Shown: in pieces, positions 1 through 64,000 of the stretch | How the letters are laid out: every line of letters starts with the position of its first letter | How positions within the stretch are numbered: position 1 is the first letter of the stretch | Notes under the pieces: model-generated | What the model saw: the letters and a program-made list of their open reading frames with translations, nothing else | Databases searched by the model: none | What the model was told of the DNA's origin: nothing | Program-made: the position numbers and the translations under genes | NCBI GenBank assembly: GCA_016786665.1 | Contig: JAEUVZ010000076.1 | Coordinates: 1-64,000, forward strand | Direction of reading: 5' to 3' | DNA: 64,000 nt | From: Flavipsychrobacter sp. | Lineage (GTDB): Bacteria; Bacteroidota; Bacteroidia; Chitinophagales; Chitinophagaceae

Positions 1-461
1 TCACTGCCGTCCATAGGTACGTTATTGAAGGTGCAGGTTATCTTATTCCCTTCTACGGTCAGCACAATGCTGCCGGCGCCGTCTTTGGTTTCCCAGTCAT
101 ACATTTTACCGGCGGGAAAGCGAGTGAACGACATGCTGATGTGCCCATTGCCCGATGCATTGTCCATCAGGTTGTAAGTTTGGGTAGCGGTAGGCAATCC
201 CCCTTCCATGTTCAGCGTTACGGCATTGGCGTTGTTGGCGGAGTCCGCAATCACGATAGCGGAGCCTATACTGCTGTAGTTACAGTTGCCCGAGGTGACA
301 AAGGTCTGCCCGTTGCACACCAGGGTGATGGTGCCTTTGCCTTGTTGGTTGTTTGCAGGCGATGGCGTTCCTGGTGCCGTGCCGGGTTGCTTATCGTCTC
401 CGCACGAGGTGGCGCTGATTCCGGAAAGCGCTAGGGCGCAGAGGATAATTATCTTTTTCAT
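1..461 (-). CDS. Small secreted lipoprotein, C-terminus cut by window edge
   Basis: The reading frame starts at the ATG complementary to 459-461 and stays open to base 1, so 153 codons are visible and the end is missing. The N-terminus MKKIIILCALALSG is a signal peptide followed by a lipobox ending in Cys20 (SATSC), so the product is probably an envelope lipoprotein. A Pro/Thr/Gln-rich linker follows, then a beta-rich domain with three further cysteines. The plan (short lipoprotein, beta domain, motifs such as VTLNMEG and ITCTFNN) resembles the 164-residue lipoprotein at 55607-56101, and both look like DUF6252-type proteins; that name is a guess from sequence character. Function unknown. A perfect 11-bp dyad lies just upstream (466-507). 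Confidence 0.75.
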   Translation of the reverse strand, partial: MKKIIILCALALSGISATSCGDDKQPGTAPGTPSPANNQQGKGTITLVCNGQTFVTSGNCNYSSIGSAIVIADSANNANAVTLNMEGGLPTATQTYNLMDNASGNGHISMSFTRFPAGKMYDWETKDGAGSIVLTVEGNKITCTFNNVPMDGS

Positions 462-465
462 ACGG

Positions 466-507
466 TATACTTTTACAGTGATCAATGGTTGATGTGGTAA
501 AAGTATA
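466..507. repeat. 11-bp inverted repeat upstream of the left-edge lipoprotein
   Basis: TATACTTTTAC at 466-476 and GTAAAAGTATA at 497-507 are perfect reverse complements with 20 bases between them. They lie 5-46 bases upstream of the lipoprotein start. The distal arm read on the minus strand contains TACTTTTA, one base from the Bacteroidota -7 consensus TAnnTTTG, so the dyad may be a promoter with an operator, or a leader hairpin. Confidence 0.45.
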
Positions 508-567
508 GCGACGCCGTACCCTGGCCAGAATTAATGGGTAAAGGGATGCCTATTATGGGTGAATGTA

Positions 568-2694
568 TTATCCGGCTGTGGAAGCAAGGTGCAGGTTCAC
601 GGTGGTTCCTTTGGGCTGTGTGCGTTGTATGTCAATGGTGGCACCGGTAGAGGCGGCCATCTCTTTTATCAGCGACCAGCCCAGTCCTTTCCGGTTACTG
701 CTCAGGTGGTGGTCCCCGCTTTGCAGCAGGGCTATTATCTCGTCGCTCATTCCCAGTCCCTCGTCTTTTATAGAGATGGTGCTGCCGCTTTCCGCCTGTT
801 CCAGGCTGATGGTGATAGAGCCTCCGTCGGTTGAGTATTGTATGGCGTTCATCAGCAGGTTGCGGAGTATTATTTTCAGCAGGTTTGTGTCTGCGTACAC
901 CACGGCGCCGGGTTCAATGCGCGTTTCCATCTTCAGCGATTTTGCGGCTATGTCGGGCCCCAGCAAGCCCAGGGTTTCGTGTACCAGTTCGTGCAGCGGC
1001 ACCCGTTCTTTCAACGGCACAAACCGGTCCATTTGCGTCTTAGACCACACCAGCATGTCTTCCATCGTTTCCAGCAGCGATGCGGTCGCCAGCGAGATCC
1101 GTTCGCCATGTTGCTGCTTCATTTCTTCGGTCAGTAGCTGCGGATGGTTTTTCTGCAATTGCAGGTATTGATACAGTTGGCTGATGGGTGAGCGCAGGTC
1201 GTGGGAAATAACGCTGAAAAGGGTTGCCTTGGTTTTATTGGCTTCTTGTAGTGCGGCATTCCGTTCATCCAGTATGCGGGCGCCTCGTTGTTTGTTTCGG
1301 TAGTTGATGTAGAGCAGCAGCAATATCAGCAGCAGCGATGCGATGCCTACTATCAGCAGTATGCGGGTGCGTGCCTCATTTTTTGCTTGTGCTTCATACA
1401 GGGTTATTTGTTGTTGTTTGTCTTTGTTTTGGTATTGGGCCTCCATTTCGGCTATGTTCCGTTTGCCCGCCTCGCTCAGCAGGGTGTCTTTGGTAAAGGC
1501 GTAGTCGCGGTAGTATATCGAGGCTTTTTGCCAGTCGCCCAGGGCCTGGTAGCATTCGGCTTTCAGAAACTGTAGTATGTTGTACGATTCCCGGTCGTAG
1601 GCGCGCGCCTCCGCAGGTACAGCCAGCAGGTGTTTCAGGGCGTCCTGGTATTCTTTCCGGGCAAAGTAGATATTGCCCATTATCGTGTTGCTTTCCAGGA
1701 GGGTCAGGTCTCCGCCATCCTCGGCCGATAGCGCATAGGCGCGCTTGCCATATTCCAGCGCTTTGTCCAGGTCTTGTTGTTTTATGTAGTAGTCGGCATA
1801 AGACCGGTTGGCGTGGCTGAACGATTCTTTGGAGGTATATCCGTACTCTTTCAGGCCATATATTTTGCGATAGTACACCTGGGCGCTGTCCATTTTTTCC
1901 TGGTCCAGGAAGATGCCGAGCATATTATTGTACAGTGCCGACGCGCCATCCAGGTATCGATTGTCCGTATATTCCAGCGCTTCGCGAAAGTATTCCATAG
2001 CCTTGTCCTGCTGGCCCATCCGGTAATACATATCGCCAATCTGTGTCAGCGTTACGCCTATATTTATAAAGTTCCCGGGGTCTGTTTCTTTGTTCCCGGG
2101 TTTTTGCAGGTTCACTTTCTTTAGCTCCAGCGATTTCAGTGCGTAGCTAATGGCTTTTTCGTATTGGTTTTTATCCCGGTAATATTTATACAGCACCGCC
2201 AGCACTTTTTCCTTCAGTTCTTTGTCCTGTGTGGTATCCTGCATGGCCAGCATCTTCTGTGCTATGGCTTCTTTTTCGGTTTCTGTTCCCAGGCTTATCA
2301 GTTGCTGATGGGCGGCCAGCAAGCGTTTGCTGTTGCCGGCTTTTATGGCTTGCTTTTCCGAGATCCGGTAGTAGTAGATGGCGCTGTCTATGTCCAGGCC
2401 GGAAAACTCAAACCCCACCGCGGTGTAGAAGCTGAAAAGAGACTGCAATTTATAGTTGCTTACCCGGGCCATACGCATGCCTTTCTTTCCCGCCGTTATC
2501 AGCCCGGGGTAGTCTTCTGTTTTGCCCTCTTCGTTGCCCAGTAGTCCGTCGCAGTAGGTTATCCAGGCTTTTAGTTTCGCGCTGTCCGTGGTGTACTGAG
2601 ACAAGTCCGGCTCCTGGCTGAATGCTGGGGTGGCTGCCAGCAGCACCAGCAGCAATAACAGGTATCGGCGCACGAGGCGTGTTATATCTTCCAT
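568..2694 (-). CDS. TPR-containing membrane sensor histidine kinase
   Basis: A 708-residue two-component sensor kinase. It has a signal peptide (hydrophobic run to about residue 25, AFSQ), then a periplasmic region of tetratricopeptide repeats to about residue 430, one membrane helix near 445-465, a short coiled coil, and the cytoplasmic kinase core. The dimerisation box reads SVISHDLRSP with the phospho-acceptor His498. The ATPase domain has an N box (NLLMNAIQYS), a G1 box (DEGLGMS) and a G2 box (KGLGWSL). It autophosphorylates and should pass phosphate to the LytTR regulator encoded directly upstream, whose stop overlaps this start by 13 bp. TPR kinases paired with LytTR regulators are a common Bacteroidota arrangement. 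The signal sensed cannot be read from the sequence. Confidence 0.9.
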   Translation of the reverse strand: MEDITRLVRRYLLLLLVLLAATPAFSQEPDLSQYTTDSAKLKAWITYCDGLLGNEEGKTEDYPGLITAGKKGMRMARVSNYKLQSLFSFYTAVGFEFSGLDIDSAIYYYRISEKQAIKAGNSKRLLAAHQQLISLGTETEKEAIAQKMLAMQDTTQDKELKEKVLAVLYKYYRDKNQYEKAISYALKSLELKKVNLQKPGNKETDPGNFINIGVTLTQIGDMYYRMGQQDKAMEYFREALEYTDNRYLDGASALYNNMLGIFLDQEKMDSAQVYYRKIYGLKEYGYTSKESFSHANRSYADYYIKQQDLDKALEYGKRAYALSAEDGGDLTLLESNTIMGNIYFARKEYQDALKHLLAVPAEARAYDRESYNILQFLKAECYQALGDWQKASIYYRDYAFTKDTLLSEAGKRNIAEMEAQYQNKDKQQQITLYEAQAKNEARTRILLIVGIASLLLILLLLYINYRNKQRGARILDERNAALQEANKTKATLFSVISHDLRSPISQLYQYLQLQKNHPQLLTEEMKQQHGERISLATASLLETMEDMLVWSKTQMDRFVPLKERVPLHELVHETLGLLGPDIAAKSLKMETRIEPGAVVYADTNLLKIILRNLLMNAIQYSTDGGSITISLEQAESGSTISIKDEGLGMSDEIIALLQSGDHHLSSNRKGLGWSLIKEMAASTGATIDIQRTQPKGTTVNLHLASTAG

Positions 2695-3392
2695 TTAGAG
2701 ATGAGGGCCTTATACGTTTTGCCTACGGGCAGCTCATGGCCGCCGCATACCAGTTCTCCGCTGCGGAGTTCTTCTATTTTGCTAATGGCCACAGCATAGC
2801 TCCGGTGTATCCTGCCAAATTTTTCCGGTGGTAGTTGTTCCAGCATGTGGGTAAGCGAGGACAGGGTCAGGTATTTTTTATCCCGTAGTACTACTTTGGT
2901 ATAGCTGTCCATCGCTTCCAGGTACACTATCTCCGCCAGTGGTATTTTCACCTGGCTGTGGCCTTCTTTTATGCTAATGGTTTCCTGCTCCTGGTGTATG
3001 GTATATGCCTGTGCGTTTTTCTTCATCAGGCGGTATTCGTTTATCCGGGCTATGGTCTGGTCAAATCTTTTTTCCGTAAGGGGCTTCAGTATATAGTCGA
3101 AGGCTTCCAGTTCGTAGCCTTCCAGGGCAAACTCCGCATGCGATGTGATAAAAACCGCCAGTGGTACATGCTCCCGTATCGATTTCAATAGTTGCAGGCC
3201 AGTCCACCCGGGCATTTCCACATCCAGGAATACCAGTTCTGGTTTGAGGCTTTCAAAGGCTGACAGGGCCTCCAGGGCGTTATTGTAAATGCCGGTCAGT
3301 TGCAGGTGCGGGTACCGGGCGGCTTGTGATGCAACAGCCAGCTGATCCAACTCATTATCGTCCACTATCATGTATCGAAGGCTGCTGTTCAT
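2682..3392 (-). CDS. LytTR-family response regulator
   Basis: A 236-residue DNA-binding response regulator. The receiver domain (about 5-120) has the acidic pair D11/D12, the phospho-acceptor D57 in VFLDVEMPG, the switch residue T83 (FITSH) and the conserved K103 in ILKPL. The C-terminal half (about 135-235) is a LytTR DNA-binding domain, recognised by ISIKEG, IVYLEAMDSYTKVVL and the FGRIHRSYAV segment. It is the first gene of a two-gene minus-strand operon with the TPR kinase at 568-2694. It faces the metal-uptake-like operon starting at 3598 across a 205-bp divergent spacer, so control of that operon is possible but not shown. Confidence 0.92.
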   Translation of the reverse strand: MNSSLRYMIVDDNELDQLAVASQAARYPHLQLTGIYNNALEALSAFESLKPELVFLDVEMPGWTGLQLLKSIREHVPLAVFITSHAEFALEGYELEAFDYILKPLTEKRFDQTIARINEYRLMKKNAQAYTIHQEQETISIKEGHSQVKIPLAEIVYLEAMDSYTKVVLRDKKYLTLSSLTHMLEQLPPEKFGRIHRSYAVAISKIEELRSGELVCGGHELPVGKTYKALISKWKI

Positions 3393-3561
3393 CTATATTC
3401 AATATACATCCGAAGTTAATACAGATTTTGGGCTCTTGTAGCATACTTTGTGGTAATTGTCGTCATATTTATTCGGCACTGAAACACATATGATAACAAT
3501 TGCATGACAATCGCCCGGCGCTTTTTTCCCGATTTTGAAAGCCTGCTGTTTTCCCGCACCC

Positions 3562-3569
3562 TAGTTTTG
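3562..3569 (+). promoter_or_regulatory. -7 promoter element for the 3598 operon
   Basis: TAGTTTTG matches the Bacteroidota -7 consensus TAnnTTTG exactly and ends 28 bases before the DUF4856 start. A TTTG at 3534-3537 is the only candidate -33 element, but its spacing of 24 is wider than the usual 18-21, so only the -7 half is well supported. Confidence 0.5.
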
Positions 3570-3597
3570 CCCCACAAATTCAATAAGTCAATTTTAT

Positions 3598-4758
3598 ATG
3601 TATAAGAAACTAGTACTTTCCTTCACTGCCGCTACGGTATTTTTCGCTTCTTGTAAAAAAGACCCCGTTGACCCGGTAAATCCCTCTACTCCACTAGAGA
3701 TACCTTACGAGAACCTGACCACTACGACCAACTACTTCACTACCTTCCTGGGTGATGATGGTAATACGTCCGTTGACTTCGCCGGTCAGACTACCCGCAT
3801 TGCGATGCTGAAAGAGCTGGATGCGCACATGAAATCGTGGACTACAGGTACTGTGGACGCTAACAAACTGAAGAATATGTTTGCGCACACCAATAGTCCC
3901 TTCGCCAGTGCCGACCTGAATGCGGCTACCGACAAAACCCTTATATCTAAGACGGCCGCTTCTTTTGCCGTTGTGGACGCCGAAACGGAGCGTAACCGCT
4001 TTAAGGATTATTTCGATGCACAGGCAGCTACCAGCGCCTTCCGCCTCGATTCAGCCTACCAGGGCCACGCCGGTAAACTGGGTACCTACCTGGTGAACGA
4101 CAAAGGTTTTGAATATGCACAGTTCGTGCAGAAGGGCCTTATTGGTGCTTTGCTGCTCGACCAGATAGCCAACATCTACCTCGGCAACGAGAAAATGGCG
4201 GCTGATAATTCTACCATCGTGAGTGGTAAAAACTATACCGTGCTGGAACATCACTGGGACGAAGCCTATGGCTACCTCACTTCCAACGAATATTTCCCTA
4301 AGAAAGACCCTAACGATGCTACTAAGTGGCTGGAGGCGTTCCTGGGTAGCTACGTGCGCCAGGTGGGCAATCCTTCTGATGTGTACATGGCGTTCCTGAA
4401 AGGACGTGCGGCTATCGTGAACAAAGACGAGGCGACACGCACCACGCAGATCGCCTTCATCCGCACTTCGCTGGAAAACGCTATCGCTTCTATCGCTATC
4501 AGCTACCTCAACAAAACGAACGACGCTACCAACGCTGCTGCTCGTTTCCACGCTTTGTCTGAGGGCATTGGCTTCCTGTACTCACTGCGCTATGCGCATA
4601 ATGCAAAGGTGAATGCCACTAAGTCCAATCAACTGATGGACCAGCTGATGAACAAGCCCAACGGTTTCTGGTCGCTCACTACTGCCGATATAGACGCAGT
4701 TCGCGACGAACTGGCTACCGCATTTGGTATCGATAAAGAAACCTATGTTAACCACTAA
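3598..4758 (+). CDS. DUF4856 lipoprotein
   Basis: A 386-residue predicted lipoprotein: signal peptide, then lipobox ending at Cys19 (FFASC), a KKD sorting stretch and a Pro-rich linker. The rest is mostly helical and matches my recollection of the DUF4856 family, for example PYENLTTTTNYFTT near the mature N-terminus and repeated Asp/Asn-rich helices. The function of DUF4856 is not established. These proteins are commonly found beside imelysin-like lipoproteins, as here, where the imelysin gene follows after 71 bp containing a perfect hairpin. First gene of a run with the HTTM protein and TonB receptor, so a role in capturing a metal or metal complex at the outer membrane is inferred. Confidence 0.8.
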   Translation: MYKKLVLSFTAATVFFASCKKDPVDPVNPSTPLEIPYENLTTTTNYFTTFLGDDGNTSVDFAGQTTRIAMLKELDAHMKSWTTGTVDANKLKNMFAHTNSPFASADLNAATDKTLISKTAASFAVVDAETERNRFKDYFDAQAATSAFRLDSAYQGHAGKLGTYLVNDKGFEYAQFVQKGLIGALLLDQIANIYLGNEKMAADNSTIVSGKNYTVLEHHWDEAYGYLTSNEYFPKKDPNDATKWLEAFLGSYVRQVGNPSDVYMAFLKGRAAIVNKDEATRTTQIAFIRTSLENAIASIAISYLNKTNDATNAAARFHALSEGIGFLYSLRYAHNAKVNATKSNQLMDQLMNKPNGFWSLTTADIDAVRDELATAFGIDKETYVNH

Positions 4759-4784
4759 TAGTTTTTTCAGATTTTGGTAATAAA

Positions 4785-4812
4785 GAAAGCGGCTAAATTT
4801 TTAGCCGCTTTC
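4785..4812 (+). terminator. Hairpin between first and second genes of the uptake operon
   Basis: GAAAGCGGCTAAA (4785-4797) and TTTAGCCGCTTTC (4800-4812) are perfect complements, with only two unpaired bases between arms (a practical loop is larger because the inner A/T pairs open). It sits 26 bases after the DUF4856 stop and 17 bases before the imelysin start. There is no long U tract after it, so it may attenuate transcription or protect the 3' end of the first message rather than stop transcription fully. Confidence 0.6.
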
Positions 4813-4829
4813 ACTGCAAATTGTAGCGA

Positions 4830-5960
4830 ATGAGAAAATGGATAAATATCGGGTTGGTAGCTGCCGTAACTGCGGTAATAACAGTGGCCGCTTGCCGTAA
4901 GCCCGGAGAAGAACCGGATAATAATAACAATGCCTACGACCGGGGAGCGATGCTCACCAACCTGGCCGATGGTTATATTGTTCCGGCCTACAGCCAGATG
5001 TCTGCAACGCTCGCCGCCCTCAAAGGAAAGGCGGAAGCATTCACCGCGGCCCCTGACGAACTGAAGCTCAGCGACCTGCAGGCGGCATGGAAAGACGCTT
5101 ACCTGCTGTGGCAGAAGGTGGAGATGCTGGAGTTTGGCCCTGAGCAGACAACTGCTTTACGGATGTACATGAGCATTTACCCGGTTTCTGTATCTAAGAT
5201 CAACTCAAATATCGCTTCCGGTTCTTACAACCTGGAAGAGTTTGGCAATACCGACGCCCAGGGCTTCCCCGCGCTCGATTACCTGCTCAATGGCCTGGAT
5301 AACAGCAACAGCGCGATACTCAATTATTATACGGCGCATTCAGAAGCCGCCAACCGCAGGCAATACTTGCTGAATGTAATTACGAAGATGCAGCAAAAGA
5401 TAACAGCCGTTCGCGATGCGTGGACGGGTGGATACCGCAATACATTTGTAAGTGCCACCGGTACCGATGTCAGCAGCAGCCTCTCACTGATGGTCAATGC
5501 ATTCGTGCTGCACTACGAGCGCTATGTGCGTTCCGGCAAAGTGGGGCTGCCTGTAGGGGCTATGACGGGTGTAGCTGCTCCCCAGCTTACAGAGGCGTAC
5601 TACAGCCCCTCAATGGCGAAGGAACTGGCGATAAGTGCCATCAACGCGGTCAATAGCCTGTATGAAGGGATAAACTTTGAGGGAACCGTGAATGGCAATG
5701 GTTTCAAAGATTACCTGGCTGCCATAGGCACCAAAGATATGGGAGATAAGCTGATGGCGGATATTATCACGGATGAACTGGGCGAGGCTCGCACCGCTTT
5801 CATGGCGCTGGGGACGCCGCTGAAAGACGCCGTGGTGAACGACCGGCCGACAGTTCTGAATATTTATACCGAAATGCAGCAGGTAGTACCCCTGCTGAAA
5901 GTGGACATGGTGTCAGCGTTTGGTATCTCTATTACTTATGTAGACAACGACGGTGACTAA
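4830..5960 (+). CDS. Imelysin-like lipoprotein
   Basis: A 376-residue predicted lipoprotein with signal peptide and lipobox cysteine at residue 22 (VAAC). The mature part is the helical imelysin/EfeO-like fold, seen from LKLSDLQAAWKDAYLLWQ and EMLEFGPE near residues 79-104 and the segment FGNTDAQGFPALDYLL at 138-153. Canonical imelysins carry a GxHxxE metal-site motif; the aligned segment here is GFPALD (145-150), so the metal-site His and Glu are replaced by Pro and Asp. Despite the name, these proteins are thought to act in iron uptake rather than as peptidases. Second gene of the operon, 6 bp before the HTTM gene. Confidence 0.85.
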   Translation: MRKWINIGLVAAVTAVITVAACRKPGEEPDNNNNAYDRGAMLTNLADGYIVPAYSQMSATLAALKGKAEAFTAAPDELKLSDLQAAWKDAYLLWQKVEMLEFGPEQTTALRMYMSIYPVSVSKINSNIASGSYNLEEFGNTDAQGFPALDYLLNGLDNSNSAILNYYTAHSEAANRRQYLLNVITKMQQKITAVRDAWTGGYRNTFVSATGTDVSSSLSLMVNAFVLHYERYVRSGKVGLPVGAMTGVAAPQLTEAYYSPSMAKELAISAINAVNSLYEGINFEGTVNGNGFKDYLAAIGTKDMGDKLMADIITDELGEARTAFMALGTPLKDAVVNDRPTVLNIYTEMQQVVPLLKVDMVSAFGISITYVDNDGD

Positions 5961-5966
5961 TATGCG

Positions 5967-7340
5967 ATGAGCGCCATTCCGCACATATTTTCCAAGGAAT
6001 ACCTGGGGAAGCCGATATACTCGGCTTCCTTAGCTTTTTTTAGGTGTGTGTTCGGCCTCATGATACTGGCCAGTACCATCCGGTTCTGGCTGAAGGGCTG
6101 GATAGAGGAGCTGTATGTGCAGCCTACATTTTTCTTCAAGTACTACGGGTTTGAATGGGTACAGCCCTGGGGCCAATACACGTGGGTATTGTTCCTTATC
6201 ATGGGGGTAAGCGCCTTGCTTTTTGCGCTGGGGCTGTTTTACAGGTGGTCGTCGGTGGTGCTTTTTCTTAGTTTCACCTACATAGAGCTGCTCGATAAAA
6301 CCAACTATCTCAATCACTATTACTTCGTTAGCCTGGTCCTCTTCCTGATGATATGGTTGCCGGCCAACGCGAATTTTTCGATAGATGCCCGCCGCAGGCC
6401 GGCATTGCTAAAGCGGCACATCCCCCTCTGGACCACGGGCAGTATCCGCCTTATGCTTGCCTTAGTGTACTGCTATGCCGGGCTGGCCAAGCTCAATAGC
6501 GACTGGCTCGCGGAGGCTATGCCCCTGCGCCTTTGGCTGCCGGCCAACAATCACCTGCCGCTGATAGGCCCCTTGCTCAACAAGGTATGGGTAGCCTATG
6601 CGTTTAGCTGGTTTGGCGCCGTCTACGACCTTACCATACCTTTTTTTCTGCTGAACAGGGCTACCCGCCCGTTCGCCTACCTTACGGTTATCGTGTTTCA
6701 TACCATGACGGCTATCCTGTTCCCCATAGGTGTTTTCCCCTATGTAATGATTGTTTCCACCCTTATTTTCTTCGATTCCGCCACGCTCGACACGCTGCTC
6801 CGGAAAAGTAAAAATTATTTGACAATGCTGCCGGTAGCAACTGCGGGCAACATGTTTATCTTTGCGCCGCTTCAGCAGCGGCTTGTGTCGCTGCTGTTCG
6901 GGGTGTTCTTTGCTATACAGGTGGTGTTGCCCTGGCGGTATTTGCTTATGCCCGGTGAGTTGTTCTGGACGGAAGAAGGTTTCCGCTTTTCCTGGCGGGT
7001 GATGCTGATAGAGAAAATGGGTTATGCGCAATTCATTGTGAAGGATGCCGCTACCAGGCAGGTGGTGCCGGTGAATAACAACGATTTCCTCACGAAGAAC
7101 CAGGAGAAGATGATGGCTACACAACCCGACTTCATTGTGCAGTATGCGCACTTGCTGGCGGGCTATTACAAGGCCAGGGGCATGCATGAGCCGGAGGTAT
7201 ATGCCACTATTTACGTAACACTCAACGGACGCCGGAGTGCCCTGTATACAGATACTTCGGTGAACCTGGCAAAAGAATACGACTCGTTCGCACACAAAAA
7301 ATGGATCACGGAGTTCCGGGATAATATATATGGTTTATAG
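5967..7340 (+). CDS. HTTM-domain polytopic membrane protein
   Basis: A 457-residue inner-membrane protein with about nine or ten hydrophobic segments in residues 20-345 and a soluble C-terminal region of about 110 residues. The segment GLAKLNSDWLAEAMPLRLWL and the following loop with a conserved-looking H (VIVFHTMTAILFPIG) fit the HTTM domain, the membrane part shared with vitamin K-dependent gamma-carboxylases. The biochemical role of bacterial HTTM proteins is unsettled. The start chosen is 6 bases after the imelysin stop, and the end overlaps the TonB-receptor start by 11 bp, which implies translational coupling. The neighbours suggest it serves metal uptake or modifies an envelope partner; that is inference. 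Confidence 0.82.
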   Translation: MSAIPHIFSKEYLGKPIYSASLAFFRCVFGLMILASTIRFWLKGWIEELYVQPTFFFKYYGFEWVQPWGQYTWVLFLIMGVSALLFALGLFYRWSSVVLFLSFTYIELLDKTNYLNHYYFVSLVLFLMIWLPANANFSIDARRRPALLKRHIPLWTTGSIRLMLALVYCYAGLAKLNSDWLAEAMPLRLWLPANNHLPLIGPLLNKVWVAYAFSWFGAVYDLTIPFFLLNRATRPFAYLTVIVFHTMTAILFPIGVFPYVMIVSTLIFFDSATLDTLLRKSKNYLTMLPVATAGNMFIFAPLQQRLVSLLFGVFFAIQVVLPWRYLLMPGELFWTEEGFRFSWRVMLIEKMGYAQFIVKDAATRQVVPVNNNDFLTKNQEKMMATQPDFIVQYAHLLAGYYKARGMHEPEVYATIYVTLNGRRSALYTDTSVNLAKEYDSFAHKKWITEFRDNIYGL

Positions 7341-9522
7341 GTACGCTTTTCTTTTTATCGCTTTATCCGGCTCTTTAGCTGCCGTGGCCCAGAAGGACAC
7401 CACGCACCAGCTGAAGCAGGTAGACATTAGTGATGGGAAGCAGGGCAATTTCGGCGCGATGAACCAGGTAGACGGAATGATGATAGGTGCGGGTAAAAAG
7501 ACCGAGATTATCAGCGTAGAACAACTCACGGTCAATAAAGCGACCAACAATACCCGCCAGGTTTATGCCAAGGTAGCGGGCCTCAACATTTTTGAGAACG
7601 ATGGCTCCGGCCTCCAGCTCAGCATCGGCGGCCGCGGCCTTGACCCTAACCGTACCTCCAATTTCAATGTTCGCCAGAATGGCTACGATATCAGCGCCGA
7701 TGCACTGGGTTACCCGGAAAGTTATTATACACCACCTACCGAGGCGCTCCGCCGCATCGAGATTATAAAGGGAGCTGCCAGTCTCCAGTACGGAACACAG
7801 TTCGGGGGCTTGCTCAATTTTGAAATGAAGCAGCCGGAAGACGCTAAGAAGAAGTTGATGGTGGAAAGCCGCCAGACGCTAGGCTCCTGGGGATTCTTCG
7901 GTTCGTTCAATAGCATAGGCGGTACTTCCGCCGATGGTAAAGTAAGTTATTACGCCTTCGCTCAATACAAGCGGGGCGACGGGTGGAGGCCCAATAGCGG
8001 TTTCCAGTCTCTGAATGTTTACGGGGATGTGCATTATCACGTCAATGAAAAGCACATGTTCGGCATAGAGTACACGCACCTGCAATACCTGGCCCAGCAG
8101 CCGGGCGGCCTTGATGACAGGATGTTCGCGGCCGACCCACGCCAGAGCAACCGGGAGCGTAACTGGTTTGCGGTAAAATGGAACCTGCTGGACCTGGAGT
8201 GGGATTACCGCATTTCGCCACGCACGCGCTGGCAGACAAGAGCCTACGGCCTTATGGCTTCTCGTGATGCGATAGGCTTCCGTCCCAATCGGCCCGCACA
8301 ACCTGATAATGGTGGTGCGCGCGATTTGCTGATGGGTACTTTTCAAAACGTAGCCATGGAGAGCAAGGTGCTCACCAGCTACCGCGCCGGCAAGCAGTTG
8401 CAGACTTTGCTCACGGGTGTGCGTGTCTACAACGGCCACAGTACCAACAGGCAGGGATATGTGAACAATGGCAGCGGCGCCCGCTTCAGCTTTGATGGTG
8501 AAGGAACGCAAATGCTGTCCGACTATGAATTTCCTAACCTGAACCTGGCATGGTTTGCCGAGCATATCGTCCGGCTGAATAGTAAGTGGCAGGTTACACC
8601 GGGTATACGGGTAGAGCATATACGCACACAGGCCAATGGTTCGTACTACAACCGCGTGCTCGATTTGCGCGATAGCATTGTAAGCGAGCAACTGGTGGAA
8701 GAGCGCCGCCTATTGCCCCGCACCTTTGTAATAGCCGGTATTGGTTCGGGCTATCGGTTCAGCTCTCGACTGGAGGCGTATGGCAATATTTCGCAGAACT
8801 ATCGTTCTGTTACCTTCAGCGATATCCGGGTAGTGAATCCTTCTTTTGAAATAGACCCCGCCATTTCCGACGAGAAAGGGTGGAGTGGAGACCTCGGCAT
8901 ACGGGGCAACGCTCACGATGTATTCCGCTTTGATGCCAATGTGTTCTATCTGTATTACGGCAATCGCATTGGTGAGTATTTTTATACCAAGAGCAACGCA
9001 CAGGTAGTACGCCGCCGCGGCAATGTAGGGGTTGCGCAGATATACGGGCTGGAATCTTTCATGGAACTTGATGTGCTCCAGCTTTGGAAAGCGGATAAGA
9101 AGTTCGCGCTTACGGTCTACAACAACTTATCACTCACCAATGCGCGCTACACGCGCAGCCCCATCGCCAATATAGAAGGCCGCCGTGTAGAGTATGTTCC
9201 TTTTATGAATTGGAAAGCGGGCATACAAGCAGGCTACAAGAACATAAAGGCCACCTTGCAGTTCAGTTCGCTCAGCGAGCAGTATGCCGATGCCACCAAT
9301 GCGGAGTCGGGGGGGTACAGTGGAGTAAACGGCATCGTGCCAGCCTATCGCCTGGTCGACTTATCACTGAGCTATCACTATAAGTGGCTGGTACTGGAGG
9401 GCACGGTCAACAACCTGGCCAATGTACCTTATTTTACCCGGCGGGCTACAGGCTACCCCGGTCCCGGTATCATTCCCGGCGATGGCAGGGGCTTCTACCT
9501 TACAGCGGGCGTTAAGCTGTAA
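7330..9522 (+). CDS. TonB-dependent outer-membrane receptor (FecA-like)
   Basis: A 730-residue outer-membrane receptor. It has a signal peptide (cleavage near AAVAQ), a short N-terminal extension without the CarboxypepD regulatory domain seen in SusC proteins, and a plug at about 50-160 with NTRQVYAKVAGLNIFEN, IGGRGLDPNRTSNFNVRQNG and EALRRIEIIKGAASLQYG. The rest is a beta barrel ending GFYLTAGVKL, which fits the terminal strand rule. It would import a chelate across the outer membrane with TonB energy. Its place at the end of an imelysin/HTTM operon favours a ferric complex such as citrate, but the ligand is inferred. The start overlaps the HTTM gene. Confidence 0.9.
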   Translation: MVYRYAFLFIALSGSLAAVAQKDTTHQLKQVDISDGKQGNFGAMNQVDGMMIGAGKKTEIISVEQLTVNKATNNTRQVYAKVAGLNIFENDGSGLQLSIGGRGLDPNRTSNFNVRQNGYDISADALGYPESYYTPPTEALRRIEIIKGAASLQYGTQFGGLLNFEMKQPEDAKKKLMVESRQTLGSWGFFGSFNSIGGTSADGKVSYYAFAQYKRGDGWRPNSGFQSLNVYGDVHYHVNEKHMFGIEYTHLQYLAQQPGGLDDRMFAADPRQSNRERNWFAVKWNLLDLEWDYRISPRTRWQTRAYGLMASRDAIGFRPNRPAQPDNGGARDLLMGTFQNVAMESKVLTSYRAGKQLQTLLTGVRVYNGHSTNRQGYVNNGSGARFSFDGEGTQMLSDYEFPNLNLAWFAEHIVRLNSKWQVTPGIRVEHIRTQANGSYYNRVLDLRDSIVSEQLVEERRLLPRTFVIAGIGSGYRFSSRLEAYGNISQNYRSVTFSDIRVVNPSFEIDPAISDEKGWSGDLGIRGNAHDVFRFDANVFYLYYGNRIGEYFYTKSNAQVVRRRGNVGVAQIYGLESFMELDVLQLWKADKKFALTVYNNLSLTNARYTRSPIANIEGRRVEYVPFMNWKAGIQAGYKNIKATLQFSSLSEQYADATNAESGGYSGVNGIVPAYRLVDLSLSYHYKWLVLEGTVNNLANVPYFTRRATGYPGPGIIPGDGRGFYLTAGVKL

Positions 9523-9546
9523 TATTAAATCTTCTTATGGAATATT

Positions 9547-9576
9547 GCCGGTGGTTAATATCATCGGCCTTTTTTA
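9547..9576 (+). terminator. Terminator after the TonB receptor
   Basis: GCCGGTG (9547-9553) pairs with CATCGGC (9562-9568) with one G-U, followed by CTTTTTTATTTA. It is the expected intrinsic end of the 3598-9522 operon, 25 bases after the receptor stop. The rest of the 200-bp gap to 9724 is A/T-rich and shows no convincing promoter. Confidence 0.65.
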
Positions 9577-9723
9577 TTTATTACGGGATGAACAACAATG
9601 GATTCATTTATAAATTGTTTTCCTCATCGCAAACCTTTACAGCCTGGTTGTCTGTCTTATCCCCTGCATGCATTTTTAGTTTTATTACGTTTTAAATAAG
9701 TAATCACCATAAAGGATTTATAC

Positions 9724-12462
9724 ATGAAAGCCACCAAATTTTTACTTTCCTTAACCACGGCCGCTGCGCTCTTCTCTGGCCAGCTCCGCGCCCAGAACGG
9801 GCATGTGTACACGGCTATCAGCTCTAGTGTAGCAGGTTTCAGCGGCGATGGCGGCCATGCCTCGCAAGCTTCTACCAATTATATCTATGGTATTGCCCGC
9901 GATAATGCAGGGAATATTTACATAGGTGATGAGAACAACTACCGTATCCGCAGGATAGACGCCGTTACGGGTATTATCACTACCATCGCGGGCAATGGCA
10001 CCCAGGGTTATTCCGGCGACGGAGGTCCGGCTGTTAATGCCGAAATATCCGGCAGTTTCATCGGTATGTGTTTCGATGCGAATGATAACCTCTATTTCTA
10101 CGACCCGGTTCATTATGTTATCCGGAAGATAGATGGCTCTACTGGCATTATTACTACCTACGCAGGCACGGGCAACAACTACGATGCCGGTAATGGCGGC
10201 CTGGCAGCCAATGCATCTATTGGTGCCCCCGTGCAGGGTTTGGCCGTCGCCAATAACAAATTGCTCATCCTTACCAATTGCCGGCTGCGCAAGGTAGACC
10301 TGGCAACCGATACTATTACCCACGTAACGGGTAACGGCTCCAGTGGCTATACCGGCGATGGAGGCCTGGCGACCAGCGCTACTATAGGTTACTCCTTTGG
10401 GGTAACAGGGGATGCGCAAGGAAATGTTTATATCGCCGACAATTCAAATCACGTTATACGCAAGGTAGATGCCGGTACGGGTATTATCACTACCATCTGC
10501 GGCACCGGTCAAGCTAATTTTGCAGTTGATGGTGTTCCCGCGGTTACGGCAGCGCTTAACCAGCCTTTTGATATTGATTTCGATCGCGATGGCAATCTCC
10601 TCATTGCCGACTTTGGCAATGGCCGTATTCGCCGCATAAATATGACTACCGGCATTATTAACAACATTGCTGGTATGGGTACTTACCAGGGCAGCACGAC
10701 GCAGGCGCATCCGGCTCTCACCGCGCGTGTGGACCCCAGGTACCTGTGTACTGATAATTTCAACAATATCTATTTTACGGAGTCGGCTAATGCGGTAGAG
10801 AAGTTATCGGCACAGGCCCCCCAGGTGAATATAGCCTCTGACAGTTTCTTTATAAATGTGTTTCACCAGTGCGGGCACACGGAGTTTGTGGCGGTAATGC
10901 CAGGTATGACCAATCCGAACTTCAGCATTAAGACGTTCTACGGAGACGGCCAGGACGATACCCGTCCGTTCGTGCAGCGCTTTGGTGAAAATTCAGGTGT
11001 CTTCGAGCATTCTTACGCTATCTCGGGCTCATATCCCGTAAAGCATGTGCTTTACAATAGCTCGAACAATGCAATTGATTCCATTCAGTATAACCTTGCC
11101 TACAGCCTGTGCCGCAGCATATCGGCCAACCTCTTCCTTGACGGTAACAGCGATTGTACTTTTGATGCCAACACAGAGTCGCCACTCGCGCAGCCATCGC
11201 TGGTAGCGGTCGATTCCAATAACGTTGCCGTAGATACCATCTCCGTAACAGGCCGGTTCATCTACAATTCTTTCGGCAACGTGGGCGACGTGTACAAGTT
11301 TACAGTCATTGATCTGCCAGTGGGCCTGCAGGCTTCCTGCCTCGGCGGTATCTTTACCGATACTATCCAGACAGGCATCTATACCGGTTCGCACGATATG
11401 GGTGTAGCGTGTGGCACCGGTTCCGCTTTCGATTTGTCGGTTAATGGTTTCTTTGCCGGTACCGGTATCTCTGCCGATGCCGACATTATTGTGCAAAATA
11501 GCTATTGCAATGCGCAGACAGCTACCGTCAGCATGACGTTCAGCCCCAAGTACCAGTACGTTAGTGCGTTCCCTGCACCGACCAGCCAGGTAGGCAATGT
11601 CGTTACCTGGACACTGGCTCCCGGTGATTTCTCTGATTACATGGCTCACCTGCATGTCAGCTTCATTAATGCGAACAGCCAGATTGTAATGCCCGGCGAT
11701 ACCGTGCATACTACATTCACCGTATCGCCCACTACCGGTGATATAGACCCGGCTAATAATACGGTGGTAAGAGTAGATACCGTTACAGGCCCTTACGACC
11801 CGAACGCGGTATATGTATCTCCGGAAGGTTGCATCACGCCGGGCACTAACCTCGAGTACACTGTTACGTTCGAGAACATGGGCAACGATACAGCGCACAA
11901 TATTTACGTGCTTGATACGCTGAACAGTCATGTCGATCTGGCGAGCCTTCAGTTCGTTACTTCATCGCATCCTGTTTCTATGACGAAACTGAGCAGCAAT
12001 GGACTGAACATCATCCGCTTCGATTTCGTGGGCATCAACCTTCCCGATAGCTCGCACCACGACCTGTGCCATGGCCGGGTGGTGTACACTATCAATTCCA
12101 GCAGTATTATGGGCCTGTCTGATGTGGTGGAGAACAAAGCGGGTATCTACTTCGACTATATGCCTGCTGTGCTGACCAACGTAGCGCAGTCCGAGATTTG
12201 TCAACCCCAGTTTGTCAGCAGTGTGAAGGTTGGTGGCTCTGTGAGCCTATACCCTAACCCGGCGAACAACGAGCTTACAATACGCGGCGATAAGTCTGTT
12301 ACCTCCTGCACGGTGCTGAACCAGGCCGGACAGGTACTGCTGCGCCGTGACGTGAAAGATGGCAGTGCTACGCTGAATGTGAAACACCTGCCTGCCGGCA
12401 TGTACTTTGTGAACGTGGTAGGCGCCAGCGGCAGCGAAGTGCTGAAGTTTATAAAGCTGTAA
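9724..12462 (+). CDS. T9SS-secreted NHL-repeat protein with C-terminal sorting domain
   Basis: A 912-residue extracellular protein. After a signal peptide (LFSGQLRAQ) come about five NHL-type propeller repeats (residues 25-360), each with a blade such as NIYIGDENNYRIRRID followed by GIITTIAGNGT and YSGDGG. The middle (about 360-570) is undefined. Around 590-830 there is a conserved-repeat region with PYDPNAVYVSPEG and LEYTVTFENMGNDTAHNIYVLDT, of the DUF7619 type often found just before T9SS tails. The last 75 residues are a type A sorting domain, with SLYPNPANNELTIRG near its start and LKFIKL at the end. It is probably exported and attached or released by T9SS. It stands alone between a terminator and a convergent gene. 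Confidence 0.85.
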   Translation: MKATKFLLSLTTAAALFSGQLRAQNGHVYTAISSSVAGFSGDGGHASQASTNYIYGIARDNAGNIYIGDENNYRIRRIDAVTGIITTIAGNGTQGYSGDGGPAVNAEISGSFIGMCFDANDNLYFYDPVHYVIRKIDGSTGIITTYAGTGNNYDAGNGGLAANASIGAPVQGLAVANNKLLILTNCRLRKVDLATDTITHVTGNGSSGYTGDGGLATSATIGYSFGVTGDAQGNVYIADNSNHVIRKVDAGTGIITTICGTGQANFAVDGVPAVTAALNQPFDIDFDRDGNLLIADFGNGRIRRINMTTGIINNIAGMGTYQGSTTQAHPALTARVDPRYLCTDNFNNIYFTESANAVEKLSAQAPQVNIASDSFFINVFHQCGHTEFVAVMPGMTNPNFSIKTFYGDGQDDTRPFVQRFGENSGVFEHSYAISGSYPVKHVLYNSSNNAIDSIQYNLAYSLCRSISANLFLDGNSDCTFDANTESPLAQPSLVAVDSNNVAVDTISVTGRFIYNSFGNVGDVYKFTVIDLPVGLQASCLGGIFTDTIQTGIYTGSHDMGVACGTGSAFDLSVNGFFAGTGISADADIIVQNSYCNAQTATVSMTFSPKYQYVSAFPAPTSQVGNVVTWTLAPGDFSDYMAHLHVSFINANSQIVMPGDTVHTTFTVSPTTGDIDPANNTVVRVDTVTGPYDPNAVYVSPEGCITPGTNLEYTVTFENMGNDTAHNIYVLDTLNSHVDLASLQFVTSSHPVSMTKLSSNGLNIIRFDFVGINLPDSSHHDLCHGRVVYTINSSSIMGLSDVVENKAGIYFDYMPAVLTNVAQSEICQPQFVSSVKVGGSVSLYPNPANNELTIRGDKSVTSCTVLNQAGQVLLRRDVKDGSATLNVKHLPAGMYFVNVVGASGSEVLKFIKL

Positions 12463-12487
12463 AAATTGCTTGTAGATGAATAAATGG

Positions 12488-12520
12488 ATGCCCTGGCCAT
12501 AAGCGCCGGGGCATTCTTTA
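12488..12520. terminator. Hairpin between convergent genes
   Basis: ATGCCCTGGC (12488-12497) pairs with GCCGGGGCAT (12505-12514) with one G-U, loop of 7, followed on the plus strand by TCTTTATTT. It lies 25 bases after the NHL-protein stop and just before the minus-strand thioredoxin stop, so it could serve both genes. Confidence 0.55.
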
Positions 12521-13642
12521 TTTCAGTTGTTCTTTCAGAAAGGCTTCCAGCGCTTCCGGCCTCAGGTCCTGCGCTACTATGCGGCCTTCGCTGTCCAGCA
12601 GGAAGCTGGTAGGGAAGCGTTGTATGTGTAGCCGTTGCACCAGTTGCTTGTTCTTGTCCAGGTATTGCGGCCAGGGTAGTCCCTTTTCCGCTATTACTTT
12701 CTTCCAGTTGTCTATATAGCTTCCTTCGTCTATTGATATCGCAATCAGTTCAAAGCCTTTGGGATGATATTCCTCATATACCTTCTTAAAGCCGGGAAAC
12801 ATCCGCATGCAGGGGTAGCAGCTGCTGTACCAGAAGTCTACCAGCGTATAAGTATATCCCGCAGGTGCACCGGCAATAACAGTATCCTTCCCGCTCCCAT
12901 CCGTTACCGGAAGCAGCGGCATCTTCTGCCCGGATACAGTGAGTTTAAGTTTATCCACAGCCTCACGAAACGCTCTTCCCGGTACAGAGTTCTTCACGGT
13001 TTCGGACAGCGATGCCCAGAGCGTATCATAGAAGGGCAGGAAGCCCAGGTCCAGCATACGCGCGGCATCCCACAGCGGCAGGTATGATGCCGGGTGTTCT
13101 TTGGCATACTGCACTATCATAGCATACTTCTTCTCTGTCTGTTCCCGGTGCTGCGCCTGCAGGGTTGCTTTTGTTCCCGCATTGGCGGGCACGTCTTCCA
13201 TGCCATTAATGCCTATCATCAGCTGATGCAGGCGGTACTGTACCTCCGCAAAAGCGGCGGCGTATTTTTCCTGTTCTTCCATTGCGGCATTGCGTACATG
13301 CGCGTCGGTGGCTTGTGTATTGTTGGTTTGCCAGTCGGCCTTTTGAAGTCCGCCATCCAGGTAAAACCACGTGCTTCGGAAGCGCAACCTGTCCCCCTCT
13401 TTCAGCGACAGCATCATTGGCAGCGGATAGGCTATTTCCCCTTCAAAGCTAAAAGCCCCTTTCCGTATCCGTGCCTCCCGGTAGTAGTGTTCCTTTGGAT
13501 AGAGCAGGCTATCGTGCGCCGGTATCAATACGATGGTGCCGCTGTCAACATCCACCTTTCCTTCCAGCCTGAAAGAGGATTGTGCGGAGGCTGTGCTTAG
13601 CTCACACATCATTAATAGGAAAGAGGTCAGGTATCTGTTCAT
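12518..13642 (-). CDS. TlpA-like thioredoxin with N-terminal DUF4369-type domain
   Basis: A 374-residue periplasmic thiol-disulfide protein when started at the ATG at 13642, which gives MNRYLTSFLLMMCELSTASAQ, a clean signal peptide, and is preceded by an A/T-rich stretch. An ATG nine codons upstream (13669) would spoil it. The N-terminal 90 mature residues fit the DUF4369 domain that often precedes Bacteroidota TlpA proteins. The C-terminal 130 residues are a thioredoxin fold with WYSSCYPC (the CxxC redox pair), FELIAISIDEG, and the cis-Pro segment RFPTSFLLD. It probably reduces cysteines in exported proteins such as cytochromes. Monocistronic by context. Confidence 0.86.
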   Translation of the reverse strand: MNRYLTSFLLMMCELSTASAQSSFRLEGKVDVDSGTIVLIPAHDSLLYPKEHYYREARIRKGAFSFEGEIAYPLPMMLSLKEGDRLRFRSTWFYLDGGLQKADWQTNNTQATDAHVRNAAMEEQEKYAAAFAEVQYRLHQLMIGINGMEDVPANAGTKATLQAQHREQTEKKYAMIVQYAKEHPASYLPLWDAARMLDLGFLPFYDTLWASLSETVKNSVPGRAFREAVDKLKLTVSGQKMPLLPVTDGSGKDTVIAGAPAGYTYTLVDFWYSSCYPCMRMFPGFKKVYEEYHPKGFELIAISIDEGSYIDNWKKVIAEKGLPWPQYLDKNKQLVQRLHIQRFPTSFLLDSEGRIVAQDLRPEALEAFLKEQLK

Positions 13643-13775
13643 TTTAATTCTTAAGCGGTTCGCCATCACTGTATATCAGTAAAAGTACATCAAGCCATCG
13701 ATATACTCTATGATACCGCCGTTCGGGACAGGCCGCATATCCGGTACCTTTACACCACAGACAGAAGAAGCAAAG

Positions 13776-14792
13776 ATGAACCAGGGAAAGATAAAGCTCA
13801 GTATATTAGACCAGTCGATTGTTACCAAAGGAAGCACGGCCGCACAAGCCATCGCAAATACCATAGAAACCGTAAAGCTCGCCGAGCGGTTGGGCTATCA
13901 CCGGTTTTGGGTGTCGGAGCACCACAATGCCACGTCCATAGCCGGTTCGGCGCCGGAAGTGCTGATGGTTAAGCTGGCGGATGAAACCAGCCGTATACGT
14001 ATCGGTTCGGGGGGCATTATGCTGCCCAACCACAGCGCCCTGAAAGTAGCCGAGAATTTTCGCCTGCTGGAAACGCTGTTCCCCGGCCGCATAGACCTCG
14101 GCATGGGCAGAGCGCCCGGCGGCGACCGGATAACGGCTTCCCTGCTCAATCCCTCCAATACCTTTAGCGAAGACAGTTACCTCACTCAACTCCGCCACCT
14201 CAACGCCTATTTTACTGATACCGCCGCTACATCGCACGGGCCTGTACTTGCCGTGCCGCAGGCTTCCTCCATACCCGCCCAGTGGATACTCAGCTCCAGT
14301 GGTGGCAGCGCCTCTATCGCCGCAGAGTTTGGGCATGGCCTGGCCGTAGCGAAGTTTATCAATGGTTTCGCCCATCCGCAGATGGTGAAGGAGTACCGCC
14401 GCAATTTCCAGCCCTCGGAAACGGCATCGGAACCGCAGGTATTACTCGCCGTTATCGTGCTGTGTGCCGATACCGAAGAGAAGGCCGCACAGCTCCGTAA
14501 GCTCATGGATTATCGCTTCCTCCAGTTTGAGAGAGGAAATTTCAACGATATGAAAGATGATGACGACATTCGTGACTATGAGTTTTCTCCCGCGGAGCAG
14601 GCCAGTATCTTGCAGAACAGCAACCGCGTCGTTTCAGGCACGCCAGCGCGGGTAAAAGAACAACTCACCCAGCTCGCCAACGATTTTGACGTAGACGAAA
14701 TTATGGTGTCTACCATGACCCACCACCAGGAAGACCGCCTTCGCTCCTTTGAGCTATTGGCCGAAGCTTTCGAACTGGAACCCCCAAAGTAA
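13776..14792 (+). CDS. Luciferase-like flavin-dependent monooxygenase (YhbW/MsnO8 type)
   Basis: A 338-residue LLM-class oxidoreductase. The start at 13776 (MNQGKIKLSILDQS) matches the length and N-terminus of E. coli YhbW relatives; an in-frame start at 13710 would add 22 residues with no recognisable character. Family hallmarks include AERLGYHRFWVSEHHN, IRIGSGGIMLPNHSALKVAE and LFPGRIDLGMGRAPGGD in the first 120 residues. It should bind reduced FMN and use oxygen on an unknown substrate. TACCTTTA at 13756-13763 is one base from the -7 promoter consensus, 12 bases before the start. Confidence 0.88.
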   Translation: MNQGKIKLSILDQSIVTKGSTAAQAIANTIETVKLAERLGYHRFWVSEHHNATSIAGSAPEVLMVKLADETSRIRIGSGGIMLPNHSALKVAENFRLLETLFPGRIDLGMGRAPGGDRITASLLNPSNTFSEDSYLTQLRHLNAYFTDTAATSHGPVLAVPQASSIPAQWILSSSGGSASIAAEFGHGLAVAKFINGFAHPQMVKEYRRNFQPSETASEPQVLLAVIVLCADTEEKAAQLRKLMDYRFLQFERGNFNDMKDDDDIRDYEFSPAEQASILQNSNRVVSGTPARVKEQLTQLANDFDVDEIMVSTMTHHQEDRLRSFELLAEAFELEPPK

Positions 14793-14844
14793 TTTCCCCC
14801 AGCTTCATAGCAGGCCACCACCAGCACCAATCGCTAAGAAATGC

Positions 14845-14868
14845 AGGGGCGGGGTAAATCCCGCCCCT
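14845..14868 (+). terminator. GC-rich hairpin after the flavin oxidoreductase
   Basis: AGGGGCGGG (14845-14853) and CCCGCCCCT (14860-14868) pair perfectly around GTAAAT. The U tract is absent, so this may be a Rho-assisted or protective 3' hairpin. It lies between the oxidoreductase and the thiamine-binding gene. Confidence 0.55.
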
Positions 14869-14950
14869 CGTATGTGTACCCAATTGCACACCACAGGGGT
14901 GCCGGCCACAATTGCAAAAGCTATTACCCGCAATCCCGTATCTTGCACCC

Positions 14951-15247
14951 ATGCATAATATCATCAACCTCGCCATACAAGTACTCCCGCTTTACAAAGA
15001 ACAACCCGAAGGCATCCGCATCATAGACCGCGCTATTGAGTGCATTCAGCAGAGCGGACTCAAATACGTAGTCTGCCCCTTCGAGACAGTGGTGGAAGGA
15101 GAGTACGACACCGTAATGAAACTCGTAAAAGACATCCACGAAGTTTGCTATGCCGCCGGCGCTGCCTCGCTGATAATGAACATGAAGCTGCAAAGCAGCG
15201 TGATGGCCGTGGCCATAGATGATAAGATAGGCAAGTACGCCCAATAG
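14951..15247 (+). CDS. Thiamine-binding protein, MTH1187/YkoF (DUF77) family
   Basis: A 98-residue protein with MHNIINLAIQVLPL, YVVCPFETVVEGEYDTVMKLVK and a C-terminal VAIDDKIG, all typical of the small MTH1187-type family that binds thiamine or a related pyrimidine in the cytoplasm. The start at 14951 removes 13 non-family residues that an upstream TTG would add. TATCTTG at 14939-14945, a near -7 element, ends five bases before this ATG. No transport or thiamine-biosynthesis gene is adjacent; pyrF follows after a structured spacer. Confidence 0.85.
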   Translation: MHNIINLAIQVLPLYKEQPEGIRIIDRAIECIQQSGLKYVVCPFETVVEGEYDTVMKLVKDIHEVCYAAGAASLIMNMKLQSSVMAVAIDDKIGKYAQ

Positions 15248-15252
15248 ATTAT

Positions 15253-15362
15253 CTTCGCAGCAACAAAATACTTCCCTCCTGTCTTTAGGATGGAAGCCCC
15301 CCACCTCTGATGGGGAACGGGTTGGTCTGTCGGGAGATGAGACGACTGCCCGGTTAGCGAAG
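15253..15362 (+). ncRNA. Candidate structured RNA or leader upstream of pyrF
   Basis: The 140-bp gap between the thiamine-binding gene and pyrF can fold into a closed multi-branch structure. CTTCGC (15253-15258) pairs with GCGAAG (15357-15362). Inside are three stem-loops: CTTCC/GGAAG with CCT/AGG (15271-15296), CCCCA/TGGGG (15299-15315), and CGGG/CCCG with nested GTCG/CGAC (15318-15352). The structure ends 25 bases before the pyrF ATG. I do not recognise the consensus of a known riboswitch. It could be a leader regulating pyrF or an independent small RNA; comparison with Rfam, including 6S-type families, would decide. The pairing was found by eye. Confidence 0.45.
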
Positions 15363-15387
15363 TAAAATTTAATAGAATTTCAAAGTC

Positions 15388-16188
15388 ATGAACCGTAGCG
15401 AACTAGTATCCAATATCCGCAGGAAGAAATCAGTATTGTGCGTTGGCCTTGATACCGACCTCAATAAAATACCTAAACACCTGCTGAGCGAGCCCGACCC
15501 CGCACTGGCCTTTAATAAGGCCATCATTGATGCTACCAAAGACTTTACTGTCTGCTACAAAATAAATACCGCCTTCTACGAGGCCCAGGGCATCGAAGGC
15601 TGGAAGACCATGCAGCAAACCCTGGAGTACATTCCTAAAGACATTTTCACCATTGCCGATGCCAAGCGCGGCGATATTGGCAATACCTCCGAGCAATACG
15701 CGAAAACCTTCTTCCATACCTATCCCTTTGATAGTGTAACCGTAGCGCCCTACATGGGTAAAGACAGTGTAGGCCCCTTCCTGCAATTTGAGAACAAATG
15801 GGCCATCGTCCTCGGCCTTACCTCCAACCCCGGCAGCGCCGACTTCGAACTGCAGCAATGCGGTGACGAGCTCCTCTATGAGAAGGTCCTGAGAACAGTT
15901 TCTTCCTGGGGCACCCCGGAAAACCTCATGTTTGTAATAGGCGCCACCCGCCAGGAACAATTGAAGCACGTCCGTGAGATGCTGCCCGGGCATTTTTTCC
16001 TCATTCCCGGTGTAGGCGCACAGGGTGGCGATGTACCTACTGTTTGCGAGAATACCCTCAATGCCGATGGCGGCATCCTCATCAATGTTTCCCGCGCGGT
16101 GATATACGCCTCTACCGGTGAAGACTTTGCCGAAGCAGCGCACAAGGCTGCCAGGGAATATCAGCAGCAGATGGCGGCTTATTTGTAG
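15388..16188 (+). CDS. pyrF: Orotidine 5'-phosphate decarboxylase
   Basis: A 266-residue enzyme converting OMP to UMP, the last step of de novo pyrimidine synthesis. The catalytic motif is IADAKRGDIGNTS with D91, K93 and D96. VLCVGLDTDLNK near the N-terminus binds substrate, and FLIPGVGAQGG and GILINVSRAVIYAS are the phosphate-gripping segments. The length and DAKRGDIGNT form place it in the longer type 2 subfamily. Start chosen at 15388, with A/T-rich sequence immediately upstream and a strongly structured spacer before that. It converges on the DUF2851 gene 12 bp away. Confidence 0.95.
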   Translation: MNRSELVSNIRRKKSVLCVGLDTDLNKIPKHLLSEPDPALAFNKAIIDATKDFTVCYKINTAFYEAQGIEGWKTMQQTLEYIPKDIFTIADAKRGDIGNTSEQYAKTFFHTYPFDSVTVAPYMGKDSVGPFLQFENKWAIVLGLTSNPGSADFELQQCGDELLYEKVLRTVSSWGTPENLMFVIGATRQEQLKHVREMLPGHFFLIPGVGAQGGDVPTVCENTLNADGGILINVSRAVIYASTGEDFAEAAHKAAREYQQQMAAYL

Positions 16189-16200
16189 CTAATATGTTGC

Positions 16201-17457
16201 TTATTTCAGTATCGATAGGCCGATGGCGCAGTTGAGGCATTGGCGGGGTTGGCAATAGTGGTTGTACAGGTGAATAAGCGCCTGGGATTGGGCAGCGTTG
16301 GAGGCGTTCCAGCCGGTTTCGTTCCAGGTGGTAATGATGTGGTTGCGTTCGGAAGGGAGGTCTTCTAGCAACTGTAAAGCGCGTTCCTGCTGGGCTTCGG
16401 AGCGGTGGCGGCGGGCGAAGAGGAACTGTATGGGGGCAATGGTATTGATAATAATATTCTGCACGGAAGAGCGGCCCAGGTGCTTAGGCGCATTGGGTGA
16501 CTGCTCATCGAAAATAAAATGGTTATCCCAGTAGCTGCTGGCTACCACCTGCAAGAGCGGCGCGATTTCCTTAACCGTATATAGCTCAATAATCTGCGAG
16601 AACAAATGCACTGAGCGATGCACCAGGGCGGCAAACTGTGCAATGCGTACCGTGGGGAAATTGGCCGGTCGCATCCGTAAGAACTTCCAGTGATAGGAAG
16701 CGATGGGCGTGAGCTGGTATTTCTTTTTCAGGTACTGGTACTCGGCACGGAGGCGATTGGGGTACTCGTCGGTGAACGGCTCTTCCAGCATACCCGCCTG
16801 GCCAAACAGGAGCGCCTCTACCTGCAACAGGCTATCGCGGTGCTTCGCCAGTATGTTGATATCGAGCGAGCGGGCCAGTGCCAGGAAAGGAGTGGCATTG
16901 ACCTTAAAACCGAAGTTGGCCGCCATGCGCCAGTAGAGCAGATTCTGCCAATCGTCCACATCTTTCTTCTGTAGGGTATTCCATTCGTCCAGCTTCATTT
17001 CCCAACGCTCGGCCAGCAGGCGGGTGAGCCAGCTTTCCTTCGTGATGTCCTTTACCTGGGCCAGCATACCCGCACAGGGCAGCGATTGGTTGGCATTCAT
17101 GAGCGAAGTGTATCGCGCAATGACGTGCTGTGGTATATGCTCACCTATCTGCAAGGTAGGTATGGTGTGCGGCAGGGCTACATCGTGCGTGTAAACTACG
17201 TGCAGGATGAGATTCTTGTACGCCTCGTCGTGCTGGTGGCCATGCTTCAGCCAGTCGCTGCTATTGATGTGAATCTCTACATGGCCCGCCAGCGTGGTAT
17301 CGCCCACCCGCACCCGGGCATTGAGAAAGTCGGGGCCGGCGTGGGTATTGAGCGCACCGGGATGAATGACCGTAACGGGCTCGCCCTCTATGGTGCGCAG
17401 GCCGGAGGGCTCATAAAGACTGTACTGCCATATAAACTGCAGAAGGGCTTCTTTCAT
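16201..17457 (-). CDS. DUF2851 family protein
   Basis: A 418-residue cytoplasmic protein of the Bacteroidota family DUF2851. Signature stretches are LLQFIWQYSLYEPSGLRT at the N-terminus, HAGPDFLNARVRV and LAGHVEIHINSSDWLKHGH in the first 100 residues, and a C-terminal cluster with CQPRQCLNCAIG. The acidic and His pattern resembles a nuclease-like core (AGPDF...GHVEIH), but function is unproven. The cysteine pair near the end may bind metal. It is single, with its start facing a 560-bp gene-free stretch. Confidence 0.85.
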   Translation of the reverse strand: MKEALLQFIWQYSLYEPSGLRTIEGEPVTVIHPGALNTHAGPDFLNARVRVGDTTLAGHVEIHINSSDWLKHGHQHDEAYKNLILHVVYTHDVALPHTIPTLQIGEHIPQHVIARYTSLMNANQSLPCAGMLAQVKDITKESWLTRLLAERWEMKLDEWNTLQKKDVDDWQNLLYWRMAANFGFKVNATPFLALARSLDINILAKHRDSLLQVEALLFGQAGMLEEPFTDEYPNRLRAEYQYLKKKYQLTPIASYHWKFLRMRPANFPTVRIAQFAALVHRSVHLFSQIIELYTVKEIAPLLQVVASSYWDNHFIFDEQSPNAPKHLGRSSVQNIIINTIAPIQFLFARRHRSEAQQERALQLLEDLPSERNHIITTWNETGWNASNAAQSQALIHLYNHYCQPRQCLNCAIGLSILK

Positions 17458-17613
17458 ATGCCAAATCGCTTTCCGGCAACAAGGTTAAGAAGAAGCGGGA
17501 GATATATAGCTCTTTTGTGGATAAGATGTGTCTATCGCGGGAAAATGAAAGTAAAAGAATGAAAGAAAAGGTCAAAGGCAGAACCCGCTACCAGCAAGGT
17601 TTTTGGGATTTTT

Positions 17614-17738
17614 AGTTACATTTTACTTACATAGGGTTACATCATACTTTCAGCTTGGTTAGGCTCATTTACATCATACCGACAGTGTCACTACATGATG
17701 CTTACAGTTGGTTACAGATAGTTACATTTTACTTTCAT
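17614..17738. repeat. Cluster of TTACA-containing short direct repeats
   Basis: AGTTACATTTTACTTACAT (17614-17632) recurs with one change as AGTTACATTTTACTTTCAT (17720-17738). TTACATCATAC occurs exactly at 17637-17647 and 17669-17679. Further partial copies (CTTACAGTT, GGTTACAG) lie at 17701-17716. Spacing is irregular, so this is not a CRISPR array. Possible roles are a cluster of binding sites or a decayed tandem repeat. Confidence 0.6.
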
Positions 17739-17879
17739 TAACAATAAAATATAATGCGTTTTCAATTTAAAATCAATTATTAACATGTATGATTATGCCG
17801 ATACAGGCCGGCACGCAGCCAGCTATAAAGTTACGAAAAAGTGCGGGGTGGGTGCGGGAAGGATATACACATTGACCGG

Positions 17880-17995
17880 CAGGAGGGGAGCTGTGGGGGT
17901 AGCTTCTGATAGGTGTGCTGTGTTGACCACCCCGGCCTTCGGCCACCCCTCCTATTGCTTCGTGCCTCCGCAACAGGAGGAGAGCTGTGGGGTGG
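17880..17995. repeat. GC-rich palindromic intergenic (REP-like) element
   Basis: CCACCCC (17927-17933) pairs with GGGGTGG (17989-17995), and CTCCT (17949-17953) with AGGAG (17975-17979). The left arm contains its own small hairpin GGCC-TTC-GGCC (17934-17944). CAGGAGGGGAGCTGTGGGG (17880-17898) is repeated almost exactly at 17974-17992. The combination of inverted and direct copies is typical of interspersed palindromic elements; whether it recurs elsewhere in the genome cannot be seen from this window. Confidence 0.55.
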
Positions 17996-18022
17996 GGTGG
18001 GGAGGAATACACCAGGCCCCGC

Positions 18023-18430
18023 CTAAGGCCACAAAAAAGACACAGTCTTCTTAATATCCGGGTGGAGGCTTTCTATTACCGGGCAGGTCATGGCTGCGTG
18101 CTCCAGTATTTTCTTCTGCTTATCGTCGTAGCTATGTTCTTTGGAAAAGTAGATGTTGATTTTTATCTCACCTATCCGCCGCGGGTTGGTGATCATAATT
18201 TTTTCCACATCGCACTCGGTACCAGTTATGTTGATATCGTGCGTGCGGGCCGCAATACCCATAATGGTCATCATACACGAAGCGAGCGCGGTAGCTACCA
18301 GGTCGGAGGGCGAGAACCGCTCGCCGCGGCCCTGGTTATCTATGGGGGCATCAGTTTCTATTATGGTGCCGGAACGCAAGTGGGTGGCGGCTGTCCGCAG
18401 TTCGCCCAGGTAGAGTACTTTTGAAAGCAT
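18023..18430 (-). CDS. OsmC-family peroxiredoxin-like protein
   Basis: A 135-residue OsmC/Ohr-superfamily protein. Two conserved cysteines are in place: C52 in ALASCMMTIMG and C116 in AAMTCPVIESLHPD, the usual pair for reducing organic hydroperoxides. The central RFSPSDLVATAL segment is also typical. Probably a cytoplasmic thiol peroxidase; the OsmC-like group also includes members of unknown substrate. It is transcribed away from the outer-membrane protein gene at 18501 across 70 bp. Confidence 0.88.
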   Translation of the reverse strand: MLSKVLYLGELRTAATHLRSGTIIETDAPIDNQGRGERFSPSDLVATALASCMMTIMGIAARTHDINITGTECDVEKIMITNPRRIGEIKINIYFSKEHSYDDKQKKILEHAAMTCPVIESLHPDIKKTVSFLWP

Positions 18431-18500
18431 GGTACGTATTTTGTGTTAAATTTACTACCTGTAGCGATATTTACTGAATATGTCGTAACTTGAATGTAGA

Positions 18501-19337
18501 ATGAAGATGCACCTGGTAAAGTTTCCCCTTGTATGCGCCGCGCTGCTGTTTGGCAGCGTGCTGTCCTTTGCGCAAAGCAAGCCACCGGTAGTCATTTCCA
18601 GTTCTTCTGATTCCGTAAAGAAAGCGGCCGTCATTAAGCCTAAAGTAAAAAGGCCTAAACCTATCAGCAAAGAGCTGAGTGGTGGCCTGCGCCTCAATAC
18701 CGATGGCTGGAGCGTATTTGTAGAGCGGGGAACGGTGAAGAGTGAAGAGCGGGAGAGCGACTATTACTACAATCTCCGCTATATCCTCGTTGAGCTATCG
18801 GAAAAAAAGCACGGTAAAGAAATGAAGTCTACCGGCTCCGGCGGTGGCGGTACGGAATCTCCCCAAAGCTATATTTTCGGCAAAACGAATAATTTCTACA
18901 CGTTCAAGCTGGGCTATGGCGGCAGGCGCATGATTGCCGGCAAGCCTGACCCCGGCACCGTTTCCATACACTGGATAAACAATGGCGGCCTCAGCATAGG
19001 GATGCTGAAGCCTTACTACCTGCTGGTGAACAGTGGTGAGAGTATCAAATTCACCGATGATACGCGCGGCGATTTCCTATCGGGCTTCAACGTGATAGGG
19101 GCCGCGGGATTTGGCGAAGGGCTGGGTGAAACGAAGGTTATACCGGGCTTGCATTTCCGTTCCGGGCTGCATTTCGATTTTGCCCCGCGCGATAAGAAAA
19201 AGACCAAGCTGGCTTTGGAGACAGGTATTACCGGTGAGCTATACACACAGAAGATTGAGCTGATGGCCAATCAGAAAGCGGTCACATATTTTGTAAATCT
19301 ATATCTCTCGTTCCAATTTGGCAGACGCTGGGAATGA
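18501..19337 (+). CDS. Predicted outer-membrane protein of unknown function
   Basis: A 278-residue protein with a signal peptide ending SFAQ (residue 25), a Ser/Lys/Pro-rich linker to about residue 60, and a beta-rich remainder with alternating strands (LRLNTDGWSVFVERG, FYTFKLGYGGRRMI, VTYFVNLYLSFQFGRRWE). The final strand ends in an aromatic residue region, as in small outer-membrane barrels. I know no function for it; similar proteins appear conserved in this phylum. It precedes lipA by 18 bp, but lipA has its own promoter-like sequence inside the end of this gene. Confidence 0.75.
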   Translation: MKMHLVKFPLVCAALLFGSVLSFAQSKPPVVISSSSDSVKKAAVIKPKVKRPKPISKELSGGLRLNTDGWSVFVERGTVKSEERESDYYYNLRYILVELSEKKHGKEMKSTGSGGGGTESPQSYIFGKTNNFYTFKLGYGGRRMIAGKPDPGTVSIHWINNGGLSIGMLKPYYLLVNSGESIKFTDDTRGDFLSGFNVIGAAGFGEGLGETKVIPGLHFRSGLHFDFAPRDKKKTKLALETGITGELYTQKIELMANQKAVTYFVNLYLSFQFGRRWE

Positions 19338-19347
19338 GTGTAATTTG
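19317..19347 (+). promoter_or_regulatory. Candidate promoter for lipA
   Basis: TTTG (19317-19320), 20 bases, then TAATTTG (19341-19347), which is the -7 element with one spacer base fewer than TAnnTTTG. It ends 8 bases before the lipA ATG, giving a very short leader, and it overlaps the last codons of the preceding gene. Confidence 0.4.
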
Positions 19348-19355
19348 CGCTTCTT

Positions 19356-20285
19356 ATGCAAGAATTGCCGGTAATTAGTTCCGTTGACCTCGATAATGCT
19401 GAAACCCGTGTAAAAAAGCCAAATTGGCTTCGTGTCAAGTTGCCCACAGGGGAGGGCTATCGTCATGTACGCGGACTGGTAGATACTCACAAGCTCCATA
19501 CCATCTGCGAAAGCGGGAATTGCCCCAACATGGGCGAATGCTGGGGCGAGGGAACGGCTACCTTCATGATACTGGGCAATGTGTGTACCCGTTCCTGCGG
19601 CTTTTGTGCCGTAGCTACCGGCCGTCCTGACCCGGTAGACTGGGATGAACCACAGCGCGTAGCAGAAGCTATTCACCTTATGAAGGTGAAACATGCGGTA
19701 ATCACATCGGTAGACCGCGACGAGCTTAAAGATGGTGGCTCCATCATCTGGTACAATACCATCAAGGCGGTAAAAGCGCTCAACCCCGATACCACGCTGG
19801 AGACCCTTATCCCTGACTTCAAAGGGCAATGGGAGAATCTGCAGCGGGTGATTGATGCCGCACCGGAGGTAGTGTCGCACAACCTGGAAACGGTAGAGCG
19901 ACTTACGCGCAAGGTGCGCATACAGGCCAAGTACCACCGCAGCCTGGAGGTAATACGCCGGCTGAAGGATGGCGGCATGCGCACGAAAAGCGGCATCATG
20001 CTGGGCCTGGGTGAAACCAAAGACGAAGTATTGCAGAGTCTCCGCGACCTGGCCGAAAACGGTTGCGACGTGGTGACGCTGGGCCAATACCTGCAGCCCA
20101 CGCAGAAACATTTACCGGTAGTCCGGTTCGTGCATCCTGATGAGTTTGCTTTCTTCCGCGAGGAGGGTTACAAAATGGGCCTTGACTATGTAGAAAGCGG
20201 ACCGCTGGTGCGCTCTTCGTACCACAGCGAGCGCCACGTGATACCCAACGAGGGCCGCAATAAGTGGATGTCTGAAAAGGCATAA
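19356..20285 (+). CDS. lipA: Lipoyl synthase
   Basis: A 309-residue radical-SAM enzyme that inserts two sulfurs into protein-bound octanoyl groups to make lipoyl cofactors for 2-oxoacid dehydrogenases and the glycine cleavage system. Both iron-sulfur sites are visible: auxiliary cluster C51-x4-C56-x5-C62 ([12 protein letters not shown]) and the radical-SAM C77-x3-C81-x2-C84 (CTRSCGFC). The C-terminal RSSY motif, which ligates the auxiliary cluster, is present as VRSSYHSER. Length is normal. The lipB partner is not in the window. An imperfect inverted repeat follows the stop. Confidence 0.97.
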
Positions 20286-20304
20286 TTCCCCCATTTATAG
20301 TAAG

Positions 20305-20386
20305 TAAAGGTTAACCTGCTTAGGGCAGGGTTACCTCGCATAGCCTCCGGGTATACAAAAAGGTTACCCTGCTATGGATAACCTTA
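20305..20386. repeat. Imperfect inverted repeat after lipA
   Basis: TAAAGGTTAACC (20305-20316) is mirrored by GGATAACCTTA (20376-20386), and GCAGGGTTACC (20325-20335) by GGTTACCCTGC (20362-20372) with one mismatch. The transcript could fold into a long stem between two convergent genes and may act as a terminator for lipA, though it lacks a U tract. Confidence 0.45.
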
Positions 20387-20468
20387 CTAAAATTCGTTAA
20401 TGCAAATACCTTCCAATAGTGTACCTGGCCGTACACAGCGCTTTCATGGTTCAGCTTGTAAGGGTACG

Positions 20469-20705
20469 CTATTCCGTCACCGGAACTTTGTGCCTTTTGC
20501 ATATTTCGTCTACGAAGAGGGGTAGATCATCGTTCAGTTTGTTGATAACACTACGTCCTTCATCTCCGCCCAGGTAAAACTTAATATTAACCCTGTCCCG
20601 CAGATTTACCGAAACTACCCATGGGCTTACAATTTTTACCCAGTCAGTCCCTTCTTCATAGGAATATTCGTAATCGGTACCATCAACAATAATATTGTAG
20701 AACAT
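20469..20705 (-). CDS. Small hypothetical protein
   Basis: A 78-residue acidic protein with no signal peptide or membrane segment; MFYNIIVDGTDYEYSYEEG at the start and a C-terminal helix LFVDEICKRHKVPVTE. Not recognised. Residue use is that of a real soluble protein, and it begins at an ATG with A/T-rich upstream sequence, but the short length keeps confidence moderate. It lies between the lipA inverted repeat and the glycosyltransferase, both on different transcripts by spacing. Confidence 0.5.
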   Translation of the reverse strand: MFYNIIVDGTDYEYSYEEGTDWVKIVSPWVVSVNLRDRVNIKFYLGGDEGRSVINKLNDDLPLFVDEICKRHKVPVTE

Positions 20706-20791
20706 ATAGCAAATGATGTTTCCTTAAAGTTATTACTAAATCTGCTCTTTGTCAATACCCCCGTGGAAAAAGTAGCGGGTCGCCCGGTCTT

Positions 20792-22474
20792 TTAGCGGAC
20801 GGTCACCCTCTTTTTCCCCCCGTTTATGGAAGGGGGCAGCCAGCCGGTACGCACCGAGAGGCTGAGGTAGTAGCGGCCTGCGTGCGCAGGCGCCGGTACC
20901 GGTACGTGCAGGTGGCTCCCTTTTATTATCTGCTGGGCGGTAAGCAGTTCGTCGGTTGCCGTGCTCGTAACCTGGCCATCCTCGCCGGTAAACTGATAGG
21001 TGAGGCGCATCGGGTAGTCGGGATTGTCCGCCCCGGGCAGGGTGGCGCCTTCTTCCAGGCCTATGGAGTAGCCTACGTCCAGCGTGTCGCCGGCACCAAT
21101 GCTGCGGTCATCTTTAAGCTCCGTGAGTTCTATGTAGATTCGTGAGGAAGAGCGGAAATCGCGGATGTGGAGGTACTGGGGAGTGTCCCGGCGGGTGGCC
21201 AGTTGCCCGAGGCTGTCGTGTACGGGATAGTTGCAGATGAGGAGTACCGTTTTCCCCTGCGCATTGTTTTCCGTGTTCCAGAGGCCGTACTGGTCTTTGC
21301 GTCCCATTATATTGTTCAGGCTGAAGGCGCTGCCCCCGGTGTAGAACTCATACTCCGCCGCCTTCTGGTAAGAGTTCATAAAGGCTACGGTCTCTCCCTT
21401 CGCTTCGTGGTGTACGGCGGCGGCCCAGTCTTTCCACCCGGAGCAATCGTTTCGGAAAGGCGCTACCCCGTCCAGCAGCAGTATGCGCCCGGCCATCACC
21501 AGCACACTGGTGAACAGGAAGGAGATGCGGATAAACTTCCCGCTCCACTGCCTCTGCTCGAGTTCTTTATAGCCCAGCGCCAGGACGGGAATCACCAGGA
21601 ACAGTATCCAGTTGCCTTCTATCCTCCCCCGGAACGACATTGCCAGGAAGAACAGCAAGGTACCCCACAGGGTAACGCGCATGGCCCGCTCCGTGGTATC
21701 GGTGGCCTTTCGTTTCAGTGCCAGGTACAGCAGCACTATCCCGGTGGCCGGGGCAAACAGCAGGGGTACCACGCCCAGGTAGCTTAGGGTGAAGGAAACG
21801 TTGTAAGGAGTGGCGTTGCGGCCGGATAGGTGATACAGCACGGAGGGGTAGCCGTGCATGTGCTGCCACAGCACATGCGGCAGAAACAGCGCCGCGCCCA
21901 GTGTAGCGATAGCCCACAGCGATGGCCTGCGCAGCAGCCTCGGGTGGCTCAGCAGGGTAAAGCCCACTACCAGTATGCCATGGTACTTGCTGAGCAGCAG
22001 CAGCGCTACATTGCCCGCCAGCAGAAAGATGTGGTACCAGCGCTCGCGCTCGCAATATTGCCGGTATAAGTAGAAGAACGCAGCGGTGAAGAACAATAGT
22101 GGTATATCGGGTACGGCCAGAATGCCGGCTATATGCAGCACGGCTACAGACGATACGGCCAGGTAATAGAGCGCGGCGTCTCTGGGGCGGGTCAGCCGTT
22201 CGGTAAGGAAGATGGTGCCCATCGTGAGCAGTATGGAAGCGAGCCGCACGCCCACTTCGCTGTGCCACAGTACATCGCCCGCGCGTATCAGCAAGGCGAT
22301 AACCGGTGGATGGTCGAAGTAGCCCCAGGCCAGATCGCGTGAGTAGCGCCAGTAGTAGGCCTCATCGGGTATCAGGTTGCTGCCGTAGGCCTGCACCAGC
22401 GATAGCGCCAACCACAGCAGGTAAAATGCCCCTCTCGCCTGTTTGTTTCTTTGTGCTTGCATCAGTTCCCGCAT
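20792..22474 (-). CDS. Glycosyltransferase family 39 (ArnT/PMT-like) membrane protein
   Basis: A 560-residue integral membrane glycosyltransferase using a lipid-phosphate sugar donor. The first extracytoplasmic loop carries SNLIPDEAYYWRYS with the conserved acidic pair D37/E38, followed by AWGYFDHPPV, both classical for the PMT_2/ArnT group. About ten to eleven membrane helices run to residue 330, then a soluble C-terminal domain of about 200 residues. The acceptor could be a lipid or protein; no lipid A or glycoprotein genes are adjacent. Its start faces the T9SS FG-GAP gene, and TATATTTG, an exact -7 element, lies 18 bases upstream. Confidence 0.85.
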   Translation of the reverse strand: MRELMQAQRNKQARGAFYLLWLALSLVQAYGSNLIPDEAYYWRYSRDLAWGYFDHPPVIALLIRAGDVLWHSEVGVRLASILLTMGTIFLTERLTRPRDAALYYLAVSSVAVLHIAGILAVPDIPLLFFTAAFFYLYRQYCERERWYHIFLLAGNVALLLLSKYHGILVVGFTLLSHPRLLRRPSLWAIATLGAALFLPHVLWQHMHGYPSVLYHLSGRNATPYNVSFTLSYLGVVPLLFAPATGIVLLYLALKRKATDTTERAMRVTLWGTLLFFLAMSFRGRIEGNWILFLVIPVLALGYKELEQRQWSGKFIRISFLFTSVLVMAGRILLLDGVAPFRNDCSGWKDWAAAVHHEAKGETVAFMNSYQKAAEYEFYTGGSAFSLNNIMGRKDQYGLWNTENNAQGKTVLLICNYPVHDSLGQLATRRDTPQYLHIRDFRSSSRIYIELTELKDDRSIGAGDTLDVGYSIGLEEGATLPGADNPDYPMRLTYQFTGEDGQVTSTATDELLTAQQIIKGSHLHVPVPAPAHAGRYYLSLSVRTGWLPPSINGGKKRVTVR

Positions 22475-22491
22475 GTGGTAGTATCCGGGGT

Positions 22492-22499
22492 CAAATATA
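22492..22499 (-). promoter_or_regulatory. -7 promoter element for the GT39 gene
   Basis: CAAATATA on the plus strand is TATATTTG on the minus strand, an exact TAnnTTTG, 17 bases upstream of the ATG at 22474. No TTG at the expected -33 distance is evident. Confidence 0.5.
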
Positions 22500-22587
22500 A
22501 TTGTTGTTTTTGTACAGCGATGATACTAGTCACTAACCATGGGTTAAAGTGGCATATGTAGCGGCATTATTCGTTATATTTACAGTA

Positions 22588-24834
22588 ATGAAACGTATTG
22601 CTACTCTATTGCTTGTGCTCCTCACCATGCAGGCACAGGCCCAGGTTCAGGGGCCGGTTTACCAGTTCAACGGCGGCGTACCGGTATTCATCGGCAGCCA
22701 GCAGAAAAGTGCGCCCTGGTGCGGTGGGTTCGATAACCCGCAACCCGCTATGGGTGACCTCAACGGCGACGGGAAAATGGACATGGTCATTTTTGAGAAG
22801 GAGCCCAGCCAGGTGAAGACGTTCATCAACTATGGCACGCCGGGAAATCCCCGCTACGAATTTGAGCCGAAGTACATAGCCAACTTCCCCAACTGTAACG
22901 AGTACCTGGCACTGTTCGACTACAATCACGATAACATCCCCGACCTCTGCACGCACGGGGGTATGTATGGTTTCTCCATCTACAAAGGATATTACAACGG
23001 CAATAATGAACTCTGCTTCACCTTCTACCGGGTACTCATTTACAGCAACGACCTTACCACCGTGCCGCCTATAGATTGCTATGTTAAAAATTCTGACCTG
23101 CCCTGCATTTTTGATATAGACGATGACGGCGACTACGACTTCTTTTCCTACGATGCCAATGGTGCGTTCATCTACTTTTACCAGAACCACCAGGTAGAAG
23201 ACGGCCAGCCTTCCGATACCATACGCACCAAGCTGCGCGATAAGTGCTGGGGCAAGATAGGGCAGGGCACCGCCCGCACGCACACCATGCCCTATTCGTG
23301 CAACAACGTGGGCCTGCTGCGCTCTACGGGTGGCAACCGCCACGGCAACAACGCCATCTGCATTTTCCGCGCCGATAATGATTCGGACTACGATTTGCTG
23401 GACGGGAACGCGCAGTTCTCCGACCTGCAGTTCTTCCGTAATGGCAAGCAGCAGACCGGCAACGCAGTAGATACCATGATCTTCCAGGATACGCTGTGGC
23501 AGAATGCGTACATGACCGAATACGCCGCTCCGTTCTACCTGGATGGAGACCAGGATGGCAACATGGATATATTGGTAACTCCCCGGGCCGAGGGAACCTC
23601 TGAAAATTACAAAACCATCCAGCTGTACCGGAATACCGGTACTACCAATAACCCTACCTACGCCTGGCAAACCGATACCTTCCTGGTAGACCAGACTATT
23701 GACATAGGTACGGGCGCATACCCCATGCTGTACGATTATGACCGGGACGGAAAGCCCGACCTGATAGTGGGGTCTGACGGCTATTACCAGTCTGGGGTGC
23801 TGCGCAGCCGGCTGGCCTATTACCGGAATACCTCTACGGGCCCCGGCAGCCCTTCTTTTACCTTCCAGACGTACAACCTGCTGAATATGGATACGGCCTC
23901 TCAAAAGGGCGCGGCTCCCTCCGCCGGTGACCTGGATAACGATGGGAAAGACGACCTGATAATTGGCCAGACCGACGGCACCATGACCTTCTACACCAAC
24001 ACAGCCGCTTCCAATGCTGTGCAACCTGTATGGTCTAACCCGGTAAAGAAAATAAGAGACCATACCGGCTCTGTAATAATGGATGTGGGCTCTAATGCCG
24101 CTCCTTTTATCTACGACCTTGATAAAGATGGCAAGAACGACCTGATAGTAGGTACCATGCTGGGCTATTTCATCTATTACCAAAATGTAGGCACGGTGCC
24201 CGGCCAGCTAAAGCTCAAAAGGGTAAACCTGCAACTGGGTGGCATGAAGGTAGACCCGCAAACATCGTGGAAAGGGCATGCGACCCCGTTCATCGGGAAG
24301 ATAGATGATGGCCCTACGGACTACCTGTTATCGGGCAGTAGTTCCGGAGCGCTGTATCGTTTTAGTGGTTTCCAGGGAGGCGATACTACACTGGCTTACC
24401 CGGCGCTTGATAGCCTTTACTCGTTTATAAAAGGGCTGGGCGTGCGCACCGCCCCCACCGTGGCCGACATAGATGGCGATGGCCACAGTGACATGATAGT
24501 GGGTACCCAGTATGGCGGGCTGCTGATGTACCGCCAGGTAATGATGCTCTCAGGTGGCAGCACCCCACAGTTGCCTAAGTACGCGGAAGTAAGCATCTAT
24601 CCCAATCCCGCCCGCGATGTGCTGAACATAAACTGGAACACGGCTTTTGCAGAAGACGATGTGGTATCTGTTTCAGTAGTAAATGCGCTGGGCCAGCAGG
24701 TGCTGCAGCAGTCTTTCCCTTCTTCGCGAAATGCGATACAGGTAGATATAGCGCAACTGCCCTCCGGAATATATTTCTGCATAGCTACCTCCGGTACCAG
24801 GAGGTCGGTAAATACGCTGCATATTATACGATAA
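22588..24834 (+). CDS. T9SS-secreted FG-GAP/VCBS repeat protein
   Basis: A 748-residue extracellular protein when begun at 22588 (MKRIATLLLVLLTMQAQAQ, a good signal peptide); a longer frame from 22549 adds 13 residues and spoils it. About eight calcium-binding D-x-D/N-x-D loops of the FG-GAP type are spread through it, including DLNGDGKMD, DIDDDGDYD, DYDRDGKPD, DLDNDGKDD, DLDKDGKND and DIDGDGHSD, implying a beta-propeller. The last 85 residues are a T9SS type A sorting domain with VSIYPNPARDVLN. It is followed by a perfect 16-bp hairpin terminator. Role likely adhesive or structural; ligand unknown. Confidence 0.88.
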   Translation: MKRIATLLLVLLTMQAQAQVQGPVYQFNGGVPVFIGSQQKSAPWCGGFDNPQPAMGDLNGDGKMDMVIFEKEPSQVKTFINYGTPGNPRYEFEPKYIANFPNCNEYLALFDYNHDNIPDLCTHGGMYGFSIYKGYYNGNNELCFTFYRVLIYSNDLTTVPPIDCYVKNSDLPCIFDIDDDGDYDFFSYDANGAFIYFYQNHQVEDGQPSDTIRTKLRDKCWGKIGQGTARTHTMPYSCNNVGLLRSTGGNRHGNNAICIFRADNDSDYDLLDGNAQFSDLQFFRNGKQQTGNAVDTMIFQDTLWQNAYMTEYAAPFYLDGDQDGNMDILVTPRAEGTSENYKTIQLYRNTGTTNNPTYAWQTDTFLVDQTIDIGTGAYPMLYDYDRDGKPDLIVGSDGYYQSGVLRSRLAYYRNTSTGPGSPSFTFQTYNLLNMDTASQKGAAPSAGDLDNDGKDDLIIGQTDGTMTFYTNTAASNAVQPVWSNPVKKIRDHTGSVIMDVGSNAAPFIYDLDKDGKNDLIVGTMLGYFIYYQNVGTVPGQLKLKRVNLQLGGMKVDPQTSWKGHATPFIGKIDDGPTDYLLSGSSSGALYRFSGFQGGDTTLAYPALDSLYSFIKGLGVRTAPTVADIDGDGHSDMIVGTQYGGLLMYRQVMMLSGGSTPQLPKYAEVSIYPNPARDVLNINWNTAFAEDDVVSVSVVNALGQQVLQQSFPSSRNAIQVDIAQLPSGIYFCIATSGTRRSVNTLHIIR

Positions 24835-24870
24835 GTATAGGCAGGCATATTATACAGGCAAGCCTTTTAA

Positions 24871-24908
24871 CGCACAACGCCCTCCCATTTGCGGGAGGGC
24901 GTTGTGCG
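24871..24908. terminator. Perfect 16-bp hairpin between convergent genes
   Basis: CGCACAACGCCCTCCC (24871-24886) and GGGAGGGCGTTGTGCG (24893-24908) pair without mismatch around ATTTGC. It sits between the FG-GAP protein stop (24834) and the lipoprotein stop (24926) and probably ends both transcripts. Neither strand has a strong U tract. Confidence 0.7.
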
Positions 24909-24925
24909 TTGCGGGCCCGGCCATG

Positions 24926-25585
24926 TTACCAGCTTACCGTCAGGTAGTCGGCGTAGCCTTCCGTCTGCGGCAGGGTGATGAACCCACAGTAAGTGCCGTT
25001 TACCGGCCGTGCCTCCATCTGGTGTACTTCGTAGCCATTCACCTTAAATGTCCAGTAGCCATTTTTCTGTTCTATCGTTACCTCGTTCCAATTGCTCCTA
25101 ATCGCGTTATTCTGTGTCCATCCTTTCAGTACCGTTACGTTGGTATTGGCATTACCTTCTTTGTAAACGATGAAGTAGCCACCATTGTTGATGATGAACG
25201 AATATCCATACTCAAAATTATTGCCACTGTTGCCAAAGATGATACCCATGTCGTTATCTGACTTGATGCGTGATTCTATCAGGAACCAGTTGTTGAAGTT
25301 GCCGTTGGTTTGCACCACCTGGGTGTTAGATGCCTGTGTGGAATAATTGATAAATTCCAGCATGCCATTCCTTACGGATGCATAGGTAGAGTCGGGGCTG
25401 CTGCTGAACGCCCAGCCACGGTTGTCGTTGCTGAACTCTTCGTTAAACACATAATTGTTATTATTGTTATTATGGTTTACGGGGTCAGGCTCCGTAGTAT
25501 AGTAGTCGTTTCGTACACAGGAAGTAAAACCCACAGATACTACCGCTAATAGTGCTATCGCCAACAGGTGTTTCGTCTTTTTCAT
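24926..25585 (-). CDS. Lipoprotein with laminin-G/DUF1080-like beta-sandwich
   Basis: A 219-residue lipoprotein: signal peptide, then lipobox cysteine at residue 23 (GFTSC). A stretch of six consecutive Asn forms a linker around residue 40-46. The mature domain (about 48-219) has the character of a concanavalin-like sandwich: FNEEFSNDNRGWAF at the start, FLIESRIKSDNDMGIIFGN, YWTFKVNGYEVHQM and YADYLTVSW at the end. Such domains often bind polysaccharide, but no catalytic residues are apparent. Transcribed divergently from csbD. Confidence 0.75.
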   Translation of the reverse strand: MKKTKHLLAIALLAVVSVGFTSCVRNDYYTTEPDPVNHNNNNNNYVFNEEFSNDNRGWAFSSSPDSTYASVRNGMLEFINYSTQASNTQVVQTNGNFNNWFLIESRIKSDNDMGIIFGNSGNNFEYGYSFIINNGGYFIVYKEGNANTNVTVLKGWTQNNAIRSNWNEVTIEQKNGYWTFKVNGYEVHQMEARPVNGTYCGFITLPQTEGYADYLTVSW

Positions 25586-25713
25586 ATCTCAATTATTTTT
25601 TAAGACCCTTTTGAAGGTATATAGGCATAGAGCGTGCCAATTTTTTCAAATCCCCGAAATTTCCATGCCGGCGTGGCACGAATTTTTAATCCCTTACTGA
25701 AAAAGAAGATACT

Positions 25714-25902
25714 ATGGACAAGCTGGAATTGAAAGGCAGATGGAATGAATTGAAAGGCAAAGCAAAGCAGCAATATGCTGAGCTTACGGATGATGACCTC
25801 ACCTATGAGGAAGGAAAGGATGATGAACTGATAGGCAGGATACAGACGCGCCTGGGCAAAACAAAAGACCAGGTGGTAGAGTGGATACGTTCTTTGGGAT
25901 AG
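25714..25902 (+). CDS. CsbD family stress protein
   Basis: A 62-residue protein with the CsbD hallmark N-terminus [22 protein letters not shown] (here shown in part, residues 3-24) and a second helix of similar charge pattern ending VEWIRSLG. CsbD proteins are induced by general stress in several phyla; their biochemical role is unknown. It has its own terminator and lies between divergent and convergent neighbours, so it is monocistronic. Confidence 0.88.
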
Positions 25903-25919
25903 TGATGGAATGATGATAG

Positions 25920-25948
25920 AAAACGGGGCCGTGCAAGCGCCCCGTTTT
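25920..25948. terminator. Terminator after csbD-like gene
   Basis: AAAACGGGGC (25920-25929) pairs with GCCCCGTTTT (25939-25948), perfect 10-bp stem with a 9-base loop, 18 bases after the stop. The A and T flanks make it usable in both directions, so it could also end the convergent gene at 25971. Confidence 0.75.
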
Positions 25949-25970
25949 GCAGCGTGCCACTGTTGGTACG

Positions 25971-26516
25971 CTAATCTTTGCTGCTGCCTTTAAACTGGTG
26001 GTGCTGCTCGCGGAAGAGCACATTGAAGGTGGTGAGCGAGCCGTATATGCCGGTAATGTATTGCTGCAGGTCTACCTTGTCTTCATCAGTCAGCACTTTG
26101 TGCGCGTTTATTTTCTGCTCTATGAGGCGCAGGCGGTCGCGCACCATTACTATTTTATGAAAGAATGTTTCTATCGGCATTTCCTTAGGTTGCAGGCTGG
26201 GGTCTGTGGGCTTTAGCACCAGCGTACCGTTGTTCCATTTGCCGGCGAGCGGTACCATTTCTACCTCGTGCAGCCGCCGCTCCAGTACACGTTCCAGCGC
26301 TTCCTCTATATCAGCTATTGATACCTGGCTGCCTGCTCCGGCATCGCCGGCTGGGGTAGCCTCCAGCACTTTAAGCCCCTCGTAATCCTTACTTACATTT
26401 TTTACCGAGTTCTGCGATTTAAACCACACTACATAGAATTCAGAGGCTGATTCCACCACTGTTCCTTTCCCGAAGTGTGTATGCTCTATCCTGGAGCCGA
26501 TACCTAGTGTTTCCAT
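25971..26516 (-). CDS. Conserved hypothetical protein with N-terminal Tudor/KOW-like domain
   Basis: A 181-residue protein when started at 26516 (METLGIGSRIEHTHFGKGTV); a start 18 codons upstream adds residues without character. The first 55 residues (GIGSRIEHTHFGKGTVVE, FYVVWFKSQN) resemble the small beta-barrel found at the C-terminus of UvrD-type helicases or CarD-like proteins. The remainder is helical, with LEEALERVLERRLHEVEMVPL and an Asp/Lys-rich C-terminus. No enzymatic motif seen. Function unknown; it is convergent with csbD. Confidence 0.7.
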   Translation of the reverse strand: METLGIGSRIEHTHFGKGTVVESASEFYVVWFKSQNSVKNVSKDYEGLKVLEATPAGDAGAGSQVSIADIEEALERVLERRLHEVEMVPLAGKWNNGTLVLKPTDPSLQPKEMPIETFFHKIVMVRDRLRLIEQKINAHKVLTDEDKVDLQQYITGIYGSLTTFNVLFREQHHQFKGSSKD

Positions 26517-26618
26517 GCATCTAAAATAGGGGATTGCCGCCAATGATGCAGCATCTGCTGATGTACCCACGTATTATTTTTTATCAGAAAGCCGTTATCT
26601 TACAGGCGATACATCCGC

Positions 26619-27197
26619 ATGCTTCCCGAAGAATTATTAAAACAGGTAGCCGCCGGCAACGAGAAAGCGTTCCGTCAGCTCTACGAGCTGTTCAGCGATC
26701 GGGTGTACCAGTCGTGCCTGCTCTATATGCAGAACGAAGCGGAAGCTGAGGAAGCACTCCAGGACATTTTTTTGCAGGTGTACCAATCGGCGGCTTCATT
26801 CAAAGGAGGCTCTACGGTGCAGACTTGGATATACCGCATAGCAGTAAACAAATGCCTGGACAAGCTTCGGTACAAGAAACGGGTAAAGCGCTTCGCGTTT
26901 ATCTCCAGCCTCATTCACCGCGAAACAGGGGAGCTGCTGCATGACCCCGGCGACTTTCAGCACCCCGGTGTACTGTTGGAGAACAAAGACAAGTCAGCGC
27001 ATTTGTTCCGGGCGCTTCGGGAGTTGCCCGAAAATCAGCATGCCGTATTCGTACTCAAGCAATTGGAAGGGATGCCGCAGAAAGAGATAGCCCAGGTACT
27101 GAATGTATCGGAAAAGGCGGTGGAGTCGCTTTTCCAGCGTGCCAAGGCAAAGTTGCGCGCCGTATTATCAGAATTTTATAATCAATCGAAGGATTAA
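26619..27197 (+). CDS. ECF-type RNA polymerase sigma factor
   Basis: A 192-residue sigma-70 family factor. Region 2 covers about 20-85 with EAEEALQDIFLQVYQ and VQTWIYRIAVNKCLDKLRYKKR (positions roughly 69-90, quoted in part), the -10 binding and melting helices. Region 4 (about 130-185) has ALRELPENQHAVFVLK and MPQKEIAQVLNVSEKAVESL, a helix-turn-helix. It heads a three-gene unit with a small membrane protein and a Spy-like protein, which suggests control of an envelope stress response. The linker of about 40 residues between regions is typical. Confidence 0.92.
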   Translation: MLPEELLKQVAAGNEKAFRQLYELFSDRVYQSCLLYMQNEAEAEEALQDIFLQVYQSAASFKGGSTVQTWIYRIAVNKCLDKLRYKKRVKRFAFISSLIHRETGELLHDPGDFQHPGVLLENKDKSAHLFRALRELPENQHAVFVLKQLEGMPQKEIAQVLNVSEKAVESLFQRAKAKLRAVLSEFYNQSKD

Positions 27198-27226
27198 TTG
27201 GTGGTAACCGTCTAAATTTATATCGA

Positions 27227-27535
27227 ATGAACCAGGAACAGGACAAATGGATAGAGGAAGTGCTGCAGAGCACGGCAGGCATGGAGCCTGTGCGCCCGCG
27301 TCCGGATGTGTACGGGCGCATTGTTTCCCGACTTGGGAAAGAACCGCCCGCGAAGCGTGTATCGCTGGTGATGCTCACTGCGGCGGCGGCGTGCCTGCTG
27401 GTACTGCTTACCCTGAACCTAAAAGTGCTGGACTATTACCACACCGCCGAAACTGAGGATACCTCACCCACGGACGCTACTGTGGGCGACATTATTGACT
27501 ATTACGAACTGGGAGGTAACACAGCAGGGCTATGA
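27227..27535 (+). CDS. Small single-pass membrane protein, probable anti-sigma factor
   Basis: A 102-residue protein: cytoplasmic N-terminus of about 45 residues (MNQEQDKWIEEVLQSTAGME, then RPRPDVYGRIVSRL), one membrane helix near 47-65 (VSLVMLTAAAACLLVLLTL), and a short acidic outer tail. It lies 29 bp after the ECF sigma gene and overlaps the next gene by 4 bp, the usual position of a cognate anti-sigma factor. It has no zinc-binding HxxxCxxC motif, so recognition rests on position and topology. Confidence 0.65.
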   Translation: MNQEQDKWIEEVLQSTAGMEPVRPRPDVYGRIVSRLGKEPPAKRVSLVMLTAAAACLLVLLTLNLKVLDYYHTAETEDTSPTDATVGDIIDYYELGGNTAGL

Positions 27536-28056
27536 AGAACGAGCGTTTCTACCAGGTAATAATAGTAATGCTGCTGCTGCTGAATGGCGGTACCCTGGCC
27601 TTCCTGCTCCTGAACAGGGAAAGCAGGCCCCAGGCACAAGGAGCGCATATGCACGAGCCACGTGGCGGTAATCCCGTTGACAGGATGATGCGGGAGCGGC
27701 TGGGCCTTACGGAGGAACAGGAAGAGCAGTTCCGGATGCTGAAAGAAGAACACCACGAGCAGATGAAGGCGATACAGAACGATGAGAAAGACCTGCATAC
27801 CCGCCTGTTCCTGCTGCTGAAAGCTACCGCTATTGATACCGTAGCCAGGGAGGCGCTGCTGCAGCAACTGGAAGCCAACGACCGCCGCAAAGAAGAGGTA
27901 ACCTTTGAGCACTTCCGTAAGCTGCGGGCACTACTAACGCCCGGGCAGCACCCTAAATTTGACAGCCTGGTAGAAGAAATCGCCAGCCAGATATTATCGC
28001 ACCGGCATGGCCGGGGCCCGCGCCCTGAAGGCCCCCCACCGGGTGACAGGCCGTAG
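27532..28056 (+). CDS. Spy/CpxP-like periplasmic protein with N-terminal anchor
   Basis: A 174-residue protein with one hydrophobic segment (about 5-24) and a helical, very charged outer domain. It contains the LTxxQ motif as RLGLTEEQEEQF and a second version ALLTPGQHPKF, the hallmarks of Spy/CpxP periplasmic chaperones and metal sensors. The C-terminus is Pro/Gly/Arg-rich with HRHGRG. His pairs in HMHEPRG, EEHHEQM and the tail could bind metal. Start overlaps the anti-sigma-like gene (ATGA type), and the stop abuts the convergent S41 gene's stop. Confidence 0.8.
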   Translation: MKNERFYQVIIVMLLLLNGGTLAFLLLNRESRPQAQGAHMHEPRGGNPVDRMMRERLGLTEEQEEQFRMLKEEHHEQMKAIQNDEKDLHTRLFLLLKATAIDTVAREALLQQLEANDRRKEEVTFEHFRKLRALLTPGQHPKFDSLVEEIASQILSHRHGRGPRPEGPPPGDRP

Positions 28057-29529
28057 CTATTTTTGCTGTTTCAGCCACTTTACCGCTTCCTGCATGCACA
28101 CGTCGGTCTTGTATATGTGGCGAATGTGCATGTCCGGGATAATCTTGCCATTGTAGCGATTGCCGTTCACATCTTCCATTATTCCCGCGGTCAGGAACAG
28201 CATAGCCTTGTCGGAAAGAGTGATTCGTTTTTCATTGTGCGTGGCCCCGCTGGTCCGCTCCCCAAAGAAACGGCTGCCCTTGCGGCCCTTGAACGCTACG
28301 GCTATAAGTTCGCCTGCGCCATAGGTCTGGTCGTCCGTTAGTACGGCTATGGGCTGCCCTGATTTTTTCATTTTGTATTCTTTCTTTACCCGTATGGTGA
28401 GCGTGTCTATAGTGGCGGCTCCATCCTGGTACAGCCAGGGTACCTTCCCGCTACTGCGCAGGTAGTGGCCCTGAACACCCGGTGGGAGCAATGGCCCAAT
28501 GGCCGCCAGCATAGCGGTAGCGTTGCCTCCCACGTTTTCTCTCAGGTCCAGTATCCAGCCTTTAATTTTTGAGGGCTTAATGGCCAGCAACTGCCGGTGC
28601 AGGGTATCGGCGTACCGCTCCAGTATTTCCCGCTTCATAGTGGTGACACCGGGCAGCCATACCAGCACAAAGTTATCGGGGGTAAGGGTGGCGGTAGGGT
28701 AGTGTACTTCTACATCATTTATCTTTTGCTCCTTCCACCAGTTTCGGGTGGTGGCCGGGTCGTAAAACTGCGAGCGTGGGTCGCCGGTGCGCTCCAGTAT
28801 ATAGGCGACTCCCGGATAGGCATCGCCGGCAGTTTCCGCACCGGGTATCAACTCCAGGGCATGACGGTACACTTCATCCAGGTTAGTAGAGTCGGCATAG
28901 AATGACTGGGTGCGAATAATATCCATCACTTCCCTAAGGTAGTTTTCAGCCACAGTGCTCACCTGCCGCTTTGGAGGGGCAGGGCCTTGTACTTCTTCTA
29001 TGCGAACGTCGTCGAACCATGCTTTGCCGGGCCCGGTAAATTGCAATCCTGCTTCTGCATAGGCTACGTCGGATGTTGAGGTTATATCAATAGAGTAGGG
29101 TTTCCATGCTGTTTTGCCGTAAACCTGGAGTGGCAATGCTTCTTTGCGTACAAAGCCCCCCTTTTCGTCTTTCAGGGTAATCCATGCATCGGCAAAACCC
29201 CGCCGCGATTCCGTGCGCAGCAGGAAGTGCAGGCGAAAGGTCTTTACTCCGCCGGCCACCATTGGGGCTGTCTGCCGGCAATTCGATATTACGTCGGATT
29301 GGTTGTATATCATTACGCAGCCGGGAGCGGAGTGGGCCTGTATGGTGTCCCACTTAATGATACCGCTTTTCTTCAGCTTTTTGTTTTCCGGCACGTAACC
29401 TTCCTGGCATATCCAGCCGGCTACCTGCCCTGTACTGTCGCGGAGGCTGAACGAGGCATTGGCAAATACCTGGCCTGCCACACGGCCGTGCAGGAATAGT
29501 AAAAAGCCACAGAGTAATAATGCACGCAT
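28057..29529 (-). CDS. S41 peptidase-like secreted protein, nucleophile Ser replaced by Gly
   Basis: A 490-residue exported protein starting at 29529 (MRALLLCGFLLFLHGRVAGQ). Residues 20-180 form a carbohydrate-binding-like sandwich (FTGPGKAWFDDVRIEEV). Residues 195-490 are an S41/tail-specific-protease fold: GWILDLRENVGGNATAML, then PIAVLTDDQTYGAGELIAVAF, GERTSGATHN and NGKIIPDMHI. In active S41 enzymes the segment here written TYGAGE (402-407) carries a serine at the third position; codon 404 is GGC (28318-28320), one base from AGC. The Lys of CtpA-type enzymes is also absent, as in many non-CtpA relatives. It may be a substrate-binding pseudo-peptidase. Confidence 0.8.
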   Translation of the reverse strand: MRALLLCGFLLFLHGRVAGQVFANASFSLRDSTGQVAGWICQEGYVPENKKLKKSGIIKWDTIQAHSAPGCVMIYNQSDVISNCRQTAPMVAGGVKTFRLHFLLRTESRRGFADAWITLKDEKGGFVRKEALPLQVYGKTAWKPYSIDITSTSDVAYAEAGLQFTGPGKAWFDDVRIEEVQGPAPPKRQVSTVAENYLREVMDIIRTQSFYADSTNLDEVYRHALELIPGAETAGDAYPGVAYILERTGDPRSQFYDPATTRNWWKEQKINDVEVHYPTATLTPDNFVLVWLPGVTTMKREILERYADTLHRQLLAIKPSKIKGWILDLRENVGGNATAMLAAIGPLLPPGVQGHYLRSSGKVPWLYQDGAATIDTLTIRVKKEYKMKKSGQPIAVLTDDQTYGAGELIAVAFKGRKGSRFFGERTSGATHNEKRITLSDKAMLFLTAGIMEDVNGNRYNGKIIPDMHIRHIYKTDVCMQEAVKWLKQQK

Positions 29530-29659
29530 AGTAACGGCGAAAAATACAGCTTTTGGCCCTAACAAGGGCTTAAAAGATGGTTGGCTGTGAGAAACGAAAT
29601 GTTAAAAAGTATGGTGTTCTATCCATTGAATGATTGTATTTTTCGGGAAACAGTAATCA

Positions 29660-30484
29660 ATGCCCGCAACATACATACCCGCTGCCACAATAGATGAAGT
29701 AATCGTGCAACTGGAAGCGATCATAGAAGAATGCATCCGTACCCGCAATAAGGCGGGCTACTTTGCGGCCCTGTACCACCGCGTTACCTGCCGGGTAAAG
29801 GAAGGTATTGTGAATGGCGAGTTTGAAGACAACCCACGTATGGAGGTGCTGGATGTTCTGTTCGCCAACCGGTATATCGCGGCCTGGCATGAGTGGCGGT
29901 CGGGTAAAAAGCCGACGGGCTCGTGGCAGGTAGCGTTTGGGGCTTCGGGAAGCTGGAATACCATATTGCTGCAGCACCTGTTCCTGGGCATTAACGCGCA
30001 CATCAACCTTGACCTGGGCATCGCCTCAGTAGAAACGATGGCCGGGAAGACCTTTAAAGAACTGCGCCGTGACTTCTACAACATCAATACCGTACTGTCT
30101 TCTATGATATACGAAGTAGTACACGAGATAAACCGGGTATCGCCGGTGATGTCGCTGCTGGGGCTGCATGCTACCAACTATAACCAGATGCTCATGCAAT
30201 TCACCATAGATATAGCCCGCGATGGCGCGTGGTGTTTTGCCGAGGAGCTCTCGGAGCAGCAGGGAGCGGATGCCTGGGATAAATTTATAGTGGAACGAGA
30301 TGAGAAGATAAAGAAACTGGGTGAGAGTATGCTGCACCCCAGCGGGCTAATGAAGATAACGCTGTTCTTTGTAAAAGTTTTTGAATGGTGGAACCCCGCC
30401 AAGATCATTCACGCCCTATACCTGGACCCCAAGGAACGAGAGAAGCGTTGGTTCAAAAACGTACAGCCTTCACCGGCTACTTAG
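29660..30484 (+). CDS. DUF5995 family protein
   Basis: A 274-residue soluble protein, mostly helical, with WQVAFGASGSWNTILLQHLF and LGINAHINLDLGIASVETM in residues 93-130, which match my memory of DUF5995. The HINLDLG segment and the paired His/Asp pattern hint at a metal-binding helical bundle, but function is not known. No signal peptide. The last 8 bases overlap the end of the convergent PQQ-propeller gene, so the two stop codons lie inside each other's genes. Confidence 0.82.
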   Translation: MPATYIPAATIDEVIVQLEAIIEECIRTRNKAGYFAALYHRVTCRVKEGIVNGEFEDNPRMEVLDVLFANRYIAAWHEWRSGKKPTGSWQVAFGASGSWNTILLQHLFLGINAHINLDLGIASVETMAGKTFKELRRDFYNINTVLSSMIYEVVHEINRVSPVMSLLGLHATNYNQMLMQFTIDIARDGAWCFAEELSEQQGADAWDKFIVERDEKIKKLGESMLHPSGLMKITLFFVKVFEWWNPAKIIHALYLDPKEREKRWFKNVQPSPAT

Positions 30485-32018
30485 GTTCCTGCAGCGGTAT
30501 TACTGAAATAGTTTGTACATCTACTATATACAGGTGTCCGTTGTGAATGAATCCCCTGTTGGCTTCCGGCGTTTGGAAGGTGATTTCATACATCCCTTCA
30601 TTGTCCCTGGTTCGCTTATCGGCTATGCGATTGCGCCCGCCAACGAACAGAAGCGCCAGGTGGTCATCGCTGCTGTATGCAGCAGGGGCATATTCATCTA
30701 TAGACATTTCGAGGGCATCGTTGATGGCGGCAATCCCCACGCTGGTGTGCATCACTATTTCGTTGTTGGCCGTAGCGTCATAGGGCATGCAGTGGTTTCC
30801 CCCGTACAAGCGAAACCAAGTGCTTTCAGTACCGGCCAGGCGGAACGGATGAGTGGCAAAAGAATAGTGCTTCAATGAGTCGAATACTACCTGCATGGTT
30901 TCTTCCGGGTTGGCTTTGAACGGTGCGCCACGCGCAATGGCGCTATCGTACAGGAAAAGTCCTTCATTTTCCACCAGGGATACATCCCGAACATCGTAGG
31001 GCATGCTAATAGCCATGTTGTGCAGCGAAGCGCCATCGGCCAAATTGAGCCACATGAGGTAAGACGTCATGCCATAACGCTTAACTGTGTTGCGGTCGGG
31101 GGCTACGGTATTGGTATTTGCAAGAATGACCTGCGGACCATCGACCGCAATTTTTGATATGCCTGTTTTGCGTACCAGGGCAGAGCTCCAGAGCAGGTCG
31201 CCGGTTTGCAGGTCGGCGCAGATGAGGCGGGTGTTGTTGGCGTGATATACCTTGCCTTCGTGCAATACCAGGTTGGAGGTAGTGCTGCGCCATACATCGG
31301 GCTGGTTCTTTATTTCCGGTACCCGCTCGCCCAGATAGGCGGGTACGGGCGGAACAATGCCTAATGCTTCGGGTACATCGTATTCGCTCCTGGAGGTGTA
31401 GCTGGCGGAACTCCATCCCTTACCGGTATATAGGTTTATTTTATACAGCCCGCCCGTGGCTATAACTACCGAGCTGTCATCGCACACCGCCAGGTCCTCC
31501 CAATTGTAACGGGCGGGCAGGTACCGCTGCCACATGGTTTTCCCGGAGTGCAGGTTCAGGCCGCGTATATAGTCGGTGAGTACAATGCCCTTAGCCTCGT
31601 CTACATATTTTACCGTCGCATCCATTTTAGACCAGGCCTGTTTGCCGCCTGCGCGCAGGTAGCAATGCGTGCTTCCCTTCTCGGAGGTAATGATATGCTG
31701 TGCGGTAATAAATATGCGAAACGTATTTACGCCGGTGCGCCACTTAACAGTACCCTTGTCCATGTTGAACACTACCAATTCGCCGTGCGTGCCGATATTT
31801 ATTTCCTTGTCTTTTTTCAGCAGCAGAATTATCTCGTTGCGAGCGGGATCTTTATAATAACTGTGCACTGTATGTTCCAGCGTGTACCGCAGGCCCTTTA
31901 CGGATGCTGCGGAAGGCAGGTATGTAGCCAGTTCAGCCTGCTGCGCCGGTAACGTTGTTTCCTGTGCATGGAGGCACAGGGGGGATAACAGCAAAAACAG
32001 GTAGCGGAAGAATTTCAT
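30477..32018 (-). CDS. Exported PQQ-type beta-propeller protein
   Basis: A 513-residue protein with a signal peptide (MKFFRYLFLLLSPLCLHAQ) and repeated beta-propeller blades of the PQQ/BamB sort, for instance VVFNMDKGTVKWRTG, LHSGKTMWQRYLPAR and DLQTGDLLWSSALV. The tryptophan-ending blades are spaced by about 45-100 residues. The C-terminus has no sorting domain. No quinoprotein dehydrogenase active-site residues are evident, so a structural or binding role in the periplasm is more likely than enzymatic. It overlaps the DUF5995 gene tail by 8 bp and is followed upstream by an unknown membrane protein gene 71 bp away. Confidence 0.78.
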   Translation of the reverse strand: MKFFRYLFLLLSPLCLHAQETTLPAQQAELATYLPSAASVKGLRYTLEHTVHSYYKDPARNEIILLLKKDKEINIGTHGELVVFNMDKGTVKWRTGVNTFRIFITAQHIITSEKGSTHCYLRAGGKQAWSKMDATVKYVDEAKGIVLTDYIRGLNLHSGKTMWQRYLPARYNWEDLAVCDDSSVVIATGGLYKINLYTGKGWSSASYTSRSEYDVPEALGIVPPVPAYLGERVPEIKNQPDVWRSTTSNLVLHEGKVYHANNTRLICADLQTGDLLWSSALVRKTGISKIAVDGPQVILANTNTVAPDRNTVKRYGMTSYLMWLNLADGASLHNMAISMPYDVRDVSLVENEGLFLYDSAIARGAPFKANPEETMQVVFDSLKHYSFATHPFRLAGTESTWFRLYGGNHCMPYDATANNEIVMHTSVGIAAINDALEMSIDEYAPAAYSSDDHLALLFVGGRNRIADKRTRDNEGMYEITFQTPEANRGFIHNGHLYIVDVQTISVIPLQEPK

Positions 32019-32088
32019 GGGTACAATTGTGAGCTGTAAAGTAACTCAAAATTGACCGGATAAAATAGGCTGCCGCTATTAACATATG

Positions 32089-32760
32089 TTAATGGGGAAG
32101 CTCTGTGAATAGCGTATCGTAATTTGATCGGTGCCGCTCAAACTGGCGATACTCCAGGCTGGCTGTGTCTTTCTTATTATAGAGTATGGCGATAGAGTCG
32201 CCGAGCACAAAATATTTGTTTAGGTACTTCCTGTTATCTTCTTCCGGCAGGCGGTACACTATGTAGCAGATGGTGCCACTGCGACCGGAGGTATCGCCCT
32301 TGGCTGGCTCGGTTGCCATCAGCCCCCACTCGTAGGCGCCCAGCGGATACCGCTGTTCCATATCGAAGAGAACTTTTTCGGAAGCGTTTGCGTTGCCAGA
32401 GCCGATAAGCGCCGAGATGGAGTCGCCTGATGCATCGATGGTTTCTTTCCAGTGGTGGTGGCTGTTGAGCGGTTCCGGAGTGTTTTGCCGCTGATAGTAT
32501 GCTATATATCCCACGAAGGCCAGGCAACTAAGCACATGCCCGGCAATGTATGTTGCAACCGTCCGGCGGTAGCGGCAAACGAGGTTGAGCGCGAAGCCCG
32601 CGAGTAGCCCGGCACCGACGAGGAAGAGGATGTAGATGTAGGAGCCGGCCTCCCGAAATACATCGAAGCCGATCAGCAGGCCGAAGAGCAGCATTTCTGC
32701 CAGGTAGGCCGCTGCGGCTACCTTCAGCCAGGTGAACTTATGTTGATAGATGTTTCCCAC
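32089..32760 (-). CDS. Membrane protein of unknown function, GTG start
   Basis: A 223-residue protein with three hydrophobic helices in the first 110 residues (WLKVAAAAYLAEMLLFGLLI; YIYILFLVGAGLLAGFAL; TYIAGHVLSCLAFVGYIA) and a soluble C-terminal domain. It starts at GTG 32760; no ATG lies nearby in frame before the first helix. TACTTTTA, one base from the -7 consensus, ends only five bases upstream of the GTG, which supports this start and suggests a nearly leaderless message. Not recognised as a known family. It is divergent from the small lipoprotein at 32845. Confidence 0.62.
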   Translation of the reverse strand: MGNIYQHKFTWLKVAAAAYLAEMLLFGLLIGFDVFREAGSYIYILFLVGAGLLAGFALNLVCRYRRTVATYIAGHVLSCLAFVGYIAYYQRQNTPEPLNSHHHWKETIDASGDSISALIGSGNANASEKVLFDMEQRYPLGAYEWGLMATEPAKGDTSGRSGTICYIVYRLPEEDNRKYLNKYFVLGDSIAILYNKKDTASLEYRQFERHRSNYDTLFTELPH

Positions 32761-32844
32761 CGGGCTAAAAGTACGGATAATTGATTGGACAGCTTCGGTG
32801 GCGTACTATGAACGATTTTATATAATTTTATACAAAGCTTTGCA

Positions 32845-33087
32845 ATGAAATCATCTCGCCTCCTTATCATCGCCTGCCTGTCGGCCGTGTTGCTGCCTTC
32901 CTGTACCAAGCGTTTTGAGTGCCACTGTGCGCTCACGGATATTTCCTCGGGACTGGACAATGGTTCCAGGGTGATAGTGATGGACCTGAATGGCATTAAT
33001 GCGCGCAAGAAGGCGGAACGCAACTGCAAAGACAACGAAAGCGGACTTAATGTTACCGGCCAGACGGCCATTTGCCACCTGCAATAA
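32845..33087 (+). CDS. Small cysteine-rich lipoprotein
   Basis: An 80-residue product with signal peptide and lipobox Cys20 (AVLLPSC). The mature peptide of about 60 residues has four further cysteines (ECHC, NCKD, ICHL), which could form two disulfides. There is no further recognised domain. It ends 17 bp before the YjbR-like gene, and the promoter of that gene lies partly within its last codons. Similar tiny lipoproteins are common in this phylum and mostly uncharacterised. Confidence 0.68.
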   Translation: MKSSRLLIIACLSAVLLPSCTKRFECHCALTDISSGLDNGSRVIVMDLNGINARKKAERNCKDNESGLNVTGQTAICHLQ

Positions 33088-33100
33088 GATATTACCTTTG
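33071..33100 (+). promoter_or_regulatory. Full-consensus promoter for the 33105 gene
   Basis: TTTG (33071-33074), 18 bases, TACCTTTG (33093-33100). Both elements match the Bacteroidota consensus exactly. The -7 box ends only four bases before the ATG at 33105, so transcription should start at or within a few bases of the start codon, giving a leaderless message. Confidence 0.7.
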
Positions 33101-33104
33101 CATT

Positions 33105-33449
33105 ATGGACTTTGATAAGATACGTTCTGTATGCATGTCGTTCCCGGGTGCCACGGAAGGGGTGAAGTGGGAAAACCACATCTGCTTTATGGTGGCTGAA
33201 AAGATGTTCTGCATTACTACCATAGATGATGGCGCACAGGATGTTTCTTTGAAGGTAACTGATGAACAATTCGCCCTGCTGACCGAAGAGCGGAATGGAA
33301 TCGTTCCCGCACCCTATATGGCCCGGAACAAGTGGGTGCGGATAGAACGTTACAAAAATCTCAGCGACCAGGAATGGAAAGAACTGCTTCGCCAGTCGTA
33401 TGAACTTATTCGCGCCAAACTACCCCGTAAAGTACAACAATCCTTATAG
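33105..33449 (+). CDS. MmcQ/YjbR family protein
   Basis: A 114-residue protein of the MmcQ/YjbR (DUF419) family. Signature: MDFDKIRSVCMSFPGATEGVKW at the start (residues 1-22, quoted in part), CFMVAEKMFCITTIDD, VSLKVTDEQFALLTEE and a C-terminal SYELIRAKLPRK. The family has a CyaY-like fold and likely binds DNA or a small molecule, with no fixed function. The start at 33105 is chosen because the family begins there and a promoter sits just before it; an upstream in-frame codon (33072) would overlap the lipoprotein gene. It is followed after 9 bp by a DUF5655 gene, probably co-transcribed. Confidence 0.88.
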   Translation: MDFDKIRSVCMSFPGATEGVKWENHICFMVAEKMFCITTIDDGAQDVSLKVTDEQFALLTEERNGIVPAPYMARNKWVRIERYKNLSDQEWKELLRQSYELIRAKLPRKVQQSL

Positions 33450-33458
33450 CCAGCTACC

Positions 33459-33878
33459 ATGTGGACATGCCCGCAATGTCATAAAGACTTTTTCAGGAGC
33501 CATCAATCGCACTCCTGCAACGACAAAAATTTGTCCGACCATATGAAAGGGAAGTCGGAACTGACCATTGCCCTTTACGATCACCTGATACGGGAGATGG
33601 CGCAATTAGGCGAAGTGCAGGTGCGCCCCACTAAATCGGCAATAGCCTTGTCTACCAAAGTCCGCTTCGGGCACATACACCGGCTGGGAAAGAACTTTGT
33701 AGACCTGGTGCTGTATTTTGATGAGGCACACAATGATAACCTGTGCTTTTACCGCATTGCCAACGTGCCGGGCTCTACGCAGCACAATCATTACTTCCGC
33801 ATGATGGAGCCCGAGGATGTGAACGAGGAAGTGCGCTCGTACATAGCCCAGGCTATGGCTGCCTCGGAGCGGCAATAA
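33459..33878 (+). CDS. DUF5655 domain protein with N-terminal zinc-finger-like motif
   Basis: A 139-residue soluble protein. The N-terminus MWTCPQCHKDF followed by RSHQSHSC supplies CxxC and HxxxxC-type ligands that could hold one zinc. The rest fits DUF5655, as in FGHIHRLGKNFVDLVLYFD and NHYFRMMEPEDVNEEVRSYI. DUF5655 proteins are often linked to DNA-binding or YjbR-like partners, as here. Function unknown. It is the second gene after the leaderless-type promoter at 33071. Confidence 0.82.
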   Translation: MWTCPQCHKDFFRSHQSHSCNDKNLSDHMKGKSELTIALYDHLIREMAQLGEVQVRPTKSAIALSTKVRFGHIHRLGKNFVDLVLYFDEAHNDNLCFYRIANVPGSTQHNHYFRMMEPEDVNEEVRSYIAQAMAASERQ

Positions 33879-33925
33879 TTATGGAATACCCGGTTCGTCG
33901 CGTCTTAGCTGAAATCTTCAGCTAT

Positions 33926-34768
33926 ATGAAATCCAGGTTATTATTGTTGCTGCCCCTATGGGTATGCGGTTGCCGTCCGGGTGCATCGGGCCAGCAGGGA
34001 ACAGGGGCAGGGCAAGAACGCCTTTCCGCCCAGGGAACTACTATTGCGGAGCGGTTTCAACCGCCGCCGGGATATAGCCGCGTCCGCCTGGTGGAAGGCA
34101 GCTATGGCTATTACCTCCGCAACCTTCCGCTGAAAAAGCATGGGTCGCCCGTGCTGTACTATAATGGTTCGCAGAAGCCCAACAGGGGCGTATACTGCGG
34201 AGTAGTGGCAATGGATATAGGCCGCCGTGACCTGCAACAGTGCGCTGACGCGGTGATGCGGCTCCGGGCCGAGTACCTGTACGCCACCCGGGAATATGAT
34301 AAAATACAGTTTCACTTTACCAACGGTTTCCTGGCGGGATATACGCAATGGCGGGCAGGGTACAGGATAGCGGTGAGCGGCAACCAGGTAAGCTGGGTGA
34401 AGCGGTCTGCGCCGGATAGCAGCTATAGCACGTTCCGCAGTTACCTGGAGGTGGTGTTTTCTTATGCCGGTACCTTATCGCTGTCGCGGGAATTGCGGCA
34501 GGCAGACTACAAAAGCCTGGCAATAGGCGATGTGCTGATACAGGGTGGTTCGCCGGGGCATGCCGTGGTGGTGGTAGACGTGGCAGAGAACAACAGGGGA
34601 GGCAAATTGTACCTGCTGGCGCAGAGCTATATGCCGGCGCAGGAGATACAGATATTATGTAATCCCCGGAATGAAGACCTCAGTCCCTGGTATGAAGCGG
34701 ACACCGCGGAAAAAGTAATAGAAACCCCTGAATGGCGCTTTACGACCGATGACCTGAAGCGCTTTTGA
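33926..34768 (+). CDS. DUF4846 exported protein
   Basis: A 280-residue exported protein of the DUF4846 family. The start at 33926 (MKSRLLLLLPLWVCGC) gives a signal peptide with a possible lipobox (cysteines at 14 and 16); an alternative ATG at 33881, three bases after the previous stop, adds 15 residues. Family features: GSYGYYLRNLPLKKHGSPV, CADAVMRLRAEYLYATREYD, KIQFHFTNGF and DVLIQGGSPGHAVVVVDVA. The GSPGHAVVVVD segment looks like an NlpC/P60-type His motif, so a peptidase-like fold is possible. The gene is followed by a strong terminator. Confidence 0.83.
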   Translation: MKSRLLLLLPLWVCGCRPGASGQQGTGAGQERLSAQGTTIAERFQPPPGYSRVRLVEGSYGYYLRNLPLKKHGSPVLYYNGSQKPNRGVYCGVVAMDIGRRDLQQCADAVMRLRAEYLYATREYDKIQFHFTNGFLAGYTQWRAGYRIAVSGNQVSWVKRSAPDSSYSTFRSYLEVVFSYAGTLSLSRELRQADYKSLAIGDVLIQGGSPGHAVVVVDVAENNRGGKLYLLAQSYMPAQEIQILCNPRNEDLSPWYEADTAEKVIETPEWRFTTDDLKRF

Positions 34769-34775
34769 CAAGACG

Positions 34776-34807
34776 AAAGCCCCTGCTGATAAGGCAGGGG
34801 CTTTTTT
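34776..34807 (+). terminator. Intrinsic terminator after the DUF4846 gene
   Basis: AAAGCCCCTGC (34776-34786) pairs with GCAGGGGCTTT (34794-34804) around TGATAAG, followed by TTT. It starts 8 bases after the stop and is a textbook intrinsic terminator. Confidence 0.85.
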
Positions 34808-34821
34808 CGTACTATCCGGAT

Positions 34822-36777
34822 TTAGTTGTTACTGACCAGTTTGTTGTCGTTCACGTTTCGCACCATCTTTATGAACTCGGCTCGATAGCCTTCATCGTCT
34901 TCGGCCTTGCTGTTTTTGGCGAGCCGTATTACATCTTCCAGGGTGCCGGAACCTTTGAACGTGGAGTTTTTCAGTATCATGCCAAACAGCGCTACTGAGT
35001 AGGCAAAGCGAGTGTCGGGGGATGCTTGCTCCAGCGTGAGGGTCTTATCCTTAATGGCGTGCACCATTTCTTTGCTGCGGTCACCATCCGGTTTTTTATA
35101 CCGGAACTTTATCGTCGCCAGTTCATCGCTGAAGTCATCACGTGCCGGTTCCCTGTCCTGGTATTTGAGTTCGTCTACCTTGCGCGTATCGCTGCTGCGG
35201 ATTCCGGCAGGCACTATCTCGTAGATAAAAGTAACGGTATGTCCCGCGCCCAATTCCCCGGCGTCTTTCTTGTCGTCCTTAAAGTCTTCGGCGTTCAGCA
35301 TCCTGTTTTCATAACCTATCAACCGGTAAGAAGCCACTTTGCCGGGGTTGAATTCTATCTGCGCTTTTACGTCTTTCGCTATGGTGAAGAGTGTTCCGCC
35401 AAATTCGCTTACCAGCGTTTTGCGACCTTCATCCAGGTTGTCTATGTAGGCGTAGTTGCCATTCCCTTTATCGGCCAGCATTTCCATTTTTGCGTCCTTG
35501 TAGTTACCCGTACCAAAGCCCAGGCAAGAAAGGAATACACCGTGTTCGCGCTCTTTGGTTATCAGCTTTTCCAGTTCATTGTCGGAGCTGACACCTACGT
35601 TGAAGTCGCCATCGGTGGCAATGATGATGCGGTTGTTTCCGCCTTTGATGAAATTCTCGCGGGCTACTTTGTATGCGGTCAGTATTCCTTCCGCGCCCGC
35701 TGTGGAACCCCCTGAGGTGAGCCGTTCCAGCGCGGCGTTTATTTTTTCCTTCTTGCTGCCGGGAGTAGACTCCAGCACTACACCCGCGGAACCCGCATAG
35801 GTAACAATAGATACGCGGTCTTCGTTCCGGAGATTATTAACGAGCAGCTTCATAGAGCTGATGAGCAGGGGCAGTTTATCGGGGCTGGACATGGAGCCGG
35901 ACACATCTACCAGGAATACCAGGTTGGAAGCCGGGAGGCGGTCGTAACTTATTTTCTTCGCCTGCATGCCGATACGCAGCAGCTTATGGTCTTTCTGCCA
36001 GGGGCAGCCGGTAAGCTCGGTATGGACGGCAATGGGGTCGTCTCCTGTTGGCGCGGGATAGTTGTAGCTGAAGTAGTTGATCATCTCTTCTACACGCACG
36101 GCATCTTCGGGTGGACGCTGGCCGTAGTTGATGTAGCGGCGGACATTGGTATAGGAGGCGCGGTCCACGTCTATAGACATGGTAGAGAGCGGGTTGGCCT
36201 TTACGTTCATAAAGTCATTCTCCGCTACTTTCTTATACTCTTCATTGCTCGGGTTGTAATACTGTGGTTGGATATACATTCCGTCAAGAACGGTAATAGT
36301 GGAGCCGCCCCTGCCGCCAGCGGCATTAATGTCTGATCTCCTGATGCCATCGGATGTAGCCACTATGGTTTTTATGTCGCGGGTGGGAGCGTTCCTAATA
36401 TTTTCGGCTCCAATTTCCCGGCCTACCAGTGGCTTCTCGTAATGAACTATTTCGTTCAGTGTGCTGGGCTGGAAACTAATATTGAGTGTGCTGGTCTTTC
36501 CCGCCTGTACTATCACGCCGGTGTATTTAGCCGTGGGGAGGCCGGAGTATCGTGCGGTAACTGTGTGCTTGCCGGCTACGACAGAAACATCGTATTTGCC
36601 GTAAGCATTGGAGGTAGTGGTGGCTATTCGGCTGTTGTGTGCGTACACCTCAATAACCGCGCCCACCAGCGTTTCGTTGTTTTCGTCTACTACTGTTCCG
36701 GCAATTCTGCCTTTTTGCGCTACTGCCTGTAGAGACATGAATACTGTGGCTAACAGTAGCACGATGCTGTTTTTCAT
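34822..36777 (-). CDS. vWA-domain exported protein with carboxypeptidase-like and plug-like N-terminal domains
   Basis: A 651-residue exported protein. Order: signal peptide to residue 20; CarboxypepD regulatory-like domain about 22-105 (AGTVVDENNETLVGAVIEV); a segment about 125-170 resembling a TonB-receptor plug (IKTIVATSDGIRRSD, GGRGGSTITVLDGMYI); a YfbK-like region with DVDRASYTNVRRYI; a von Willebrand A domain from about 283 with an intact MIDAS (DVSGSMS, D291/S293/S295); and a C-terminal DUF3520-type region. The vWA-DUF3520 half matches E. coli YfbK. The plug-like piece without a barrel is unusual. Probably binds a protein partner through a divalent metal at the cell envelope. Confidence 0.85.
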   Translation of the reverse strand: MKNSIVLLLATVFMSLQAVAQKGRIAGTVVDENNETLVGAVIEVYAHNSRIATTTSNAYGKYDVSVVAGKHTVTARYSGLPTAKYTGVIVQAGKTSTLNISFQPSTLNEIVHYEKPLVGREIGAENIRNAPTRDIKTIVATSDGIRRSDINAAGGRGGSTITVLDGMYIQPQYYNPSNEEYKKVAENDFMNVKANPLSTMSIDVDRASYTNVRRYINYGQRPPEDAVRVEEMINYFSYNYPAPTGDDPIAVHTELTGCPWQKDHKLLRIGMQAKKISYDRLPASNLVFLVDVSGSMSSPDKLPLLISSMKLLVNNLRNEDRVSIVTYAGSAGVVLESTPGSKKEKINAALERLTSGGSTAGAEGILTAYKVARENFIKGGNNRIIIATDGDFNVGVSSDNELEKLITKEREHGVFLSCLGFGTGNYKDAKMEMLADKGNGNYAYIDNLDEGRKTLVSEFGGTLFTIAKDVKAQIEFNPGKVASYRLIGYENRMLNAEDFKDDKKDAGELGAGHTVTFIYEIVPAGIRSSDTRKVDELKYQDREPARDDFSDELATIKFRYKKPDGDRSKEMVHAIKDKTLTLEQASPDTRFAYSVALFGMILKNSTFKGSGTLEDVIRLAKNSKAEDDEGYRAEFIKMVRNVNDNKLVSNN

Positions 36778-36800
36778 ACCTGGATGTTTGAGCGTTAAGC

Positions 36801-36816
36801 GGGGCAGCGCTACCCC
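36801..36816. promoter_or_regulatory. Palindrome upstream of the vWA gene
   Basis: GGGGCAGCGCTACCCC is a 16-bp near-perfect palindrome (one mismatched pair), centred 31 bases upstream of the vWA start. It could be an operator or a 5' leader hairpin. Confidence 0.35.
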
Positions 36817-36873
36817 TTTAGATGGTAAGACGTTCGGAGACGGAAAATTCCCTAAAACATTTTACATAAAATA

Positions 36874-36901
36874 AAAGCTCCTGCGATGGCGCAGGAGCTT
36901 T
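36874..36901 (-). terminator. Terminator of the M13 peptidase gene
   Basis: AAAGCTCCTGCG (36874-36885) and CGCAGGAGCTTT (36890-36901) form a perfect 12-bp stem with a 4-base loop. On the minus strand it follows the stop of the 36929 gene by 27 bases and runs into TATTTTATG, the expected U-rich tail. Confidence 0.75.
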
Positions 36902-36928
36902 AGTGCTATGAGTGTTTACTTTATGCGG

Positions 36929-38983
36929 TTACCAAACGCGGGCGCGCTCGTTTTCAGGGCGCCACATTTTATCACCTTCTTTGATGCCGAAAGCCTGGTA
37001 GAATTCGGGCATGTTGCTCAGTGGGCCGTTGCAACGGTGCTCCCCAGGTGAGTGCGGGTCTACCACTATGCGGCGCTGCGCTTCCTTGTCGGTAGACTTA
37101 GAGCGCCAGACCTGCGCCCAGCTTAGGAAGAAACGCTGGTCGGGTGTAAAGCCATCTATCTTATCATTGCTCTTTCCCTGTTTGGTTTTTTTGAATGCTT
37201 CATAGGCAATGGCCAGGCCACCCAGATCGGCCAGGTTTTCGCCCAGAGTCAGTTGCCCGTTCACGTGTACGGTATCCAGCACGGTGAACGCATCATATTG
37301 TTTTACCACTACGTTCGTCTTCTCTTCGAATTTTTTTGCGTCTTCCGGTCCCCACCAGTCTTTCAGGTTACCTTCAGCGTCGTACTGGCGGCCCTGGTCG
37401 TCGAAGCCGTGTGTCATTTCGTGTCCTATTACAGCGCCTATGCCACCGTAGTTGACGGCGTCATCAGCGCTTTGGTCGAAGAAGGGGAACTGGAGTATGC
37501 CCGCAGGGAATACAATTTCGTTGAAGGCTGGATTGTAGTAAGCATTCACCGTAGGCGGGGTCATCTGCCATTCGGTTTTATCCACCGGGCGGCCCAGTTT
37601 GGCGATGGTGTATTCATATTCCCACGCTGATGTGGCCATGATGTTTTTCACAAAGTCGTTGCCTACTATTTCCAGCTTGCTGTAGTCTCTCCATTTGTCA
37701 GGATATCCTATTTTTTTCATGAAGGTGTTCAGCTTGGTAAGCGCTTTCTGCTTGGTGCTGTCCGACATCCAATCCAGTCGTTTGATACGGTCGGCATAGG
37801 TCTCCTGCAGGTTGTTCACCAGTTCCATCATGCGTTCCTTCGCCTGTGGCTTAAAGTGCTTGTCTACGTACATTTTGCCCAGCAATTCGCCTACCGCGCC
37901 GTCTACTACGCCCAGCATGCGCTTCCAGCGGGGTTTTTGCGCTTTCTGCCCGGTAGCTTCCGTGCCGTAGAAGGAGAAGTGCAGCTTGTCGAAATTGCTG
38001 CTCAGGTATGGCGCCATATCGCTCACTATATGGAACTTCAGGTACTTTTTCCACACATCCAGCGGGGTAGCAGTCAGTTGCTTGCCCAGCTCTTTGAAGA
38101 AGCCGGGAGTGGCAATAATAAGGCTGTCTTCTTTGCCTATTTTCAGGTCGGCGAACAGCGCTTTCCAGTCCATGCCCGGGGTGGCTTTGCCGGCGCCTGC
38201 CAGGTCAAACTTATTATACAGCTTATACGGGTCGCGCATGGCTACACGTGTCATGGAAGCATTGGCCAGTGTCGTTTCCAGCTTAAAGAGGTCGGCTGCG
38301 TCTTTGGTGGCGGCCGCATCGTCTTCGCCCATCATTTTCAGCAGGTTTACCTGGTAAGCCTTGTATGCTTCGCGCAGCTTCACCATCGATGGGTCTGCTT
38401 TGGTGTAGTAGTCCCTGTCGGGTAGACCCAGGCCACCCTGGTAGAACTGCGCTATCATTTGCGTCACGTTCTTATCATCCGGGCCTATACCCATGCCGAA
38501 CAGAACACTGATGCCTTGTGTCTGCAGCGCGGCAATCTGCTTCATCAGTCCCGGAACGTCTTGTATCGCATCTATCTGCGCCAGCGTAGCATTCAGTGGC
38601 GTGATGCCCGCTTTCTCTATCGCTACCGTGTCCATAGCGCTGCGGTAGAGATCGCCCACTTTCTGCTCGGGGCTGCCTTTAGCCGCATCTTTTTTCGCCG
38701 CGGTCGTCTCCAGCAGTTCGCGCAGCGTTTCCTGGTTGCGTTGTATCAGTTGTTCAAAGCTGCCCCAGCGCACTTGCTCGTCGGGTATTTCGTTGTTGTT
38801 CAGCCAGGCACCGTTGGCGTAGAGAAAGAAGTTTTCTCCCGGGCTCACTGTGGTATCCATATTAGCTGGGTCCAACAGCTTAATGGCCTCTTTAGGCGCT
38901 TCGTTGTGTGTAGTGTCATTACCACCACACGAGGCAAGAGACAGTGCGGCTGCACCGGCAAAAAGAACGTGCTTTAGATTCAT
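36929..38983 (-). CDS. M13 family metallopeptidase (neprilysin/PepO-like) lipoprotein
   Basis: A 684-residue zinc endopeptidase. It begins with a lipoprotein signal (AAALSLASC, Cys19). The zinc site is VIGHEMTHGFDD (His521, Glu522, His525) with the second Glu in GENLADLGG (Glu582), and NAYYNPAFNEIVFPAGILQ holds the conserved Asn-Ala-Tyr/Phe substrate motif. The last residues include RCNGPLSNMPEFYQAF, also typical of M13. Probably degrades peptides in the periplasm or at the cell surface. An exact -7 element TACTTTTG lies upstream at 39010-39017, and the gene has its own terminator. Confidence 0.94.
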   Translation of the reverse strand: MNLKHVLFAGAAALSLASCGGNDTTHNEAPKEAIKLLDPANMDTTVSPGENFFLYANGAWLNNNEIPDEQVRWGSFEQLIQRNQETLRELLETTAAKKDAAKGSPEQKVGDLYRSAMDTVAIEKAGITPLNATLAQIDAIQDVPGLMKQIAALQTQGISVLFGMGIGPDDKNVTQMIAQFYQGGLGLPDRDYYTKADPSMVKLREAYKAYQVNLLKMMGEDDAAATKDAADLFKLETTLANASMTRVAMRDPYKLYNKFDLAGAGKATPGMDWKALFADLKIGKEDSLIIATPGFFKELGKQLTATPLDVWKKYLKFHIVSDMAPYLSSNFDKLHFSFYGTEATGQKAQKPRWKRMLGVVDGAVGELLGKMYVDKHFKPQAKERMMELVNNLQETYADRIKRLDWMSDSTKQKALTKLNTFMKKIGYPDKWRDYSKLEIVGNDFVKNIMATSAWEYEYTIAKLGRPVDKTEWQMTPPTVNAYYNPAFNEIVFPAGILQFPFFDQSADDAVNYGGIGAVIGHEMTHGFDDQGRQYDAEGNLKDWWGPEDAKKFEEKTNVVVKQYDAFTVLDTVHVNGQLTLGENLADLGGLAIAYEAFKKTKQGKSNDKIDGFTPDQRFFLSWAQVWRSKSTDKEAQRRIVVDPHSPGEHRCNGPLSNMPEFYQAFGIKEGDKMWRPENERARVW

Positions 38984-39009
38984 TATTATTATTTTAATTT
39001 TAAAGAAAG

Positions 39010-39017
39010 CAAAAGTA
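39010..39017 (-). promoter_or_regulatory. -7 promoter element for the M13 peptidase gene
   Basis: CAAAAGTA reads TACTTTTG on the minus strand, exact to TAnnTTTG, 26 bases upstream of the ATG at 38983. The upstream region is A/T-rich, but no TTG sits at the usual distance. Confidence 0.5.
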
Positions 39018-39090
39018 TATTATTTAGCTATAAATAACCTCACCTGATTTGGGGGGTAAGCTGCGGTAGCGGAGGGGGCCGTTGTAGCTC

Positions 39091-39717
39091 TTATGCCCTA
39101 ACAGCCCTCACTTCCACAATACCCTGGAAATAATACATGCGCCCTGTCTTTATGTCTTTGCAGCGGCTGCGGGTGCGAAGCTGTTCTATTTTTTGAAAGC
39201 GCCGTCCATCTTCTATTTCAAACACGCCATTGAGCTGTATGTCGTCTACCAGTTTGTAGCCGGGTTTGCGGTCGTCGTACCGGTAGAGTGCTTTGTACAG
39301 GCGCGCATCGGTGCAGGTACTGGCGGCGGGATTTTGCAGGTAGGACAGTACGGCGGCTTCCACATCGGCGGGAAAGAAGCGCTTGCCCATAAATGGTACC
39401 AATATGTGCCGGAACTGGGTTTTCCATTCCTTGCCGTGCGGGGGCACGTTGTTCTTAAAGTGCGTATAGGTGAGCATATGCGCCAGCTCGTGCAGCAACG
39501 TTATCAGGAAGCTGTACTTGTTCAGGTTTACGTTGATGCTGATGCGGTGATGGGGATACTCGGGCGTGGGGTTGCGGTAGTCGCCGAGCACGCTTTTGCG
39601 TTCGCGGGTAAGTGTCAGATGAATGTTATGGCTGAGGAAGAAAGGCGCTATCATTTCAAAGCTCCTTTCGGGTAAGAACTGCGCGAGCAGATTGATAGAA
39701 GTCTCCAGCTTTCTCAT
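39091..39717 (-). CDS. SprT-like zinc metallopeptidase domain protein
   Basis: A 208-residue protein when started at 39717, one base after the upstream stop; a longer frame adds 11 residues overlapping that gene. The zinc motif is LITLLHELAHMLTY (His76, Glu77, His80) followed by PPHGKEWKTQF, with the third ligand His near residue 91, as in SprT/Spartan domains. The C-terminal part is basic with FQKIEQLRTRSRCKDIKTG. Spartan relatives cut DNA-protein crosslinks; the role of bacterial SprT-like proteins is unclear. Last gene of a minus-strand run with three short membrane proteins. Confidence 0.85.
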   Translation of the reverse strand: MRKLETSINLLAQFLPERSFEMIAPFFLSHNIHLTLTRERKSVLGDYRNPTPEYPHHRISINVNLNKYSFLITLLHELAHMLTYTHFKNNVPPHGKEWKTQFRHILVPFMGKRFFPADVEAAVLSYLQNPAASTCTDARLYKALYRYDDRKPGYKLVDDIQLNGVFEIEDGRRFQKIEQLRTRSRCKDIKTGRMYYFQGIVEVRAVRA

Positions 39718-39718
39718 G

Positions 39719-40096
39719 TCACTTGGTCTTTCTGGCCAGTTTGGATACAAAAATGGTTTCTACTATAGTATAAGCGGCGTAAATGCCTAATAAAGCAAAG
39801 ATGGATGGCTTGTGTACGTGCGGCCGCCTGGCCAGTACATATATCAGTATACCGGCTACGCACACAAACAGCTTGAGGTAGGTGGAACTGTAGACCCCGC
39901 GGATGAACGCCTGCGGACGGGCGGCGATCTGCCTGCTGACGAGCAGGAACGAGATGAGCGCGACCACCAGCATTAATGCATTGCCTGCATAGAGCGCCGG
40001 CATATCGAAGCCGGCCATCTGCGGGGAGAGAAAATACAGCACCGCATTAAGCAGCACGAAAACAACCAGTACACTTGCCAGGAAGCCTTTGTTCAT
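39719..40096 (-). CDS. Four-helix membrane protein beside AtpZ/AtpI
   Basis: A 125-residue integral membrane protein with about four helices (ASVLVVFVLLNAVLYFL; ALYAGNALMLVVALISFLL; LKLFVCVAGILIYVLA; ALLGIYAAYTIVETIF). It starts inside the last codons of the AtpZ/AtpI gene (4-bp overlap). Proteins of this look commonly lie between atpZ/I and the ATP synthase a-subunit gene in Bacteroidota, but atpB is absent here; the SprT-like gene follows instead. Function unknown. Confidence 0.72.
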   Translation of the reverse strand: MNKGFLASVLVVFVLLNAVLYFLSPQMAGFDMPALYAGNALMLVVALISFLLVSRQIAARPQAFIRGVYSSTYLKLFVCVAGILIYVLARRPHVHKPSIFALLGIYAAYTIVETIFVSKLARKTK

Positions 40097-40320
40097 TTTT
40101 TTGGTTTGCTAAAGTCTTTTATAATTTGCCAGAGCAGCGATATCAGAGCCACCACCGGGAACACGATAATGAACACCGGGAACTTCCACTTCAGCCAGCC
40201 GTCCAGCAGGTAGCCCAGCCATACGGCTACGCCCAGAGTTACCAGCCACGTGGTGGCCAGCCCCACATACTTCATGGTGCTGTTGCTATTGCTGGGGTTG
40301 TTGTTGCTCTGTGTTGCCAT
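40093..40320 (-). CDS. AtpZ/AtpI family protein
   Basis: A 75-residue protein with an Asn/Ser-rich cytoplasmic N-terminus and two membrane helices (YVGLATTWLVTLGVAVWLGYL; FPVFIIVFPVVALISLLW) joined by a short loop with DGWLKWK. The length, topology and final FSKPKK fit AtpZ/AtpI proteins that help ATP synthase assembly or magnesium handling. Overlaps the coiled-coil membrane protein gene by 35 bp and the following gene by 4 bp, implying one operon. Confidence 0.82.
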   Translation of the reverse strand: MATQSNNNPSNSNSTMKYVGLATTWLVTLGVAVWLGYLLDGWLKWKFPVFIIVFPVVALISLLWQIIKDFSKPKK

Positions 40321-40816
40321 TTTCTGTAGTGTCTTGCCTTACGTGTTCGGGTGTTTCTTTTTTTACCTCTTCTATCGCCTTCTTTTTTATCTCTTCATTC
40401 TTCGGGAAGATGCTCATCGCCTCTTTCCGTACCAGGTTCATGTCCAGTTTGGTCGTGTCCGGGGTTCCGTCATAATACTTGCCGTTTATCACATTGCGGA
40501 TGTTCTCCTCGTACAGGTGCTGCGCCGCTACCAGGTCGGAGAGGGAATCCACATTCTTCTTCAGCTTCAGTATCTGTATGTTGGTCCTGTTGCTGCCGTA
40601 TCCCGGTATATAGTACTTCAGCGGGGTTACGAGCAGCAGCAGCACCGTAATAGTAACCACTACTACAAACACCGTGCTGAACAACACATACAACTTACGA
40701 AGCGTCAGCCGGAACGAAGCTACTTCTTCCAGCGACTCATCGTCTATAAAGACGAGCCGGTAATGAGAATTTAACTTCTTCAGCGGGCTCTGTCTCCTGT
40801 TGTTTTTTCTACTCAT
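40286..40816 (-). CDS. Membrane protein like the N-terminus of Bacteroidota M23 peptidases, without the peptidase
   Basis: A 176-residue protein starting at the ATG at 40816 (the TTG before it adds one residue). A basic N-terminus with HYRLVFIDDESLEEVASFRLT precedes one membrane helix (about 55-75, VVVVTITVLLLLVTPLKYYIPGY), a coiled-coil segment ILKLKKNVDSLSDLVAAQ, and a Gln-rich tail. The DDESLEEVASFRLT...PLKYYIPGY arrangement is the usual N-terminus of the phylum's M23-type peptidases; here the catalytic domain is missing. Such proteins are often near bactofilin or ATP synthase genes, consistent with AtpZ/AtpI downstream. Probably a cell-wall or envelope scaffold. Confidence 0.72.
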   Translation of the reverse strand: MSRKNNRRQSPLKKLNSHYRLVFIDDESLEEVASFRLTLRKLYVLFSTVFVVVVTITVLLLLVTPLKYYIPGYGSNRTNIQILKLKKNVDSLSDLVAAQHLYEENIRNVINGKYYDGTPDTTKLDMNLVRKEAMSIFPKNEEIKKKAIEEVKKETPEHVRQDTTENGNTEQQQPQQ

Positions 40817-41061
40817 CAACTTATCCCTGCATGCCTGCCTGGTGCAAGCCTGCGCTATACATTACTATTGTGAAAAAAATGGGGCAGTAAGCTTATAATG
40901 AATTGCGTACCACTGAAAAAATGGGAAGGTTAAATTAAGTCATTTTTGAGTATTTTTGAAACAGTTCCCCGAATGATATTTTTTAGTGAAAATGCGTTGT
41001 ATTTATAATAATTTTCACGTTATTGGGTTATTAATTGAAAGGAACGTAAAAACCCCGGAGT

Positions 41062-44000
41062 TTGAGGTTTAGGATTGGAGTAATTTATATATGTATGTTT
41101 TTTGCAAGCCTGCTTGTAGGCTTGCAGGCTCATGCCCAGAAGACGGGCACTAATAAGCGTGCGCAGCAGATAATGGACTCTACCCGCAAAGCCCAGGAGG
41201 CGCTGCGGGCAGCCCAGCAGAAGGAGCGGGAGCGCATAACCGATAGCACCAAGACGGCCCGGGCACGTATTGCCGATAGTACCAAAGCATCGCGGGAGCG
41301 GATAGCCGACAGCGTAGCCAAGGTAAGGGCGCGCAAAGCCGACAGCCTGGCCGACATACGGAAATATAAAGACAGCAGGCGCTACAGAGACAGCGTAACC
41401 CGGGCACGGGAGCGGGTAGCAGACAGTATAAAGCAAGAGCGACAACTGGTACTGGACGCACAGAAGGCAGAGCGGCAGGCAATAACCGACAGTATAGTAG
41501 CGGTGCGCAAAGCGGCCCTGGATAGTACCCGTGCGGTGCAGAAACAGCGGAGCGACTCCCTGGAACTGGTGCGAAAGTATAAGGAAAGCAAACGATACCG
41601 GGACAGCGTGGGTATAGTGCGGCAAAACAGGATGGACAGCATAACGGCGATGCGCAAGCACGTAAACGATAGCATATCGGCGTACCGGAAGCACCTGACC
41701 GACAGCGCCACCGCCTCTCGCAAAGCAATACTGGACAGTACCATGGCTGTGCGCAAAGCCGCGGCAGATAGTATGACCGCCGCGCGTAAAGCCCGCGCCG
41801 ACAGCCTGCTGGTAGTAAAGGAAAAGCGCGATAAGCTCCGAAAGCAGGAAGAGGACAAGAAGATAAAGAAGATGAACCTGGCCCTGGAGCTGAAGATGAA
41901 GAAAAAGCAGTCGGAGTGGACCAATGAGAAAATGCTGAAAAAGAAGTGGTCGGCACCCCGGCAATTGGTACAGAATACCTTTACCCGCTATAATTATTAC
42001 TTCAATGCCCGGAATAAAATGGCTGAGGCGCACGCGAATATGGAGCGCGTGGTGCGGGAGAATTATGATACGATGATAGCCCTATATCCGTTCAATCCCA
42101 ACCGGGATTCCTCGCTGATGGCGGCGGATATGGACAGTATCATCAGCAAGGTATCGGTAGGGATACAGATACACGACCCTCGCACGAAGTGGGGTGATGA
42201 CCTCTACCTGCTGCTGGGTGAGGCTTATTACTTTAAAGGAGATTATAAGAACGCATCCATCGCGTTCCGCTACATAATAGGCATGGACAAGCGGAACAAG
42301 AAGAAGAAGGGTAGCAGCGGCGGGTATGCGCGACGCTCGAAAGAACAGGCCTCCATACTGGAAGAAGATAAAGAAACGGCGCTCGACTTCCTGAAACATA
42401 AGAGTGTGAATAACGATGCCATTCTCTGGCTCTCGCGGACATTTACCCAAGCCGGGCAGCCCGAGAACGGCGAAGCCGTGATAGACCTGGTGGCATCGGA
42501 CCCGAAATTTCCGGAGAACCTGAAAGGGAAGCTGGCTATGGCGCGCGCCTTCCTGATGCTGTACAATAACAACATTAAAGAAGCCTCTGACCAACTGAAG
42601 ATAGCCGCCAACGATGAATACCTTACAAAAGAGCAGCGTCAGCGGGCAGCCTACCTGAATGGCCAGATACTGCAACAGGATGGCAACTATGCGGCGGCTA
42701 CGGAAAGCTTCCAGAAGACACTGGACCTGCACCCGAACATAGACATGGACTTCTATGCCCGTAAGAACATAGCATTCAACACCATGTACTCCGGCAACGG
42801 GCAGGAGCAAGCCATCGCATCGCTGAAAAAAATACTGAAAGACTATAAATACCTCTCGTATTACGAACAGGTGTATTACCTGCTGGGACGACTGGCAGCC
42901 AACAGCGGCAGCTCTTCGGATGCGATAGCCTACCTGCAGAAGAGTACCGCATCCGCAAAATCTACAAAGAAGCAAAAGGCAATATCGTTCGCTACCATGG
43001 GTAATATTTACTACCGTGAGGGCGACTATATAGCGGCGAAGTCGGCTTACGACAGTTCTGCACTGCTGGCAAAGAACGCCCCTGACGACAAAGATGTGAT
43101 AGAGGCCGTTCGCCGCAGCCAGGCGCTGGATGCCGTTACAGGGCCCTATACCATCATAAAAACCCAGGACAGCCTGCTGGCGCTCGCCTCTATGAGCGAG
43201 AAAGAACAGCGCGCCGCTGTACGGAAATACCTGAGAGAACTGGAGCGCCAGCGGCAGGACAGTATCTTTAACGCCGAGAACGCGGGACTGAATAACCTGG
43301 TGCAAAATGACAATGTGAATATGCAGCAGGGTGGTGGTGGTGCCGGCTGGTACTTCTCTAACCCTACACAGATGAAAAAAGGCCAGTCGGAATTTAAGCG
43401 CCTGTGGGGCAATCGCCCGCTGGTAGATAACTGGCGGAGGACCTCGGCTATCGGCTTCGTGAGCAACGGCGCTAACAATAACAACGATAATGCCGACGAA
43501 ACATCGATAGACGAAAATGGCGTGGAGCTGGACGCTAACGGCTTCCCTACGGAGCAGAGCCTGCTGGCCGGCCTCCCCACCACGCCGGAACGCCAGGCCC
43601 GCGCGAACAAGCTGATGCAGAAGGCATACCTGGACCTGGGCGATGCCTATGTAATGAACCTGGAAGATTACCAACTGGCGGGTAAAGCGCTGGATACCCT
43701 GGTGGTACGGTATCCGCAGCACGAGGATAAACCGCGGGAGATATACCTGCGCTACATAATGGCTATGCGCCAGAACAAGATGCAGGATGCACAGCGGTAC
43801 AGCCAGCAATTGCAGCAGCAGTTCCCTAACAGCCAGTACGCCGCCCTGGTGAAACCCACCGAAGACGGCAACAACCTCTACAATACCGCACCGGGTAAGG
43901 AAGGTGTGGCCAACTACTACGACGCCACCTACAGCCTGCTGCTGCAGCGCCAGTATACCGAAGTGCTGGAGCGCATCAAGACGGCCCGCCAGCAATACAA

Positions 44001-44673
44001 AGACCCCCGCTACGAAAAACGCTTCCGGGTAATGGAAGGGGTGGCACTGGCCGGCTCCGGAAAGATGGAACAGGCCGATACGCTGCTGCGTGACTTTATA
44101 AAAGCCAATGCTACCGATACCTTACGCCCCTGGGCCGAGGCCGTGCTGGAGTACATAGCCAAAGACAAGCCGAAAACCCCTGTGCCGGATACCGCCAACA
44201 CAGGCACCGCTAAGCCGCTGCCACAGGTAACCAACACTACCATAAACACCAATACCGACATAGACGGAAACGTAACGATAGCACAGCCTTCCGGCGAAGT
44301 GCCGAAGATATTTGCCTATAAGCCCGAAAAGCAGCACTTCCTGCTCTTCTCGTTCCCCGGCATGCAAGGCAGGGCTATGGGCGTGAAGTCGGCCATAGGC
44401 GACTTCAATAATTTCCGGTATAAGGAAGAGAGCCTCAGTACCGGCATAGATATGCTGAGCAAGACCGAAGGCGTGGTGTACGTGAAGAAATTCACCAATG
44501 CGGCCAAGGCTAAGGACTACATGACGGCGCTGAGAGCGGCCAGCCAGATATTCCGCGAGTACCAGACGAGCGAATACCAGCTATTCATTATTTCGGAAGA
44601 CAATTACCAGAAACTCCTGTCGGACCACAGTACGCAGGCGTACCTGAATTTCTACAAGTTCTATTACAAATAG
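41062..44673 (+). CDS. SprE/PorW-like TPR protein with a long hendecad-repeat stalk
   Basis: A 1203-residue exported protein. Starting at TTG 41062 gives RFRIGVIYICMFFASLLVGL and cleavage near AHAQ; an ATG at 41095 would lack a basic N-terminus. Residues 39-258 are an unusual repeat with DS every 11 residues. Residues 300-1060 are TPR-like, beginning FTRYNYYFNARNKM and GDDLYLLLGEAYYFKGDYKNA, which matches SprE/PorW of the type IX secretion and gliding apparatus. Residues about 1085-1203 form the C-terminal domain with FLLFSFPGMQ, IGDFNNFRYKEESL and YQLFIISEDNYQKLL. The family predicts a periplasmic T9SS component; three T9SS cargo proteins lie in this window. No lipobox cysteine follows the signal peptide, unlike classic SprE. 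Confidence 0.75.
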   Translation: MRFRIGVIYICMFFASLLVGLQAHAQKTGTNKRAQQIMDSTRKAQEALRAAQQKERERITDSTKTARARIADSTKASRERIADSVAKVRARKADSLADIRKYKDSRRYRDSVTRARERVADSIKQERQLVLDAQKAERQAITDSIVAVRKAALDSTRAVQKQRSDSLELVRKYKESKRYRDSVGIVRQNRMDSITAMRKHVNDSISAYRKHLTDSATASRKAILDSTMAVRKAAADSMTAARKARADSLLVVKEKRDKLRKQEEDKKIKKMNLALELKMKKKQSEWTNEKMLKKKWSAPRQLVQNTFTRYNYYFNARNKMAEAHANMERVVRENYDTMIALYPFNPNRDSSLMAADMDSIISKVSVGIQIHDPRTKWGDDLYLLLGEAYYFKGDYKNASIAFRYIIGMDKRNKKKKGSSGGYARRSKEQASILEEDKETALDFLKHKSVNNDAILWLSRTFTQAGQPENGEAVIDLVASDPKFPENLKGKLAMARAFLMLYNNNIKEASDQLKIAANDEYLTKEQRQRAAYLNGQILQQDGNYAAATESFQKTLDLHPNIDMDFYARKNIAFNTMYSGNGQEQAIASLKKILKDYKYLSYYEQVYYLLGRLAANSGSSSDAIAYLQKSTASAKSTKKQKAISFATMGNIYYREGDYIAAKSAYDSSALLAKNAPDDKDVIEAVRRSQALDAVTGPYTIIKTQDSLLALASMSEKEQRAAVRKYLRELERQRQDSIFNAENAGLNNLVQNDNVNMQQGGGGAGWYFSNPTQMKKGQSEFKRLWGNRPLVDNWRRTSAIGFVSNGANNNNDNADETSIDENGVELDANGFPTEQSLLAGLPTTPERQARANKLMQKAYLDLGDAYVMNLEDYQLAGKALDTLVVRYPQHEDKPREIYLRYIMAMRQNKMQDAQRYSQQLQQQFPNSQYAALVKPTEDGNNLYNTAPGKEGVANYYDATYSLLLQRQYTEVLERIKTARQQYKDPRYEKRFRVMEGVALAGSGKMEQADTLLRDFIKANATDTLRPWAEAVLEYIAKDKPKTPVPDTANTGTAKPLPQVTNTTINTNTDIDGNVTIAQPSGEVPKIFAYKPEKQHFLLFSFPGMQGRAMGVKSAIGDFNNFRYKEESLSTGIDMLSKTEGVVYVKKFTNAAKAKDYMTALRAASQIFREYQTSEYQLFIISEDNYQKLLSDHSTQAYLNFYKFYYK
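41176..41835 (+). repeat. 33-bp (11-residue) tandem repeat region in the SprE-like gene
   Basis: The repeat encodes DS at residues 61, 72, 83, 94, then 110, 121, (DA) 132, 143, 154, 165, then 181, 192, 203, 214, 225, 236 and 247: a strict 11-residue period with two 16-residue units at 94-109 (DSLADIRKYKDSRRYR) and 165-180 (DSLELVRKYKESKRYR), 71 residues apart. At DNA level units vary in codon use, so selection acts on the protein. Confidence 0.85.
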
Positions 44674-44758
44674 CGTTAGCGGCGGGCTGAATACTTCCCG
44701 GGTGGCCCCAGCGATACTTTTATCATTTTATTGACGGGTGTTTTTGAACACAAATGCG

Positions 44759-44776
44759 CTAATTTTCGTAAATTAG
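44759..44776. promoter_or_regulatory. Palindrome upstream of the RelA/SpoT gene
   Basis: CTAATTT-TCGT-AAATTAG is a perfect 7-bp inverted repeat with a 4-base loop, ending 16 bases before the ATG at 44793. It contains TAATTTTC, one base off the -7 promoter consensus, so it may combine promoter and operator. Confidence 0.4.
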
Positions 44777-44792
44777 GATAGGACAATCATAT

Positions 44793-47039
44793 ATGCAGAC
44801 AGTAACTACGGCCGTATACAACAAGAACGAGGAAGAAGAGAAGAAACTCATATTGCGAGAGTACCGCGCCCTGCTACGGGCCCTGAAGCAACGGATAAAA
44901 AAAGGAGATAAGCGGCTCATCCGCCGGGCCTTTGAAATATCGGTGGACGCGCATAAAGATATGCGGCGAAAATCGGGCGAGCCCTATATTCTTCATCCGC
45001 TGGCGGTAGCGCGCATAGTAGTGGAGGAGATAGGCCTGGGGGTAACCTCGTCTATCTGCGCGCTGCTGCACGATGTGGTAGAAGATACCGAGATAACGCT
45101 GGAAGACATAGAGCGGGAATTTGGCGAGAAGTATGTGAAGATAATAGACGGGCTCACCAAAATATCGAACGTGGTAGACCTGCGGGCTGATACCACGGTG
45201 CAGGCCGAGAACTTCCGGAAAATACTGCTTACCCTGGCGGATGACCCTCGGGTGATATTGATAAAAATGGCCGACCGCCTGCACAACATGCGGACGCTGG
45301 GCAGCATGAGCCGTGAGAAGCAACTGAAAATATCCTCGGAGACCACGTACATTTATTCGCCGCTGGCCCACCGCCTGGGTTTGTACGAGATAAAATCGGA
45401 ACTGGAAGACCTGGCCCTGAAGTACACCCAGCCCGAGGTGTATATGGAAATTGCCAAAGGCCTGAAAGAAACCAAGCGAGACCGCACCCGATACATTAAC
45501 GAGTTTATAAAACCTATAAAAGAAGAACTGCAAACGCAGGGGTTCAACTTCGAGATATACGGCCGGCCTAAGGCGATACACTCTATTTGGAACAAGATGC
45601 GCTCCAAACACGTGTCGTTTGAAGAGGTGTATGACTTATTCGCCATACGCATTATTGTGAAATCGACACCGGAGCGGGAAAAAGAGGATTGCTGGAAGGT
45701 GTACTCGGTAGTGACGAATTTTTATCGCCCCAGCCCCGACCGCCTGCGCGACTGGATAAGCGTACCGAAGGGTAATGGATATGAAGCGCTGCACACTACG
45801 GTAATGGGCAATGGCGGCCGCTGGGTGGAAGTGCAGGTACGCTCGGCACGGATGAATGAAATAGCCGAAAAAGGCCTGGCCGCCCACTGGAAGTATAAAG
45901 AAGGCGCCCCCAGCCAACAGGAAAGCAAGCTGGATGCCTGGCTGCACCATCTGCGTGACATACTGAACAACCCTGATACCGATACGCTTGACTTCCTGCA
46001 GGACTTCAAGCTCGATCTGTTTACAGAAGAAATATACATCTACACGCCGAAGGGCGAAATGCGGGTATTGCCCAAAGGGGCTACCGCGCTGGACTTTGCA
46101 TTCGATATTCACTCTGAGCTGGGTGCCAAGTGCATCGGGGCTAAGGTGAATTACCGGCTGGTGCCGCTCAGCCATGTATTGAAAACCGGAGACCAGGTAG
46201 AAATCATCACTTCGTCGAAGCAAAAGCCATCGGAAGACTGGCTGAGCTTTGTGACCACCGCCAAGGCTAAATCGCGCATAAAGTATTACCTGAAGGAAGA
46301 GAAGCGCACCATAGCCGAGGATGGCAAGGCGATGGTGCAGCGTAAACTGGACCACATGAAGCTGCCGGCCTCGCCGCACAACCTTAATGAGCTGTGCCTC
46401 TTCTACAAAAAGCCTTCGCTGCTTGATTTGTATTATGGCGTTGCCGTGGGCAGCATAGACCTGAAAACGATAAAAGAACTGGTGGTTACCGGCGATAAGC
46501 TGCACCAGCCGGTGAAGGAAGTAAAGGAAATAAAAGAACCGAAAGAGCCGGGCAAACAGAAATCGTCTAAGGCGGGGCCTGAGCTGATCATTTTTGGAGA
46601 AAGCTCTGATAAGATAAAATACAAACTGGCGCAGTGCTGCCAGCCCATACCGGGCGATGATGTATTCGGTTTTATCACCTCAGGAGAAGGCTTGAAGATA
46701 CACCGCACTGACTGCCCTAATGCCGCGCAACTGCTGGCGCACTACGGCCACAGGGTGGTGAAGACCAAGTGGGCGAAGAACAAAGAAATCTCGTTCCTTA
46801 CCGGTGTGCGCATACTGGGGCTGGATGAAGTGGGCATGATACAGAAAATAACCAATGTAATATCGAGCGACCTGAATATGAACATGCGCTCTATAAGTAT
46901 AGAGACCAAAGACGGTGTATTTGACGGGACTATAATGGTGTACGTTCATGACAGGGAGGAACTGGATGAACTCTGCCAAAAATTAGCCGCTGTAGACGGG
47001 GTAAATAAAATAGAACGCCTGGAGGCCCAGGAAGAGTAG
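44793..47039 (+). CDS. Bifunctional (p)ppGpp synthetase/hydrolase, RelA/SpoT family
   Basis: A 748-residue Rel/SpoT protein that makes and degrades the stringent-response alarmone. The hydrolase HD domain (about 45-200) has HPLAVARIVVEEI and ALLHDVVEDTE with H93/D94 intact. The synthetase domain (about 240-360) has IYGRPKAIHSIWNKM and YDLFAIRIIV. Then TGS (about 410-470, YTPKGEMRVLPKGATALDFA), a helical and zinc-finger-like region with CCQPIPGDDVFGFIT, and a C-terminal ACT domain (GVRILGLDEVGMIQKI). The intact HD and synthetase residues predict both activities. A short palindrome lies upstream. It precedes the M32 peptidase by 54 bp. Confidence 0.96.
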   Translation: MQTVTTAVYNKNEEEEKKLILREYRALLRALKQRIKKGDKRLIRRAFEISVDAHKDMRRKSGEPYILHPLAVARIVVEEIGLGVTSSICALLHDVVEDTEITLEDIEREFGEKYVKIIDGLTKISNVVDLRADTTVQAENFRKILLTLADDPRVILIKMADRLHNMRTLGSMSREKQLKISSETTYIYSPLAHRLGLYEIKSELEDLALKYTQPEVYMEIAKGLKETKRDRTRYINEFIKPIKEELQTQGFNFEIYGRPKAIHSIWNKMRSKHVSFEEVYDLFAIRIIVKSTPEREKEDCWKVYSVVTNFYRPSPDRLRDWISVPKGNGYEALHTTVMGNGGRWVEVQVRSARMNEIAEKGLAAHWKYKEGAPSQQESKLDAWLHHLRDILNNPDTDTLDFLQDFKLDLFTEEIYIYTPKGEMRVLPKGATALDFAFDIHSELGAKCIGAKVNYRLVPLSHVLKTGDQVEIITSSKQKPSEDWLSFVTTAKAKSRIKYYLKEEKRTIAEDGKAMVQRKLDHMKLPASPHNLNELCLFYKKPSLLDLYYGVAVGSIDLKTIKELVVTGDKLHQPVKEVKEIKEPKEPGKQKSSKAGPELIIFGESSDKIKYKLAQCCQPIPGDDVFGFITSGEGLKIHRTDCPNAAQLLAHYGHRVVKTKWAKNKEISFLTGVRILGLDEVGMIQKITNVISSDLNMNMRSISIETKDGVFDGTIMVYVHDREELDELCQKLAAVDGVNKIERLEAQEE

Positions 47040-47093
47040 TTTCTGAACCGGGATAAACTGATTTAAGCGAATATAAAAGACCTTTTAGTGTAG

Positions 47094-48593
47094 ATGAATA
47101 CGAAAGAACTGTACTCAGAATATAAAGACATTACCCAGCGTGCGGCAGACCTGAACTATGCTTCGGCGGTGCTGCAATGGGACCAGGAAGTATATATGCC
47201 GCCCAAAGGGTTTCCTTTCAGGGGCAGGCAACTGGCTACACTGGCGGCACAAGCGCATGAATGGCTGACCAGCGACAAGTATGGCGACCTGCTGCTGCGC
47301 CTTTCTGACGCGGAAGGACTTACCGAAGACGAAGCACACAATGTTCGCCTCAGCCGGGAGGACTATGAAAAGAACCGGAAGCTGACCACCGACTTTATAG
47401 AAAAAATAACCAACCAGACCAGCGCCAGTTACGATGCCTGGATACGGGCGCGCAAGGAGAACAACTACAGCGTATATGCCGGTGAACTAGGCAAGATGAT
47501 AGCGCTCAAGAAGCAGCAGGCCGACCTCTACGGGTATGAAGGGCATCCCTACAACGCACTGCTGGATGACTATGAGAAAGATATTTCCGTAGCGGTACTG
47601 GACCCGGTGTTTGAGGGGGTACGGGCCAACCTGCCGGGCTTGCTGGATAAGATAAAGGCTACTACCCAGGTAGATGACAGCGTGATGGAAGGGAACTATC
47701 CGCGCCAGCCGCAATGGGATTTTTCCGTAGATGTGCTGCGGAAGATGGGCTACGATATGGAGGCCGGCCGCCAGGATATTTCGGAGCATCCGTTTACCAC
47801 CTCGTTCGCGCCCACCGATGTACGGGTGACCACACGGGTAGACGAGCGCAACTTCGCCTCGCTGCTGTGGAGCACTATACACGAGGGCGGCCACGCCCTC
47901 TACGAACAGGGCCTGCCGGAAGCGCAATACGGTTTGCCACTGGGCGCGGCGGCGTCGCTTTCCATACACGAATCGCAATCGCGGCTGTGGGAAAACTGTG
48001 TAGGCCGCAGTCTTCCTTTCTGGCGTTGTTTCTACCCGATGCTGCAGCAATATTTCCCCTCCCAACTGAGGGATATTTCGCTGGACGCCTTCTACAAAGC
48101 CATGAATAAGGTAGCACCTTCGCTCATCCGCACCGAGGCTGATGAGCTCACATACCATTTTCATGTAATGATACGTTATGAAATAGAGAAGTCGGTACTG
48201 GACGGCAGCGTGAAGGCGCCTGAACTGGGTGAGGTATGGAATGAACAATACCGTAAGTACCTAGGCGTTTCCGCGCCCGACGATAAGCAGGGCGTGCTGC
48301 AGGATGTGCACTGGTCGCACGGCAGCTTCGGGTATTTCCCTACTTATTCGCTGGGCAGCTTCTATGCCGCGCAGTTCTTTGAGCAGGCGGAAAAGGAACT
48401 GCCGGGGCTGGTAAGTGACATGGAAGCCGGAAGCATGCACGAATTATTGCAATGGCTGCGCGGCAAGGTGCATGTACACGGACGTAAATACCGATCGGAA
48501 GAACTGTGCCAGCGCATTACGGGCAGGGGGCTGGATGTATCATCTTTCCTCCGGTATGCCGAGCGTAAATATGCCGGCATCTATGATTTTTAG
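47094..48593 (+). CDS. M32 family metallocarboxypeptidase
   Basis: A 499-residue zinc carboxypeptidase of the Taq/Pfu type. The metal motif is STIHEGGHALYEQGLP (His263, Glu264, His267), followed by IHESQSRLWEN, which supplies the third ligand and is invariant in M32. Downstream YPMLQQYFPSQL, TEADELTYHFHVMIRYEIEK and a C-terminal GRKYRSEELCQRITG are also typical. It removes C-terminal residues from peptides in the cytoplasm. No signal peptide. It is 54 bp after relA and 14 bp before the next gene, so may be transcribed with both. Confidence 0.95.
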   Translation: MNTKELYSEYKDITQRAADLNYASAVLQWDQEVYMPPKGFPFRGRQLATLAAQAHEWLTSDKYGDLLLRLSDAEGLTEDEAHNVRLSREDYEKNRKLTTDFIEKITNQTSASYDAWIRARKENNYSVYAGELGKMIALKKQQADLYGYEGHPYNALLDDYEKDISVAVLDPVFEGVRANLPGLLDKIKATTQVDDSVMEGNYPRQPQWDFSVDVLRKMGYDMEAGRQDISEHPFTTSFAPTDVRVTTRVDERNFASLLWSTIHEGGHALYEQGLPEAQYGLPLGAAASLSIHESQSRLWENCVGRSLPFWRCFYPMLQQYFPSQLRDISLDAFYKAMNKVAPSLIRTEADELTYHFHVMIRYEIEKSVLDGSVKAPELGEVWNEQYRKYLGVSAPDDKQGVLQDVHWSHGSFGYFPTYSLGSFYAAQFFEQAEKELPGLVSDMEAGSMHELLQWLRGKVHVHGRKYRSEELCQRITGRGLDVSSFLRYAERKYAGIYDF

Positions 48594-48607
48594 ATAAAAG
48601 GTTTTAT

Positions 48608-49102
48608 TTGACCACCGCGATAGTACGATATACGGAGCCACTGGAATTGAAAGAAGTGAGCTTCCTGCTGGAAAAAGCCCAGCGGGATAAAAAGGTGTAC
48701 TACAAAATATTCCGGGTGCTGATGATAGCGAGTTTTGTATTCCCGTTCATCGGCTCGTGGTACCGGGCGTTTGAGGGGGCACCCAATGCGTTCTCGCTGG
48801 GGCGTTTTTTCGTTAGCACGGGTATACTGCTCGCTATTTCGTTTACGGCTATGTGGTTCGCCTACAAGGTGAACCTGGGCAAACTGCAAGCTGACCTCCG
48901 CAGCCGAACCAAAACAGTAGAGACCGCTCATATACTACGCAAGGCATACATGCACCGGAATGACGCGTATTACTTTTACATAGCATCGCCCAATAAGATG
49001 AGCATACAGGTGAGTAATGAAGATTACCACCGGCTGGATATAGGTGACGAAGTGAATATTGAATACTATACTCATTCCAAACTGTACCTGGGTTATTTTT
49101 AG
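48608..49102 (+). CDS. Two-helix membrane protein of unknown function, TTG start
   Basis: A 164-residue protein starting at TTG 48608, the only plausible start before the first helix. A cytoplasmic N-terminal helix of about 30 residues leads to two membrane helices (FRVLMIASFVFPFIGSW; FFVSTGILLAISFTAMWF) and a C-terminal beta-rich soluble domain of about 70 residues (AYYFYIASPNKMSIQVSNED, IGDEVNIEYYTHS). Not recognised. It follows the M32 gene by 14 bp and is probably co-transcribed. Confidence 0.68.
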   Translation: MTTAIVRYTEPLELKEVSFLLEKAQRDKKVYYKIFRVLMIASFVFPFIGSWYRAFEGAPNAFSLGRFFVSTGILLAISFTAMWFAYKVNLGKLQADLRSRTKTVETAHILRKAYMHRNDAYYFYIASPNKMSIQVSNEDYHRLDIGDEVNIEYYTHSKLYLGYF

Positions 49103-49272
49103 ATTGCGGTGAAGGGTACCAGGCTTCGGGATGAATAAGCCAGCGGATGCAGTACTAAATATCTTTCCTGAGAGTTATATACATCAATGCCCGCTGCTGC
49201 GATTTTTGCTATTTCGGCAACTTTTAGGCCGGTGGCGGGTTAATATTTCCCTACAACCATTTACTTTGTATC

Positions 49273-52200
49273 ATGAAGCTATTTTCAGCCCTCTTAAGTA
49301 TGCTGCTGCCCTTAGGTGCCGCAGCGCAAACGTACTGGCAACAAAAGGTGGATACCCGTATCAACGTGATACTGGACGACACCGCCCATACCCTTACCGG
49401 CGATGTGAGCATAGACTATACCAACAACTCCCCCGATACGCTCTATTACCTGTATATGCACCTGTGGCCCAACGGCTACGCCAGCGACCGCACCGCCTTT
49501 GCGGAGCAGATGGCCGAGAACGGCGAAACTGATTTCTACTTTTCCAAAGCCAAGCGCGGCAGCATATCCGATATTGCCTTTACGGTCAATGGCCGCTCCG
49601 TGGGTTATTATTCCGCCCGCAATATTCCTGATGTGGCCCGCATAGACTTACAGGAGCCACTGCCGCCCGGCGGCAAGCTGCAAATAGAGACCCCTTTCGT
49701 GGTGAAGATACCGGAGGTGACCTCGCGCCTGGGCCACAGCAAGCAGGCTTATTTTATATCGCAGTGGTTCCCTAAGCCCGCTGTATATGACCGCAAAGGC
49801 TGGCACCCTATGCCTTACCTGAACTACGGAGAATTCTTCAGCGAAATAGGCAGCTACGATGTGAAGATAACCCTGCCGAAGAACTACGTTGTTATGGCCA
49901 CCGGCAATTGCCTGGATGAGTCGGAAAATACGTGGCTGGATGAACTGGCAGCTACTCCGTTCCCTTCCGATACCCTGTACAACAATACGTGGCCGGAAAG
50001 CAGCAGCGAACTGAAGACGCTCCACTTTCACGAGGATAATGTACACGACTTTGCGTGGTTTGCTGATAAGCGCTGGGTGGTGCGGAAAGATACCGCCGTG
50101 AACCCGGGAACAGGCACGGAAGTGATGTGCTACGCCGCATTTCTGCCTAAGTCGCAGGCATACTGGTCTAAAGCGGCTTATTACCTGAAATATACCATCG
50201 ATAGCTACGGAGGTGAAGTAGGGCCCTATCCCTACAAAACAATAAAAGCCATAGAAGGAGATATGCATGCCGGTGGCGGCATGGAGTACCCTACCGTTAC
50301 CATTATAGACCGCGATGCCCGGTATATGCTGAAGACCGTCATTATACACGAGGCGGGGCACAACTGGTTTTATGGCATACTGGCCACCAATGAGCGCGAC
50401 CACGCGTGGATGGACGAGGGAATGAACACCCTGTATGAACAGAAAGCTACCGCCAACTACTGGAACTACGATACTAGTTGGAAGGCGGCGCGTGACTCAC
50501 TGATGGCTAAGCGGCTGGCGGACGGGAAACCTGCGCTGAATACCACCAAAGCGGGTGATATGTACCGGAAGACCGGGGAGGAATCGCTACTGTACTACCA
50601 TGAAACGGGCGTGCATACCGACCAGGCGCTGGAGCAGACATCGGCCAACTTCACTGAGCTGAACTATGGTATAGATGTATATTATAAGACGGCGCTAATG
50701 CTTACCTGGCTGGAGCAATACATGGGGGCCGACAGCTTTAAGGCTGGTATGCAGGACTATTACAACACCTGGAACCACAAGCACCCTTACCCGGAAGACT
50801 TCCGGGTGTGTATGGCCCGGCATACCAGCAAAGACATTGGCTGGTTCTTTGAGTCGGTGCTGCATACCGATAAGCGCGTAGACTATAAAATTGGGAAGGT
50901 AACCGGTGATGAAGTGCGGGTGAAGAACAATTCGGGTTTTGCGGCGCCTGCTTACGTGGTGGCCTACCAACGCGACAGTGCGATGGGCCGCATATGGTCG
51001 GAGCCGTTTGACGGGGTGACCACACTGCGCATACCTGACAGCCTGAAAGACTGGACCAGCCTGCGGGTAGGTATGTATGTGCCGGAAGGGAAGCGCCAGA
51101 ACAGCGTGTACCACCGTTCCGGGTTGTTTCGCCGGGGAGCGCCCGCTTTGAAGCCTTTCTTTGGCTGGGGTTATGGCGAGAAGTATAAGACGTTCGTGCT
51201 GCCGTCGCTGGGCTTTAATAATTATGATGGGTTTAAGCTGGGCCTGGCGTTCCATAATCTTACTGTTCCCGAAAACAGGTTCCGTTATGTGCTGAGCCCT
51301 ATGTGGGGATTCCGTTCCAAAGCGCCCGTGGGTGCGGGTTCGGTAGGCTATAGCTGGTTTGGCGATGGACTCTTTAAAGAAATACTGGCGCAGGTAGATG
51401 TCAAGTCGTTCCATTACGATAACAGCTCACTCAATATTAGCGATCCGCTGAGTGCGCGCTACATAAAAGTAGCCCCTTCGCTCAGCTTCCGGCTGAACGA
51501 GCGCAACCTCCGCAGCCCGGTCACCCGTACCATTACGCTAAAGGGCTACAGCATACAGGAAGAACTCTTCAACTTTACCATGAACCCGGCGGACAGCCTT
51601 TTCCGGCCTTCGCTCTACAGCCAGCAGAACCTGTATGGGTTGCTGCGCTACCAGCACCGGAACGACCGTACGTTCAATCCCTTCAGCTATGGTGCGGAGG
51701 GGCAGTTTAACGGGGATTTCGTGAAGCTCTCGGCCGAGGGAAAACTACGTATCGACTATTTTGTGAAAAACAAAGCGCTGCGCCTGCGCGCCTTTGCCGG
51801 AAAGTTCTTTGAACTGAACAATACCCCGGATATCAGCCGCTACTACCTGAACAGCACCTACACCGGTGATAAAGACTACCTCTACGATGGCACCTATGTG
51901 GGCCGTACCGAACAGAGTGGGGTAGGCTCCCGGCAAGTGGCTATGATGGAAGGTGGCTTCAAAATACCCACACCGCTGTATGCATCGCAGTTAGGCCGCT
52001 CCGATAACTGGTTGTTTGCGGCTAACCTCTCTACCGATATCCCAAAAATACCGTTGGTACGCCTGTTCCTGGATGTGGGTACGTTCGCTAACGCCCAGAA
52101 TCTGAACCCCAGCGGGCAGAAGCTACTCTACGATGCGGGTTTTGAAATAGCGCTGCCCTATGATATTATATCTGTTTACTTCCCGGTGGTGATGAGCAAG

Positions 52201-52329
52201 GATTTTAACGACTATATGAAGAGTATGTATGGTAATAAAGTATTTGCCAACAGCATTACCTTCCGCATAGACCTGAACAAGGTAAACTGGATGAAAGCAC
52301 GTGATGCACTAAAGGTACTGGGCCTGTAG
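49273..52329 (+). CDS. M1 family zinc metallopeptidase (aminopeptidase N-like), exported
   Basis: A 1018-residue exported peptidase with signal peptide MKLFSALLSMLLPLGAAAQ. The M1 core has HAGGGMEYPT (332-341, the GxMEN exopeptidase motif with Tyr in place of Asn) and the zinc site VIIHEAGHNWFYG (His359, Glu360, His363) with Glu382 in WMDEGMNTLYE. Residues beyond about 560 are an unusually long C-terminal part rich in beta strands and ending FRIDLNKVNWMKARDAL, which looks like a barrel. Bacteroidota M1 proteins of this size are known, but the barrel-like tail means it may be anchored in the outer membrane. TACTTTG at 49262-49268, just 4 bases before the ATG, suggests a leaderless transcript. 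Confidence 0.87.
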   Translation: MKLFSALLSMLLPLGAAAQTYWQQKVDTRINVILDDTAHTLTGDVSIDYTNNSPDTLYYLYMHLWPNGYASDRTAFAEQMAENGETDFYFSKAKRGSISDIAFTVNGRSVGYYSARNIPDVARIDLQEPLPPGGKLQIETPFVVKIPEVTSRLGHSKQAYFISQWFPKPAVYDRKGWHPMPYLNYGEFFSEIGSYDVKITLPKNYVVMATGNCLDESENTWLDELAATPFPSDTLYNNTWPESSSELKTLHFHEDNVHDFAWFADKRWVVRKDTAVNPGTGTEVMCYAAFLPKSQAYWSKAAYYLKYTIDSYGGEVGPYPYKTIKAIEGDMHAGGGMEYPTVTIIDRDARYMLKTVIIHEAGHNWFYGILATNERDHAWMDEGMNTLYEQKATANYWNYDTSWKAARDSLMAKRLADGKPALNTTKAGDMYRKTGEESLLYYHETGVHTDQALEQTSANFTELNYGIDVYYKTALMLTWLEQYMGADSFKAGMQDYYNTWNHKHPYPEDFRVCMARHTSKDIGWFFESVLHTDKRVDYKIGKVTGDEVRVKNNSGFAAPAYVVAYQRDSAMGRIWSEPFDGVTTLRIPDSLKDWTSLRVGMYVPEGKRQNSVYHRSGLFRRGAPALKPFFGWGYGEKYKTFVLPSLGFNNYDGFKLGLAFHNLTVPENRFRYVLSPMWGFRSKAPVGAGSVGYSWFGDGLFKEILAQVDVKSFHYDNSSLNISDPLSARYIKVAPSLSFRLNERNLRSPVTRTITLKGYSIQEELFNFTMNPADSLFRPSLYSQQNLYGLLRYQHRNDRTFNPFSYGAEGQFNGDFVKLSAEGKLRIDYFVKNKALRLRAFAGKFFELNNTPDISRYYLNSTYTGDKDYLYDGTYVGRTEQSGVGSRQVAMMEGGFKIPTPLYASQLGRSDNWLFAANLSTDIPKIPLVRLFLDVGTFANAQNLNPSGQKLLYDAGFEIALPYDIISVYFPVVMSKDFNDYMKSMYGNKVFANSITFRIDLNKVNWMKARDALKVLGL

Positions 52330-52338
52330 CCCGGCGAC

Positions 52339-52364
52339 GCCTCCCTGAATGGGGAGGCTTTTTT
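52339..52364 (+). terminator. Intrinsic terminator of the M1 peptidase gene
   Basis: GCCTCCC (52339-52345) pairs with GGGAGGC (52352-52358), followed by six T. It begins 10 bases after the stop. Confidence 0.85.
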
Positions 52365-52400
52365 GTGTGGGGCAGGGTAGCGATGTTGCCGGCAGAACGG

Positions 52401-52432
52401 AAAGAGGCCATCCCGGTAAGGATGGCCTCTTT
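52401..52432 (-). terminator. Terminator of rplS
   Basis: AAAGAGGCCATCC (52401-52413) and GGATGGCCTCTTT (52420-52432) form a perfect 13-bp stem with a 6-base loop. It lies 20 bases after the rplS stop on the minus strand, with a short U run at its base. Confidence 0.75.
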
Positions 52433-52451
52433 GTATAGGAAATGAATTAAA

Positions 52452-52817
52452 CTATGCTTTAGCAGCAACGTGTTTCTTCTCACGGATACGTGCAGATTTA
52501 CCGCTACGCTCACGCTGATAGAACAGTTTAGCACGGCGAACACGTCCCTTCTTGTTCAGCAGGATAGAGTCGATGTTCGGAGAAAGGAGTGGGAACAGAC
52601 GCTCAACACCCACGCCGTCAGATATCTTACGAACGGTGAATGTTTGAGTGGCTCCACGTCCCTGGCGCTTGATAACATCGCCCTTGAACGACTGGATACG
52701 CTCTTTAGTACCTTCTATAATTTTATAATTAACCGTGACATTATCACCGGCTTTGAACTTCGGAAATTCTTTCTTCCCTGTCAGTTGCTCGTGTACAAAG
52801 GCTACAGCGTTCTGCAT
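52452..52817 (-). CDS. rplS: 50S ribosomal protein L19
   Basis: A 121-residue ribosomal protein from the ATG at 52817; an upstream TTG would overlap the promoter. Features of L19: [60 protein letters not shown] and [18 protein letters not shown], giving the usual interface with 16S rRNA at the subunit bridge. The C-terminal EKKHVAAKA is basic. It is separated from trmD by 67 bp that contain an exact promoter, so L19 can be made independently of rimM and trmD. Confidence 0.97.
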
Positions 52818-52838
52818 TTTACTATTATTTTGGGTCTG

Positions 52839-52870
52839 CAAAGGTAAGGAGTTAAATTCTTTATAACAAA
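52839..52870 (-). promoter_or_regulatory. Full-consensus rplS promoter
   Basis: On the minus strand TTTG (52870-52867) is followed after exactly 20 bases by TACCTTTG (52846-52839). Both elements match the Bacteroidota consensus. The start codon at 52817 is 21 bases downstream, leaving a leader of about 15 bases. Confidence 0.8.
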
Positions 52871-52884
52871 AAATTTATCCCCTA

Positions 52885-53583
52885 TTATTTCACTTTTACC
52901 TCATTTTCTCCATCCAGCAGTTCGGGGCGCCGTTCCGCGGTGCGTTTCAGCGACTCTTCGTGGCGCCATGCATCTATCAGCTTAGGGTCGCCGCAGAGCA
53001 GTACTTCGGGCACTTTCCAGCCCCGGAAGTCGGCCGGCCGGGTATATACCGGCGGGGCCAGCAACCCATCCTGGAAGGAGTCGAACAGGGCGGAAGTCTC
53101 ATTGTTCAGTACCCCGGGTATCAGGCGGCCGATGGCGTCTACCACTACAGCAGCGGCCAGCTCACCACCGCTCAGTACGTAGTCGCCTATTGATATCTCC
53201 ATGGTCACGAAGTGCTGCCGTATGCGTTCGTCTATCCCTTTGTAGTGCCCGCATATTATGATGATATTTTCTTTAATAGAAAGGCGGTTGGCTGTTTTCT
53301 GCTCAAAACGAGGCCCGTCAGGGGTCATGTATATTATTTCGTCATATTTTCGGTCGGCCTGGAGTTTTTCTATCAATATGGCCAGCGGCTCGGGCATCAT
53401 TACCATTCCTGCGCCCCCGCCAAACTGGTAGTCGTCTACCTGTCCTTGCTTATAAGGGGTGTAGTCGCGGAGGTTGTGCCGGTGTATTTCCAGTAAGCCT
53501 TTAGCCTGCGCCCGTTTCATTATAGAATGGCTGAAGGGGCTATCCAGCAACTCGGGCAATACCGTAATTATATCTATTCGCAT
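52885..53583 (-). CDS. trmD: tRNA (guanine-37-N1)-methyltransferase
   Basis: A 232-residue SPOUT methyltransferase that makes m1G37 in tRNAs reading C-starting codons, preventing frameshifts. Trefoil-knot motifs: [32 protein letters not shown] and [20 protein letters not shown]. The C-terminal domain includes [20 protein letters not shown] with the catalytic Asp region. N-terminus [13 protein letters not shown] is standard. It lies 61 bp downstream of rimM and 67 bp upstream of rplS, the ancient rimM-trmD-rplS order. Confidence 0.97.
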
Positions 53584-53644
53584 TGTCAGTGGTTAACAGC
53601 CTCGCTGCGTGGTTCAGCACGGCAGCCAGGGCTCTTATGGGTAA

Positions 53645-54154
53645 TTATTTAGTGTACACTTCCAGCAGGCCCTCCGGCAGATTCACCGCTATTTTCTTTT
53701 TTTTCAGGTCTATCCCTTCTATGGTTTGCTCTATCAGTGGTATCAGCACTTCGGCATCTTTGTAGGTCAGTTGCGCCAGCCATTGGTTAGCGGTGAGCAT
53801 TACGTCGTCAATCTTACCCAGTTTGCCGTGTTTGCGGTCGGTTACTTCAAAGCCTATCCATAGCAGTGGCGAGTCGGATGCGGTGTGCTCCAGCAGGTTT
53901 TCCTGGGCGTACACCTGCTTGCCTACCAGTTTTTTTGCCTGTTCTACCTGGGTTACTTCTTCCAGGTTCACGATGTATTCCTCATCGTTGGCCGCCCGGA
54001 ACTGCTCCGTAAAGTAGGGTATATAGCTGCCTTTGTTCAGTTCTATGAACAAGGGCATTTCTTTTTTCAGCCAGTCGGAGTGGCCTACAATATGTGTGAG
54101 TATTACCGCGCCCTGCAGGCCATGTGCGGCTACTATTTTGCCTATCCGTATCAT
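53645..54154 (-). CDS. rimM: Ribosome maturation factor RimM
   Basis: A 169-residue 16S processing factor that helps assemble the 30S head near S19. The N-terminal part has MIRIGKIVAAHGLQGAVIL, and the C-terminal PRC barrel has LLWIGFEVTDRKHGKLGKI and the final VNLPEGLLEVY. Its ATG (54152-54154) directly follows the TAA stop of the upstream T9SS gene, with no spacing (TAAATG), so translation may be coupled. The gene usually found upstream, rpsP, is not next to it here. Confidence 0.95.
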   Translation of the reverse strand: MIRIGKIVAAHGLQGAVILTHIVGHSDWLKKEMPLFIELNKGSYIPYFTEQFRAANDEEYIVNLEEVTQVEQAKKLVGKQVYAQENLLEHTASDSPLLWIGFEVTDRKHGKLGKIDDVMLTANQWLAQLTYKDAEVLIPLIEQTIEGIDLKKKKIAVNLPEGLLEVYTK

Positions 54155-55099
54155 TTATTCCAGTACCAGCTTTCCTTTTGCGGCAATACCGTCTTTGCCT
54201 TGTACGGTGTAAAAGTACACTCCGTTCGCCAGTTGTTCACGGTTTACACGTGTGTTGGTTGTGGTTACCGGCTGGCGCAGGGCTATTTGCCCCAGGGTGT
54301 TGACCAGCACCAGCTCCATGCCGGGCGTTACCTGGGCTACGTGCAGTGTAGCCTCCTGTTGCGCGGGGTTGGGATACAGGTACACATTGGTTTGCTGCTG
54401 CCCGGCATTAGCTACCGATACCGGTAACATCCGCAGTATGGTCATTTGCTGGCTGGCGTTGTCGTAGTGCGCCACCGGCAGCAGGCGGTCGGTAGTGTAC
54501 CAGGTGTAGCTGGTATTCACTATCCAACTGGCGCCTACCAGGAAGCTATCCACTGTTTTTATCCGTGCTACGTTCTGGTAGGTGTAGAAGTAGGTCTTCA
54601 GTTCGCCATAGCCATCGTAGTAGCGGCGCACGGTGCCATTGGCTACCGTTCCCTGCCAGGTATCTACCAGGCTATCGCCAAAAGCCATTGGAAAATTGAA
54701 TAGCTTCTTGCTGTTGGAGGTGTAGTTGTTCCCATTAATGGCGCCCATGTTTTCGCCCATTATCATTACTTCCGTTCCCAGGTTCATATAGTAGTTGTAA
54801 ATCGTATCGCCTCCTATTCGCTTCCGGGCTACCAGGTTGGATGTGGGGAAGTCTACTTCAAATTCCGTATTGGCGATGCTCATGTATTCCAGGTCGCCCA
54901 GCAGGTTGAACGAAGACTGCCAGGAGAAATCCCAGGAGGCATTGGCGCCGCCACCGCCCGCGGTGGTGATATTGGTACCCAGCCACATAGTGGTATGATA
55001 ACCCCAGGTGGGCATAAGGTTAGAAATAACAGGCTGTGCGCCTGCGCGGTTTGTGATGAGTAATAGGGCGAGGAGGATAGTTTTTACCGGTATGCGCAT
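54155..55099 (-). CDS. T9SS-secreted protein of unknown function
   Basis: A 314-residue protein from the ATG at 55099 (MRIPVKTILLALLLITNRAGAQ, a signal peptide); earlier in-frame codons give an Arg-rich run that does not look exported. The central region is beta-rich (WGYHTTMWLGTNITT, FPMAFGDSLVDTWQGTV) with no known family. The last 80 residues are a T9SS type A sorting domain (NVYLYPNPAQQEATLHVAQV to GIAAKGKLVLE). It joins rimM stop-to-start with no gap, so a secreted protein and a ribosome maturation factor share a transcript. Confidence 0.78.
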   Translation of the reverse strand: MRIPVKTILLALLLITNRAGAQPVISNLMPTWGYHTTMWLGTNITTAGGGGANASWDFSWQSSFNLLGDLEYMSIANTEFEVDFPTSNLVARKRIGGDTIYNYYMNLGTEVMIMGENMGAINGNNYTSNSKKLFNFPMAFGDSLVDTWQGTVANGTVRRYYDGYGELKTYFYTYQNVARIKTVDSFLVGASWIVNTSYTWYTTDRLLPVAHYDNASQQMTILRMLPVSVANAGQQQTNVYLYPNPAQQEATLHVAQVTPGMELVLVNTLGQIALRQPVTTTNTRVNREQLANGVYFYTVQGKDGIAAKGKLVLE

Positions 55100-55176
55100 A
55101 AAATATTTATTTCCTGTTAATAATAGTCTTCGTCTTCTTAGCAAAGGTCGCATTCTTTGCAGAATGTTTGAAAAAA

Positions 55177-55198
55177 TTGACGTTAATATCACCGTCAA
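55177..55198. promoter_or_regulatory. Dyad between divergent genes
   Basis: TTGACG (55177-55182) and CGTCAA (55193-55198) form an inverted repeat with a 10-base A/T-rich centre, between the divergent genes at 55099 and 55240. It resembles an operator; no regulator is adjacent. Confidence 0.35.
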
Positions 55199-55239
55199 AT
55201 GCACAAAAAACTTAACTTCACGTGACTAAATTGCCAATT

Positions 55240-55554
55240 ATGAAACAAATAGCAACAATTATCGCTTTCCTGGCTTTTGGATTTTCTGCTTCGGCGCAGT
55301 CAGCCAACGGACGCACGGCCGATATGGCTACCATGAAGGACGGTAAGGTAATACTGACCAATGCAGGCACCATGAGCGAACTGAAAAAGGATTTCACATC
55401 CGCCAACGGAACGATCTTTAAGCCCGATGGTTCTGTGATACTGAATACAGGCGTTGCCGACAAACTGAAAGAAGGCCAATCGATGACGCTGGACGGACGT
55501 AAGATAGAAGTGGCGCCTACAGTGGAGATGCCCGCGTCGCCTATTAAGAAGTAA
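55240..55554 (+). CDS. DUF6799 domain exported protein
   Basis: A 104-residue exported protein from the ATG at 55240 (MKQIATIIAFLAFGFSASAQ); an upstream GTG adds six residues. The mature part has MKDGKVILTNAGTMSELKKD, GTIFKPDGSVILNTGVAD and LKEGQSMTLDGRKIEVAP, a run of short hairpins with the G-x-x-x-x-x-D-G pattern of DUF6799. Function unknown. An intrinsic terminator follows. Confidence 0.78.
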   Translation: MKQIATIIAFLAFGFSASAQSANGRTADMATMKDGKVILTNAGTMSELKKDFTSANGTIFKPDGSVILNTGVADKLKEGQSMTLDGRKIEVAPTVEMPASPIKK

Positions 55555-55580
55555 TTAAATTGTACTGACCATACAGAACG

Positions 55581-55609
55581 ATCCATCGCCGGTGCGATGG
55601 ATTTTTTTA
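55581..55609 (+). terminator. Intrinsic terminator after the DUF6799 gene
   Basis: ATCCATCGC (55581-55589) and GCGATGGAT (55594-55602) flank a 4-base loop, followed by seven T. It reaches the first bases of the convergent lipoprotein stop region. Confidence 0.85.
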
Positions 55610-56101
55610 TGGGTCTATGCCGTTGAATTCGCCTTCGGTTATCTCGATACGGTCAGAGCTGTCGGTGTTCCGCATCAGCCAGCCGGAGAAGGTACCTTTT
55701 ACATATTGCTTTCCGGCAATAGTGCGGATGCCGGAAATAACCACTGTGGCGGGTGCGCTATTGGTATCCACCACATACGTCTTAGCGGAGTTCCAGAACT
55801 GTATGGCGCCAACTGAGTTGCTGGGAACGCTGTAGGTGCCCGGTCCGTCTATTTCTTTGGCCGTAGCCATCTGGAAAAATTCCGTACCATCCAGGTTGCC
55901 GGTGAGTGCTACCTGGTTTTTTTGTCCTTCGGTGCTTACTACCAGGGCGCTGGTGTTTTTGTTTGCGAACCACTTGAGGCCGTTCACCTTCATGCTTACG
56001 GAAGCTACGGGGGCTACTTCAGGGGTTGGGTCGTCCGTTTTATCTTTTTCGCACGACACGAAGAGAATTGATATGAAAATTGTGAGTAAGCGTAGTTTCA
56101 T
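55607..56101 (-). CDS. Small lipoprotein, similar in plan to the left-edge lipoprotein
   Basis: A 164-residue lipoprotein with lipobox cysteine at 17 (ILFVSC) and a Lys/Asp/Glu linker. The beta-rich body has VSMKVNGLKWFANKNTSALVV, NQVALTGNLDGTEFFQMAT and GTYSVPSNSVGAIQFWN, ending GEFNGIDP. The LDG/GPGTY pattern resembles DUF6252-type proteins. Like the protein at 1-461, its role is unknown. The acyl-CoA-binding gene starts upstream 23 bp away on the same strand. Confidence 0.75.
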   Translation of the reverse strand: MKLRLLTIFISILFVSCEKDKTDDPTPEVAPVASVSMKVNGLKWFANKNTSALVVSTEGQKNQVALTGNLDGTEFFQMATAKEIDGPGTYSVPSNSVGAIQFWNSAKTYVVDTNSAPATVVISGIRTIAGKQYVKGTFSGWLMRNTDSSDRIEITEGEFNGIDP

Positions 56102-56124
56102 GCTTTTCTTTCTTTTAGATAAAA

Positions 56125-56385
56125 TTAAGCATTTTTAAGCCGCGCCACCAAAGCAATATATTCATTCCTGCTGTCGTCCTGGCTTTTACCTTTCAGCGCC
56201 GCCCAAGCCTGGTATTTGGCACGCCCTACAAAATCGAAGGGGTTCGAGGGTTCTTCAATATTTACATCGCCTTCGGTAGCTTGTTTGTATAGCGAGTAGA
56301 GCTGCAGCAAAATTTCATTTGATGGTTTTTCTGCCAGCGCCTTACTGTCGGCTACCGCCTGTTCAAATTGTTCGTGTAGTGACAT
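56125..56385 (-). CDS. Acyl-CoA-binding protein
   Basis: An 86-residue cytoplasmic four-helix protein of the ACBP family. Key features: helix 1 LHEQFEQAVADSKAL, the binding motif LYSLYKQATEGDV (Tyr and Lys that hold the CoA ribose and phosphate), and GRAKYQAWAALKGKS followed by Asn-Glu in helix 4. It binds long-chain acyl-CoA and buffers it. It is common in eukaryotes and occurs in some bacteria. It lies between the lipoprotein and a small barrel gene and could share a transcript with them. Confidence 0.9.
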   Translation of the reverse strand: MSLHEQFEQAVADSKALAEKPSNEILLQLYSLYKQATEGDVNIEEPSNPFDFVGRAKYQAWAALKGKSQDDSRNEYIALVARLKNA

Positions 56386-56421
56386 CGTGTATTATTGAAC
56401 CATTAAAATAAGCAAAAAAGC

Positions 56422-57135
56422 CTACTTTTTCCGGAACAATTCCCTGTTTAGCATACAGTGCAGCGACATGTAGAAAAACGGCACTATCGCGTAACCAGTT
56501 AGCGCCGACTCTGTAATGTACTGGTTGCCTGTAGCGTCCGTTACATCCAGGAAGTAATTATTGCGGTTGGTGGCAAAGTACCAGCATTGCACATTTACCC
56601 CGGCGCTGATGTATATGAGTTGTTCCTGGTCGTGGCCCACTACGTATTCAAATCCTACGTTCACCGCCGGGTAGCGCTTATCGAAGTTGGCCAGCGAATC
56701 TATGCGGGCCCGCAGCAGGTGCCCGTCTTTGCCGCTCACGTCCAGGCCTTTATTTTGCAGGGCCACCGCACCTATGCCCGAGTATATGTACAGCTGGCTG
56801 TAGTCGGCATAGTGAAACACCAGGTTGCCGCTCAGCATCAGGTTCTGGTAGTTTAGCTCGGCAAACGCTACATTCCTGCCTAGCTGTTTCAGCGGCAGTT
56901 TGGTACGGCCGAACGCGAAATGCAGGGTAGGGAAGAACTGTGTTTGTTCCGGCTTGTAGCTTACGCCGAGGCGCACACCCGGTGTTAGTTGGTTATACAG
57001 CAGGCGGCTATTGTATTCGTTGGTCAGGAATGGATAGCCCAATTCCAGGTTGGCCGATACTTCCATCTGTGCCTTTACCGGTGTGGAAAGGAGCAGCGTG
57101 GCCGCCATTACCCATGTGTGTGTGCTGAACTTCAC
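56422..57135 (-). CDS. Outer-membrane beta-barrel protein, GTG start
   Basis: A 237-residue protein beginning at GTG 57135 (MKFSTHTWVMAATLLLSTPVKAQ); the codon is GTG, read as Met at initiation. The mature part has alternating strands, for example VSANLELGYPFLTNEYNSR, YLYSGIG-like segments and GVNVQCWYFATNRNNYF, with the end VPFFYMSLHCMLNREL. This is consistent with an eight- to ten-stranded barrel. No known family. It lies 19 bp from the TerC gene on the same strand. Confidence 0.7.
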   Translation of the reverse strand: MKFSTHTWVMAATLLLSTPVKAQMEVSANLELGYPFLTNEYNSRLLYNQLTPGVRLGVSYKPEQTQFFPTLHFAFGRTKLPLKQLGRNVAFAELNYQNLMLSGNLVFHYADYSQLYIYSGIGAVALQNKGLDVSGKDGHLLRARIDSLANFDKRYPAVNVGFEYVVGHDQEQLIYISAGVNVQCWYFATNRNNYFLDVTDATGNQYITESALTGYAIVPFFYMSLHCMLNRELFRKK

Positions 57136-57154
57136 TTATCGTTACAACGGGGAA

Positions 57155-57946
57155 TTACAACTCCTTATTTTGTTCCTCTGCCTTTCCACGGGTATGTAGC
57201 GATACATATTCTCTCTTTTTGCGGAAGCGGATATTCAGCAGCTCCACCATCAGCGAGAATGCCAGGCACGAATAGATAATACTCTTACTTATTTCCTGGT
57301 GTATACCATCGGCCACCAGCACCACACCTATTACTACCAGGAAACTGAGGGCCAGCATCTGCAGGGTAGGCTGTGCATTGATGACACGGGTAATGCGCCC
57401 CGCGAAGAGCATCATGACCACGATAGAGACAATGACGGCAATGATCATGGTGACTACGTTTTCCACCAGTCCGATAGCGGTTAAGATGGAATCGAATGAG
57501 AATACCGCATCTATGAGCACTATCTGCATCACCGCCGCGGAGAAGCTGTTGGCTTTTGGTTTGGCACTACTATGCGGGTCGTCTTTTTGCAGCTTGTAGT
57601 GTATCTCCAGGGTGCTCTTTACTATCAGGAAGAGCCCGCCCGCTATCAGTATCAGGTCTTTGATACTGAGCCCTATGGCCGCCGACTTCAATACTTTGAT
57701 GGCGGGTATAAACACCAGCGGTTCTTTCAGGCTGATGATCCAGTTGATGGTGAGCAGCAGCCCTACCCGGAACAACATGGCCATGAGCAGGCCGGTATTG
57801 CGGGCTTTTTTCTGTTCTTTCTCCGGTAGCTTGCCAGCCACTATGGAGATGAAGATAATATTATCTACCCCCAGAATGATCTCGAGGAACGTAAGTGTCA
57901 GCAGGCTGACCCATACCGACGGTTCTGTAAAATCAGGAAATATCAT
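57155..57946 (-). CDS. TerC family integral membrane protein
   Basis: A 263-residue protein with about seven membrane helices and the TerC signature LTFLEIILGVDNIIFISIVAG, with paired acidic residues in helices 1 and in IVLIDAVFSFDSILTAIGL (about residues 138-156). TerC proteins are linked to manganese export and to metal loading of secreted proteins. The C-terminus is cytoplasmic and charged (RFRKKREYVSLHTRGKAEEQ). First gene of a two-gene unit with the barrel protein; its start faces the gene at 58097. Confidence 0.92.
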   Translation of the reverse strand: MIFPDFTEPSVWVSLLTLTFLEIILGVDNIIFISIVAGKLPEKEQKKARNTGLLMAMLFRVGLLLTINWIISLKEPLVFIPAIKVLKSAAIGLSIKDLILIAGGLFLIVKSTLEIHYKLQKDDPHSSAKPKANSFSAAVMQIVLIDAVFSFDSILTAIGLVENVVTMIIAVIVSIVVMMLFAGRITRVINAQPTLQMLALSFLVVIGVVLVADGIHQEISKSIIYSCLAFSLMVELLNIRFRKKREYVSLHTRGKAEEQNKEL

Positions 57947-58008
57947 AGATGAGCTTGTTGTGGCGAATATCGTATTTTAATTGCTTCTGATAACGCATAC
58001 CAATATCA

Positions 58009-58016
58009 TACCTTTG
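58009..58016 (+). promoter_or_regulatory. -7 promoter element for the 58097 gene
   Basis: TACCTTTG is exact to TAnnTTTG. With the signal-peptide start at 58097 the leader would be about 75 bases. A TTG at 57981-57983 is five bases farther than usual for a -33 element. Confidence 0.5.
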
Positions 58017-58096
58017 AACCGGCGATGGGAAAAGGAATTGGAGCAGCATACTATTCGCCTTATCGCCTGCGTTGTAGCAGATTAAATATCCACATC

Positions 58097-58846
58097 ATGA
58101 AACATATTCTTTTTTTATCCTTCTGGTTCTTTTCATTCAGTTACCATTCGCATTGCCAGGAAAGTGAGCTGAAAGCGGTGGCCCTGGATATAGTGACCTA
58201 TAAATACCTGGTGAAAGCCTACAATACCGTCAGCTACTCCCGCAAATCGACCACCACGCTGTGGCCTAACTACTATGTGAAGAGCCAGGCGCGGCAGGAA
58301 GACTATGCCTTCCTGCATCCTTCCATCGCCTTTGCGTGGAGTACCAGGAGGAGCAATATGGCGGAAGTGGAATTGACTTCATTCCGCTTTGGGCGTAGTA
58401 AAGATGTAGTGTACGCCTACGACTCTGCCGGCAACCTGCAGGGTGCTGCATCGGGCGCAACCTTTTCCTCCGCGGATATAGCGCTCCGTATAGAGCGGGT
58501 AGTGAACTTCGATAAGCGGCACCGTATGCGGTGCAGGCCGATGCTGGGGTTTGCACTCAGTCCTTATTATACGCTGGATAAGGTAGCGGCCTATACTACT
58601 GCTATGCTTCCTTCCACCGTTCAGCACTTTGGCGTGCGGGGCTATATCATTCCACGCATTAACTACAGCATTACGAAGCGCCTGGTACTGGATGTGAATA
58701 TACCGGTATTGGTAGCCGACCTTGACATACATGTAAATCGCGCATTCAATCCCGCACTGGGCAAAGAGGCCCGTACAAGCATAGGCGACTTTAACGTGTT
58801 TCCGCGTAGTTTTTCCGCACGGTTAGGATTAGGCATGCGCCTGTAG
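58097..58846 (+). CDS. Predicted outer-membrane protein of unknown function
   Basis: A 249-residue exported protein from the ATG at 58097 (MKHILFLSFWFFSFSYHSHCQ); a longer frame from 58025 adds 24 residues and no function. The body is beta-rich with paired aromatic strands such as FLHPSIAFAWSTRRSNMAEV, LGFALSPYYTLDKVAAYTT and RLVLDVNIPVLVADL, and it ends ARLGLGMRL, typical of an outer-membrane last strand. No family recognised. It ends with TTTTTTTT after the stop, a weak termination signal. Confidence 0.7.
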   Translation: MKHILFLSFWFFSFSYHSHCQESELKAVALDIVTYKYLVKAYNTVSYSRKSTTTLWPNYYVKSQARQEDYAFLHPSIAFAWSTRRSNMAEVELTSFRFGRSKDVVYAYDSAGNLQGAASGATFSSADIALRIERVVNFDKRHRMRCRPMLGFALSPYYTLDKVAAYTTAMLPSTVQHFGVRGYIIPRINYSITKRLVLDVNIPVLVADLDIHVNRAFNPALGKEARTSIGDFNVFPRSFSARLGLGMRL

Positions 58847-58920
58847 CTTTTTTTTGACGGTTTGTAATGCGCTTGTTACGAGCCATTTATGCGGGCTGGC
58901 ATATAGTATGCGTATATAAG

Positions 58921-58952
58921 TTGGCAAAACTCATCTGTGTTTAGTACTTTTA
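58921..58952 (+). promoter_or_regulatory. Candidate promoter for the DapB-like gene
   Basis: TTG (58921-58923), 21 bases, TACTTTTA (58945-58952), one base off the -7 consensus. It predicts a leader of about 110 bases before the ATG at 59072. Confidence 0.45.
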
Positions 58953-58962
58953 ACGGGTCAGG

Positions 58963-59031
58963 TTATTAGGGAGGAGGGTTCCGTTCATTCCTCCATTTCA
59001 TTCATCCTTTCCCAGCGGCCGTACCTAATGA
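58963..59031 (+). ncRNA. Possible structured leader of the DapB-like gene
   Basis: TTATTAGG (58963-58970) pairs with CCTAATGA (59024-59031) with one G-U, enclosing a GGAGG/CCTCC hairpin (58973-58994). The region lies between a promoter-like sequence and the start. It does not match the lysine riboswitch as I know it; a regulatory leader is possible but weakly supported. Confidence 0.3.
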
Positions 59032-59071
59032 GAGGCTGTCTCCACACCGGGAAATACAAATACAGATAGTA

Positions 59072-59848
59072 ATGGTAAACATAGGTTTGATAGGATTTGG
59101 AAAGACAGGTAAAGTGATTGCCGGCGAACTGCTTAACGAGCCTACCGTGAACCTGCAATGGGTACTACGCCGCACCCATACTGAAGAAGGGGAATTCGCG
59201 GGGCAGCTGCTCGGGTTGCACAAAAATGAGGGAGCAATCTATTCCTCTGAAGGGCTGGACTACGACGCTTTCTTTTCCCAACACCCGGTAGATATAGTGG
59301 TCGATTTTTCACATTATTCCACTATTGGCGTTTACCACCAGGCAATAAAAAAAGCAGGTTTCGGCCTTGTATCGGCTATATCCAATTACCCGGAAGAAGG
59401 GATTGAAAAAATAAATGACATAGCGGGAACGGCCCGTGTGCTGTACTCCCCTAACATTACGCTCGGCATCAACTTCCTGATCGTCATCTCAGAAGTGCTG
59501 CAGAAGATAGCGCCGTGGGCAGATATTGAAATAATAGAAGAGCATTTCAGGAGTAAGCCGGAGATTTCAGGCACTGCGGTGCGCATCGCCAATGTATTGG
59601 GCCTTACGCACGAGAAGCACATTAACTCCATTCGCATAGGTGGTATAGTAGGGAAACACGAGGTGATATTCGGGCTGCCCAATCAAACAATCCGCCTCAC
59701 GCACGAAACCAACAACCGAGCGGCCTTTGGCCAGGGTATTATCTTTGGCATCAAGTACCTGGCAGACAAAGGCCCGGGCCTCTACAGCATGGACCAGATA
59801 ATAAAAGAGAAATTTGTCGCCAATATTATGGCCGGTAGCTTTAACTGA
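59072..59848 (+). CDS. DapB-like dihydrodipicolinate reductase family protein with altered active site
   Basis: A 258-residue Rossmann-fold reductase. GLIGFGKTGKVIAGELL is the dinucleotide-binding loop, and VDFSHYSTIG and SPNITLGINFLIVISEVL match the DapB architecture. In canonical DapB the catalytic stretch is E-x-HH-x-x-K-x-DAPSGTA; here it is EEHFRSKPEISGTA (156-169), so the second His is Phe and D-A-P is replaced by E-I. The Lys and SGT are kept. It is either a divergent DapB or a paralog acting on a different substrate in place of lysine-pathway tetrahydrodipicolinate synthesis. It converges with the DUF5686 gene 5 bp away. Confidence 0.8.
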   Translation: MVNIGLIGFGKTGKVIAGELLNEPTVNLQWVLRRTHTEEGEFAGQLLGLHKNEGAIYSSEGLDYDAFFSQHPVDIVVDFSHYSTIGVYHQAIKKAGFGLVSAISNYPEEGIEKINDIAGTARVLYSPNITLGINFLIVISEVLQKIAPWADIEIIEEHFRSKPEISGTAVRIANVLGLTHEKHINSIRIGGIVGKHEVIFGLPNQTIRLTHETNNRAAFGQGIIFGIKYLADKGPGLYSMDQIIKEKFVANIMAGSFN

Positions 59849-59853
59849 TGCTG

Positions 59854-62406
59854 TTACCAGTCGCCGCTCACGCTGCCGTTCCCGTTTAGCAGGTTACTAA
59901 GGCCGATACGGATAGCGAACGATGGTTTGCTCCGGTAGCTGTCCCACGACTGCACAAAGTCGACGCGGAACAGGCGTGCCATTTTGTAGCCTATGTTGTC
60001 AATGCTCACAAATGCCTCGGTGTAATAATTGCCACTGCTGGCGTAGAAGGTATTGGTGCCTAGTATAAAGTACCATTGCAGCTGGCGCAGCAGCGGTATT
60101 TTATTTGTCAGCAGCCCTTTCATAGAATACTCCAGGTGGGCTTCTCCGTATAGCTGTTCCGTGTTGCTGTGCGTGTAGTAGGGGAGGTTCTGGAAACTGC
60201 GTTGGTAGGGCGCGGCGAGCAATATCTGGTTGCCGTTCAGGTGCATCATATCCTGGCTGCCTACGGCCCGGGCGTTCAGGAAGCCGCCGGCGGCGATGTT
60301 GTAGGAGAGGCTGCCCAGCAATTTCAACGGCAGCACATCGGTTATCCCCAAGCGCCATTTGTCAAAGTCCACATCACTGTTCAGCACGCCGGAAATACCT
60401 TTTTCGTAGTCGAGGGAGAACAGCGGCCATTTACTGCCGTTAGATACCTTGTAGTCGGGGTACTGGGTGTAGGTGTGGCCGGGCTTGTACGATATGCTGG
60501 CTTTGGCCAGCACGGCCTGGTGGTTTTGCCACAATACTGTTTTCAGTGAGGCGGGAATGTTCTCCGTAAATGGCTGCACATCGCTGGACGCCCACGAAAA
60601 GTTGCTGGTGTTAAAGAGAATGTAGCGCTCCTGCCAGCCTGCGCTCAGTCGCCAGCGAAGGCCGTTTCCGTAGCTGCGGTTGAAGAAGATGTTCGCCTGC
60701 ATGCGCTCATAGAGCTTCATGTGGTTCTTTTGGTAAAGGAGCGTGGAAACTACGTTGTAGATAGGTTCTATCGGGTTAGAGGGATTGTACTGAAACACAT
60801 AACTGCCGCCGCTTATCCCTACCGACCAGCCTCTGCCTATCCAGTCTCTCCGGTTTTGGGTGTACACCATGGAGCCTATGGCATTAAAGTGCCCGTTGCT
60901 GACGCCATAGCGCGTAGCTACTGTGGTGCTCAGGTACTTGCCCGTGTCTATAAGGTGCCCACACGACAGGATGGGCGATATGTTGATGCCCTCGACGGTA
61001 TTGTAGCTCACCATGCCCCTGCTACCCGGCACCAGGTCCAGCAAGGGATTGATGCGGAAGCGGTTTTTGTACGCTTTCGTGTTATAAGATTCCCCGCTTA
61101 TTATAAAGTCTACTACGCTGAAGCGGTTGCCTTTGCGGCGCATAGAGTCGCGGTAAGCCGGGTCGTTGTACTTTTTGTTGATGCTGTCCTTGGCTACATA
61201 GTCGTTTACCTCGTCGTCCTCCAGCGGTATCGGACGTGACTCCGTCCAGTAAGAGCTGTCTTTTTTATTGGCGTCGCGCTCGTAACTGCTGGTGATCCGC
61301 TGGTTAAATATGGTGTCGGGTATGGGCTTGTTTACTTTCTGGTTATCATATACCGTTACAAAGTAGCCGGCTATGTTAAACCCGAATATGCCAATAGTGG
61401 GGTATATCACCTGGCTCTTTACTACCCATGTATCGGTTTCCAGCGGAAGAAATCCCTGTTCTATGCGCAGGGTGTCTATCAGGTCCAGGGCGTTTTCTTT
61501 GGTAGCCTGCAGTACCAGGCTGTGTATCGCCCAGTCTTTATCTACTATGTATATGGTGCCTTCCAGCAGGGGCTCATACTTTCGCCTGGGGGTTACTTTT
61601 ATCTTGTTGATGGTGTAGTCGCCTTCTTTAAACTCGCCCTGGTAGGTGTAGCGGTAATAGTTCAGCGCATTCTCACTGATGGGGGATACAAACCCGCGAG
61701 AACTCACATCAGAGATGATGGTTACGTTGTTTTCGTAAAAGGTAATAACGGGTGGCATTTGCGAGAAGCCGAGCCCGTTCGGGTCGCCGCTCTCTTTTAC
61801 CGAGTGGATAATGGTGCGCTCCTTGTCTCCCTGAGAAAAGTATTCGGCGTTCTCCTCGCACAGGTACAGTACGCCTTTTCCGTTGCTGTCTGCGCCCAGT
61901 CCTTCTTTCAGTTCCTTTTCATCGTTGCCGGAAAGGAGCTTCAGCATTCCGCCCGGTTTAAATTCGCGGTTGCGCAACACGCCTTTCAGGTAAATGGATG
62001 TCTGGAACGATTTTACCTGTTGCAGGTGGAACTTTCTCCGCTTTATTGCATTGCGAATGATATAGTAGGCGGGATCTTCATCCTTTATCACCACTTCGTC
62101 CATTTCCAGCGCCTGTTCTTTCAGCTTAAAGTTCACTACCGACGGCTCGTTGTCCTTCACGGTCACTTTCAGCACCTGCTGCTGGTAACCCATATTCTGG
62201 GTAGTGAGGGAATAGGTGCCTGCGCTTATATGCAATTGGTACTCTCCGTTGGCATTGGCGCTGGTTCCCGTGGTGGTACCCTTCACGAATACGATGGCAA
62301 AGGGTACCCCCTCGCCCTTATCGTCCGTTACCTTCCCTTTTATTATCCCGGCCAGGGCCGCTATGGGCGCAAATGCCAGGAGCAGTAGCGTAAATGTTCT
62401 CCGCAT
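59854..62406 (-). CDS. DUF5686 outer-membrane protein with carboxypeptidase-like regulatory domain
   Basis: An 850-residue exported protein. After a signal peptide (ending ALA) comes a CarboxypepD-like domain about 20-105 (GKVTDDKGEGVPFAIVFVKG, TYSLTTQNMGYQQQVLKV). DUF5686 follows, recognised by DPAYYIIRNAIKRRKFHLQQ, STIYLKG-like segments (FQTSIYLKGVLRN), PRRKYEPLLEGTIYIVDKDW and a long C-terminal part of alternating strands to RIGLSNLLNGNGS. It is likely an outer-membrane barrel of unknown function that is conserved in Bacteroidota. The start is chosen at 62406, just after a purine-poor but A/T-rich leader. Confidence 0.85.
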   Translation of the reverse strand: MRRTFTLLLLAFAPIAALAGIIKGKVTDDKGEGVPFAIVFVKGTTTGTSANANGEYQLHISAGTYSLTTQNMGYQQQVLKVTVKDNEPSVVNFKLKEQALEMDEVVIKDEDPAYYIIRNAIKRRKFHLQQVKSFQTSIYLKGVLRNREFKPGGMLKLLSGNDEKELKEGLGADSNGKGVLYLCEENAEYFSQGDKERTIIHSVKESGDPNGLGFSQMPPVITFYENNVTIISDVSSRGFVSPISENALNYYRYTYQGEFKEGDYTINKIKVTPRRKYEPLLEGTIYIVDKDWAIHSLVLQATKENALDLIDTLRIEQGFLPLETDTWVVKSQVIYPTIGIFGFNIAGYFVTVYDNQKVNKPIPDTIFNQRITSSYERDANKKDSSYWTESRPIPLEDDEVNDYVAKDSINKKYNDPAYRDSMRRKGNRFSVVDFIISGESYNTKAYKNRFRINPLLDLVPGSRGMVSYNTVEGINISPILSCGHLIDTGKYLSTTVATRYGVSNGHFNAIGSMVYTQNRRDWIGRGWSVGISGGSYVFQYNPSNPIEPIYNVVSTLLYQKNHMKLYERMQANIFFNRSYGNGLRWRLSAGWQERYILFNTSNFSWASSDVQPFTENIPASLKTVLWQNHQAVLAKASISYKPGHTYTQYPDYKVSNGSKWPLFSLDYEKGISGVLNSDVDFDKWRLGITDVLPLKLLGSLSYNIAAGGFLNARAVGSQDMMHLNGNQILLAAPYQRSFQNLPYYTHSNTEQLYGEAHLEYSMKGLLTNKIPLLRQLQWYFILGTNTFYASSGNYYTEAFVSIDNIGYKMARLFRVDFVQSWDSYRSKPSFAIRIGLSNLLNGNGSVSGDW

Positions 62407-62500
62407 GTCAAGATGGTGTTTATACAGGCACTATTACAGGCGCGCAGTGGCGGCGGTAATTAATATATAAATCGAACGGGAGCCTAAAAAGTTACAAATG

Positions 62501-63136
62501 CTAGAAGAGGCCATGCAGTTGTGCGTCTATGCGGCGTACCACCTCGGCAAAGTCTTCTTCTTTTTCCGCAAAGTTGCTGTTGTCTACATCTATGATCAGC
62601 AGCGGCCCGTCTTTATAGGAGTCTATCCATTTATTATAAAATTCGTTCAGGCGTTTCAGGTAGTCCAGGCGGATGTTTTCTTCATATTCCCGGCCGCGTT
62701 TCTGAATCTGGTCTACCAGTTTGGGTATGGAGGCTCTCAGGTATATCAGCAGGTCGGGCGGTGTTACCATCCGCTTCAGGGTACCGAAGAAGCTGGCGTA
62801 GTTTTCAAAATCGCGCTTTGTCATCAGTCCCATTTCATACAGGTTGGGAGCAAATATGTGCGCGTCCTCATATATGGTGCGGTCCTGTATTACCGATTTG
62901 CCGCTGCCTTTTATGTCTATCAGGTTGGCCAGGCGGTTGTTCAGAAAGTATATCTGCAGGTTGAACGACCAGCGCTGCATATCCTCGTAGAAATCTACCA
63001 GGTAGGGATTGTGCTCTACGTCCTCAAAATGCGGCATCCATTTATAATGCTTGGCCAGCATGGTGGTCAGCGTGGTTTTGCCGGAACCAATGTTCCCGGC
63101 TACGGCAATATGTTTAGGAGCAGATTTCGGAGGCAT
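62501..63136 (-). CDS. Deoxynucleoside kinase (deoxyadenosine/deoxyguanosine kinase type)
   Basis: A 211-residue kinase that phosphorylates deoxynucleosides for salvage. The P-loop is AVAGNIGSGKTTL (residues 11-23). HFEDVEHNPYLVDFYEDMQRW follows, and DRTIYEDAHIF is the catalytic Glu/Asp-Arg motif. The lid segment is RGREYEENIRLDYL. The length and motifs fit the dNK family in Bacteroidota and other bacteria. It lies 100 bp downstream of trpS on the same strand, with its own start region. Confidence 0.92.
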   Translation of the reverse strand: MPPKSAPKHIAVAGNIGSGKTTLTTMLAKHYKWMPHFEDVEHNPYLVDFYEDMQRWSFNLQIYFLNNRLANLIDIKGSGKSVIQDRTIYEDAHIFAPNLYEMGLMTKRDFENYASFFGTLKRMVTPPDLLIYLRASIPKLVDQIQKRGREYEENIRLDYLKRLNEFYNKWIDSYKDGPLLIIDVDNSNFAEKEEDFAEVVRRIDAQLHGLF

Positions 63137-63236
63137 GCGGACGATTTACTTGGACTATATGATACAATATAATGCAGAAGGAGGGAATATTCCAGTCTCC
63201 TTAACAAAATGGGACTAACTTTTTATAAATAGAAAA

Positions 63237-64000
63237 TTAATAATAGTGGATTCCTATCAGCTTCCGTGCTTCGGCTATGGTTTTTGCAGCGCTTATACGT
63301 GCTTTCTCGGCTCCCTGTTTCAGTATGCCGCGTATCCGCGCTTCGTCTTGCTGTAGTTCGGCGGCTTTTTCGCGTATGGGAGCTACAAAGCGCACCATAT
63401 CTTCCGCCAGTTGCTTTTTCATGTCGCCGTAGCGTATGTTGCAGCTATTGTAGGCGGCGCGGTAGGTTTCCAGCGTGGCAGGTTCCGATACCAGCTGCAT
63501 CAGCAGGAAGATGTTCTGTATATAGTCCGGCATTTCGCTGTTGGGCTCAGTGGGGCCGCCGTCGGTTTTGGCCTTCATTATTTTTTTGCGGATAACGTCG
63601 TCTTCATCGGCGAGATAGATGGTAGCATTTACGTTTTCGCTTTTACTCATTTTCCCGGCTCCGTCCAGGCTGGGAACTTTTACCAGTTCGCTGCCAAAGT
63701 TAAAGGGCACCGGCTCAGGGAACAGTTCCCCGTAGCGACTGTTGAAGCGGTGTGCGAAGTTGCGCGCCATTTCCAGGTGTTGTTCCTGGTCTTTGCCCAC
63801 GGGCACTTTCACCGCCCGGTGTATGAGTATATCTGCCGCCATCAGTACGGGGTAGGTGAGCAGTCCGGCGTTCACGTTGTCGGGCTGCTGACGGACCTTG
63901 TCTTTGAAGGTGGGCACCTTTTCCAGCTCGCCTTTGTAAGCCATCATGTTCAGCATCAGGTACAGTTCGGGTATCTCCGGCAGGTCGCTTTGGGCATAGA
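63237..64000 (-). CDS. trpS: Tryptophanyl-tRNA synthetase, N-terminus cut by window edge
   Basis: The frame stays open to base 64000, so 254 codons including the stop are visible and the N-terminus lies outside. This is a class I aminoacyl-tRNA synthetase: the leading residues YAQSDLPEIPELYLMLNM, the PVGKDQEQHLEMARNFAHRF segment, and KMSKSENVNATIYLAD (the KMSKS loop) are characteristic of TrpRS. The C-terminal helical domain includes KKQLAEDMVRFVAPIREKA. It charges tRNA-Trp. It ends 100 bp before the deoxynucleoside kinase. Confidence 0.95.
   Translation of the reverse strand, partial: YAQSDLPEIPELYLMLNMMAYKGELEKVPTFKDKVRQQPDNVNAGLLTYPVLMAADILIHRAVKVPVGKDQEQHLEMARNFAHRFNSRYGELFPEPVPFNFGSELVKVPSLDGAGKMSKSENVNATIYLADEDDVIRKKIMKAKTDGGPTEPNSEMPDYIQNIFLLMQLVSEPATLETYRAAYNSCNIRYGDMKKQLAEDMVRFVAPIREKAAELQQDEARIRGILKQGAEKARISAAKTIAEARKLIGIHYY

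Follow-up and report, generated by a model that had tools for sequence, protein, structure and literature searches.

The window analysed here, a stretch of 64,000 nucleotides from Flavipsychrobacter sp. (contig JAEUVZ010000076.1), encodes a protein in which a signal peptide is followed by a long repeat-bearing stalk, a TPR scaffold and a C-terminal alpha/beta domain (Table 1). A preliminary description of this DNA had called the protein SprE/PorW-like and placed it in the T9SS, and the profile search agrees: it scores 416.6 bits against NCBIfam NF052312, over the curated equivalog cut-off of 250. Among proteins of known structure, its best match is F. johnsoniae SprE (8gl8_I). With the AlphaFold2 model as query, 8gl8_I was the top row in Foldseek (E 8.9e-19) and in VIA-align (Z 31.0, next row 24.7; 609 residues aligned, rmsd 16.0). 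The VIA alignment begins at model residue 265, which is window residue 291, and at chain residue 21 of 8gl8_I, so the region from the signal peptide to residue 291 is an N-terminal addition of about 260 residues, located at the end that bears the lipid in SprE. Judged from its sequence, the window protein is a PorW/SprE ortholog by descent and probably not a lipoprotein, a naming that follows from a pattern search in which no lipobox was found in it. In the same genome (3.5 Mb), SprA, GldM and GldK all exceed the cut-off in the profile search, and the T9SS tail signal Por_Secre_tail is matched 150 times (scored among 199 candidates), so the T9SS machine is in use. Several of the Por_Secre_tail matches are located in the window's own contig. 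At the other end of the protein, the C-terminal alpha/beta domain could be set beside D6, the domain of P. gingivalis PorW that binds PorN.

Table 1 The stalked PorW/SprE gene of the window and its parts
Feature	Coordinates	Strand	Basis
PorW/SprE ortholog, 1203 aa, listed TTG start	41062..44673	+	NCBIfam NF052312; best PDB match 8gl8_I SprE
Signal peptide, residues 1-26, signal-peptidase-I type (..GLQAHA/Q), without lipobox	41062..41139	+	By eye from translation; pattern search
Distal stalk helix (predicted), residues 27-104	41140..41373	+	AF2; length free in relatives, DS register kept
17 predicted O-glycosylation motifs, D-S-[AILMTV]	41176..41808	+	Motif from PMC12871550, PMC8729774
Module 1, RKYKDSRRYR (100-109), predicted helix break S105	41359..41388	+	AF2; Ser conservation
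Middle stalk helix (predicted), residues 106-175	41377..41586	+	AF2; 71-residue module spacing
Module 2, RKYKESKRYR (171-180), predicted helix break S176	41572..41601	+	AF2; Y173 and S176 invariant
Proximal stalk helix (predicted), residues 177-285, last 40 residues K/E-rich	41590..41916	+	AF2; module 2-to-W296 distance
Conserved TPR scaffold, residues 291-1040	41932..44181	+	Aligned to 8gl8_I residues 21-758
C-terminal alpha/beta domain, residues 1092-1203, past variable-length linker	44335..44670	+	AF2 strands and helices

The stalk had been singled out for a DS dipeptide recurring every 11 residues over about 200 residues, and this 11-residue DS repeat is confirmed as real and far beyond chance. 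Starting with the Asp at residue 39 (nt 41176), 18 DS dipeptides occur across residues 39-247, and 12 of the 17 successive gaps are exactly 11. Two gaps are 22, each spanning one unit without DS, and two 16-residue units interrupt the spacing, one as a single gap of 16 and the other as 10+6, having a DS of its own. These interruptions are near copies of each other, as first described, and their modules, RKYKDSRRYR and RKYKESKRYR, start 71 residues apart. Lag-11 self-identity over residues 27-300 is 0.323, whereas 5000 shuffles averaged 0.088 and never exceeded 0.148. Twelve pairs of DS stand 11 residues apart, against a mean of 1.1 and a maximum of 6 when DS is kept as a token (5000 shuffles). 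The repeat finder proposed at the outset, run here as Tandem Repeats Finder, gave a single 33-bp array (41226-41313, 67% matches), so the repeat is mostly visible in the protein and not in the DNA. Within the repeat codons, Asp alternates between GAC and GAT, and Ser is written AGC, AGT, TCT or TCC.

The long charged stalk that the preliminary description placed between the signal region and the TPR domain is predicted by AlphaFold2 to be helical, not disordered, and residues 27-292 hold 71 K+R and 37 D+E (266 residues). In the full-length run, helices span 3-77, 80-148 and 151-259 (mature numbering; stalk pLDDT 49-72 by tens); with the stalk alone they span 5-78, 80-149 and 151-265 (pLDDT 89.1, pTM 0.31). 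Both runs break the helix only at or beside the module Ser residues, S105 and S176. The stalk is thus predicted to form three alpha-helical segments of about 75, 70 and 110 residues, interrupted only at the modules, with the pTM of 0.31 leaving straight, kinked and folded-back or hairpin forms indistinguishable. Over 198 stalk columns in 74 proteins there are 54 Gly and 2 Pro in total. Single alpha-helices of the E/K/R type are marked by dense Glu-Lys/Arg i,i+4 pairs, and the stalk units open with Asp and seldom with Glu. The mean hydrophobicity wave of each of the two main segments has its peak at 97.5-98.5 degrees per residue, the 11/3 value, and is down to half or less at 103 degrees. Period and wave run from module 1 up to a point some 45 residues short of the scaffold, and the last approximately 40 residues are without the 11/3 wave.

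We surveyed the stalk in 117 genomes of the family (Chitinophagaceae). A PorW match was present in 111 (E 1e-20) and a stalk match in 27 (E 1e-4), each stalk match lying in a PorW frame except that of genome G108, in which the stalk sits on a 286-aa frame of one contig and the PorW match is on a different contig, from base 4 onward, a contig break. Reuse of the stalk as a module in other proteins was rejected on this ground, and no second stalk-repeat protein was found at E 1e-4 in the 117 genomes. The second stalk match in the window's own genome is weak (E 0.006) and overlaps a Skp homolog, which we take as helical likeness. A role for the stalk as a SkpA substitute was likewise ruled out, OmpH/Skp homologs being present in 117/117 family genomes. 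A PorW-family match with one in-frame TGA was also seen (G383:C17:14161-15180).

In a tree of 154 rows (FastTree, SH-like support only; a long-branch warning concerns L169 and L171), all 110 family rows form a single clade with support 99, and within it the 29 stalked rows form one clade, also with support 99, beside 81 other family rows. None of the 44 tree rows outside the family has at least 7 DS ahead of the scaffold. L046, L033, L117, L134, L149, L191 and 23 of L062-L091 are absent from the tree, and L080, L081 and L203 were dropped because they are without a PorW frame; L191 has a long upstream frame and is unclassed. Stalked named loci come from Taibaiella and Flavipsychrobacter, both Chitinophagaceae genera, from Chitinophagaceae, and from MAGs with looser or odd labels; these loci were the top 80 among 247 confirmed, which biases them towards close relatives. 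Against a possibility raised at the outset, the stalk is not common in PorW/SprE, with 27/117 family genomes and, by the DS count, 0/44 tree rows outside the family. The distribution fits, without proving, a single gain in the Taibaiella/Flavipsychrobacter branch of the Chitinophagaceae. By sequence, the best PDB match to the stalk had an E of only 0.22, and Foldseek with the stalk alone gave no match, which says little for long helices; no published description of such a stalk was found in the open-licence literature, a weak absence. What we describe is a clade-specific, strongly conserved variant of a known scaffold and not a new system.

The signal region noted earlier is present; by eye it is of the signal-peptidase-I type, and the pattern search shows no lipobox. 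PMC8754138 describes the lipobox as common to all PorW members. A lipobox-like Cys does occur in 44/44 tree rows outside the family, and 74/81 short (stalkless) family rows are without one. In the remaining seven short rows the signal sequence contains a Cys; four fit the stricter lipobox, and these four have Gln at a signal-peptidase-I type site within 5-7 residues. A lipobox-like tetrapeptide lies inside the signal sequence in 14 of 108 stalked rows (29 tree rows plus 79 loci, with some genomes counted twice). Family-wide, then, PorW/SprE is mostly without a lipobox-like Cys, contrary to the printed statement. We infer that the ancestor of the family lost the lipid anchor, and assign the stalk to one of the two main branches within the family.

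Alignment of homologs, which had been suggested as a check on whether stalk length varies in multiples of 11, gave a mixed answer. With an HMM profile as the start-of-scaffold anchor, module 2 lies at offset 129 in 75/79 and module 1 at offset 200 in 68/79 of the named loci, taken from the best 80 of 247 confirmed and excluding L279, whose contig begins inside the scaffold. Module 1 of L244, L262 and L275 is at 200 with a substitution outside the search pattern; in two of the 79 loci a contig end cuts the stalk before module 1, and the stalk of L286 is too short for it. Several length changes are of 11 residues: L259 is 11 longer between the modules, L229 is 11 shorter below module 2, and L282, L285 and L289 (Taibaiella helva, koreensis and chishuiensis) are 11 longer below module 2, though also 18 longer between the modules. 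In 54 of 59 aligned proteins the spacing between the modules is 71 residues, and in 55 of them module 2 is 123 residues away from the conserved Trp (W296). As a length control in the same 59 proteins, several TPR segments are equally constant, for example 117 residues in 59/59, and other stretches have 11, 12, 18 and 30 distinct lengths, the 30 belonging to the stretch ahead of the C-terminal domain.

The length is free at the N-terminal end, and the proximal part is nearly constant in the main sub-branch. Above module 1 the length varies, down to about 20 residues of N-terminal helix in L045, and the period is nonetheless conserved, with 255/319 distal DS in the 11-phase and 28 more shifted by 5, as expected from one extra 16-residue unit. 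In the tree, 19/29 stalked family rows have both modules at the set offsets, and all 19 are in a main sub-branch of 22. The other three are L048, which is short with only module 2 in place, and L054 and L055, irregular within the sub-branch, where both modules stand at their usual positions but module 2 is altered. Less regular are the seven rows that make up two early branches (L050-L053 and L056-L058): module 2 is at 140 in L050 and L051, 136 in L052, 158 in L053, 156 in L056 and 154 in L058, and L057 shows neither module by pattern. Length steps here include 7, 25, 27 and 29 besides 11. A rule of steps of 11 only, tried for the whole clade, fails in these seven rows and holds in the main sub-branch of 22. 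The strict length lock is thus a trait of the main sub-branch. The earlier suggestion that the stalk may set a fixed distance in the T9SS or gliding machine stays plausible.

The 16-residue units are among the best-conserved stretches as well as the sole predicted helix breaks. The relatives compared are 41-66% identical. In 76 gap-free aligned proteins (the best 80 of 247 confirmed, minus L229, L282, L285 and L289, whose lengths differ and which were also excluded from the unit, codon, phase and hydrophobicity counts), conservation reaches 100% at Y173, S176, D181, S182 and two Arg columns (offsets -93 and -153), and 98% at three further Arg columns (offsets -71, -82 and -164). The S105 column of module 1 holds Ser in 94% of 74 proteins. 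Across 1060 units, position 1 is D in 90% and E in 3%, position 2 is S in 86% and T in 1%, and position 3 is L, V or I in 76%. D and S/T go together, both being present in 897 units, neither in 86 and one only in 77 (odds ratio 64). The odds ratio is 5.2 for D with a motif residue at position 3, 2.1 for S/T with R/K at position 7 (p 0.002) and 1.4 for the control pair of D with R/K at position 7 (p 0.28); the rows share descent, so these p-values should not be read literally.

The reading of the repeat as DS can be amended, since DS followed by a hydrophobic residue is the O-glycosylation motif of the phylum, given for Bacteroidota as D-(S/T)-hydrophobic (PMC12871550, PMC8729774). PMC12871550 reports that L, I, V, T, A, S and M are the commonest residues after S/T, that Glu replaces Asp never in B. 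fragilis and rarely elsewhere, and that the preference for Ser over Thr is slight. Strict motifs number 17 in the window stalk (Asp at residues 39, 61, 72, 83, 94, 110, 121, 143, 154, 165, 181, 192, 203, 214, 225, 236 and 247), against 8 in the longer rest of the protein. The units of the relatives agree with the motif in favouring Asp over Glu and in their third residue: 97% of the 897 D-[S/T] units have a third residue in [AILMTV] (L 296, V 233, I 166, T 64, A 56 and M 53, with S 14 and F 12 outside it). F. johnsoniae SprE is itself described as O-glycosylated, and the glycosylation as important for SprE stability (PMC10994853). We predict from the motif that the Ser of most units carries O-glycans, set in a row along the rod.

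Two features of the units suggest that glycosylation is not the only demand on them. Even where D-[S/T] is missing, 87% of units have a residue of [AILMTV] at position 3, which is thus at least partly structural. The stalk units comprise 896 DS and 1 DT, against 713 DS and 275 DT in the rest of the same proteins, and Thr takes position 2 in 7/108 units without Asp against 1/952 with Asp; the near absence of Thr beside Asp indicates that Ser is needed as such. These patterns suggest that Ser likely has a second, structural role, or that the likeness to the motif is partly accidental or the motif reading mistaken.

We propose, giving the idea an even chance, that the N-terminal rod of this exported PorW/SprE acts as a hinged helical strut bearing the predicted glycans. 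The rod would leave the scaffold at the position of the lipidated N-terminus of F. johnsoniae SprE, beside SprA at the outer membrane, and the strut would take over from the lipid anchor. Hinged, sugar-bearing and of set length, it would use the two Tyr/Ser modules to dock the scaffold to a partner lying a fixed distance away. Length changes of 11 residues may be tolerated because they keep the helix face. A more specific version, which we regard as doubtful, is that the lipid anchor was swapped for a molecular ruler of three locked helical segments with an O-glycan every three turns, in which sugars and docking modules would together keep a set distance between the translocon and a partner in the periplasm, be it ring, hub or cell wall.

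The same helices could be arranged otherwise. They might fold back at the modules into an antiparallel three-helix bundle of about 10-17 nm, making the stalk an extra folded domain and not a rod. Such a fold would account for there being only two breaks, both at 16-residue units that by arithmetic turn the hydrophobic stripe roughly 130-140 degrees, for the near-invariant Ser at each, for the similar lengths of the first two helices (74 and 70 residues) and for the locked length between the breaks. Against it, a Gly- or Pro-rich turn is lacking at the modules, the N-terminal helix varies freely and can be as short as in L045, and the pTM is low; we consider the bundle possible but unlikely. 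A comparable, tentative standing goes to the stalk as one strand of an intermolecular right-handed coiled coil, paired either with itself or with a different protein, much as in the peripheral stalk of a rotary ATPase. The hendecad period suits it, as do a position 3 that is V, I, L, M or F in 81% of units, a position 6 that is so in 56% and R/K at position 7 in 84%; rotary ATPases have right-handed stalks made by hendecads (PMC6131620), and a rotary motor is described for the T9SS (PMC9127263). Yet the seam would be thin, with position 10 hydrophobic (A, V, I, L, M, F, W or Y) in only 35%, P. gingivalis PorW is reported as likely monomeric (PMC8754138), and at E 1e-4 no second repeat protein turned up in the 117 family genomes or, bar the weak Skp-homolog match, in the window's own.

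We think it improbable that the stalk lies as an 11/3 amphipathic helix on the inner leaflet of the outer membrane, with surface binding replacing the lipid anchor. Its period, strongly basic composition and position at the lipid anchor of SprE would fit, but the mean Eisenberg hydrophobicity is about -0.38 with a moment of 0.19-0.22, the conserved Asp and Ser would go unexplained and a locked length is not expected of such a helix. A low-complexity spacer without precise function, born of repeat expansion, draws on the repeat structure, the one array found in the DNA and the loose early-branch lengths, and is disfavoured as very improbable by the locked length and invariant residues of the main sub-branch among relatives of 41-66% identity and by the 18 and 30 distinct lengths of other stretches in the same proteins.

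How the T9SS translocon ties to the motor and ring is not settled. P. gingivalis PorW is the proposed link from the translocon to the motor or ring, and its linking region is described as not conserved across all lineages (PMC8754138, PMC10994853). A length-locked arm at the outer-membrane end of the scaffold would be a natural variant giving a direct handle on translocon tethering, and the regular motif array offers a clean case for the role of the phylum's general O-glycosylation in a single protein. Together, length lock and motif array make the stalked PorW/SprE a good experimental handle.

One close comparison is with the short PorW/SprE proteins of other Chitinophagaceae, which have no stalk and are likewise mostly without the lipobox-like Cys; their linker, SEKTxxKKF..PRRxxQN, resembles SNEKMLKKKW..PRRxxQN. 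TolA domain II is a long charged periplasmic helix like the stalk, and differs in its inner-membrane anchor and its repeat. F. johnsoniae SprE (8gl8 chain I) shares the TPR scaffold over chain residues 21-758 (Z 31) and leaves no room for a stalk, its residue 21 aligning with window residue 291. It is described as an O-glycosylated lipoprotein (PMC10994853), whereas the window protein appears to have no lipid and the glycans of its stalk are predicted only. P. gingivalis PorW, named by the same NCBIfam model, is described with TPR arrays and a lipobox in PMC8754138, where the account of the protein mentions no stalk. The peripheral stalks of rotary ATPases (subunit b; E/G), likened here by description, also set hendecad helices in a rotary machine (PMC6131620), but they are built of two chains and belong to another machine.
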